A stretch of DNA of 35,844 nucleotides from Actinomycetota bacterium (GTDB taxonomy: Bacteria; Actinomycetota; Acidimicrobiia; Acidimicrobiales; Ilumatobacteraceae): assembly GCA_005787785.1 (NCBI GenBank), contig SXZT01000137.1:1-35844 (forward strand). Direction: 5' to 3'. Below, piece by piece: positions 1 through 35,844 of the stretch. Every line of letters starts with the position of its first letter. The first letter of the stretch is position 1. Made by a program: the position numbers and the translations under genes. The notes under the pieces are model-generated. The model was given only the letters and a program-made list of their open reading frames with translations, ran no database searches and was not told the DNA's origin.

Positions 1-1196
1 AGCGTGAGACCGTTCTTGCCGGTGATGTCGACATTGACGATTGCGCCGGTCATTGCGTCGAAGCCGGTGGCGTAGACGATCGAGTCGAACTCGATCGATT
101 CGCCGTCGAAGTCGATCCCCGTCTCGGTGATCGACGTGATTGCCTTCTTGCGGATGTCGACGAGCCGAACGTGCGGCATGTTGAAGACTTCGAAGTAATT
201 CGTGTCCATGCACGGGCGCTTCGTGCCGTACGCGTGACCGCGGGGGCTGAGAGTCTCGGCGGTTTCGGGGTCCTTCACCACCTCATGGATCTTCGAGCGC
301 ATGAAATCGCAGACAACCTCGTTGGCCGCGCGGTTGATGCCGACGTCTGTGAAGGTCGCGCCGATTTGCAGCAGTTCACCCTTGCGCCAGGACTTCTCGA
401 GCATCGCGAAAGCTTCCTCGCGCGAGACCGCGAGTGCCGAGACGGTTGCCATCTCCATCGGCACCCCGGTCGGCGACATCCGCGCTTCGTTCTGGTAGGC
501 GATGCGGTCGGCCTTCAGGCGCGCGACACGGTCGGGGGGCTGCGGACCGTTGTAGGCCGGCATCGAGAAGTTCGGTGTGCGTTGGAAGACGACGAGTTGT
601 TTCGCCTGCGCGGCAATGTGGGGCATCGATTGGATGGCCGACGATCCGGTACCGATGACGGCGACGCGCTGCCCGGTGAAGTCGACGCCTTCGTGGGGCC
701 AGCGACCGGTCACGTAGACGTTGCCCTTGAAACGATCCGTACCCGGGATGTCGGGGTCTTTGGGTACGGAGAGACAGCCGGTGGCCATCACGTAGTGACG
801 GCAGTTGATGGTCTCGCCCGTCGAGGTGTGGATCGTCCACTTCTTTGCCGAGTCGTCCCATGCGGCTTTGTCGACACGAACCTCGAAGTCGATACCCGAG
901 TAGAGATCGTGTTTCTTCGCCACGTGCTGCGCGTAGCGCAGGATCTCGGGTTGCGCCGCGTGCTTTTCCGACCACTGCCATTCGTCGAGCAGTTCGGGAT
1001 CCCACGTGTATTGGTAGTCCGTAGTCGCGATGTCGCAACGCGCACCCGGGTAGCGGTTCCAGTACCACGTGCCACCCACGTCGTCGCCGGCCTCGAGCAC
1101 CCGCGAGGAGAACCCGTGCTTGCGCAACTCGTGCAGCAGGTACATGCCGGCGAACCCCGCCCCGACGACAACGACGTCGACGTCTTTCTCAGCCAT
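1..1196 (-). CDS. Flavin-containing (Baeyer-Villiger type) monooxygenase, C-terminus beyond the window
   Basis: The first 398 residues are visible and the 3' end lies off the left edge. The N-terminal FAD Rossmann motif GAGFAG (residues 12-17) is followed by GGTWYWNRYPGARCD (41-55), which is typical of type I Baeyer-Villiger monooxygenases, and by a second dinucleotide motif GTGSSA (182-187) for NADPH. Family members insert an oxygen atom next to a ketone using NADPH and O2. The family fingerprint FxGxxxHxxxWP reads FKGNVYVTGRWP (156-167), so valine replaces the usual histidine. The ATG start is supported by a purine-rich GGGGGAAG ribosome-binding site a few bases upstream. The physiological substrate cannot be told from the sequence. 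The class is confident; strict Baeyer-Villiger activity is less sure. Confidence 0.85.
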   Translation of the reverse strand, partial: MAEKDVDVVVVGAGFAGMYLLHELRKHGFSSRVLEAGDDVGGTWYWNRYPGARCDIATTDYQYTWDPELLDEWQWSEKHAAQPEILRYAQHVAKKHDLYSGIDFEVRVDKAAWDDSAKKWTIHTSTGETINCRHYVMATGCLSVPKDPDIPGTDRFKGNVYVTGRWPHEGVDFTGQRVAVIGTGSSAIQSMPHIAAQAKQLVVFQRTPNFSMPAYNGPQPPDRVARLKADRIAYQNEARMSPTGVPMEMATVSALAVSREEAFAMLEKSWRKGELLQIGATFTDVGINRAANEVVCDFMRSKIHEVVKDPETAETLSPRGHAYGTKRPCMDTNYFEVFNMPHVRLVDIRKKAITSITETGIDFDGESIEFDSIVYATGFDAMTGAIVNVDITGKNGLT

Positions 1197-1240
1197 GTTG
1201 CTTCCCCCTGGTCGGCCCCCCGGCCGTCTTCTTCGCTTCG

Positions 1241-1246
1241 ACGTTA
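1241..1246 (-). promoter_or_regulatory. Probable -10 element (TAACGT) of the monooxygenase gene
   Basis: TAACGT on the minus strand lies 44 bases upstream of the monooxygenase ATG. It matches the TANNNT -10 pattern seen before many genes here. It would give a leader of roughly 38 bases carrying the GGGGGAAG ribosome-binding site. No clear -35 box is seen. Confidence 0.4.
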
Positions 1247-1268
1247 GTCGCCGCAATCCGGGTGGGTG

Positions 1269-2501
1269 TCAGTCGCCACCGTCGAGATCGGCCAAGGAAA
1301 CACGGACATTCGAAGGCATCGGGGGCAGGCGCAGGGCGAAGAGCCACGTCAAGACCACGAACGCCGTCGCACCCCACATCGCCAGGGCCAGGCCACCCCA
1401 CAGATAGAGGAGTCCCGAGAGCAGCGTGCCGACGAGGCGCCCGGCCGCGTTCGCCGAGTAATAAAAGCCGACGTCGAGGGCGACCTCGTCGTCGTCGGAG
1501 AAGGCAAGGACGAGGAACGAGTGCAGGGACGAGTTCATCGCGAACACGACACCGAAGACGATGAGGCCCGCGACGATGGCGATCTTCACCGCCACGTCGA
1601 ACGCAACGAGGCTCGCAATCGTCGCCGCAACCACGGCGAGGACCAGGGCCCATTCGCGCGCCGAGCGCACTTCGTCGACTGCAGTTTGTCTCAACGTGAG
1701 AATCCTCGGCGCCGACGACTGCACGACGCCGTAACCGATCACCCACAACGCAAGAAACGCGCCGACGGTTCGGTCTGACCAGCCGAGAACGTCAGAGAGA
1801 AAGACGGGCAGGGCAACAACAAACCAGATGTCACGCGACCCGAAGAGAAAGAAACGCGCGACCGACAACCGGTTGATCGCCGTCGACTTCGACAGCACCG
1901 ACCGCAGGGGCGGCTTCTTCTTCGACTTGCCGATGTCCTCGTTCAGGAACACCAGAAGAACAACGACCATCGCGGCGAGCGCGCCGCTCATCAACCACAG
2001 CGCGCCGTCATAGCCGACTCCCGCCAAGAGCGCCGCCCCGAGAAAGAAGCCGACTCCCTTCAGCGCGTTCTTCGAACCGGTGAGAATTGCAACGAGACGG
2101 AACAACGATCCATCGCCCGCGACGGTCTTCACCGCGCTCTTCGAGCTCATCTTCGTGAGGTCCTTTGCGACTCCGGAAAGTGCCTGCATCGCCATCACGA
2201 AGGCAACCGACAGCCAGCGTTCCCATGAACTCGATTCGGCCGACAGGGCCATCAACGCCACGATCTGGAGTACGAGCCCGGCGACGAGTGTGCGGTTGAG
2301 GCCACGCCGGGAACCAACCCACCCGCCCAGCAGGTTCGTGAGTATGCCCATGAACTCGTAGGCGAGAAACAGGAAAGCGATCGCCACGGCCGAGTATCCG
2401 AGGTCGTTGAAGTGCAACAACACGAGCATGCGCAGTGCACCGTCGGTCAGCGTGAAGGTCCAGTACCCCGCGGTGACGAGGGCGTAGTTACGCAACTTCA
2501 C
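1269..2501 (-). CDS. arsJ: Organoarsenical efflux MFS transporter ArsJ
   Basis: This is a major facilitator protein of 410 residues with about 12 hydrophobic segments. Its N-terminus ([20 protein letters not shown]) and the downstream LHFNDLGYS and [14 protein letters not shown] stretches match the ArsJ family. ArsJ exports 1-arseno-3-phosphoglycerate, which breaks down outside the cell and releases arsenate. The assignment is reinforced by the gene directly upstream, a GAPDH, which is the standard ArsJ partner. I chose the GTG at 2501 because it overlaps the GAPDH stop codon (GTGA), which implies translational coupling; the open frame extends 23 codons further upstream without need. The gene is third in the arsRC-gapdh-arsJ operon. 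Confidence 0.88.
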
Positions 2502-3508
2502 AGCGAGGCGCCGACTTTCATGGCCAGTTCGGCCATGCGATGGGCGTAGCCGAACTCGTTGTCGTACCACACGAGAACCTTCACCATCCGTCCGTCGATG
2601 ACCATCGTCGAGGGTCCGTCGACGATTCCCGATCGTGGGTCGTTTACGAAGTCCGCCGAGACGAGCGGGCGAGATTCGTAGCCGAGAATTCCACGCAGTT
2701 CGCCGTTCGATGCAGCTTCGAGGAGGCTGTTCACTTCGTCGACGGTCACGTCACGATTCATCGTGAATACACAGTCGGTGAGCGAGGCGTTGAGCAGCGG
2801 AACGCGTACTGCGACACCATTGAGTTTCCCCTTCAGTTCGGGGTAGATCATCGTGATGGCAGTGGCGGACCCCGTCGACGTGGGGACGAGAGAGTTCAGT
2901 GCCGAGCGTGCGCGTCGGAGGTCTTTGTGCGGGGCGTCGACGATCACCTGAGTGTTCGTCACATCGTGCACCGTGGTGATGGCTCCCCGCTCGATGCCGA
3001 TCTTCTCGTGCAGCACCTTCACGACCGGGGCGAGACAATTGGTGGTGCACGATGCTGCGGTGACGATGCGGTGGATCGCGGGGTCGTACAGATGGTCGTT
3101 GCAACCCATCACGATGTTGAGAACGCCTTCGCTCTTCACAGGGCATGCAACGACAACCTTCTCGGCCCCATTGACGAGATGCGGTTCGATATCGGCCGAA
3201 GTCTTGAACTTTCCCGACGACTCAATGACGACGTCGACACCGATGTCACCCCACGGAATGTCAGCCGGCTTGGTGTGCTCGCTGAAACCGATGCTTCGAC
3301 CGTCGACGATGAGCACGTTGCCCGAAGTTGCGACCGATCCCCTGTAACGGCCGTGCACAGTGTCGAATTCGAGAAGGTGGGCGGCCGCCTCGACTCCACC
3401 CTTCACCTCGTTCACGTGCACAACTTCTGTCCCCAACCGGTGCTGCAACGCCCGCATCGTCAACCGTCCGATGCGACCAAAGCCGTTGATTCCGATTCGC
3501 ACGGTCAT
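2498..3508 (-). CDS. ArsJ-associated glyceraldehyde-3-phosphate dehydrogenase
   Basis: This is a full-length GAPDH of 336 residues. It has the NAD-binding GFGRIGR motif (9-15), the catalytic cysteine in ASCTTNC (Cys154) and the histidine in [10 protein letters not shown] (His181). C-terminal [12 protein letters not shown] is also standard. In ars operons this paralogue uses arsenate in place of phosphate and makes 1-arseno-3-phosphoglycerate, which ArsJ exports. It overlaps arsRC upstream by 4 bases (ATGA) and arsJ downstream by 4 bases, so the three genes are probably co-translated. The glycolytic GAPDH is expected elsewhere with pgk and tpi; none of those is near here. The arsenic role rests on context, the enzyme class on sequence. 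Confidence 0.9.
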
Positions 3509-4194
3509 CGCCCCTCCGCCTTTCCATGTCGGCCACCCGCGAGGGGCACACCGATTCGTGTCATTCGTTCATTCAGTTCGTCGATCACGGCATCGAACGC
3601 AGTCGACTTCTTCGATGCCGAAGGTGCGGGTATCGACCAGTGCCACCAGTCGTCGCGTGGTTCGAGCTCTTCGTGCACGAGGTCGCAGACAGTGATGACC
3701 TGCACTCCACGAGGAACACGTCCCAGTGCAGTCGGCACGGCGGACTCGAGTGAGGCACCCGCTCGCGTCGCCGCGGCAATCGCCCCGGGGTGAACGGCCG
3801 TCGCCGGATGCGTACCTGCCGACCGAGCCAGCCGCCCGCTGCGTGTGCACCACAGGGCGGACGCCAATTGTGAACGTGCCGAGTTTCGGGTGCAGAGAAA
3901 CAACACCTCCTTGTGCGGCAACGATGCCGGAGGGCCCATCAACTCGACCGCTGCCGATGTCAGACGGACATAGCGTCGCCGCGCGTCGCCAGCCGAGACG
4001 ACTCTCTCAACCGCAGACGATGCTTCGAGCACGTCGAGATGGTGGGCAAGGAGATTCGATTTCAAACTGAACCGCTGCGCCAACTCGGTGGGCGAACGGT
4101 CACTGAATCGCAGTTCCTCGGCGATCGCGAGCCGTGTTTCGTCGCCCAGAGCCGCGTGAAGCTGCGCGCGAGATTCGATCGACTTTTTCTTCAC
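3505..4194 (-). CDS. ArsR-family repressor fused to an ArsC-like (low-molecular-weight phosphatase) domain
   Basis: An N-terminal winged helix-turn-helix of the ArsR type ([15 protein letters not shown], then the recognition region [15 protein letters not shown]) is fused to a low-molecular-weight phosphatase or arsenate-reductase domain that starts at [19 protein letters not shown]. Counting from an alternative TTG start at 4206, the P-loop nucleophile is Cys105 with Arg111, and another cysteine is in [10 protein letters not shown] (Cys174). There is no cysteine before Cys105, so the usual ArsR arsenite thiol site is absent. The general-acid region reads HWSIPAPS where related enzymes have an Asp-Pro. 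I list the GTG at 4194 (229 residues); TTG 4206 would give 233 residues and would lie inside the operator. It is the first gene of the ars operon and its probable autoregulator. Confidence 0.85.
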
Positions 4195-4198
4195 AGTT

Positions 4199-4220
4199 TT
4201 ACTCAACCATTGTTGAGTAA
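4199..4220. promoter_or_regulatory. Palindromic operator of the ars operon
   Basis: TTACTCAAC and its exact reverse complement GTTGAGTAA flank a 4-base spacer (CATT). The site covers the probable promoter and start of the arsRC gene. On the minus strand it contains TACTCA, which lies 7 bases before the alternative TTG start. Dimeric ArsR regulators bind such interrupted palindromes, so this is probably the autoregulatory site. Confidence 0.65.
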
Positions 4221-4271
4221 TTTTTGCAAGATCGCCCGGGCAAACTCTTGGTGAACTCTCGCCGCCGATCG

Positions 4272-4277
4272 CTACGC
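4272..4277 (+). promoter_or_regulatory. -10 element (TACGCT) of the DrrAB-like exporter, leaderless
   Basis: TACGCT ends 7 bases before the GTG start of the ABC ATPase gene, with no ribosome-binding site in between. That spacing places transcription initiation at the start codon, as in leaderless actinobacterial genes. Confidence 0.5.
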
Positions 4278-4284
4278 TGGAACC

Positions 4285-5271
4285 GTGAGTCAGACGACGA
4301 TCGCGCAGAACACGACGGAATTGGCGGTCGAGACGAGCGCGATCATCAAGCGATACGGCAACGTCACCGCTCTCGACGGCCTCGACCTCGCGGTGCCCGC
4401 AGGTACGGTGCTAGGGCTGTTGGGCCCGAACGGTGCCGGCAAGACAACAGCGGTGTCGGTCCTGACGACCCTCATCAAGCCTGATGGTGGTTGGGCCCGC
4501 GTTGCCGGTGTCGACGTGGCCAAGGAACCGCAGCGCGTGCGTTCGCTCATCGGCCTGTCGGGCCAGTACGCCGCAGTCGACGAACACCTCACCGCGACCG
4601 AGAACCTGGAAATGATCGGGTGTCTCTACGGCATGAAACGTCGCGAAGCGCGTCGGCGCGCGAACGACCTCATCGAACAATTCCGCCTCACCGACTCGGC
4701 GAACCGACCCCTGAAGACGTTCTCCGGAGGCATGCGCCGGCGCATCGACCTCGCGGGTGCACTGCTCGCGAGCCCGCCGGTGCTGTTCCTCGACGAACCG
4801 ACGACCGGCCTCGACCCGCGCAGTCGTGGCGAGCTGTGGGACGCGATCCGCGACCGCGTGTCGGGCGGAACGACGGTTGTGCTCACCACCCAGTACCTGG
4901 AAGAAGCCGACCAGTTGGCCAACGAAATCGTGGTGATCGACCACGGTCGCGCCATCGCCCGAGGGACCTCTCAGGAACTGAAACGGCACGTCGGTGGCGA
5001 GCACCTCGACGTTCACCTCGCGCGACCCGAGGACATTTCTCGTGTCGAATCCATCGTGGCCTCGGTCGCGGTGGGTGCGGTGCGCATCGTCGCCGACGAG
5101 TCACTCGTGTCGGTGCCGGTTGCGAACGGAGTCGACGCGCTCGCGTCGGTTCTCGCATCCCTGCAATCCGACGGTGTCGACGTCGTCGACATCGGACTTC
5201 GCCGACCGACACTCGACGACGTCTTCATGGAACTCACGGGACACGCCGCCGAAGAGGAGGCCGCGTCGTGA
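4285..5271 (+). CDS. ABC transporter ATP-binding protein, DrrA-like
   Basis: This 328-residue ATPase has Walker A GPNGAGKT (47-54), signature SGGM (147-150), Walker B VLFLDEP (166-172) and the H-loop region reading LTTQYLEEAD, where glutamine replaces histidine as is common in DrrA-type proteins. The C-terminal 80 residues form the extra domain found in daunorubicin-resistance-type exporters, ending in RRPTLDDVFMELTG. It should power export by the membrane protein encoded next, whose GTG start overlaps this stop codon. The substrate is unknown; lipids, polyketides and drugs are all handled by this family. It is transcribed divergently from the ars operon with its own promoter, so a link to arsenic is not implied. 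Confidence 0.9.
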   Translation: MSQTTIAQNTTELAVETSAIIKRYGNVTALDGLDLAVPAGTVLGLLGPNGAGKTTAVSVLTTLIKPDGGWARVAGVDVAKEPQRVRSLIGLSGQYAAVDEHLTATENLEMIGCLYGMKRREARRRANDLIEQFRLTDSANRPLKTFSGGMRRRIDLAGALLASPPVLFLDEPTTGLDPRSRGELWDAIRDRVSGGTTVVLTTQYLEEADQLANEIVVIDHGRAIARGTSQELKRHVGGEHLDVHLARPEDISRVESIVASVAVGAVRIVADESLVSVPVANGVDALASVLASLQSDGVDVVDIGLRRPTLDDVFMELTGHAAEEEAAS

Positions 5272-6059
5272 CAATGCTCCGCGATGCCGCGACGATCGCC
5301 CGACGGAACATGATCCGCATCGGCCGCGTACCGGAAGTCATGGTGTTCGTCCTCGTGCAGCCGTTGATGTTCGTGTTGTTGTTTGCCTACGTCTTCGGCG
5401 GGTCGATCGACATTCCCGGTGGCAGTTACCGCGAGTTCCTGATCGCGGGCATCTTCGCCCAGACCGTCGTCTTCGGCGCCACCTTCACCGCGTCCGGACT
5501 CGCCGAAGACGTTCAGAAGGGTCTCATCAACCGCTTCAGGTCGTTGCCGATGGCGCGGTCGGCCGTCGTCGCCGGACGCACGGCAAGTGACGTTGTCTAC
5601 AACGGATTGTCGGTCGTCATCATGTCGATCGCGGGTTTGGCTGTTGGTTGGCGCATCCGTGGGTCGATTCTCGACGCGGTCGTCGCCTACCTGCTGCTGC
5701 TGTTCTTTTCGTATTCGTTCTCGTGGGTGATGGCCTGTCTGGGGCTCATGGTGCCGACGCCCGAGGTGGTGAACAACGCGACGTTCATCGTGCTGTTCCC
5801 GATGACGTTCATCGCCAACACCTTCGTCCCCTCCGACAACCTGCCCGGGGTCCTGCGGACGGTCGCCGAATGGAACCCCGTGTCGACGCTGACGCACGCC
5901 GTCCGTGTGCGCTTCGGGAATCTGCCCGCAGGCACACCCGAACCGACGTCGTGGCCGTTGCAGAACGCGATGCTGTACTCGCTTGCGTGGGCGGTCTTGC
6001 TGATCGTGGTCTTTGCCCCGATCGCCACTCGCCTGTATCAACGCACCGACAAACGCTGA
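5268..6059 (+). CDS. ABC-2 type transporter permease, DrrB-like
   Basis: This 263-residue membrane protein has about six hydrophobic segments and the ABC-2 family stretch FIVLFPMTFIANTFVPSDNL followed by LPGVLRTVAEWNPVSTLTHAVR. It starts at a GTG that overlaps the ATPase stop by 4 bases and is preceded by AGGAGG at 5255-5260, a near-consensus ribosome-binding site 7 bases away. With the upstream ATPase it would form a homodimeric DrrAB-type exporter. A 264-codon frame fits the usual family length. The open frame runs much further upstream but only as a shadow of the ATPase gene. Confidence 0.88.
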   Translation: MTMLRDAATIARRNMIRIGRVPEVMVFVLVQPLMFVLLFAYVFGGSIDIPGGSYREFLIAGIFAQTVVFGATFTASGLAEDVQKGLINRFRSLPMARSAVVAGRTASDVVYNGLSVVIMSIAGLAVGWRIRGSILDAVVAYLLLLFFSYSFSWVMACLGLMVPTPEVVNNATFIVLFPMTFIANTFVPSDNLPGVLRTVAEWNPVSTLTHAVRVRFGNLPAGTPEPTSWPLQNAMLYSLAWAVLLIVVFAPIATRLYQRTDKR

Positions 6060-6064
6060 TTGAT

Positions 6065-6087
6065 TTCGGGCGGAGAGTCGCCCCGAA
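6065..6087. terminator. Possible bidirectional terminator between convergent genes
   Basis: An imperfect stem (TTCGGG-CG paired with CG-C-CCCGAA, one bulged C, loop GAGAGT) lies 5 bases after the permease stop and before the stop of the convergent membrane-protein gene. There is no T-run, so this is a weak call. Confidence 0.3.
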
Positions 6088-6099
6088 CCGAAACTCGGC

Positions 6100-7011
6100 C
6101 TATTTGTATCGGCTGAGGAATCCTTCAATTGGAAGTCCGACGCGCGGTGTCTCGACACTGACGTCCTGGGTCGAAAGAACCGCAAACCACATGCCCGTGA
6201 CTACCGCGACGGACGCACCAACCTGCAGCCATTTCAATCCTCGTCGAGGCCCACTGGGATACAACCCGATCAAAACGAGCAGGGCCACTGTGATGACAAC
6301 GAATGTTGCGACGACGACTTCCGGCACCAAGGGCCACGTCGATGAAAGACGACTGCGTCGAGCAACCTGGAAGTCATCAACCTGTCCCAGCATACGATTC
6401 AGATCTCGCTCGGAAACAATGTCGGCTTCTTCGATTGCGATGATGGCGCTGCGAATGTCAAGGGCTTGTTGTTCTGCCGAGTCACGCTTGATCACCATTG
6501 GCGCATTGAGGGCGGAATTTTTGACCCGTTGCTTGCGCTCCAGTGACCCGGTGTCCTGGTTGAAGCCCTTGATTCCGTTTTTCGATAATTCCGTGTCGCG
6601 AATGGTCTCGACGTACGTCGTGATCTTGGTCAGAGCCCCGCGGAGAGTTTCATCTTGCTCGTAGTCAAGAATCGACTCAGCGAGTGCCGACAGTGAGGCC
6701 AACTCGCTTTTCAAGTTTGCCGTGGCCGAGCCCGCACCCTGCCACGCGGTGACATTGGCAAACGATCCGATGAAGATGAATGCAGCACCAACGAAACGAA
6801 TCGCTGCAGTCATGAGACTGTCGTCTGCACGCGACTCCGCGTTCCAACGTCGTGCCCTCAGCGCAAAAATGGTCGCGATCGAGATACACGGCACGAACGA
6901 GATCAGAAGTCGGACGCCGCCTGACGACTGCAGAATTGACCGGTACACCACAGCGAAGGTACCAGCCAGCTTTTTGATTGTCAGCGCAGACGACAAGCGA
7001 AGGGCGCTCAT
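6100..7011 (-). CDS. Four-helix membrane protein, possibly DUF4239 (bestrophin-like) family
   Basis: The protein has 303 residues with two hydrophobic segments in the N-terminal third (near GGVRLLISFVPCISIATIFA and TAAIRFVGAAFIFIGSFA), a soluble alpha-helical middle with LKSELASLSALAESILDY, and two more hydrophobic segments at the C-terminus. The arrangement, and the RRSRLSSTWPLVPEV step before the third helix, resemble DUF4239 proteins, but the match is from memory and moderate. The ATG at 7011 is preceded by GAGGGG at a suitable distance; upstream codons of the open frame are not needed. The gene reads noticeably less GC-rich than its neighbours. Function unknown. Confidence 0.55.
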   Translation of the reverse strand: MSALRLSSALTIKKLAGTFAVVYRSILQSSGGVRLLISFVPCISIATIFALRARRWNAESRADDSLMTAAIRFVGAAFIFIGSFANVTAWQGAGSATANLKSELASLSALAESILDYEQDETLRGALTKITTYVETIRDTELSKNGIKGFNQDTGSLERKQRVKNSALNAPMVIKRDSAEQQALDIRSAIIAIEEADIVSERDLNRMLGQVDDFQVARRSRLSSTWPLVPEVVVATFVVITVALLVLIGLYPSGPRRGLKWLQVGASVAVVTGMWFAVLSTQDVSVETPRVGLPIEGFLSRYK

Positions 7012-7156
7012 CAACACGCCCCTCGGCTTTCCCAGGGCGGCCCTGTGCCCAGTGGGTTCCCCCGCCGGACCGACGCGAAGCGGGGTGTGACGATTGCACG
7101 CCAAAACGGTGGTGCCAGCCTTGGCAATTCAGAATTTGTCGTGACAGGCTCGAGAT

Positions 7157-8371
7157 ATGCAGTTCGACATCGCCATCATCGGTGGTGGCCCTGGTGGTTC
7201 GGCCGCGGCGATTTCGGCTGCGCGGGCCGGCCTTCGGGTGGTGCTGTGTGAAAAGGGCCCGTACGGTCGCGACAAGGTCTGCGGCGATGGGCTCACTCCA
7301 CGTGCCATCGCGGCACTGAACGAATTGGGCATCGATCATTCCGTTGCCCATCGCATCGACGGGCTGCGCATGATCGCAGGCAAGAAGCAACGCGAGTTGG
7401 CGTGGCCGACCACCGATCGATTCCCCAACCATGGTGCCGTGTGGCCGCGACAACGGTTCGACAACCACCTTCTCGACGTGGCGATCGCGGCGGGTGCCGA
7501 CGTTCGTTTCGGTGCCGAGGCCCTGCCCGTCATCGAGAACGAAACCGTCGTGGGCATCACGGTCAAGGGTGAGGTGCTGCGTTCATCCCTCGTGATCCTG
7601 GCGACCGGAGCCCAAGGCGCCGCAGCCAAGATGCTCGGCGCGGTTCGCGACCCCGACGAAACCTTCGGCCTGGCCATTCGTGCGTACGCTCCGACGCCCC
7701 GCCACGCCGAGCGTCATCTCGAGGCTTGCCTGAGTCTGCGCGACGAGCACGGCACGCCGATCCCCGGGTACGGATGGATGTTCCCCGCCGGAGACGGAAC
7801 GGTCAACATCGGAGTTGGTGCACTCAGCACGATGAAGGGCTTCAAGAAACTCAACCTCAACACACTGCTCGACCAGTACGCCTCGATCGTTCGCGACTCG
7901 TGGTCGCTCGGCGAATACGTCGACAAGCCCCGCGCCTGGCGACTGCCCATGAGCTGCGTTCGACGCCACGGCCCGGGATGGGTCGCCATCGGTGATGCGG
8001 CGGGTTTCGTCAACCCGATGAATGGCGAAGGCATCGACTACGCGCTCGAATCGGGAACCCTGGCCGTGAAGTGTTTCGTCGACGACCCCGCAACTGCACC
8101 GGCCGCGTACGACAGACAGGTCGGTGAACGCTTCGATTCCTTCCTGCGCACGGGACGCCGATTCAGCTTCATCATCGGTCACCCGTGGTTGTTGCGCCCG
8201 GGTTTGCGTGTCGCAGTGGGCACCCAGGCCGCGGCCGACATCACGCTTGCCGTCATGGGCAATCTCATCGACTCGAGCACACCGGGCGCTGCGGGACGCG
8301 TGATGCGACTGGCCGACACCACCCTGCGGATCAGCGATCCGCTGTTGCGTCGCACCCGCGCCAAGGCGTAG
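7157..8371 (+). CDS. Geranylgeranyl reductase family FAD-dependent oxidoreductase
   Basis: This is a 404-residue flavoprotein with the FAD motif IIGGGPGGSAAA (7-18), the family stretch DKVCGDGLTPRAI and the second FAD motif WVAIGDAAGFVNPMNGEGID. Members saturate isoprenoid double bonds; mycobacterial relatives (MenJ) reduce one double bond of menaquinone, and others act on geranylgeranyl chains. The substrate here is probably a menaquinone or polyprenyl chain, but this is inference. The ATG has no ribosome-binding site; CAGGCT lies 6 bases before it and could be a weak -10 box of a leaderless transcript. It ends convergently with the acyl-CoA dehydrogenase gene 34 bases away. Confidence 0.82.
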   Translation: MQFDIAIIGGGPGGSAAAISAARAGLRVVLCEKGPYGRDKVCGDGLTPRAIAALNELGIDHSVAHRIDGLRMIAGKKQRELAWPTTDRFPNHGAVWPRQRFDNHLLDVAIAAGADVRFGAEALPVIENETVVGITVKGEVLRSSLVILATGAQGAAAKMLGAVRDPDETFGLAIRAYAPTPRHAERHLEACLSLRDEHGTPIPGYGWMFPAGDGTVNIGVGALSTMKGFKKLNLNTLLDQYASIVRDSWSLGEYVDKPRAWRLPMSCVRRHGPGWVAIGDAAGFVNPMNGEGIDYALESGTLAVKCFVDDPATAPAAYDRQVGERFDSFLRTGRRFSFIIGHPWLLRPGLRVAVGTQAAADITLAVMGNLIDSSTPGAAGRVMRLADTTLRISDPLLRRTRAKA

Positions 8372-8405
8372 CCGCAGTCAACACGGCGTGAGCACCACCG
8401 TCACT

Positions 8406-9620
8406 TCACTCGATGCGCATGCCGGCGATCGCACGGGCGATCACCAGTTGCTGAATCTCTGAGGTGCCCTCGAAGATGGTGTGAATCTTCGCGTCGCGGT
8501 GCATGCGCTCGACGTGGTATTCGCGCGTGTAGCCGTAGCCGCCGAGAATTTGGATTGCGTCCTCGGTGACCCTGACAGCCATTTCCGATGCGTAGTACTT
8601 CGACATCGAGCCTTCGGCGTTCTTGAAGCCACCGTTCTTGGCAAGCCATGCGGCGCGCCAGATGAGCAGACGGGCTGCATCGATTTCGGTGATCATGTTG
8701 GCGAGCTTGAAGGCAATCGCCTGGTTCATGATGATCGGCTTGCCGAACGCGGTGCGCTCCTTGGCATATTCGAGTGCGATCTCGTACGCACCGCGCGCGA
8801 TGCCGAGAGCCTGCGCGCCGACTGCCGGACGCGTGGCTTCGAACGTTTTCATCGCGGGCTGGCCCTCGCCTGTGCGACCGGCTTCGCGTGCACGGGCAAG
8901 CTTCGCGTCGAGCTTCTCCTTGCCGCCGAGCAGACAGCGACCTGGGATGCGCACGTCGTCGAGCACCACCTCCGCAGTGTGGCTCGCCTTGATGCCGTGC
9001 TTTTCGTACTTCTGGCCCTGACTGCAACCCTTGGTTCCGGGCGGGATGACGAACGATGCCTGGCCACGACCTTTCAGCGCGGGGTCGACCGCGGCGACGA
9101 CGACGTGCACGTTGGCAATGCCACCGTTGGTGATCCACGCCTTGGTTCCGTTCAGTACCCACTCGTCGGTTGCCTCGTCGTAGACGGCCCGCGTGCGCAG
9201 GCTCGACACGTCGGATCCGGCATCGGGTTCGCTCACGCAGAATGCACCGAGCTTCACGTCGTTCGCATCGCCGTAGCACTGCGGCACCCATTCCATCATC
9301 TGTTCGGGAGTGCCGTTGCCGGCAATACCCGCGGCCGCGAGGCCCGAGCCCATGATTGCCATACCGATACCGCCGTCACCGCAGAACAACTCTTCGATGG
9401 AAACAGGCATCATGAGGCCGGTCGGATCAGCCATCGCGTTCATCAGGAATTCCCAGCCGTAGAGACCGATCTTTGCGGCTTCCTGCACGACGGGCCACGG
9501 GAACTCTTCGCGGTCATCCCATTCGCGCGCGGCCGGACGGATGACGTCTCTCGCGAAAGTGCGAACCCATTCCTGAATCTGCAGTTGATCGTCGTTGAGT
9601 TGGAGGGAGAACTCTGCCAT
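8406..9620 (-). CDS. Acyl-CoA dehydrogenase
   Basis: This is a 404-residue flavoenzyme of the acyl-CoA dehydrogenase family. It shows the FAD/substrate stretches GAFCVSEPDAGSDVSSL and WVLNGTKAWITNGG, the C-terminal ILGGYGYTREYHVERMHRD, and the catalytic glutamate in IFEGTSEIQ (about residue 384). Members oxidise acyl-CoA to the trans-2-enoyl-CoA and pass electrons to electron-transfer flavoprotein in fatty-acid or branched-chain amino-acid breakdown. Chain specificity is not readable. An insertion around LLGGKEKLDAKLARAREAG is slightly longer than in short-chain enzymes. It is monocistronic, with its own promoter just upstream and a hairpin separating it from the preceding operon. Confidence 0.92.
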   Translation of the reverse strand: MAEFSLQLNDDQLQIQEWVRTFARDVIRPAAREWDDREEFPWPVVQEAAKIGLYGWEFLMNAMADPTGLMMPVSIEELFCGDGGIGMAIMGSGLAAAGIAGNGTPEQMMEWVPQCYGDANDVKLGAFCVSEPDAGSDVSSLRTRAVYDEATDEWVLNGTKAWITNGGIANVHVVVAAVDPALKGRGQASFVIPPGTKGCSQGQKYEKHGIKASHTAEVVLDDVRIPGRCLLGGKEKLDAKLARAREAGRTGEGQPAMKTFEATRPAVGAQALGIARGAYEIALEYAKERTAFGKPIIMNQAIAFKLANMITEIDAARLLIWRAAWLAKNGGFKNAEGSMSKYYASEMAVRVTEDAIQILGGYGYTREYHVERMHRDAKIHTIFEGTSEIQQLVIARAIAGMRIE

Positions 9621-9626
9621 GTCCCT

Positions 9627-9632
9627 AAGTTA
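9627..9632 (-). promoter_or_regulatory. -10 element (TAACTT) of the acyl-CoA dehydrogenase gene, leaderless
   Basis: On the minus strand TAACTT ends 6 bases before the ATG at 9620. There is no ribosome-binding site in the gap, so a leaderless transcript is likely. Confidence 0.5.
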
Positions 9633-9700
9633 CCCGCGGGTAGGACTTCTCCTCCAACTCACCAAAGGGGGCTCCGGCGAGCGGCGGTGCAGGTCGTCCG

Positions 9701-9755
9701 AGGGTTCTCGGTGTGTAGATACCCGAAAAACGGGTATCTACACACCGAGAACCCT
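9701..9755. terminator. Perfect 25-bp hairpin with 5-base loop; probable terminator or repeat element
   Basis: Positions 9701-9725 are exactly complementary to 9731-9755, with an AAAAA loop at 9726-9730 on the plus strand. It begins 5 bases past the stop codon of the acyltransferase gene (minus strand), where a terminator is expected at the end of the cysS operon. No T-run follows on the minus strand, and the stem is longer and more perfect than most intrinsic terminators, so a mobile or repeated palindromic unit is an alternative. Confidence 0.6.
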
Positions 9756-9760
9756 GGGGG

Positions 9761-11809
9761 TTAGAGGGTGAGGAGGGCGGGGGCGATGGTCTCCATGATC
9801 AGCTTCGCCCCGGGTTTGTAGACATGCACCCCGTCCCAGCGGTAGCCGAGGTCATTCGCGATGATCGAACTCGTGCACCACTCGCGCGGGCCGTTCACGA
9901 ACACCGTCGTCGTCGCATTCTCGGTTGCCACTTGTTGCAGGAGTTCGTTGAGATGTCGCGTGCGCGTGTCGTCACCGCGTTCGGGAATTGCCGGGATTCC
10001 CGCACCCGCAACGTTTTGCGGTCGCATGCAGGGCACCTCAAGCAGGCCGACTTTGCCGACACCACCGGCGATCAGCGCGTCGATTCCCTTTTTCACCTGC
10101 GCCTTGAAGAGAGTGTCGGCCTGGGGTGTGAAGAAGGCGTAGTTCGTACCCGCGTGAAGGACGTCGAGAACCTCCCACGCTCCGATGACCACGAGCGCAA
10201 TCTCGGCATCTGCCTTCTTGGCAGCACCCGTCCACTTGCCATCCCAGCCCTGACACGTGTCGAAGTTCTGCTTGAAGTCGATTCCCGAACTGATGCCCGT
10301 ACCGAACTCGTACACGCCGCAACCCGAGATCGAACCGTTCGACACGGTGAACGTCTTTTCGATGCCTGACGGCTGGTTGATGGCGAGGGCCTTTGCCTGC
10401 GAGTCGCCGACAATGAGGAGACGCCGTGGGTCGGACAACACGGGAAGCGTTGTGCTTGGCGCAATGACCACCGGTTGGGTGGTCTGTGACGGATCCTCGA
10501 GTGGGATCGTTGTCGTGGCACCGAACACCTGGTCGGGTCCCTGGTCCATGGAGATGTCGATGGGTTTCGTGGCTGCGAGCGCGATTCCCACACTCGCGGT
10601 GAGGACGATTGCCGCGATGCCGTAGCACGTGGCGGTGACCGCGATGTCGCGCCTGTTTTCGTTGTCGCGATCGCTCAGAATCGCCCGCCAACGACCGATG
10701 ACGCCGCCACGAAGCGGCTCTTCGACGAATCGGTAACTGGCCTCGGTCACGATGACGGTGATGACGAGCGCGACAAAGAAATTCCCTGCTCCGTCACGCG
10801 CATTTGCGAAGAGGAAGATCGGCCAATGCCAGAGATACAGGCCATAGGACCGCTTGCCGATTTCGACCAGCGGCCGCGAACCGAGCGCGCCCCGGACTGC
10901 CACCGCATTCGGATGCACCGCCGTGGCGACGAGAACGAGGGATGACACCGACACGAGCGCCAGCCCACCCCGGTAGAGGAACGCACCCTCGACGGTGAGT
11001 GAAAGCGCGAGAAGCACCAGCACCGCGGAACTCGCAACTGCCGCCACCGAAAGCGTTCGCTCGGGAATTTCGGCGACCTTCGCGCGGCCCGTCATCGTCC
11101 ACGGACGCCACAGCAGCGCGCCCGCAGCGCCGAGGAGGAGACCTGTGGAACGCGTGAGCGTGGAGAGGTACAGGAAATTCACACGGTCCTGGTTCGACCC
11201 GTCGTACAGCACGGCCGTGAGAACCATGATGACGGCCGCGATGACGACGAGGGTTTGCGCCGCCTTCGCGCGGCTGCGTCGCCATCGCAACAAGCCTATG
11301 AATGCAAACGGCCAGAGCAGGTACCACTGCTCTTCGACGGCGAGCGACCAGAGGTGACGCAGCAGCGGTGGATCCTTCGGGGCGAAGTACGGGACGTCGG
11401 TGAAAAAGACTTGCCACCAGTTCGAGACGTAGAAGACCGCCGACAAAAAGTCTTGGCGCAGTTGAGCAACTTTGTAGTCGGAGAACAACAGCGCCCATGC
11501 CGACACCACCACCAACATGACGAACAGTGTGGGCAGCAGACGCCGCGCCCGGCGGTACCAGAACTGCTTCAACGCGATGCTTTGGTTCTCTTCGGCTTCC
11601 TCCAACAACAGTGAGGTGATGAGAAAGCCACTGACGACGAAGAACACTTCGACACCGATGAAACCACCCTGCATCCAGCTGAACTTGGCGTGGTAGAAGA
11701 TGACCACAATGACCGCGAGCGCGCGGAGCCCGTCGAGCGCAGGCACGTAGCCCATCGATGGTGGCTGGAAGTTGCCGCGTGCAGCGGGAACCGAGAAGTG
11801 CTCCTTCAT
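9761..11809 (-). CDS. OatA-like membrane acyltransferase with C-terminal SGNH domain
   Basis: This is a 682-residue fusion. The N-terminal part is an acyltransferase-3 membrane domain with about ten helices, opening with YVPALDGLRALAVIVVIFYH (His40), then GGFIGVEVFFVVSGFLIT and YRRARRLLPTLF. The C-terminal third is a periplasmic SGNH hydrolase-like domain with the GDS motif in RRLLIVGDSQ (about residue 467) and a final YRWDGVHVYKPGA carrying the Asp and His. Such proteins move acetyl groups across the membrane onto peptidoglycan, polysaccharide or other envelope sugars. ATG 11809 overlaps the upstream MFS stop (ATGA), which supports this start and an operon; a Ser/Thr/Pro-rich linker separates the domains. 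Confidence 0.85.
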   Translation of the reverse strand: MKEHFSVPAARGNFQPPSMGYVPALDGLRALAVIVVIFYHAKFSWMQGGFIGVEVFFVVSGFLITSLLLEEAEENQSIALKQFWYRRARRLLPTLFVMLVVVSAWALLFSDYKVAQLRQDFLSAVFYVSNWWQVFFTDVPYFAPKDPPLLRHLWSLAVEEQWYLLWPFAFIGLLRWRRSRAKAAQTLVVIAAVIMVLTAVLYDGSNQDRVNFLYLSTLTRSTGLLLGAAGALLWRPWTMTGRAKVAEIPERTLSVAAVASSAVLVLLALSLTVEGAFLYRGGLALVSVSSLVLVATAVHPNAVAVRGALGSRPLVEIGKRSYGLYLWHWPIFLFANARDGAGNFFVALVITVIVTEASYRFVEEPLRGGVIGRWRAILSDRDNENRRDIAVTATCYGIAAIVLTASVGIALAATKPIDISMDQGPDQVFGATTTIPLEDPSQTTQPVVIAPSTTLPVLSDPRRLLIVGDSQAKALAINQPSGIEKTFTVSNGSISGCGVYEFGTGISSGIDFKQNFDTCQGWDGKWTGAAKKADAEIALVVIGAWEVLDVLHAGTNYAFFTPQADTLFKAQVKKGIDALIAGGVGKVGLLEVPCMRPQNVAGAGIPAIPERGDDTRTRHLNELLQQVATENATTTVFVNGPREWCTSSIIANDLGYRWDGVHVYKPGAKLIMETIAPALLTL

Positions 11810-12942
11810 GACCTGCCCGCAGACGTTACGAGAAGCAAGGCCAGAAGCGTGAGCACCGCGGCCATGACGTACGGCCAACCGACTCCCGCACTGTCGAACA
11901 TGAGACCCGCAACGGCCGGACCAATGATTCGCGACAACGCACCGGCCGACTGTTGGACACCAAGCGCCTCACCCCGCTTGTCGGGTGCAACCGAGTCGGC
12001 GACCGCGCTGGTGAGCGACGGAGTAATTACACCCTGACCGATGGACAAAAGCGCCAATGCGACGAACAGCACGACCCACATTTCAGCAACGGATAACACG
12101 AGGAATCCGCCGATCAACACGACAAAACCCGACGAAAGGAGGCGCATCGAGCCGAACGACTTCGTGAGCGGCCCGATGAGCACACCCTGCACGATGACGA
12201 GCATCACGCCGACGACGAGGAACACCGCCGCGGCAGAGCCCTCGGTGAGGTCGAAGCGTCGCTCACCGAACAAGGCAAAAGTTGCCTCGAACCCGGCGAA
12301 TGCCGAGCCGGCGAGCAATGCTGTTCCCGTGTAGCGGTTCACGGCGAAACGACGTCGCACTCGGGTCGCCTCGCGTTGCGCGCGCGTGGTGTTGGTTTCG
12401 GGAAGACGGAACCATGCCGCAACCGCGTTGCAAAGAGCGAAGGCCGAAGCAACGTAGAACGGCACGTGCGGGCCTCCGAGAGCGGCGAGTCCGCCGAGGG
12501 CAGGACCGAAGACGAAACCCACGCCGAAGGCCGCACCGAGCATGCCGAGCAGGCGCGGTCGGTCCTCGGGTGATGCGATGTCGGTGATGGCGCTCTGCGC
12601 AACCGACACGCTCGCCCCCGACGCGCCATCGATGAAGCGTGCGAGGAACAACAACCACAAAACGCCGGCGGCTCCCGTGAGGAAACTGCCAACGGCGGTG
12701 CCGAGCAGCGACACGATGATGACGGGCTTGCGACCGACACGATCCGAGAGGCGTCCGAGAACCGGAGCAAAGAAAAACTGTGCGATCGAGAACATCGAGA
12801 ACAACAGACCGACTTCGAGACCACTCGCACCGAAACGTTCGGCATAACGCCCGAGAATCGGCACCACCATTCCAAAGCCCACCATGTCGAGGGCCACGGT
12901 GCTCCAGATCGTCCAGAAACCCTTCGGATAGCGCTTCTTCAT
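11806..12942 (-). CDS. MFS transporter, TetA/multidrug-efflux type
   Basis: This is a 378-residue major facilitator protein. The loop 2-3 motif reads GRLSDRVGRKPVI and the first helix FWTIWSTVALDMVGFGMVVPIL is typical of TetA-like drug:proton antiporters, as is FIDGASGASVSVAQSAITD. About 12 hydrophobic segments are present, and a central loop rich in Arg and Thr (NTTRAQREATRVRRR) splits the two halves. The substrate is unknown. It lies 22 bases after cysS and overlaps the acyltransferase by 4 bases, so the three are probably one transcript. The link with cysteinyl-tRNA synthetase is probably only positional. Confidence 0.85.
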   Translation of the reverse strand: MKKRYPKGFWTIWSTVALDMVGFGMVVPILGRYAERFGASGLEVGLLFSMFSIAQFFFAPVLGRLSDRVGRKPVIIVSLLGTAVGSFLTGAAGVLWLLFLARFIDGASGASVSVAQSAITDIASPEDRPRLLGMLGAAFGVGFVFGPALGGLAALGGPHVPFYVASAFALCNAVAAWFRLPETNTTRAQREATRVRRRFAVNRYTGTALLAGSAFAGFEATFALFGERRFDLTEGSAAAVFLVVGVMLVIVQGVLIGPLTKSFGSMRLLSSGFVVLIGGFLVLSVAEMWVVLFVALALLSIGQGVITPSLTSAVADSVAPDKRGEALGVQQSAGALSRIIGPAVAGLMFDSAGVGWPYVMAAVLTLLALLLVTSAGRS

Positions 12943-12964
12943 CCCGGTGTTCGACCCCGAGACG

Positions 12965-14323
12965 TCACCCGCGACGCACGCGGGTGCCGCCCTTCGTCGT
13001 CTCTACGACGTAACCCGCCGCCTGGATCTCACCGCGGAGGGCATCGGCTCGGGCGAAATCCTTTGCCGCACGCGCCGCATCGAGATCGGCGGCCTTTGCG
13101 ACCATCATCGGGTCGACGTCGCCGACGTCGGTGATCGACAACCCGAATGCGGTACACATCTCGCGCACCGCGGCCGCGAGCGAGGCGGCCTGCACTGCGT
13201 TTCCCCCATCGATGGCGGCGTTCGCGCTACGCATCGTGTCGAACATCAACGCCGTCGCGGCGGGCGTATCGAGATCGTTGTCCATCACTGCGCGGAACGC
13301 GTCGAGCGATGCGACATCGGCCGGTGCGCTCGCAGCATCGATGCGCGCGACAAATGCGTCGATACCCGAGAGAGCTTTGACGGCTGCATCGATGTTGTCC
13401 TGGCCGACACGCACCGGCGACCTGTAGTGCGTCTGCAGCAAGAGCATGCGGTATGCGCGCGGGTCGTACTTGTCGACGAGGTCGAGGAGGTTCGCCACGT
13501 TGCCAAGGCTCTTCGACATCTTCTCACCTTCGGCATCGACGACGAATCCGTTGTGCATCCAGTGTGCCGCGAACTGCTTTCCCAGCGCCACGGCCTGGGC
13601 GCGTTCGTTCTCGTGGTGCGGAAAGCGCAGGTCGGCTCCGCCGCAGTGCAGGTCAAATCCCTCGCCCAGAAGTTCGAGGCTCATGACGACACACTCGCTG
13701 TGCCAACCCGGCCGCCCGTCACCCCACGGGGACGGCCACGCAGGTTCACCCGGCTTGCTGAACTTCCAGAGTGCAAAGTCTGCAGGGTGGCGCTTCTCGC
13801 CGGCACCCAGCACCTCGCGCTCACCGCCACCGGCGAGCATGTCCTCGAGTCGTTGATGCGCCAACAACCCGTAGTCGTCGACCGAGGTAACCGACAGGTA
13901 CACCCCGTCGGAGGTTGAATAGGCGCGGTCGTTGGCGACGAGTGTGGCGATCATGTCGACCACGCTCTCGACGTACTCGGTTGCGTGGGGCACATCGGTG
14001 GGTCGTTCGACGCCCAAGGCCCCCATCGCGCGAAACCAGACGTCTTCGCACTTGTGAGTGATCTCCTGCCAGGGTCTGTCCTCACGGTTCGCCCGATCGA
14101 TGATTTTGCCGTCGATGTCGGTGAGGTTGGAGACTAGGCGCACCCGCACGCCGGTCCCCGTGAGAGAGCGCCGCAGGATGTCATAGACGAGCGTGGCCCG
14201 ACCATGGCCGAGGTGCGGCGGGCCGTAAACCGTCGGCCCGCAGAGATAGATGGAAAGGTGCCCCGGCCGGCGCATCGCGAGGGGTCGGATCCCCCGTGAG
14301 GCCGTGTCATAGAGGGAAAGCAC
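12965..14323 (-). CDS. cysS: Cysteine--tRNA ligase
   Basis: This class I synthetase of 452 residues attaches cysteine to its tRNA. The HIGH motif appears as HLGH (37-40) after the zinc-ligand cysteine in YLCGPTVYGPP (Cys28). Other zinc ligands are in WHSECV and FPHHENE, and KMSKS is intact in GEKMSKSLGN (near residue 267). The paralogue MshC (mycothiol ligase) was considered, but the opening LYDTASR and the CGPTVY block fit CysRS better. The start is a GTG with TAGAGT only 6 bases upstream, so the mRNA is probably leaderless. It heads a minus-strand operon with an MFS exporter and an acyltransferase and diverges from valS across 24 bases. Confidence 0.9.
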   Translation of the reverse strand: MLSLYDTASRGIRPLAMRRPGHLSIYLCGPTVYGPPHLGHGRATLVYDILRRSLTGTGVRVRLVSNLTDIDGKIIDRANREDRPWQEITHKCEDVWFRAMGALGVERPTDVPHATEYVESVVDMIATLVANDRAYSTSDGVYLSVTSVDDYGLLAHQRLEDMLAGGGEREVLGAGEKRHPADFALWKFSKPGEPAWPSPWGDGRPGWHSECVVMSLELLGEGFDLHCGGADLRFPHHENERAQAVALGKQFAAHWMHNGFVVDAEGEKMSKSLGNVANLLDLVDKYDPRAYRMLLLQTHYRSPVRVGQDNIDAAVKALSGIDAFVARIDAASAPADVASLDAFRAVMDNDLDTPAATALMFDTMRSANAAIDGGNAVQAASLAAAVREMCTAFGLSITDVGDVDPMMVAKAADLDAARAAKDFARADALRGEIQAAGYVVETTKGGTRVRRG

Positions 14324-14329
14324 GTTCTG

Positions 14330-14335
14330 ACTCTA
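14330..14335 (-). promoter_or_regulatory. -10 element (TAGAGT) of cysS, leaderless
   Basis: On the minus strand TAGAGT ends 6 bases before the GTG start of cysS. It shares bases 14334-14335 with the valS -10 element on the other strand. Confidence 0.5.
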
Positions 14336-14339
14336 GGGT
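14334..14339 (+). promoter_or_regulatory. -10 element (TAGGGT) of valS, leaderless
   Basis: TAGGGT ends 8 bases before the ATG at 14348. The spacing favours that ATG over the in-frame GTG at 14342 as the valS start. It overlaps the cysS -10 element by two bases. Confidence 0.5.
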
Positions 14340-14347
14340 AAGTGCCT

Positions 14348-16924
14348 ATGCCAAACCCCCCTGAGAAGCCAACTCTCGACGGGATCGAGAGTCGTTGGTC
14401 GGCGACCTGGCAGGTCGAGGGCGTCTACACGTTCGACAGGAATCGCAAGCGCAGCGGAGTGTTCGCGATCGATACGCCCCCACCCACCGTCAGTGGTTCA
14501 CTGCACATGGGACACGTTTTTTCCTACACGCACACCGACACGTTGGCGCGTTTCTGGCGCATGTCGGGCAAGGCCGTCTTTTATCCGATGGGCTGGGATG
14601 ACAACGGGCTGCCCACCGAACGCCGCGTTCAGAACTACTACGGCGTCACGTGCGACCCATCCGTCGCGTACGACCCGAACTTCACTCCTCCGTTCCACGG
14701 CGACCCGCCGAAGGATCATAAATCGCTGCCCATTTCGCGGCCGAATTTCATCGAGTTGTGCAACGAACTCACCCACGAGGATGAAAAGGTATTCGAGGAA
14801 CTGTTCCGCCGGCTCGGCCTGTCGGTCGACTGGTCACTTCTCTACACGACCATCGAAGAGCGCAGCCGTCGCGTCAGTCAACGGGCGTTCCTAAACAATC
14901 TCGCCCGCGGCGAGGCCTATTCGCAGGAAGCGCCAACGCTGTGGGACGTCGACTTCGACACCGCGGTTGCCCAGGCGGAACTCGAGGACCGTGATCGACC
15001 CGGCGCCTACCACACGCTCACGTTCCACAAGACCGACGGCTCGGGCGACATTCTCATCGACACCACGCGTCCCGAACTGCTCGCGGCGTGCGTCGCGCTC
15101 GTGGCGCACCCCGACGACGAGCGCTACCAGCCGCTGTTCGGCATGACGGTTCGTACACCACTTTTCGACGTCGAAGTTCCGATCGTGGCCCACTCTCTCG
15201 CGCAGCCCGACAAGGGAACCGGCATCGCCATGATCTGCACCTTCGGCGACACCACGGACGTCACGTGGTGGCGCGAACTGAACCTTCCGACGCGCGCGAT
15301 CATCGCCCGAAACGGCCGCATCATCGCCGACGCGCCCGACGCCATCACGTCACAGCGCGGTCGCGACAACTACGCCGCCATCGCCGGCAAGAACGTGAGG
15401 CAGGCGCAGACCGCCATCGTCGAACAGCTGCGCGCGAATGGCGAGATGACCGGGGAACCTCGGGCAATCACCCACCCCGTGAAGTTTTTCGAAAAAGGCG
15501 AACGCCCACTCGAAATCGTCACCTCACGCCAGTGGTACATCCGCAACGGTGGCCGCGAAGCGGACCTGCGTTCTCGTCTCGTGCGCCGCGGGCACGAACT
15601 CACGTGGCATCCCGACCATATGCGCCATCGCTACGAGAATTGGGTCGAGGGACTGAACGGCGACTGGCTGATCAGTCGTCAGCGCTACTTCGGCGTTCCC
15701 ATTCCGCTGTGGTACCCCGTTCTCGCCGACGGATCGATCGACTACGACCATCCGCTCGTTCCAGAACAGAACCAACTACCCATCGACCCCAGCACCGACG
15801 TTCCCGCCGGCCACAGCGAATCGCAGCGCGGTGTGCCGGGTGGATTCATCGGTGACCCTGACGTCATGGACACGTGGGCGACGAGTTCGCTCACCCCACA
15901 AATCGCGGGTGGCTGGCTCGACGACCCGGCCATGTTCGTCAACATCTTCCCGATGGATGTGCGCCCGCAAGCCCACGAGATCATTCGCACGTGGCTCTTC
16001 TCCACGATGGTGCGCTCTCATTTCGAACACGACGTCGCTCCGTGGTCGAATGCCGCGTTGTCCGGATGGATCCTCGACCCCGACCGCAAGAAGATGTCAA
16101 AGTCGAAGGGCAACGTGGTCACACCGATCGATCTGTTCGACAAGTACGGCAGCGATGCAGTGCGTTACTGGGCCGCCAGCGCCCGGCCCGGCGTCGACAC
16201 CGCGTTCAGCGAGGAACAAATGAAGGTCGGGCGCAAGCTCGCCACGAAGCTGCTGAATGTCACGAAGTTCGTTCTCTCATTCGGTGATGTCGACCCGACC
16301 GCAGTGCCCACCGCACGCGTCGACGTTGCCATGCTCAACCGGCTCGCAGGTGTCGTCGACGAGTGCACACAGGCCTTCACCGGATACGACTACGCGCGCT
16401 CACTCGAGCGTACCGAGGCATTTTTCTGGTGGTTCTGCGACGACTACGTGGAGCTCGTCAAGCAACGCGCTTATGAAGTCGACGGGGTGTCGTCTGCCGA
16501 TTCGGCTTCGGCGCGGGTTGCCCTGCGCCGCGCACTGTCGGCGATTCAGCGCCTCTTTGCACCACTCATTCCCTTCGTCGCCGAGGAGGTCTGGCGTTGG
16601 TGGAACGACATCTCGATCCACACGACTCCTTGGCCACAGCGCAGCGAACTGCTTGCGGGTTGCTCCCCCGTCGCCGACCACGAGGCAGATCTCGAGGCAA
16701 TCTGCAGCATCCTTGCCGCGGTACGCAGGGCCAAGACCGAGGCGAAGGTGTCACAGCGCGCCGAAGTCGCATCCCTCGCCGTGTCGGGGCCCGACGCGGC
16801 GCTCGCCGCAGTGCGTGACGCGATGATTGACCTCACGTTTGCCGGGTCGGTGAAAAGCCACACTCTGACCAGTGGCAGCGAAATCGTCGCATTCGTCACT
16901 CTTGCTGCGACCGCAGCCGAATAG
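14348..16924 (+). CDS. valS: Valine--tRNA ligase
   Basis: This class I synthetase of 858 residues charges tRNA-Val. The opening TPPPTVSGSLHMGH (43-56) holds the HIGH motif in the form usual for ValRS, the editing domain has DTTRPELLAACVALVAHPDD, and RKKMSKSKGNVVTP (near residue 582) is the KMSKS loop. The C-terminus ends soon after the anticodon-binding domain and lacks the long coiled-coil arm of E. coli-type ValRS, so it resembles the shorter type found in some Actinobacteria and in archaea. I prefer ATG 14348 over GTG 14342 because of the position of the -10 box. It is followed after 23 bases by the LCP protein gene, which has its own promoter. Confidence 0.93.
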   Translation: MPNPPEKPTLDGIESRWSATWQVEGVYTFDRNRKRSGVFAIDTPPPTVSGSLHMGHVFSYTHTDTLARFWRMSGKAVFYPMGWDDNGLPTERRVQNYYGVTCDPSVAYDPNFTPPFHGDPPKDHKSLPISRPNFIELCNELTHEDEKVFEELFRRLGLSVDWSLLYTTIEERSRRVSQRAFLNNLARGEAYSQEAPTLWDVDFDTAVAQAELEDRDRPGAYHTLTFHKTDGSGDILIDTTRPELLAACVALVAHPDDERYQPLFGMTVRTPLFDVEVPIVAHSLAQPDKGTGIAMICTFGDTTDVTWWRELNLPTRAIIARNGRIIADAPDAITSQRGRDNYAAIAGKNVRQAQTAIVEQLRANGEMTGEPRAITHPVKFFEKGERPLEIVTSRQWYIRNGGREADLRSRLVRRGHELTWHPDHMRHRYENWVEGLNGDWLISRQRYFGVPIPLWYPVLADGSIDYDHPLVPEQNQLPIDPSTDVPAGHSESQRGVPGGFIGDPDVMDTWATSSLTPQIAGGWLDDPAMFVNIFPMDVRPQAHEIIRTWLFSTMVRSHFEHDVAPWSNAALSGWILDPDRKKMSKSKGNVVTPIDLFDKYGSDAVRYWAASARPGVDTAFSEEQMKVGRKLATKLLNVTKFVLSFGDVDPTAVPTARVDVAMLNRLAGVVDECTQAFTGYDYARSLERTEAFFWWFCDDYVELVKQRAYEVDGVSSADSASARVALRRALSAIQRLFAPLIPFVAEEVWRWWNDISIHTTPWPQRSELLAGCSPVADHEADLEAICSILAAVRRAKTEAKVSQRAEVASLAVSGPDAALAAVRDAMIDLTFAGSVKSHTLTSGSEIVAFVTLAATAAE

Positions 16925-16934
16925 GTCGGGCAGG

Positions 16935-16940
16935 TAGCGT
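16935..16940 (+). promoter_or_regulatory. -10 element (TAGCGT) of the LCP protein gene, leaderless
   Basis: TAGCGT ends 7 bases before the ATG at 16948, in the short gap after valS, and no ribosome-binding site is present. Confidence 0.5.
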
Positions 16941-16947
16941 CGAGGTC

Positions 16948-18189
16948 ATGGCGCGAAGCCCCCAACGCCACCTGCGCCACCACACCTGGCCGCAGCGCTT
17001 GATCTTCGGCTTCAACCTGGTTGTCGCAATCGGGTTGCTCGTCGGCGGTGGCGCCCTTGTGTATGCGAACCAACGCGTGACCGACCGCAAGGTCGTGTCG
17101 ATCGCACCAACGGGTAACCAATCGAACGGCGACGGAGCCGTTTCCGCCGACGAACTCGACAACATCCCCGAAGGGGACCTCAGTTCGAAGAACTTCCTCA
17201 TCACGGGTCGCGACAACAACGAGTGCGTCGACAGTGACTCGCGCTACGGCAAGACGGTCGAGGGCCGCACCGGATACGCGGGGCTCACCGACACCATCAT
17301 GATCATCCGCGTCAACCCGACCGAGAACAAGGCCGCGGTGTTGTCGTTTCCCCGCGACCTGTACGTGAAGATCGCCAAGTCCGACGCGAAGAATCGCATC
17401 AACACCGCGTTCCGACCGAACGAACCCCAGCGACTCGTCGACACGATCATGACCAACTTCGGCATCGGTGTCGACCATTACATCGCGGTCGACTTCTGCG
17501 CGTTCAAGTCCATCGTCAATGCGGTCGGTGGCGTACGCATTCCATTCGCATACGCAGCGCGCGACAAGAACACCCTCTTTCAGGTGACGGAACCGGGCTG
17601 TGCGGAACTCGACGGCGACGCGGCCCTTGCCTACGTACGCTCGCGTCACTACGCGTATTTCGACACCACGAAGAACAAGTGGGTCGGTGACCCGTCGGGC
17701 GACTGGGGGCGAATCGCCCGCCAACAGGACTTCCTTCGTCGTGTCCTGCGTGCCGCCCTCGACAAGGGCGTCACCAACCCCGCCGTGGCCAACGAGTTGC
17801 TCGGTGCGGCCCTCGACAACGTCGTAACCGACGACAATCTGTCACCGCTCAACATGCTGCAGTTGGCACGCGCCATGCGCAACGTCAGCGAAAAAGACGT
17901 TCGCACCTACACGGTCGACGGCGAAATGAAGCGCATTGCCGGCCAGTCGGTCATCGAACCGACCATCAACAACGATGCGATGAAAGCCATCCTCGGTATC
18001 TTCCGTGGTGAAACCACAATCGGCGAAGGCAACAAGCAATTTGGTCGGCCCGACGCCGCAGTCGGCTCGTCACGTGGAGTGCGTGCGGCAGATGTCACGA
18101 CGACGACGGTTGCACCTGAAAATGCGAACCAGACGTTGTCGCAACAGCGATTCAGCGTGACACCACCCGACGACCCGACCTGTCGTTGA
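16948..18189 (+). CDS. LytR-CpsA-Psr (LCP) family cell-wall glycopolymer ligase
   Basis: This 413-residue protein has one N-terminal membrane anchor (RLIFGFNLVVAIGLLVGGGA, about 17-36) and an extracytoplasmic LCP domain. Family marks include the GRD near residue 90, TDTIMIIRVNP, the FPRDLYVKI arginine motif, KNRINTAF, HYIAVDFCAFKSIVNAVGGV and YVRSRHY with the later GDWGRIARQQDFL. LCP enzymes transfer undecaprenyl-linked polymers (arabinogalactan, teichoic or capsular glycans) onto peptidoglycan. A Thr/Val-rich tail follows the catalytic domain. The start is fixed by the -10 box 7 bases upstream. It ends 3 bases from the stop of the convergent VWA gene. Confidence 0.9.
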   Translation: MARSPQRHLRHHTWPQRLIFGFNLVVAIGLLVGGGALVYANQRVTDRKVVSIAPTGNQSNGDGAVSADELDNIPEGDLSSKNFLITGRDNNECVDSDSRYGKTVEGRTGYAGLTDTIMIIRVNPTENKAAVLSFPRDLYVKIAKSDAKNRINTAFRPNEPQRLVDTIMTNFGIGVDHYIAVDFCAFKSIVNAVGGVRIPFAYAARDKNTLFQVTEPGCAELDGDAALAYVRSRHYAYFDTTKNKWVGDPSGDWGRIARQQDFLRRVLRAALDKGVTNPAVANELLGAALDNVVTDDNLSPLNMLQLARAMRNVSEKDVRTYTVDGEMKRIAGQSVIEPTINNDAMKAILGIFRGETTIGEGNKQFGRPDAAVGSSRGVRAADVTTTTVAPENANQTLSQQRFSVTPPDDPTCR

Positions 18190-18192
18190 CGC

Positions 18193-19044
18193 TCAGTTTC
18201 TGTCGAGCACCTCGATGAGTGCCACCGGCACATCGGTCGGCTCCGCCACCGTTGCAATGCGGGCACCCACGTTCGAGGCGAGCGCACGGGCCTCGACATC
18301 ATCACCCTCCGGAGCGACGATGCACAACTCGTCAATGGCACGGGCCGCGGCTTCGACGTCACCCGTTTCCGTCGCACGGCAGTCCGACAACAAAACCACC
18401 ACCTTGCGCGCAGCGCGCGACCTTGACAATTGCTCCGCCGCCGCCCTCAACGCCCCGGCAAGGTCCGTCGTACCGAATCCACGCAGCGTGAGCACCGAAT
18501 TGACAACATCGGCCCCCGGCCGGCGCACGTCCTGTGACTTGGCGACGATGACGTCGCGACCGAAGGCGAGCACGCTGTAGTCGTCGGGTTCGCGCAGCGC
18601 CACCGCCGCGGCCGCAAGTGCCGAAGTGGCAAGCGGCTTGCCGCCCATTGAACCACTGCGATCGACGACGAGACAGAGTGCCGTGTCACGCTTTGACCAG
18701 GTGCGTGCGCGGAGTTCCTCGGCTCTCACCCGACGATGCGGCCCGCTTCCCTCGAAGGCTTCGACACTCGCGTCGATATCGATGTCACCTTCACCACGGA
18801 AGGGTTGCGTGACCAGCCGGCCGATACCTCGCCGTTGTCGTTTCGTTGCTCCCGCGAGATCCAGCATCAACCGTCCCGCTATCAGCTTTGCCGCATCGCG
18901 CAGTTTCGGGTCGGTGGCAGCAGTCAGATCGGCGATCATCGACAGCGTGTCGTCGGGGTTGTCGCGCATCGCCTCATCGATCGCCGTCTCGTCGAGTTCG
19001 CCCACCTCCGGCGACACCTGCTCGAAGTTCGGATGACGCGACAA
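18193..19044 (-). CDS. VWA domain protein, partner of the upstream MoxR ATPase
   Basis: The 283-residue protein has a helical N-terminal region (VSPEVGELDETAIDEAM) and a C-terminal von Willebrand A domain with the metal-site motif DRSGSMGG (D128, S130, S132). VWA proteins of this kind pair with MoxR-type AAA+ ATPases to load metals or cofactors into enzymes, as CoxD/CoxE do for CO dehydrogenase. The partner ATPase is 68 bases upstream. The only start codon that keeps the conserved N-terminus is a TTG at 19044. The frame stays open for about 34 more sense codons upstream, to a TGA inside the ATPase gene, but contains no ATG, GTG or TTG. GTG codons at 19017 and 19005 are alternatives. Confidence 0.8.
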   Translation of the reverse strand: MSRHPNFEQVSPEVGELDETAIDEAMRDNPDDTLSMIADLTAATDPKLRDAAKLIAGRLMLDLAGATKRQRRGIGRLVTQPFRGEGDIDIDASVEAFEGSGPHRRVRAEELRARTWSKRDTALCLVVDRSGSMGGKPLATSALAAAAVALREPDDYSVLAFGRDVIVAKSQDVRRPGADVVNSVLTLRGFGTTDLAGALRAAAEQLSRSRAARKVVVLLSDCRATETGDVEAAARAIDELCIVAPEGDDVEARALASNVGARIATVAEPTDVPVALIEVLDRN

Positions 19045-19112
19045 CTCGGTTCGCGATTTCGTGCGCCGCCCCGCTTCTTTCTCGGCGGTTTCGGCGGCCG
19101 TACCTTCCTTGA

Positions 19113-20024
19113 TCAGCGGGAGTTCGTGGCCCCGGTCGGGGCTCCACCTTTTCCCGGATCACCCGATCCCGCTTCTGGCGCAAAAACGGAGTCCCAAATC
19201 TCGAGGATGACGTCTTCGGTCGTCCGAGACACCCCCTCACGCAAACGAACTCGCCCGCTGAGGGCCGTGAGAGCCGCATCACGTGCGACACCCGGAGTGG
19301 TTGGTGCCTGGCCGCGCAGCGCACCAAGGGTCTGCGCGACGAGGGCCGTGTCGATCGCACCGCGCACCGACGCACCCGTGCGCAAATCGGAATGGTCACG
19401 TGTCGCACGCACGACGCGAACCACGCCTTCGACCCACGCGGCATCGAGTCCGTCGACGTGACGCGCCACGATCGCCACTTCGTCGTCGAGCGACTGGTAT
19501 CCGACGGCAACCCGACAGACGCGGTCGTAGATCGCGCCGGAGATTCGCGCCGTGCCAACCGAGTCGAACGGATTCATCGCGGCGACCAGTCGGAATCCCG
19601 GCGCAGCCGCGATGCGTCCGAGCCGCGGAACACTGAGATCCCCCTCACTCATCACGGTGATGAGAACGTTGAGGGTTTCCTCGGGCACGCGGTTGATCTC
19701 CTCCACGTAGAGCAGCGACCCCTCGCGCATCGCCGAGACGAGTGGCCCATCCATGAAGGCATCGGCGACGTATCCCTCGTTCAGCACCCGCGCCGGGTCG
19801 AAGGCTCCGACCAGGCGCGCCGGTGTCAACTCTGCATTGCCCTCGACGAATTCGAAACCGACGCCGAGCACGCCGGCCACGGCACGCAGCAACGTCGACT
19901 TTCCGGTGCCCGGTGGACCCTCGAGCACGATGTGTCGATCGGCGTCGAGGGCCGCAACAACTATTTCCAGCTCGCGGGTACGCCCGACGACGTCGCGCCC
20001 GAGTCGCTCGAGTGCGTCAGTCAT
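19113..20024 (-). CDS. MoxR-type AAA+ ATPase
   Basis: This 303-residue AAA+ protein has Walker A GPPGTGKS (36-43), Walker B in LLYVEEINRVPEE, sensor 1 in RLVAAMNPFDS and a YDRV segment equivalent to the MoxR FDR motif. MoxR ATPases act with VWA proteins as chaperones that insert cofactors or metals into oxidoreductases. Its ATG overlaps the end of the second alcohol dehydrogenase gene by 8 bases (ATGACTGA), so translation is probably coupled. That order suggests the client is one of the two upstream dehydrogenases, but this is inference. The open frame extends 9 codons upstream of the chosen ATG. Confidence 0.87.
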   Translation of the reverse strand: MTDALERLGRDVVGRTRELEIVVAALDADRHIVLEGPPGTGKSTLLRAVAGVLGVGFEFVEGNAELTPARLVGAFDPARVLNEGYVADAFMDGPLVSAMREGSLLYVEEINRVPEETLNVLITVMSEGDLSVPRLGRIAAAPGFRLVAAMNPFDSVGTARISGAIYDRVCRVAVGYQSLDDEVAIVARHVDGLDAAWVEGVVRVVRATRDHSDLRTGASVRGAIDTALVAQTLGALRGQAPTTPGVARDAALTALSGRVRLREGVSRTTEDVILEIWDSVFAPEAGSGDPGKGGAPTGATNSR

Positions 20025-21168
20025 TGACGATGACGCCGCGGATGTTCTCACCGTCTCGCATCGCGCGATAGCCCTCGTTGATCTGCGAAAGCTTGTAGCG
20101 CTTCGTGATGAGTTCGTCGAGCTTCAACTGGCCGTCGCGGTACATGCCGAGCAGTCTCGGGATGTCGGCACGAGGATTCAGGCTGCCGAAGATCGTGCCC
20201 TTCACTTCCTTGTTGAACATCGCAAGGTTGAACAGGTTGATGCTCGCAGTGCCACTGGTCATCGGCGAGATGGCGGTGACGACCATCGTGCCGCCCTTGC
20301 CGGTCAGGTTCTGGGCCATTTCCATCATCTCGCCGTGCAGAACACCCGGCGTCATGATCACGCGATCGGCCATCTGGCCCCACGTCATCTCCATGACGGG
20401 CGCCATCGCCTCTTCCATCGAGGAGAACGTGTGCGTGGCCCCCATCTCCATCGCCTTCTCGCGCTTGAACTCGACGGGGTCGACTGCGATGACGCGCTTC
20501 GCGCCGGCCATCTTCGCGCCCTGCACCGCGTTGATACCGATGCCACCAATACCGACGACCACCACCGTGTCACCGGGCTGCACGTCGGCGCGGTTCGTCG
20601 CCGAACCCCACCCCGTGGCGACGCCACACGACACCAGTGCGACCGACTCGAGAGGCAGATCGGGATCGACCTTGATCACCGACGCTTCGGCGACGCAAGC
20701 AACCTCGGAGAACGTGCCGACCTTGGCCATCATGCCAACCGGTGTTCCGTTCGAAAGGAAGTGACGGTGCGTTCCATCGGTGATCATGCCCGGGATCATC
20801 GCGCCGGCGCCGAGATCGCAGAGGTTCTGTCGACCGGTGCTGCAGTAGCGGCAACGGCCGCACGACGGAATGAACGACGCAGACACGTGGTCGCCCTTCT
20901 TCACCGAGGTCACGCCGGGTCCGACGTCGAGGATCACTCCCGCACCTTCGTGGCCGCCGACCATCGGGAACATCGACTCGAGGCCCATCATGTCGAGCAG
21001 TTCCTGTGGCGGCACCATGTCGCCGGTGACGAGGTGCTCGTCACTGTGGCACAGGCCCGCGACCTTCCAATTCACCAGAACCTCGCCCGCCTTCGGTGCG
21101 TGGACCTCGACGTCGTCGACGCTCCAGTCCTGGTGGAGCCCGTGGATGACTGCTGCCTTCGTCTTCAT
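20017..21168 (-). CDS. NDMA-dependent (mycofactocin-associated) zinc alcohol dehydrogenase, copy 2
   Basis: This 383-residue medium-chain dehydrogenase has the catalytic zinc motif GLCHSDEHLVTGD, then GGHEGAGV, the structural zinc cluster CGRCRYCSTGRQNLC, and the NAD fold VVVVGIGGIGINAVQGAK. These blocks match the NDMA-dependent alcohol dehydrogenases, which keep NAD(H) tightly bound and are recycled by mycofactocin rather than by free NAD. Compared with copy 1 it carries an extra loop (PPQELLDMMGLESMF) before GGHEGAG. ATG 21168 has GGGGGAAA just upstream. It lies 36 bases after copy 1 and overlaps the MoxR gene by 8 bases. The alcohol it uses is unknown. Confidence 0.88.
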   Translation of the reverse strand: MKTKAAVIHGLHQDWSVDDVEVHAPKAGEVLVNWKVAGLCHSDEHLVTGDMVPPQELLDMMGLESMFPMVGGHEGAGVILDVGPGVTSVKKGDHVSASFIPSCGRCRYCSTGRQNLCDLGAGAMIPGMITDGTHRHFLSNGTPVGMMAKVGTFSEVACVAEASVIKVDPDLPLESVALVSCGVATGWGSATNRADVQPGDTVVVVGIGGIGINAVQGAKMAGAKRVIAVDPVEFKREKAMEMGATHTFSSMEEAMAPVMEMTWGQMADRVIMTPGVLHGEMMEMAQNLTGKGGTMVVTAISPMTSGTASINLFNLAMFNKEVKGTIFGSLNPRADIPRLLGMYRDGQLKLDELITKRYKLSQINEGYRAMRDGENIRGVIVND

Positions 21169-21204
21169 GTTTCCCCCGAGTTTCGTTCGTTGTTCGTGTC
21201 GTGG

Positions 21205-22317
21205 TCAGTTGTAGACGAGCACGCCGCGAATGTTCTTGCCGCTGCGCATGTCGTCGTATCCGTCGTTCACACCGTCGAGTGAATAGGTCTTCGTCACCAG
21301 GCCATCGAGGTCGAGTTGTCCCTCGCGGTAGAGGCCCAGCAACTTCGGAATGTCAGCACGCGGATTGCCCGACCCGAAGAGCGAACCGACGACCTGCTTT
21401 TCCATCAATGTGAGGTCAAGCAGACTCATGTTCGCGCTGAATTCCATCGCCGGGTGGATGTTGGTGACGACCACTCGGCCACGCTTGGCGGTCAGGGCGA
21501 GTGCCTCACCGATCACCGCTCCGCTGCCGACGCCCATCGTCATGATGACCTTGTTCGCCATCGTTCCCCAGGTGATGTCGCGCACGAGATCGGCCGCTTC
21601 GGTCATCGACGCGGCGGTGTGCGTCGCGCCGAACTGCATGGCCTTTTCCCGCTTGAACTCGACAGGATCGATGGCGATGACGCGCTTGGCGCCCGCCAAC
21701 TTCGCGCCCTGCACTGCGTTCGCACCGATGCCACCGATGCCGACGACGCACACGGTGTCCCCCGGTTGGACGTCGGCCGCATAGACGCTGCTTCCCCAGC
21801 CGGTCACGACACCGCAACCGAGCAGACACGCCTTGTCGAGCGGCACATCCTTTTCGATCTTGATGCAGGATGCTTCGTTGACGACCGTGTGGTGCGCGAA
21901 CGTGCCGAGCAGGCACATGATGCCGACGTCCTGGCCTTGGTAATGATGGCGTGCTGTTTGGTCGGCGATCTGACGGCCGGTGCCGAGATAGGCGCCGAGG
22001 TCGCAGAGGTTGGAGTGGCCGGTGCTGCAACTCGGGCAACGACCGCACGATGGAATGAAGCCGAAGACGACGTGGTCGCCGGGCGCGAGCCAACTGACAC
22101 CCTCGCCGACCTGTTCGACGACACCCGCGCCTTCGTGGCCGCCGATGATCGGAAGCGCGAACGGCAGGTCGCCGGTGACGAGATGCTCGTCACTGTGGCA
22201 CATGCCCGAGGCGGACATCTTCACCAACACCTCACCCGGGCCGGGCGGATCGAGGTCGATTTCCTCGACCGACCATGGCTTGTTCAGTTCCCACAGGATT
22301 GCGGCTTTTGTCTTCAC
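21205..22317 (-). CDS. NDMA-dependent (mycofactocin-associated) zinc alcohol dehydrogenase, copy 1
   Basis: This 370-residue paralogue of the next gene has SGMCHSDEHLVTGD for catalytic zinc, CGRCPSCSTGHSNLC for structural zinc and VVGIGGIGANAVQGAKLAG for NAD. The shared stretch RVIAIDPVEFKREKAM and the C-terminus DMRSGKNIRGVLVYN are characteristic of the NDMA-dependent family. I chose the GTG at 22317 because GAGGGGG stands about 5 bases before it; the open frame upstream is shadow. It is the first gene of the minus-strand operon and diverges from mftA across 95 bases, the usual neighbourhood of mycofactocin-dependent enzymes. It should oxidise a primary or secondary alcohol to the carbonyl. 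Confidence 0.9.
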   Translation of the reverse strand: MKTKAAILWELNKPWSVEEIDLDPPGPGEVLVKMSASGMCHSDEHLVTGDLPFALPIIGGHEGAGVVEQVGEGVSWLAPGDHVVFGFIPSCGRCPSCSTGHSNLCDLGAYLGTGRQIADQTARHHYQGQDVGIMCLLGTFAHHTVVNEASCIKIEKDVPLDKACLLGCGVVTGWGSSVYAADVQPGDTVCVVGIGGIGANAVQGAKLAGAKRVIAIDPVEFKREKAMQFGATHTAASMTEAADLVRDITWGTMANKVIMTMGVGSGAVIGEALALTAKRGRVVVTNIHPAMEFSANMSLLDLTLMEKQVVGSLFGSGNPRADIPKLLGLYREGQLDLDGLVTKTYSLDGVNDGYDDMRSGKNIRGVLVYN

Positions 22318-22365
22318 GCGGCCCCCTCGTTTCGCGACATCCCGGGCGCACCCGAGCACGATCCG

Positions 22366-22371
22366 ACGCTA
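22366..22371 (-). promoter_or_regulatory. Probable -10 element (TAGCGT) of the alcohol dehydrogenase operon
   Basis: TAGCGT on the minus strand lies 48 bases upstream of the GTG at 22317. The leader would be about 41 bases and would carry the GAGGGGG ribosome-binding site, unlike the leaderless mftA promoter on the opposite strand. Confidence 0.4.
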
Positions 22372-22399
22372 GCCCACGCACCGGACAGGAGTCACACGG

Positions 22400-22405
22400 T
22401 ACGCT
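22400..22405 (+). promoter_or_regulatory. -10 element (TACGCT) of mftA, leaderless
   Basis: TACGCT ends 7 bases before the mftA ATG and matches the exporter promoter at 4272 exactly. No ribosome-binding site precedes the ATG. Confidence 0.55.
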
Positions 22406-22412
22406 TGCCCGC

Positions 22413-22553
22413 ATGACACCGGCACCGAACTCCGCCGTCCTCGAGGCCTCCGAGACCCGTCCCGTCGAGAACGGCGTCGCAACCGAGTCGGTCGTTCTCG
22501 AAGAACTGCTCGTCGAGGAGATTTCCATCGACGGCATGTGCGGCGTCTACTGA
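22413..22553 (+). CDS. mftA: Mycofactocin precursor peptide MftA
   Basis: This is a 46-residue peptide with an acidic leader (VVLEELLVEE) and the invariant C-terminus ISIDGMCGVY. The terminal Val-Tyr pair is the part that becomes the cofactor: MftC, with MftB holding the leader, decarboxylates the tyrosine and cross-links it to the valine; a peptidase then releases the product, which is oxidised and glycosylated. The C-terminal motif is essentially diagnostic. The ATG is fixed by the leader length and by a -10 box 7 bases upstream. mftB follows after 28 bases. The frame remains open further upstream, but that part reads as non-coding. Confidence 0.96.
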   Translation: MTPAPNSAVLEASETRPVENGVATESVVLEELLVEEISIDGMCGVY

Positions 22554-22581
22554 GCCGACTGCCGCTACGACACGCCGCGCG

Positions 22582-22848
22582 ATGCCTCTGACACTCGAGT
22601 CCTCGGCAAGCCTGTCGCCGCAGGTGGCGCTTCGCCCCGAGCCCTTCGGCGCTCTCGCCTATCACTACGGCAACCGGCGTCTCGTCTTCCTGAAGCATCC
22701 CGACGTCGTTGCCGTCGTGAAGAGCCTGGGACAACATCCCACTGTCGGAGCAACTCTCGACGCTTGCGGCATCGCAGCAGAACGCCGCGCCTCGTTTCTC
22801 GCCGCGCTCAACAACCTGACGAAATCCGAGATCATCCATGTCGGCTGA
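22582..22848 (+). CDS. mftB: Mycofactocin chaperone MftB
   Basis: An 88-residue PqqD-like (RRE-fold) protein that binds the MftA leader and presents it to MftC. It matches in size, place and sequence: RPEPFGALAYHYGNRRLVFLK at the start of the fold is typical of MftB, and the tail ends in LNNLTKSEIIHVG. It begins 28 bases after mftA and overlaps mftC by 11 bases, so translation of mftB and mftC is probably coupled. No ribosome-binding site is obvious, which is common in this operon. Confidence 0.93.
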   Translation: MPLTLESSASLSPQVALRPEPFGALAYHYGNRRLVFLKHPDVVAVVKSLGQHPTVGATLDACGIAAERRASFLAALNNLTKSEIIHVG

Positions 22849-23959
22849 TTCGCTCGTCTCGCAACTGAAGCGCGGTCTCGATGCGCCGATATGCCTCACG
22901 TGGGAACTCACCTACGCCTGCAACCTGCAGTGCATCCACTGCCTGTCGAGCAGCGGCCAGCGCGACCCGCGGGAACTGACAACTGCCCAGGCCAAGGCGG
23001 TCATCGACGAACTCCGCGACCTTCAGGTCTTCTACATCAACATCGGCGGTGGCGAGCCGATGATCCGCCGTGATTTCTTCGACATCGTCAGCCACTCCGT
23101 CGACAACTCGATCGGTGTCAAGTTCTCGACGAACGGTGCGTACATCGACGCCGACAACGCGCGGCGACTCGCAGCGATGGACTACCTCGACATCCAGATC
23201 AGCCTCGACGGAACAGATGCCACGACAAACGACGCCGTTCGGGGCAACGGGTCGTTCGACACCGCAATCGTCGCCATGGACAATCTTGCTCGTGCAAAAT
23301 TCGGTCCGTTCAAGATCTCGGTTGTCGTCACGCGCCACAACGTCGCGCAGCTCGACGAATTCAAGGCCCTCGCCGACTCGTACGGTGCACAACTGCGCAT
23401 CACGCGCCTGCGGCCGGCCGGACGCGGAGCCGACACATGGCACCAACTCCACCCGACGGCCGAGCAGCAGGTCGACATCTACCGCTGGCTCGTGCGACAC
23501 GGCGAAAATGTCCTCACGGGTGACTCCTTCTTCCACCTGAACGCCCTTGGCGAACCCCTGCCCGGCCTCAACTTGTGCGGTGCCGGACGCGTCGTGTGTC
23601 TCATCGATCCGCTCGGTGATGTCTATGCGTGTCCGTTCGTCCTGCACGACGAATTCCGCGCGGGTAGCGTCCTCGATCCTGGTGGCTTCACCAAGGTGTG
23701 GCGCGAGAGCGCGCTCTTCATTTCCCTGCGCGAACCCGAATCAGCCGGCGCATGCGCATCGTGCGGCAGTTACGACGCCTGCCAAGGTGGCTGCATGGCG
23801 GCGAAGTTCTTCACGGGCCTACCCCTCGACGGACCCGACCCCGAGTGCGTGAGCGGCCACGGTGAAGAATTGCTGAGGGCAAGCGCGGCAAACGCGCCGC
23901 GACCGACGAGCAATCACTCGCGACCGGTCTCCCTGACGCACAAACCGATCCGCGCCTGA
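22838..23959 (+). CDS. mftC: Mycofactocin radical SAM maturase MftC
   Basis: A 373-residue radical SAM/SPASM enzyme. The SAM cluster motif CxxxCxxC is CNLQCIHC (C28, C32, C35), followed by INIGGGEPMIR; the SPASM region has LCGAGRVVCLIDPLGDVYACPF and CASCGSYDACQGGC for two auxiliary clusters. It uses S-adenosylmethionine to decarboxylate the MftA C-terminal tyrosine and then forms a carbon-carbon bond to the preceding valine. It overlaps mftB by 11 bases. In most genomes mftD and mftE come next; here the following gene is plsY, with its own promoter 36 bases downstream. Confidence 0.95.
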   Translation: MSADSLVSQLKRGLDAPICLTWELTYACNLQCIHCLSSSGQRDPRELTTAQAKAVIDELRDLQVFYINIGGGEPMIRRDFFDIVSHSVDNSIGVKFSTNGAYIDADNARRLAAMDYLDIQISLDGTDATTNDAVRGNGSFDTAIVAMDNLARAKFGPFKISVVVTRHNVAQLDEFKALADSYGAQLRITRLRPAGRGADTWHQLHPTAEQQVDIYRWLVRHGENVLTGDSFFHLNALGEPLPGLNLCGAGRVVCLIDPLGDVYACPFVLHDEFRAGSVLDPGGFTKVWRESALFISLREPESAGACASCGSYDACQGGCMAAKFFTGLPLDGPDPECVSGHGEELLRASAANAPRPTSNHSRPVSLTHKPIRA

Positions 23960-23995
23960 TCGGTCGATGATCACGGGCCCCAATGGGCGTCCTTC

Positions 23996-24001
23996 TAAAC
24001 T
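23996..24001 (+). promoter_or_regulatory. -10 element (TAAACT) of plsY, leaderless
   Basis: TAAACT ends 6 bases before the GTG start of plsY, in the 48-base gap after mftC. It suggests that plsY starts its own transcript instead of relying on the mft operon. Confidence 0.5.
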
Positions 24002-24007
24002 GAAGCG

Positions 24008-24604
24008 GTGCACTACGCGTTCGTTGCCATCGTCGCCATGGTCGGCTACGTGCTCGGTACCTTTCCCAGTGCGATCATCGTCGCGAAAGCCAACGGAATC
24101 GACATCATGACGCAGGGTTCGGGCAACCCCGGGGCATCGAACGTCGCGCGAACCCTCGGATGGAAGAGGGGCGCTTTCGTTTACGTACTCGACGCCCTGA
24201 AAGGCGTCGCGGCCGCGGTCGTCGGTCGACTCGTCGCTGGCGACGCGGGTGGCTACTGGTGCGCGGCAGCCGCAATTGTCGGTCACATCTTCCCCGTGAC
24301 CCGTGGCTTTCGTGGCGGAAAGGGGGTCGCCACGGGAAGTGGTGCGATCACCGTGCTGCAACCCGTTCTCGGCGCCGTTCTCATCGTGATCTGGATGGCA
24401 GTCGGCAAGACGACGAAGAAGGCATCGATTGCATCCATCGTCGTGACGGTTGCCGTACCGATCGGCACGGCAATCATCGGCGTACCCGCATGGGAACTCC
24501 TCGCCATGACCGGTCTTGCCTGCCTCGTCGCTGCGCGGCATCTTCCCAACTTGCGCCGACTGCGCTCGGGTACCGAAGCCTCTCTCGACGGACGGGCGGC
24601 CTGA
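24008..24604 (+). CDS. plsY: Acyl-phosphate:glycerol-3-phosphate acyltransferase PlsY
   Basis: This 198-residue membrane enzyme acylates glycerol-3-phosphate with acyl-phosphate, the first step of phospholipid synthesis. The three PlsY signatures are present: LGTFPSAIIVAK with GSGNPGASNVAR, the aspartate region YVLDALKGVAA, and GHIFPVTRGFRGGKGVAT. Length and hydrophobicity (about five helices) are normal, with a slightly basic tail (HLPNLRRLRSGTE). The GTG start is fixed by the -10 box. It sits between mftC and mftF, which is not the usual place, and is followed after 4 bases by a DedA protein; both act in the membrane. Confidence 0.9.
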   Translation: MHYAFVAIVAMVGYVLGTFPSAIIVAKANGIDIMTQGSGNPGASNVARTLGWKRGAFVYVLDALKGVAAAVVGRLVAGDAGGYWCAAAAIVGHIFPVTRGFRGGKGVATGSGAITVLQPVLGAVLIVIWMAVGKTTKKASIASIVVTVAVPIGTAIIGVPAWELLAMTGLACLVAARHLPNLRRLRSGTEASLDGRAA

Positions 24605-24608
24605 CATC

Positions 24609-25217
24609 GTGGCCGCGGCACTCGCAACCGTCTTCGACAGCCTGCGTGACCTGTCGGATTCGCCGGTCTTCTACCTCGTCATCCTGGTCATCGCCGTGTT
24701 CGACTCGGTGTTCCCGGTCGTGCCCAGCGAAACCATGGTCATCATCGGTGGTGTCGCGGCAGGCCTCGGCGACCTGAACATCGCCGTCGTCATTGCCCTC
24801 GGTGCCGCAGGAGCCTTCATCGGCGACAACATGTCCTTCGAGATCGGCCTGCGCGCAAAGGTGCCCGTCACTCGTTGGTACTCGCGCAGCGAGAAACGTG
24901 CCAAGCGACTCGTGTGGGCCGACGAACAAATCGAAGAACGCGGCGGACTGCTTCTCATCACCGCGAGGTTCATCCCAGGTGGACGCACGCTTCTGACGCT
25001 GTCGTGTGGCATCACCGGCCAACCCCATCGCTGGTTCGCAAAATGGGTTGCGGCGGCGGCAATCATCTGGGCTTCGTACGCGGCGCTGCTCGGATATGTC
25101 GGCGGCAAGACCTTCGAGGACAACCACACTCTCGCATTCGTCGTCGCCTTCACCACGGCGGTCTCGATCACGGTTCTCATCGAGGTCGTGCGCTACTTCC
25201 GCAAACGCCGCGCCTGA
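24609..25217 (+). CDS. DedA family membrane protein
   Basis: This 202-residue membrane protein belongs to the DedA/VTT family. It has the N-terminal half-helix motif AVFDSVFPVVPSETMVI, a conserved GAFIGDNMSFEIG, and the arginine motif TARFIPGGRTLLTLSCGITG, followed by two C-terminal helices and a basic end. DedA proteins are involved in membrane lipid homeostasis, and some flip undecaprenyl phosphate or phosphatidylethanolamine. It starts with GTG 4 bases after the plsY stop, so the two are co-transcribed. mftF follows after 28 bases. Confidence 0.85.
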   Translation: MAAALATVFDSLRDLSDSPVFYLVILVIAVFDSVFPVVPSETMVIIGGVAAGLGDLNIAVVIALGAAGAFIGDNMSFEIGLRAKVPVTRWYSRSEKRAKRLVWADEQIEERGGLLLITARFIPGGRTLLTLSCGITGQPHRWFAKWVAAAAIIWASYAALLGYVGGKTFEDNHTLAFVVAFTTAVSITVLIEVVRYFRKRRA

Positions 25218-25245
25218 TCGGTCGGTGGCGGCGGCAGAATGCGCC

Positions 25246-26637
25246 ATGCGCTTCAGCATTGACCGCACGTGGCGACGGCCCAACGATGGTGACGTGGTCA
25301 TCGGTGGTTCGCCCACGCGCGCATTTCGCCTGACCACCGGCGGGTGTCGCATCGCCGAGATGATCGAGCGCGGTGAAAACCTCCCCCCGACGACCCACGC
25401 GCTCGTCGACCGACTCGTGGATGCAGGTGCCATCCACCCCCTCGCCGATCCGTCGGAGCACTCGATCGCCCCGACGCACATCACGGCCGTGATTCCCGTT
25501 CATCTCACGGAGACGGCCAATGGCACCGCGCTGGCATCCCTCGTTGCCGGCCTCGCCGGCCTCGCCGGCATTGTTGTCGTCGATGACGCATCGCCGCGAC
25601 CGTTGCCCGCATTGTCGGCGGGCGGCACATCGGTGACAATCATCCCCCGCGAATCGAACGGCGGGCCCGCGGCGGCACGCAACGCCGGCCTGGCAACGGT
25701 GGAGACGAGCCACGTCGTCTTCATCGACGCCGACGTCGAGTGTCGCGCCAGCGACGTCGTGGCACTTGCCGCATGGCTCGTCGCCGCCGATGCGGCCGCA
25801 ATCGGACCTCGGGTTCGCACCAGTGATGATCGCACGGTTCTCGGCGCCTACGAAGCGGCACGTTCGCCGCTCGACATGGGTGAACGTCCCGCACGCGTCC
25901 GGGCCGCCACCCGTGTCGGATGGTTGCCCGCTGCGCTGCTGCTGTGCGACGTGGCCGCACTGCGTTCGGTGAACGGGTTCGACGAGACAATGCGCACGGG
26001 TGAAGATGTCGACCTCGTGTGGCGCCTCGATGCAGCAGGGTTCCGCTGCCGCTACGAGCCATCGATCGAAGTGCTCCACGAACGACGGTCGACGCTCGAC
26101 GCTCTGGTACGGCAGCGCATCGGGTACGGCGAGTCCACCACCGCATTGCACCGCCGCCACGGCGACAAGGTCGCACCGGCCCGCGGATCGTGGTCGTCGG
26201 TGTCGTCCTGGACCGCGCTCGTGCTCGGTCTGCCAATCGTTGCGTGTGGCGCCGCCATCGCAACCGCCGCGATGCTGTCGCGCAAGCTCCGCTTCGCACC
26301 AAACACCGCATCCGAGTCGGTACGTCTCGCATGGATGACCCACCTGCAGGTCGGTCGCAACCTTGCTTCGGCCGTCACGCGAGTGTGGTGGCCGGTCGCA
26401 ATAGTCGCGTCGGTCTTCTCACGTCGCGCGCGTGTCGCGCTGTGTACCGCCGCAGTCGTTCCCGCGCTCGCCGAGTGGTGGGGAAAGCGACCGCGCCTCG
26501 ACCCCGTGCGCTTCACGATTCTTCGCATCATCGACGACGCCGCATACGGCACCGGAGTGTGGAAGACAGCCGTTCGTGAACGCAACGCCGGCGCGCTACT
26601 GCCTGCAATCGCACGCCCCACGACTCCCGACGGCTGA
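25246..26637 (+). CDS. mftF: Mycofactocin glycosyltransferase MftF
   Basis: This 463-residue protein has an N-terminal PqqD/RRE-like region (TTGGCRIAEMIERGENLPP), then a GT2 glycosyltransferase fold with TAVIPVHL, VVVDDAS, SNGGPAAARNAG and the DxD motif FIDADVEC, the GFDETMRTGEDVDLVWRL acceptor loop, and C-terminal hydrophobic segments. MftF adds beta-1,4-linked glucose units to the mycofactocin aglycone. A short tandem 9-base repeat (CTCGCCGGC) encodes LAGLAG at 25552-25569. The ATG has no ribosome-binding site; CAGAAT lies 5 bases before it. It is separated from mftC by plsY and dedA, whereas mftD and mftE normally stand between C and F. Confidence 0.92.
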   Translation: MRFSIDRTWRRPNDGDVVIGGSPTRAFRLTTGGCRIAEMIERGENLPPTTHALVDRLVDAGAIHPLADPSEHSIAPTHITAVIPVHLTETANGTALASLVAGLAGLAGIVVVDDASPRPLPALSAGGTSVTIIPRESNGGPAAARNAGLATVETSHVVFIDADVECRASDVVALAAWLVAADAAAIGPRVRTSDDRTVLGAYEAARSPLDMGERPARVRAATRVGWLPAALLLCDVAALRSVNGFDETMRTGEDVDLVWRLDAAGFRCRYEPSIEVLHERRSTLDALVRQRIGYGESTTALHRRHGDKVAPARGSWSSVSSWTALVLGLPIVACGAAIATAAMLSRKLRFAPNTASESVRLAWMTHLQVGRNLASAVTRVWWPVAIVASVFSRRARVALCTAAVVPALAEWWGKRPRLDPVRFTILRIIDDAAYGTGVWKTAVRERNAGALLPAIARPTTPDG

Positions 26638-26653
26638 AACCGCCCGCGCGCGA

Positions 26654-26659
26654 TACCGT
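26654..26659 (+). promoter_or_regulatory. -10 element (TACCGT) of the alanine-racemase-like gene, leaderless
   Basis: TACCGT ends 7 bases before the ATG at 26667. It overlaps a GTG at 26658 that would otherwise be an in-frame start, so the ATG is preferred. Confidence 0.45.
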
Positions 26660-26666
26660 GTTGCTG

Positions 26667-27638
26667 ATGGCACTGCGGCTCACGGTCCGGCGCGACGCCT
26701 TCCTCGGGCACGTGCGCAGCGTCGCGCGCGAGGTTCCGCACCTCGTTCCCGTCGTGAAGGGCAACGGATACGGACTCGGACGGGGTCGCCTCGTCGAGTT
26801 GATCGACGATCTGCTTCCCGACGTCGACACCATCGCGGTCGGCACCGTCCACGAAGCAGCCGACGTGCCCGCACGGCTGGCGGCACACGTGATGAACCCC
26901 GTCACCGACGCCGACTTTGCCGCACTCCCGGTCGTGCCGGCCAACGCCATTCTGACGATTGGCTCACACCGTGACGTCGATGTGCTCGCGCGACGTGGCT
27001 GGAAGGGGCGCGTCGTCGTAAAGCTCGCCTCGTCGATGCGTCGCTTCGGGGTCGACCGCGACAGGTTCAGGGTGCTCGTCAACGACATCGCCCGCATCGG
27101 CGGCACGATTCACGCCTGCAGCATCCACTCACCCACCGCGGGCGACGACTCGTCGCGCCTTGCCGAGATTCGTGCGTGGCTTCCTCTTCTCCCCGAAGGC
27201 GTCGCCCTCAGTGTCAGCCATCTGTCGGCCGATTCCCTTGCACAACTGCGCAACGACAACGACCAGCGCACGATCGAGGTGCGGCTCGGCACGGCTCTGT
27301 GGCACGGCACGAAGGACCACTTCGCCTTGCATGCAGACGTCATTCGCACCGAAGCCTGTCGCTCGGGCGAAACCGCCGGCTACCGCGCGACACCGGTGCC
27401 CGGTGACGGCACGCTCGTCGTCATCGGTGCGGGTTCGGCGCACGGCGTGATGCCTCTCCCTGGCGGCGAAAGCCCGTTTCATTTTTCGAGACAACGCTTG
27501 CTCCTCGTCGAGTCGCCCTACATGCATTCGTCGATCGCGTTCGTGGCTGCGGGCCAGACGTATCCGGCCGAAGGGGACTTCGTCGATGTGCAGCGTCCTT
27601 TGACGATGGTGCACCCCGACGTCATCGAGTGGGTCTGA
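26667..27638 (+). CDS. Alanine racemase family PLP enzyme, divergent
   Basis: This 323-residue protein has the fold-type III PLP barrel. The cofactor lysine is in VPVVKGNGYGLG (Lys31) and the second catalytic tyrosine is likely in GETAGYRATPV (Tyr239), which aligns with the SYGATY block of alanine racemases; the following GTLVVIGAGSAHGV aligns with the GYADG loop. It differs where Alr has RPGIALYG (here RLGTALWHG) and near MDQ (here YMHSS). At 323 residues it is shorter than typical Alr (about 370). It may racemise alanine or another amino acid. It lies 29 bases after mftF and just before a DUF418-like gene; a role in mycofactocin is unproven. Confidence 0.7.
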   Translation: MALRLTVRRDAFLGHVRSVAREVPHLVPVVKGNGYGLGRGRLVELIDDLLPDVDTIAVGTVHEAADVPARLAAHVMNPVTDADFAALPVVPANAILTIGSHRDVDVLARRGWKGRVVVKLASSMRRFGVDRDRFRVLVNDIARIGGTIHACSIHSPTAGDDSSRLAEIRAWLPLLPEGVALSVSHLSADSLAQLRNDNDQRTIEVRLGTALWHGTKDHFALHADVIRTEACRSGETAGYRATPVPGDGTLVVIGAGSAHGVMPLPGGESPFHFSRQRLLLVESPYMHSSIAFVAAGQTYPAEGDFVDVQRPLTMVHPDVIEWV

Positions 27639-27640
27639 CC

Positions 27641-28726
27641 GTGTCGACGCCGACGGCGATGCCAACCAGGAGCGGACTCGATCGCAATCCGTCCCTCGAT
27701 GCGACACGAACCGTTGCGCTGCTCGGCATCATCATCCTCAATTACCACGGATACCTGAACGGCTACGTCGCCATCGGAGCCGACAAAGAGAACTTCTTCG
27801 TCCGCATCATGGATGCGTGGAACGGTGTTCTTGCGCCGAGTCCCGTGATCTTCGTTCTCGTGTCGGGTATCAGTTGTTCGTTGTTCGCCTCGGCGAACTT
27901 CGACCGATGGACACTCGTGCGGCGCGGGGTTCTCCTCTTCGCAGTCGGGTCGATCTTCGAATGGGTGTGGAACGGAACAATCCTGCCGTACTTCGGTCTC
28001 TATTTCCTGCTTGCTGCGGGACTGGTGTCGTGGTCACGCCGCAACATCGTTGCGATCATGGTTGCTTGCACTCTTGCCGCAGCAACGTTGTCGATGTGGC
28101 GGTTCTTCCGCGAGCGTGACTTCCACTCGACGGGATGGCTGAGCCCGGCGCATCCCGACTCGCCACGCAACTTCGTCTTTCGCTACTTCATCGACTACAC
28201 GCACCCGATCCTGCCCTGGTTCACGTTCTTCTGCGTCGGACTGCTCATTGGTCGGTCACTGCCGTGGTTCCTCGCCAATCGCACCCGGCTCGTCGCGCCA
28301 CTGGCCGTCGGAGTCGCCGCCACCTACACGCTCAGCACCGTGGTTCGTCGCGGAACCGACGGTACGTGGCAACGTCTCACGAGCACCGATCCATTCGAAC
28401 GCGGTGTCCTTGCCACAGTGGGTGTCACACTGTCGTCGCTGCTCGTCATCATCGTCGTGTCGTGGGTCGTCGAGGCGTTCCCCTCGTCACCGATCACCGA
28501 TGTTTTCGTACGCGCGGGGCGGGTTTCCCTCACGCTGTACGTGATCCATGGTCTTGCCTACAACCTCGTCGTCAATCAACTCGACTGGGTTCGTCCCACA
28601 GGGCTCGACACGGCCCTTGGCCTGGCGGCTCTCATGTGGATCTTGCTCGTCGCTTTCGGTGCATGGTGGGACCGATTCATTGGTCGCGGTCCACTCGAGA
28701 GGCTTCTCCGCGGCTTCGGCGGTTGA
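27641..28726 (+). CDS. DUF418/DUF1624-like membrane acyltransferase family protein
   Basis: This 361-residue membrane protein has about ten hydrophobic segments. The N-terminal LDATRTVALLGIIILNYHGY resembles the opening of heparan-alpha-glucosaminide acetyltransferase-like proteins. The C-terminal RAGRVSLTLYVIHG and FIGRGPLERLLRGF match the DUF418 ending GxLTxYxxH and GPLExLxR. A periplasmic acyl-transfer role is possible but not shown. The GTG start at 27641 is 2 bases after the upstream stop; ATG 27659 is an alternative. Its 3' end overlaps the convergent ROK gene by 50 bases. Confidence 0.68.
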   Translation: MSTPTAMPTRSGLDRNPSLDATRTVALLGIIILNYHGYLNGYVAIGADKENFFVRIMDAWNGVLAPSPVIFVLVSGISCSLFASANFDRWTLVRRGVLLFAVGSIFEWVWNGTILPYFGLYFLLAAGLVSWSRRNIVAIMVACTLAAATLSMWRFFRERDFHSTGWLSPAHPDSPRNFVFRYFIDYTHPILPWFTFFCVGLLIGRSLPWFLANRTRLVAPLAVGVAATYTLSTVVRRGTDGTWQRLTSTDPFERGVLATVGVTLSSLLVIIVVSWVVEAFPSSPITDVFVRAGRVSLTLYVIHGLAYNLVVNQLDWVRPTGLDTALGLAALMWILLVAFGAWWDRFIGRGPLERLLRGFGG

Positions 28727-29591
28727 GTCCGCGCAAGCCCACCGCTGCCGCACCAATCAACGAACCATCGTCGCCGAGACGTGTCGGCACGATGCGTGCC
28801 CCCTTCGAGTGGTCGAGACGACACAGATCATCGAGTGTCGCCTGTGCCGCCTGAAAAAACGGTGCGCCGAAACCCAGCGCCACGCTTCCGCCAACGACGG
28901 CGAGTTTCAGGTCGAGCAGGTTGCACACCGACGCAATGCCGCGCCCGACCAACCGACCCGTGCGCTGGATCGTTTCGTAGGTCGGCTGCGTCGGTGACCG
29001 GCCGGTGATCGCCTCGATTGACGGACCCGACGCCTCGGCCTCGAGACACCCTCGGGCGCCACAGGCGCAGCGCCGGCCCCCGGGTTCGACGATCACGTGG
29101 CCGATGTGGCCCGCGTTGCCTCCTTCGCCATCGAGCAACTTGCCGTTCAGAACGATGCCGCCGCCGACCCCGGTCGACACCACCATCGCGAGAAAACTGT
29201 CGTGGCCTCGCGCCGCACCCTTCCAGCCCTCACCCAATGCCAGAGCCTTCGCATCGCCGTCACCAAATACCGGAAGCCCGGTGAATTCACGCAGGCGCAG
29301 TGCCAGCGGAAAGTCACGCCAACAGGGAATGTTGAGAGGTGACACGCGCTCGACGTTCGGATCGTTCGGACCCGCCGCACCCACGCCGACCGCGATCGGG
29401 TACGCACCGTGCTGGCCGCGCGCACGCACCAACATCTCCGACACGAGACCGGTCAAGTCTCCGAAGAGCCCCTCGTCGGTTTGAACGGAATTCACGCGGC
29501 ACCGCGTGCGGTCGATGATCGTTCCATCGGTGGTGACGAGACCAGCGGCGAATTTCGTGCCACCAATGTCGATTGCAACGATGACGTCCAT
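28677..29591 (-). CDS. ROK family sugar kinase, probable glucokinase
   Basis: This 304-residue kinase has the ATP motif DIGGTKFAAG (8-17), a catalytic aspartate in FGDGDAKA (Asp111), the ROK repeat VSTGVGGGIVLNG and the zinc cluster GHIGH...CACGARGCLE (His165, Cys175, Cys177, Cys182). ROK glucokinases phosphorylate glucose with ATP or polyphosphate. The lack of an N-terminal helix-turn-helix shows it is a kinase and not a repressor. The C-terminal tail (RRSRGEASRVDRDQ) runs into the end of the convergent membrane-protein gene. It diverges from ung with only 21 bases between the start codons. Confidence 0.86.
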   Translation of the reverse strand: MDVIVAIDIGGTKFAAGLVTTDGTIIDRTRCRVNSVQTDEGLFGDLTGLVSEMLVRARGQHGAYPIAVGVGAAGPNDPNVERVSPLNIPCWRDFPLALRLREFTGLPVFGDGDAKALALGEGWKGAARGHDSFLAMVVSTGVGGGIVLNGKLLDGEGGNAGHIGHVIVEPGGRRCACGARGCLEAEASGPSIEAITGRSPTQPTYETIQRTGRLVGRGIASVCNLLDLKLAVVGGSVALGFGAPFFQAAQATLDDLCRLDHSKGARIVPTRLGDDGSLIGAAAVGLRGLNRRSRGEASRVDRDQ

Positions 29592-29598
29592 GTCGAGT

Positions 29599-29604
29599 TA
29601 TTTT
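29599..29604 (+). promoter_or_regulatory. Probable -10 element (TATTTT) of ung
   Basis: TATTTT ends 8 bases before the GTG at 29613 in the 21-base divergent gap with the ROK gene. The spacing is one or two bases longer than at most leaderless starts here. Confidence 0.35.
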
Positions 29605-29612
29605 CTAGCACC

Positions 29613-30302
29613 GTGACCACCGACTGGAACCCGATACTCCGAAGTGAGTTCGAAAAGTCCTACTGGAAGGATCTCCAAGGTTTCATCACCGAAGAACGTC
29701 GCCGCACGACCGTCTATCCGCCACACGACGAGGTGTTCCGGGCCCTCCATGCCACCACGTTCGCCGACACGCGAGTGGTGATCCTCGGCCAAGACCCGTA
29801 CCACGGTGCGGGCCAGGCACACGGTCTCTGCTTTTCCGTGAATCGTGGAGTGGTGATCCCGCCGAGTCTCGTCAACATCTTCAAGGAACTGCGTTCCGAC
29901 CTTGGTATCACGCCGCCCGCGCACGGCTTCCTCGAACCGTGGGCGCGCCAAGGCGTGCTGATGCTGAACGCGACACTCACCGTGCGCGCAAATGCCGCCG
30001 CATCACACCAGGGAAAAGGCTGGGAAACATTCACCGACCGTGTCATCGGCACGGTGGCCGCCAAGGGTCATCACGTCGTCTTCATCTTCTGGGGTGCGTA
30101 CGCACGCAAGAAGAAGACGCTGATACTCGAAGTTGCGGGAAACGAACGCCACACCATCATCGAATCGGCACATCCGTCACCGTTGTCGGCCAACAACGGC
30201 TTTTTCGGCAGCAAACCGTTTTCGCGCACGAACGAGGCCCTCGTCGCACACGGCCAGACGCCGATCAATTGGGCACTGCCCACCGACGACCGCCTCGACT
30301 GA
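29613..30302 (+). CDS. ung: Uracil-DNA glycosylase, family 1
   Basis: This 229-residue enzyme removes uracil from DNA and starts base-excision repair. It has the water-activating motif VVILGQDPYHGAGQAHGLCF (catalytic Asp61) and the minor-groove loop ESAHPSPLSANNGFFGS (His187). The length and both motifs are those of UNG proper. The start is a GTG; the frame is open far upstream but only as the antisense shadow of the ROK gene. The SRPBCC gene follows after 23 bases with its own -10 box. Confidence 0.95.
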   Translation: MTTDWNPILRSEFEKSYWKDLQGFITEERRRTTVYPPHDEVFRALHATTFADTRVVILGQDPYHGAGQAHGLCFSVNRGVVIPPSLVNIFKELRSDLGITPPAHGFLEPWARQGVLMLNATLTVRANAAASHQGKGWETFTDRVIGTVAAKGHHVVFIFWGAYARKKKTLILEVAGNERHTIIESAHPSPLSANNGFFGSKPFSRTNEALVAHGQTPINWALPTDDRLD

Positions 30303-30312
30303 ACCGGTTCGG

Positions 30313-30318
30313 TAGGTT
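30313..30318 (+). promoter_or_regulatory. -10 element (TAGGTT) of the SRPBCC gene, leaderless
   Basis: TAGGTT ends 7 bases before the ATG at 30326. It sits in the 23-base gap after ung. Confidence 0.5.
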
Positions 30319-30325
30319 GGCGCCC

Positions 30326-30715
30326 ATGGGATCCGTCAGGCGTCATGCCATCTTGGCGTCGTCGGCCGACACGGTGTGGGCCTTCATCGGGCGACCCGAA
30401 GTCCTGCACGAATGGTTTCCCACGTCCTCGACGCGAGTCGAGGGCGACAAGCGTTGGGTCACGTTGCCCTCGGGCATCGTGTTCGAGGAGGAGATTCTCC
30501 TCGTCGACAACGATCTGCGCAGGTTCCAGTACTCGATCATCAACAATCCGCTGATCACCCACCACGTGGGAACCGTCGACGTGATCGCTCTCGCCGATGA
30601 CCGATGCGTCGCCATCTACGGCACCGACATCGAACCCGAAGTGCTCGGCTTGGCCATCGGCGCAGCGGCCGGTGACGGCCTGCGGGCGTTGCAGGAACGA
30701 TTCGGGAAGGGTTGA
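30326..30715 (+). CDS. SRPBCC (START/polyketide cyclase-like) protein
   Basis: This 129-residue protein has the usual SRPBCC order: HAILASSADTVWAFIGRPEVLHEWFP at the N-terminus, a central beta-sheet (RRFQYSIINNPL, HHVGTVDVIALADD) and a long C-terminal helix (AAAGDGLRALQERFGKG). The family binds hydrophobic ligands in a helix-grip pocket. No ligand can be named. The start follows from the -10 box 7 bases upstream. The sulfatase gene starts 2 bases after its stop, so the two are co-transcribed. Confidence 0.8.
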   Translation: MGSVRRHAILASSADTVWAFIGRPEVLHEWFPTSSTRVEGDKRWVTLPSGIVFEEEILLVDNDLRRFQYSIINNPLITHHVGTVDVIALADDRCVAIYGTDIEPEVLGLAIGAAAGDGLRALQERFGKG

Positions 30716-30717
30716 TC

Positions 30718-32289
30718 GTGCCGCGCAGGATTCTCTTCGTCACCACCGACCAGCAGCGCTACGACGGACTCGGCTGCAATGGCGGGGCCGTGGCACGAAC
30801 ACCCGTCATCGACTCCATCGCCCGCGAAGGAATTCGCTACACGCGCGCCATTCCCTCGAACGTCGTGTGCATGCCTTCACGGTCGACCATGTTGACCGGC
30901 CAACACGTGACGACCCACGGAGTGTGGATGAACGGCGTGCCCCTGCCCGTCGATGCGCCGAGCATCGCCATGGATCTGTGGCGCAACGGCTGGCGGACGG
31001 CGCTGATCGGCAAGGCGCACTTTGAACCATTTCTCGACCCGTTCGCTCTCTTCACCGAGAATTCACTCGCGTCGCTGGGCGAGGAAACCGTCTACCGCGA
31101 GTCGGGCGACGGCCGCCGCGAACCGCACCGCGGGTTCGAACACATGGAGCTCGCAACCCACAACGGGATGGGTCCGCTGCACTATGCGAAGTGGTTGCGC
31201 GAGAACCACCCCGAAGCGGTCGCGATGCTCTACCCGATCCTCAATTCACAACTGCAGGTGAACGAGGCGGGCGGAGGCGACACCGGTGCACCGCAGGTGA
31301 AACACAACCCGATTCCGCGCGAGTGGTACCACACCGATTGGGTCGCCGATCGCGCGATCTCGTGGCTGGGAAACCAAGACGACTCGGACGACTGGTTTTG
31401 CTGGGTCAGTTTTCCCGACCCGCACCACGCTTGGGACCCGCCGATGTCGGAACTTCACCGCGTCGACTGGCGGCAACTCGACCTTCCCGCCGGGTGGGTC
31501 GACGATCCCGTCGAGTGCGAACGCATCCTCGCGGGCAAGCCCGCGCACTGGTTGGCGTGGTACCACGGCACTTTCGTCTCGAACTACGAGGCACCCGCAA
31601 AGTGGGTCCCGGCGACGTTGACTGCCGACCAGGTGCGCGAGGTCAATGCGATGGTCCACATCCAGAACGAGCTCGTCGACGAGGCACTCGGTCGCATCGT
31701 TGGTCTCCTGCGTGCAAAGGGTTGGTACGACGACGTCGACATCGTGTTCACCACCGATCACGGGGAATTCCAGGGCGACTTCGGCCTTCTTTTCAAGGGT
31801 CCGTACCACGTCGACTCGTTGATGCGCCTGCCCCTCATCTGGCGACCCGCACCATCGCGCACCAAGTTCACCCCGGCAACGGTCGACTCACCCGTCGGAC
31901 TCGTGTCACTGGCCGCGACATTCGCCGACATCGCCGGACTGCCGCGGCCCGACTACGCAGAGGCGGCGCGACTTCCACTGGACGACGGCGAAGCCGTCGA
32001 CCTCGGCCACGAGCGTGTCCTCACGGAATGGGACAGCGTTCTCTTCGGCAAGATCGTCTCACTTCGCACCATCACTCGCGGCTCATGGGTGTGCACCGCG
32101 ACACTGCCGGGCAGCCTCCACGATGGCACCGACGGCGAGCTCTACGACCTGAGCAACGACCCCCTGCAGCACGTCAACCTGTGGCACGACCCGTCCCACC
32201 GCGCGATGCGTGACGACCTTCTCGATGACATGTGGCGCAACTTGCCCGATGCGTCATCCCCGCGACGGGCCTGCGAGGCTCCGGTCTGA
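30718..32289 (+). CDS. Type I (formylglycine) sulfatase
   Basis: This 523-residue hydrolase has the N-terminal metal site RRILFVTTDQQRYDGLG and the maturation motif CMPSRSTMLTGQH, in which Cys51 must be oxidised to formylglycine. Later metal ligands are in IVFTTDHGEFQGDFGLLFKG, with WVSFPDPHHAWDPP in the middle. No signal peptide is visible, so it is probably cytoplasmic. Sulfatases of this group act on sulfated carbohydrates, choline sulfate or phosphonate-type esters; the substrate is open. GTG 30718, 2 bases after the SRPBCC stop, is preferred to TTG 30712. The maturation enzyme is not in the window. Confidence 0.86.
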   Translation: MPRRILFVTTDQQRYDGLGCNGGAVARTPVIDSIAREGIRYTRAIPSNVVCMPSRSTMLTGQHVTTHGVWMNGVPLPVDAPSIAMDLWRNGWRTALIGKAHFEPFLDPFALFTENSLASLGEETVYRESGDGRREPHRGFEHMELATHNGMGPLHYAKWLRENHPEAVAMLYPILNSQLQVNEAGGGDTGAPQVKHNPIPREWYHTDWVADRAISWLGNQDDSDDWFCWVSFPDPHHAWDPPMSELHRVDWRQLDLPAGWVDDPVECERILAGKPAHWLAWYHGTFVSNYEAPAKWVPATLTADQVREVNAMVHIQNELVDEALGRIVGLLRAKGWYDDVDIVFTTDHGEFQGDFGLLFKGPYHVDSLMRLPLIWRPAPSRTKFTPATVDSPVGLVSLAATFADIAGLPRPDYAEAARLPLDDGEAVDLGHERVLTEWDSVLFGKIVSLRTITRGSWVCTATLPGSLHDGTDGELYDLSNDPLQHVNLWHDPSHRAMRDDLLDDMWRNLPDASSPRRACEAPV

Positions 32290-32314
32290 CGACGCCGGTT
32301 GTCAGGACGTCGGG

Positions 32315-33199
32315 TCAGATCGACTTCACGAACTCGAGCGAACGCCCGAGCATCGCAATCTGGTCGTCGACGCGACTCACGGGATTCATCCCCTGGAACA
32401 TGCGATTCGCCATCGTCGAAAGCGACATCCACTGCGGGTTGGTCGCCTTCCACGCCGCCAGTTCGGGGCCGAGTTCGGCCTCGCCACGTTGCAGGTGAAC
32501 CACGGCATCACGCGGGAAGTCGTCCCACGACCGGCCCTGCACAGCGAGTTCCTCGCGCAAGATGTCATTGGCCGCATCGACCCGCAGGCCCGTGTTGCCG
32601 AAGATGTAGCCGTCACCCATCCGTGCGGCACGTCGCACCGAGGCCTCGGCTGATCCGCCGAACCATACGGGGATGTTGCGCGAAGGCAGCGGTGCAACAC
32701 CGGCACGATCGACACGGTGATACTTGCCATCGAAGTTGACGACCTGATTCGTCCATAGTTCGCGCATCACCGCCACCTGTTCCTCCATGCGGCGCGCACG
32801 ATTGCGATACTCCATACCGAGCGACTCGTACTCGACGTAATTCCACCCTGTACCCACGCCGAGAACCAGACGTCCATTACACAACAGGTCGAGGTCGGCG
32901 GCCTGCTTGGCGAGAAGCACAGCCTGTCGCTGCGGAAGAATCACGACTCCGGTCACGAGTTCGATGTCGGTCGTGAGTGCGGCGAGATAGCTGAACAGAA
33001 CGATCGGCTCGTGAAACTCGTCCTGCTCGGAGTACGGACCCCACAGCTTGGGTTCACGGTTTGCATGCACCGCTCCGACCACGTGGTCGTAGGCGACGAT
33101 CCGCTCGAAGCCCATGTCGACGACGGCTTGCGTCCATGCACGAATCGCGCCCGGGTCCTTGCCGATTTCAACCGTCGGGAAAACCGCTCCGTACCGCAT
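32315..33199 (-). CDS. LLM class (probably F420-dependent) oxidoreductase
   Basis: This 294-residue protein has the luciferase-like TIM-barrel marks: MRYGAVFPTVEIG, DMGFERIVAYDHVVG, the central LVTGVVILPQRQAVLLAKQAADLDLL with RLVLGVGTGWNYVEYESLG, and VPVWFGGSAEASVRRAARMGDGYI-like ending. That pattern is typical of actinobacterial F420-dependent reductases or monooxygenases. The substrate is unknown. ATG 33199 has TAGTGT 6 bases upstream. It is convergent with the sulfatase and diverges from the methyltransferase gene. Confidence 0.85.
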   Translation of the reverse strand: MRYGAVFPTVEIGKDPGAIRAWTQAVVDMGFERIVAYDHVVGAVHANREPKLWGPYSEQDEFHEPIVLFSYLAALTTDIELVTGVVILPQRQAVLLAKQAADLDLLCNGRLVLGVGTGWNYVEYESLGMEYRNRARRMEEQVAVMRELWTNQVVNFDGKYHRVDRAGVAPLPSRNIPVWFGGSAEASVRRAARMGDGYIFGNTGLRVDAANDILREELAVQGRSWDDFPRDAVVHLQRGEAELGPELAAWKATNPQWMSLSTMANRMFQGMNPVSRVDDQIAMLGRSLEFVKSI

Positions 33200-33205
33200 G
33201 CGTTC

Positions 33206-33211
33206 ACACTA
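33206..33211 (-). promoter_or_regulatory. -10 element (TAGTGT) of the LLM oxidoreductase gene, leaderless
   Basis: On the minus strand TAGTGT ends 6 bases before the ATG at 33199. No ribosome-binding site is seen. Confidence 0.5.
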
Positions 33212-33260
33212 GGTCGTGGTGCCGTAGTCATCGGCAGGTCGTATCTGCTACACACGTGCG

Positions 33261-33857
33261 GTGCCGCCGCGTGGATTTGATGCCGCCTACTACGACAGGT
33301 TCTACGGACGTGGGTCGGTGCACACCGTTGCCCAGATCGACAAGTTGGCGACCGGTGTTCATTCACTGCTTGCGTGGTGGGGCCTCGAGGTTCGATCATT
33401 TCTCGACATCGGCGCAGGCCCGGGCTTTTGGCGTGATTGGTACCGCACACACCATCCGACGGTGACGGTCATGTCGACCGACGTCAGTGACTATGCCTGC
33501 GCGACATACGGCCACAAGAAGGCCGACATCACCTCGTGGCGCCCGGCACGGCGTTTCGACCTCGTCGTGTGCCACAGCGTTCTGCAGTATCCCGACAACG
33601 CCGCGACGAGAGCAGCGATCGAGAACCTCGGAGCCGCCTGCCGGCATTTCCTCTACCTCGAAATCCCGACGGCAGCGGACTTCGACGAGATCGTCGACCC
33701 GGCTGCCACTGACATGTCGGTGCATCGCCGCAGCGGCACCTGGTATCGCCGGGAACTCGGAAGGCACTTCCGCCAGGTGGGCGGCGGGCTGTGGCTGTCG
33801 CACGACAGCACCGTGCCGATGTACGAACTCGAAATGCCCGCCTCCGACCGTCGCTGA
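33261..33857 (+). CDS. Class I SAM-dependent methyltransferase
   Basis: This 198-residue protein has motif I SFLDIGAGPGFWRDWY (47-61), an acidic residue in VMSTDVSDYACATYG and motif IV RFDLVVCHSVLQY. This is a small Rossmann methyltransferase without an extra domain. The start is a GTG at 33261; TACACA lies 6 bases before it but does not match the -10 pattern at its last base. The acceptor molecule cannot be predicted. It ends 9 bases from the stop of the convergent LarA-like gene. Confidence 0.8.
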   Translation: MPPRGFDAAYYDRFYGRGSVHTVAQIDKLATGVHSLLAWWGLEVRSFLDIGAGPGFWRDWYRTHHPTVTVMSTDVSDYACATYGHKKADITSWRPARRFDLVVCHSVLQYPDNAATRAAIENLGAACRHFLYLEIPTAADFDEIVDPAATDMSVHRRSGTWYRRELGRHFRQVGGGLWLSHDSTVPMYELEMPASDRR

Positions 33858-33866
33858 AGTGCGCGG

Positions 33867-35081
33867 TCAGGAAAGTTCGCCGAGAAGCGCCTCGCTGACC
33901 CACGCACGTTCGAGGTGCAAGGTCGACCTGATTCGCACGACCCGCTTGGGTTCGTCGACGGATTTGCCACACATCATCAGCGCTGCCCGGATGCACTCGT
34001 CTTCGTCGGCGAGCACCATCGGCATGCGGGACCGACGGACACCCGACGGGCCTGCCGTGAAGCAGTTGAGATAGGTCTTTTCCCAGTCGATCACGTTGGC
34101 CACGGACACGGGAATGAAATCGGCGAGACCAACGCCGAGAACATTGCCGCCCGATGCCTCGGTGATGCCGAGGAGCACGATCGTCGCGGGCGCGCCGTCG
34201 AAGTCGGCCAGACCGTGCACCCAGAAACGACCGGTCACGTTCGGGTCCATCATCGTTCCGCTGATGTCCTTGCCGCCGCGTTCGATGACGAGAACATCGA
34301 TGTCGCGAAGCGGCAACCGCGGAACGAGATTGCGTGCGTAATCGGTGAGCTCACGCTCGGCCGCACCGCCGACGTCGTTCGCGCCGAACGCCGCAACCTT
34401 GACGACCTCACCCGAGCACGACTCGACCGTCGCAACACCACCGAGCAGTCGGCCCGTCGACCGCAATGCCCCGATGCCATCGAGGAGCCGTTGCGCCATG
34501 CGGTCGGGCCCGCACGCGTGAATCTGCGCGGCGCCCGGCTGTTTTCCGAATCCAACGACGGTCATCTTCGTGCAGCCGCTTTCGATCGGCCCCTTGAAAC
34601 ACGTGTGCGGCTTCACCCGGTTCACGGGCAGAATGAAATCGGCAGCCGCAGCATGTTCGTCGAGGTAGAGAGGCATTCCCTCGGTGGTGCGCGCAACTTC
34701 GACCGTCTTCATCGACGATCGGATCTCGCAGTCAATCGATCGCTCGTCGATGCCGAGTGCGGCGAGCAGTTCACGTTGACCATCGGCCGTGGCGCCCGCA
34801 TGACTTCCCATCGCGGGAACTACGAACGGCACAGCGCCACACGCACGCAGCCCCGCGACGACCCCGCGCAACGTCTCGACACGTCCGGTGAGCCCCCGAC
34901 TACCCGCACCAACGGCGACTGAGCGGTCGGTGAGGCCGCGCTGCGAGAAAGCCTCGTGCACCCTTGCCATCACCTCGGCTTCGATGTCAACGACCGCGGC
35001 CGGGCGCGGCACGGGCAACGTCACCTCGTGCAGTCCGGGAATCTCGACCGTCGATGGAATCGGCAGACGCACGCCTCTCAT
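33867..35081 (-). CDS. LarA-like nickel-pincer racemase/epimerase (DUF2088)
   Basis: This 404-residue protein carries the LarA N-terminal domain in divergent form. GSHAGATADG holds His94, NRVKPHTCFKGP holds His159, ESGCTKMTVVG holds Lys172 and AAQIHACG holds His188. Their spacing (65, 13 and 16 residues) closely follows lactate racemase His108, His174, Lys184 and His200, where the lysine binds the pincer nucleotide and the last histidine binds nickel. The C-terminal half (LPRLPLRDIDVLVIERGGKDI) is also of the DUF2088 type. It may racemise or epimerise a 2-hydroxy acid. I start at ATG 35081; the frame extends 50 codons upstream as non-coding. larB, larC and larE are not in the window. Confidence 0.72.
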   Translation of the reverse strand: MRGVRLPIPSTVEIPGLHEVTLPVPRPAAVVDIEAEVMARVHEAFSQRGLTDRSVAVGAGSRGLTGRVETLRGVVAGLRACGAVPFVVPAMGSHAGATADGQRELLAALGIDERSIDCEIRSSMKTVEVARTTEGMPLYLDEHAAAADFILPVNRVKPHTCFKGPIESGCTKMTVVGFGKQPGAAQIHACGPDRMAQRLLDGIGALRSTGRLLGGVATVESCSGEVVKVAAFGANDVGGAAERELTDYARNLVPRLPLRDIDVLVIERGGKDISGTMMDPNVTGRFWVHGLADFDGAPATIVLLGITEASGGNVLGVGLADFIPVSVANVIDWEKTYLNCFTAGPSGVRRSRMPMVLADEDECIRAALMMCGKSVDEPKRVVRIRSTLHLERAWVSEALLGELS

Positions 35082-35150
35082 CAACTGACCCCAGTTCCCG
35101 GTCCCCGACACGATTTCAACGGTACCGCTGGTACGCAAGTCACCGTGGAC

Positions 35151-35156
35151 TAGCGT
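35151..35156 (+). promoter_or_regulatory. Probable -10 element (TAGCGT) of the binding-protein gene
   Basis: TAGCGT lies 47 bases before the ATG at 35204, leaving a leader of about 40 bases with an AAAGGAG ribosome-binding site. The same hexamer occurs before the LCP gene and the alcohol dehydrogenase operon. Confidence 0.4.
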
Positions 35157-35203
35157 CGGGAGGAATAAATCACCCACAACCAACCACGAATAAAGGAGCA
35201 AGA

Positions 35204-35844
35204 ATGCGTCGAATCTCGCGCATTGCCGCACCCGTTCTGGCCCTCGGACTCATCCTTGCGGCCTGCGGAGACGACAGCAGTTCATCCACTGACGAAACCA
35301 CCGCGGCTGCGGAGGAAACGGCCACCGCCGACACCACCGCCGCAGCCACCGAAGACACCGCCGCTGCCGAAGAAGGTGCCGTCGACGTCGCCAGCCTCGG
35401 CCTCATCGCGGACGGCAAGTTGACCGTCTGCACCGACGCGCCCTACCCGCCGTTCGAGTTCCAGGACGAGACCACCAAGGAGTGGACCGGCTTCGACATG
35501 GACGTCGTGCGTGAAATCGCCGCAGGCATCGGTTCGGGCCTCGAACTTGCCGTCACGGTCCAGCCCTTCGACGGCATCTGGCTTGCCCCCAAGGCCGGCA
35601 CCTGCGACATGGTTGCTTCGGCAATGACGATCACCGACGAGCGCAAGGCGAACGCCCTGTTCACCGACGGCTACTTCGATGCCGACCAGTCGCTGCTCGT
35701 TCGCGCCGAGGACAAGGATGCGCTGACTTCGCTCGAGGCACTCGCCGGCAAGACCATCGCGGTGCAGACCGGCACCACCGGCGAGAGCTACGCACAAGAG
35801 AATGCCAAGGACTCGACGCTGAAGTCGTTCGACGAATCAGCCGC
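35204..35844 (+). CDS. Amino-acid ABC transporter substrate-binding lipoprotein, 3' end beyond the window
   Basis: The first 213 codons are present. A lipoprotein signal (MRRISRIAAPVLALGLILAAC) places the lipidated cysteine at residue 21. A Thr/Ala/Glu-rich linker of about 40 residues follows, then a family 3 solute-binding domain: LTVCTDAPYPPFEF, EWTGFDMDVVREIA, MTITDERKANALFTDGYFDADQSLLV and LAGKTIAVQTGTTGESYA. Such proteins capture polar amino acids or similar small solutes for an ABC importer, whose permease and ATPase probably follow to the right. The start is secured by AAAGGAG 6 bases upstream of the ATG. Confidence 0.9.
   Translation, partial: MRRISRIAAPVLALGLILAACGDDSSSSTDETTAAAEETATADTTAAATEDTAAAEEGAVDVASLGLIADGKLTVCTDAPYPPFEFQDETTKEWTGFDMDVVREIAAGIGSGLELAVTVQPFDGIWLAPKAGTCDMVASAMTITDERKANALFTDGYFDADQSLLVRAEDKDALTSLEALAGKTIAVQTGTTGESYAQENAKDSTLKSFDESA

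Follow-up and report, generated by a model that had tools for sequence, protein, structure and literature searches.

The 35,844-nt stretch of actinobacterial DNA analyzed here (the window) probably carries a trimmed yet functional mycofactocin locus of the Ilumatobacteraceae type, in which an OYE/ETF redox module has been lost, MftD is encoded at an unlinked site, and a surrogate peptidase stands in for MftE. The source assembly, from a freshwater actinobacterium, is a MAG of the Ilumatobacteraceae type (77.9% complete, 162 contigs), and the genus was represented by 13 genomes, all fragmented MAGs of 76–96% completeness.

HMM-backed gene calls gave the order mftA-mftB-mftC-plsY-dedA-mftF at positions 22413–26637 on the forward strand, bearing out the order from mftC to mftF described in an earlier note on this DNA. 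The 46-amino acid precursor peptide encoded by mftA (22413–22553) matched TIGR03969 (47.2 bits, cut-off 25) and PF23709 and has the C-terminus EEISIDGMCGVY; its final IDGMCGVY, with the GVY core, is identical in sister genomes. The following genes encode the peptide chaperone MftB (22582–22848; TIGR03967, 97.9 bits, cut-off 33), the radical SAM maturase MftC (22838–23959; TIGR03962, 613 bits, cut-off 265), a PlsY-like glycerol-3-phosphate acyltransferase (24008–24604), a DedA/VTT membrane protein (24609–25217; PF09335, 64.5 bits, cut-off 33.9), and the glycosyltransferase MftF (about 25225–26637; TIGR03965, 349.8 bits, cut-off 280). The PlsY-like protein clearly passed PF02660 (147.8 bits, cut-off 24.1) and scored 136.9 bits against the equivalog model TIGR00023 (cut-off 137.2). 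Two mycofactocin-associated NDMA-dependent alcohol dehydrogenases (TIGR03989, cut-off 440) are encoded on the reverse strand, at 20017–21168 (548.5 bits) and, divergently from mftA, at 21205–22317 (570.8 bits). As the earlier note had stated, mftD and mftE are absent from the window, both among the ORFs scanned with HMMs and in a genome search of contig C133; mftR and mftG were likewise not found among the scanned window ORFs. The window's VWA and MoxR genes show weak relatedness to haloarchaeal neighbors.

TANNNT is a box for leaderless transcripts. A promoter-like box read in the sequence as TACGCT (22400–22405, forward strand) lies 7 nt upstream of mftA, and TACG[CA]T is retained in the compared sequences of subclade A, to which the window belongs, and subclade B. 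A box resembling it, TAAACT (23996–24001, forward strand), lies 6 nt upstream of the plsY GTG; it is kept in all four subclade A genomes, one of which reads CTAGGAT, and no such box stood out upstream of plsY in the sequences compared from outside that subclade. A promoter of its own for plsY at 23996, as previously proposed, is thus plausible from the presence and retention of the box, but a sigma-70 scan did not report it.

The locus had been described as rearranged, with plsY and dedA in the places of mftD and mftE, and a comparison of gene order in relatives had been proposed as a check. The comparison contradicts that description: of 80 relative loci, 65 have plsY behind mftC, an order normal for the family. 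The order dedA-mftE-mftF occurs in 19 of the 80, and dedA directly followed by mftF is confined to the window's three sisters; most relatives with the same locus type retain mftE between dedA and mftF, a slot that in the window is a gap of 7 nt (25218–25224, forward strand). None of the 80 loci contains mftD. Because the plsY order is family-typical, mftE is kept by most relatives, and mftD is absent from all of these loci, nothing moved in; rather, mftE fell out. The plsY and dedA genes are old family neighbors, not replacements of mftD and mftE.

The earlier note had offered that MftD and MftE were either encoded elsewhere or replaced by other enzymes, and a profile search of the genome, which it had also proposed, separated the two cases. 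MftD is encoded elsewhere, at full length on contig C108 (G000:C108:2010-3161; 686 bits, cut-off 471), in a gene neighborhood that matches those in genomes G002, G010, and G011. MftE did not exceed its cut-off in any of the 13 genus genomes, including that of the window, whereas it did so in 45 of the 50 genomes located by way of relative loci (44 of 49 once a duplicate is removed; Fisher p about 1e-9, from counts that ignore kinship). Multiplying the incompleteness values of all 13 genomes gives 2e-11. Since a tree of MftC alone split the genus and had low resolution, with stars on 15 of 85 inner branches, a six-gene locus tree was used, in which the genus forms one clade (100/100) and a single loss of mftE suffices. 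The C-terminus of MftA is retained despite the lack of MftE. For the MftE step, another enzyme in the genus is therefore more likely than an mftE encoded elsewhere. In the excerpted text of a Mycobacterium smegmatis study, deletion of mftE reduced mycofactocin without abolishing it, which led the authors to infer that some unknown peptidase is at work (PMC7491314); the excerpted text of Haft 2011 describes TIGR03966 and TIGR03964 as not universal (PMC3023750).

The best match to the MftE model (TIGR03964) in the window's genome is a creatininase on contig C161 (G000:C161:10570-11346; about 138–139.7 bits, below the cut-off of 172). This protein was rejected as a relocated MftE, since it falls in its own clade apart from MftE (support 100) and has the same neighbors in MftE-bearing genomes. 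Whether it has since taken over the MftE step in the genus is a separate matter, which we regard as doubtful. It belongs to the same family as MftE, has intact EQHGPHLP, NGHGGN, and HGGTDET motifs, and in 10 of the 13 genus genomes the paralogue of this type is the sole creatininase homologue at an E-value of 0.01. However, it is an old syntenic gene next to an ABC transporter, an amidohydrolase, and an LLM monooxygenase that is also present where MftE is encoded, the conserved MftE motif AS-EH-GF-G reads TKSNEHAW-PG, and the paralogue was not found in the other three genomes.

In many relatives the locus also holds a module of two OYE-type flavoproteins and a dedicated EtfAB-FixCX chain, with OYE1 between mftC and plsY, OYE2 between plsY and dedA, and etfA-fixC-fixX-etfB between dedA and mftE or mftF. 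These genes fall in the families mft_etfA (NF038209), mft_etfB (TIGR04503), and mycofact_OYE_1/2 (TIGR03996/TIGR03997); etfB scored 179.7 (cut-off 200), and the OYE2 of the sister subclade (L038:9969-11945) 941.5 bits against TIGR03997 (cut-off 793). Within the genus, the window's subclade has mftD and no module, whereas the sister subclade has the module and no mftD. Among 88 Acidimicrobiia, 28 had MftD only, 54 the module only, 6 neither, and none both. The 12 plasmids with mftC, which include two from archaea, divided into 4 with MftD and 8 with the module, again with no overlap. A clean either-or pattern thus spans Acidimicrobiia and the plasmids of Streptomyces and haloarchaea. When the exclusion was put to pair tests on trees, independent pairs were too scarce for a p of 0.05: the MftC tree gave 4 pairs on starred branches, with the second trait differing in at most 1, and a second tree gave 4 pairs, all in the opposite direction (p 0.125).

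OYE2 aligned end to end with histamine dehydrogenase (3k30; E 2e-62). Its third domain lacks the NADPH-binding glycine motif, as judged from alignments with 3k30 and 1djq, conservation in 13 OYE2 sequences, and a comparison of OYE1 with 1ps9. A cysteine at what we take to be the position of the covalent FMN-binding residue of TMADH was not evident in OYE2. A predicted OYE2 structure was set aside (mean pLDDT 41.7, five close sequences). From these alignments, OYE2 is a candidate ETF-coupled amine dehydrogenase of the TMADH/histamine dehydrogenase kind. It is possible, if rather unlikely, that the module only reoxidizes mycofactocinol as an MftG analogue and has no part in the MftD step. Electron flow from ETF through FixC to quinone would fit reoxidation, mftG is not annotated in module loci, and mftD without the module is the arrangement in the two annotated plasmid loci that carry mftG (NBC_00080 and Tsukamurella). 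Against this, MftD is absent from all 54 module-bearing genomes, where something else must make premycofactocin, and OYE2 aligns with histamine dehydrogenase along its entire length.

That mftE, or any other missing part, is present and was dropped by assembly is highly improbable: the incomplete, fragmented MAG would allow it, but MftE is missing across the genus, each of the four subclade A genomes has an assembled mftF region in which dedA abuts mftF and leaves no space for mftE, and in subclade B etfB lies immediately ahead of mftF. We give next to no credence to plsY and dedA belonging to the mycofactocin system and functionally replacing MftD and MftE, since, despite the long-kept proximity of plsY to mftC, both co-occur with mftE (19 loci) and with unlinked mftD, plasmid mft loci gave no plsY or dedA model match, and neither the acyltransferase fold nor the VTT membrane fold is known to support amine oxidation or peptide cleavage.

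In the trimmed locus, MftC would make the crosslinked Val-Tyr core of MftA, a putative general cellular peptidase would do the work of MftE and free AHDP, the unlinked MftD would oxidize AHDP to premycofactocin, MftF would add the sugars, and the finished cofactor would serve the two NDMA-type dehydrogenases encoded alongside. The window's lineage would have lost the module, its role passing to the unlinked mftD. The MftD-less relatives with other flavin enzymes suggest a second way to mycofactocin. We lean modestly towards two unrelated, interchangeable premycofactocin synthases, MftD and an anaerobe-compatible OYE2-EtfAB-FixCX system, between which lineages switch, the genus having been caught in one switch after MftE loss. 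In the MftD-independent route, OYE2, an FMN/4Fe-4S flavoprotein often accompanied by OYE1, would deaminate AHDP and pass electrons through the dedicated EtfAB and FixCX to the quinone pool, perhaps also covering the task of MftG. A switch would consist of loss of the module and lateral uptake of mftD, and the two sister subclades would represent one such event, after their common ancestor had dispensed with MftE.

These observations bear on how mycofactocin is made in mftD-less organisms and on the role of the mycofactocin-associated OYE and ETF families, which NCBIfam (NF038209, TIGR04503, TIGR03996/TIGR03997) labels "associated" or "system" with no function given. Because the either-or pattern names OYE2 as the candidate enzyme, together with its electron path, both are testable with one purified protein. 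The literature searched had nothing joining mycofactocin with Acidimicrobi-, Ilumatobacter, or electron transfer flavoprotein, and searches on FixC, FadH, Etf, and electron bifurcation had no mycofactocin among the matches listed. OYE2 has already been noted in Saccharopolyspora where mftD is missing: in the excerpted text of a 2024 BGCFlow paper, Saccharopolyspora clusters without mftD carry FadH/OYE oxidoreductase 2 (TIGR03997), S. erythraea is cited as a producer of methylated mycofactocin, and the missing mftD is handled as an annotation problem, with no exclusion test and no ETF/FixCX in that text (PMC11162802). Those clusters resemble the sister subclade, whereas the window's genome is of the mftD kind.

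As a naturally occurring parallel to the M. smegmatis mftE mutant, the genus indicates that release of the core may proceed without a dedicated peptidase. Histamine and trimethylamine dehydrogenases (3k30, 1djn) work with ETF, a coupling that gene order suggests for OYE2; in the alignments, unlike 2,4-dienoyl-CoA reductase (1ps9), OYE2 lacks GCGGIG in its third domain, as do 3k30 and 1djq. The mftA-F locus of Mycobacterium and Tsukamurella (L211) shares with the window the mftA-B-C and mftF orthologues, the MftA core IDGMCGVY, and nearby mycofactocin-type dehydrogenases; the window differs in that mftD is unlinked, mftE is absent, and plsY and dedA lie inside the locus.

Profile matches of the window's ORFs bear out the coordinates and gene names previously given for its mycofactocin (mft) locus at 22413-26637. 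On the plus strand the order is mftA, mftB, mftC, plsY, dedA and mftF, then an alanine-racemase-like gene, and two NDMA-type alcohol dehydrogenase genes lie ahead of the mft genes on the minus strand. The genome (G000) is a 77.9%-complete MAG with 162 contigs totalling 1.87 Mb, the window being its contig C133. By their names, the closest MftC relatives come from Ilumatobacteraceae and further actinobacterial MAGs, many of them apparently lake-derived. A TAAACT box 6 nt upstream of the plsY GTG, read earlier as a promoter, is conserved across the four genomes of subclade A, the window's group (G000, G002, G010 and G011), with the form CTAGGAT in G011; no comparable box could be seen upstream of plsY in the sequences inspected from outside subclade A. 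Next to the NDMA dehydrogenases, at 18193-20024, are weakly VWA-domain-like and MoxR-type AAA ATPase genes, which recur in this position in mft loci of the window's family; two haloarchaeal mft loci (L218 and L219) are adjoined by annotated VWA and AAA genes with weak similarity to them. The window also encodes a nickel-pincer cofactor-dependent isomerase of group 22 (33867-35231; NF052515, 408.3 bits, cut-off 400) and an ArsJ organoarsenical efflux transporter (544.6 bits, cut-off 400). The latter is adjoined by a glyceraldehyde-3-phosphate-dehydrogenase-like ORF, recognised by eye from its N-terminus, and we take the two, at 1269-3508, to be the known arsenate export pair.

The earlier note saw neither mftD nor mftE in the window and placed plsY, behind mftC, and dedA, before mftF, where they were expected. 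The arrangement is real, but its interpretation was only half right. In 80 loci gathered by MftC similarity and annotated with profiles built for this analysis, plsY occurs in 65 (immediately behind mftC in 52, behind OYE1, a gene of the module described below, in 13), the order dedA-mftE-mftF in 19 and plsY-mftE in 10. By these gene orders, plsY and dedA are old neighbours, very unlikely to have replaced mftD and mftE. Of the 33 loci extending to mftF, 28 contain mftE; the five without it (L074, L075, L076, L097 and L099) all belong to the window's genus, and dedA-mftF without mftE occurs in only three of the 80 loci, L074-L076, all sisters of the window.

None of these 80 loci contains mftD. 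A genome search located a full-length MftD on another contig of the window's genome (C108:2010-3161; 686 bits, cut-off 470.85), so the gene is encoded elsewhere, one of the two alternatives in the earlier note. It is not in a second mft operon, and the refutation set out in the note is therefore only partly borne out. Its neighbourhood is common to G002, G010 and G011, with nearby Pfam matches that include a SnoaL-like protein, an MBOAT acyltransferase, an AMP-binding enzyme, a carrier protein and a TauD dioxygenase. In G010, mftD is in two frames (locus L156, 5792 and 6315), possibly through assembly error or decay. The MftD tree joins subclade A to the G036/L079 group (95/91) and places G057, a genome of another family, inside. 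The relationship that the locus tree would predict is rejected (p-AU 0.018, for a group picked after the tree was seen). This conflict and the placement of G057 indicate that mftD has probably moved sideways.

MftE did not exceed its cut-off in the window's genome, where the top creatininase scored 138 bits against 172, or in any other of the 13 genomes searched from its genus; of the 13, ten have a sub-cut-off creatininase homologue alone and three have none. Among the genomes reached via relative loci, 45 of 50 have MftE over cut-off (44 of 49 without G097, a duplicate of G034), with misses in G077, G080, G081 and G084 and a partial match in G105. The genus homologue forms its own clade with counterparts from MftE-bearing genomes (support 100), shares 66-72% identity with them and at most 41% with MftE, and has neighbours conserved between both groups. 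A heliorhodopsin gene (PF18761, 310 bits; L007 3937-4683, on contig C161 of G000) lies a few genes from this paralogue. In the six-gene locus tree, subclades A and B, its sister in the genus (here five of the nine genus members carrying the module), form one clade (100/100), and mftE requires one change. The MftA precursor is conserved, its C-terminus EEISIDGMCGVY being retained in both subclades, so the same bond presumably still needs cutting. As described in PMC7491314, M. smegmatis deleted for mftE continues to produce mycofactocin, though less of it, while GAHDP builds up, and the authors inferred an unknown peptidase; that MftD and MftE are not universal was already described in 2011 (PMC3023750). 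A Thermomicrobium roseum plasmid (L213) has the order mftA-B-C-F with mftD near by. With no mftE match at E 1e-20, it may be another natural case without MftE, as judged from the plasmid alone. On a Mycolicibacterium chubuense plasmid (L212), which likewise gave no mftE match, two integrases and an IS21 transposase separate mftD from an inverted mftF. Taken alone, the window is a modest variant, with an unlinked mftD, a lost mftE and inherited neighbours.

Subclade B and many family members have the order mftC-OYE1-plsY-OYE2-dedA-etfA-fixC-fixX-etfB-(mftE)-mftF, or a variant of it. The module comprises OYE1 (TIGR03996; 642 bits, cut-off 628), OYE2 (TIGR03997; 941 bits, cut-off 793), etfA (NF038209; 354 bits, cut-off 240), a FixC-like flavoprotein, a FixX-like ferredoxin and etfB (TIGR04503; 180 bits, below the cut-off of 200). 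Subclade B and the genomes G033 and G013 share an identical interleaving of these genes with plsY and dedA, which points to an old order from which several lineages have lost the blocks.

MftD and the module exclude each other in gene content. Genomes were counted as MftD-positive on a match over cut-off or a partial match of MftD type, and as module-positive on mft_etfA over cut-off or partial in the mft contig, or on module genes within the mft locus. In the first set, 39 of 61 relatives had MftC over cut-off; 13 were MftD-positive (G010 on a partial match) and 26 module-positive (20 via mft_etfA over cut-off; G001, G005, G007, G008 and G035 via partial matches or locus genes; G006 on OYE1 alone), with none having both or neither. 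The second set, the 50 genomes behind the top-ranked 50 relative loci after removal of loci recognised as first-set (49 without the duplicate), gave 15 MftD-positive (G094 and G096 on partial matches), 28 module-positive, none with both and six with neither (G073, G088, G092, G095, G107 and G110). Pooling yields 28, 54, 0 and 6, respectively (Fisher p 1.8e-17, kinship ignored). The locus tree requires a minimum of four changes of state, and four of four independent pairs are opposite (p 0.125); the MftC tree requires a minimum of seven. Against a tidy pattern, six of the 28 second-set module-positive genomes (G068, G080, G081, G084 and the 4.7 Mb sisters G070 and G072) have OYE1 and no mft_etfA at E 1e-50, and G015 has mft_etfA over cut-off (C253:3142-4071) and no MftC over cut-off, perhaps through incomplete assembly.

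Outside Acidimicrobiia, MftC was found at E 1e-60 on 12 plasmid records, 11 of which were examined, an unannotated S. lavendulae record being left out. MftD occurs on four (63-73% identity, among the best 40 of 263 records) and OYE2 on seven at E 1e-100, or eight with Halolamina added by profile; the two occur together on none of the 12, with MftD taken from those best 40 of 263. All seven plasmid records with OYE2 at E 1e-100 carry mftC. In the five Streptomyces plasmid module loci examined, the module is immediately behind mftC and followed by mftE and mostly mftF, with many genes overlapping or abutting. Both haloarchaeal loci have a single OYE of OYE2 type, so OYE2, not OYE1, is the common part.

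The comparison prompted by the window leads to a sharper, testable claim, that there are two alternative premycofactocin synthases. It is partly foreshadowed in print: the BGCFlow paper describes 17 Saccharopolyspora clusters with TIGR03997 and without mftD, and cites work on methylated mycofactocin from S. erythraea (PMC11162802). The MftG paper puts MftC genomes without MftG at ~25% and leaves the replacement open (PMC11778925). In the predicted scheme, OYE2 would deaminate the intermediate AHDP, and its electrons would pass through EtfAB and FixCX to quinone. The module FixC matches the EtfABCX complex (7koe), and both OYEs match 2,4-dienoyl-CoA reductase, histamine dehydrogenase and trimethylamine dehydrogenase, the alignment of OYE2 with histamine dehydrogenase (3k30) spanning the full length. 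Where the third domain of 2,4-dienoyl-CoA reductase (1ps9), as aligned with OYE1, has GCGGIG, OYE2 has IDEIGFHHATS; in the alignments the motif is also missing in 3k30 and 1djq. Neither trimethylamine dehydrogenase nor histamine dehydrogenase is known to use NADPH. The electrons of trimethylamine dehydrogenase go to an ETF.
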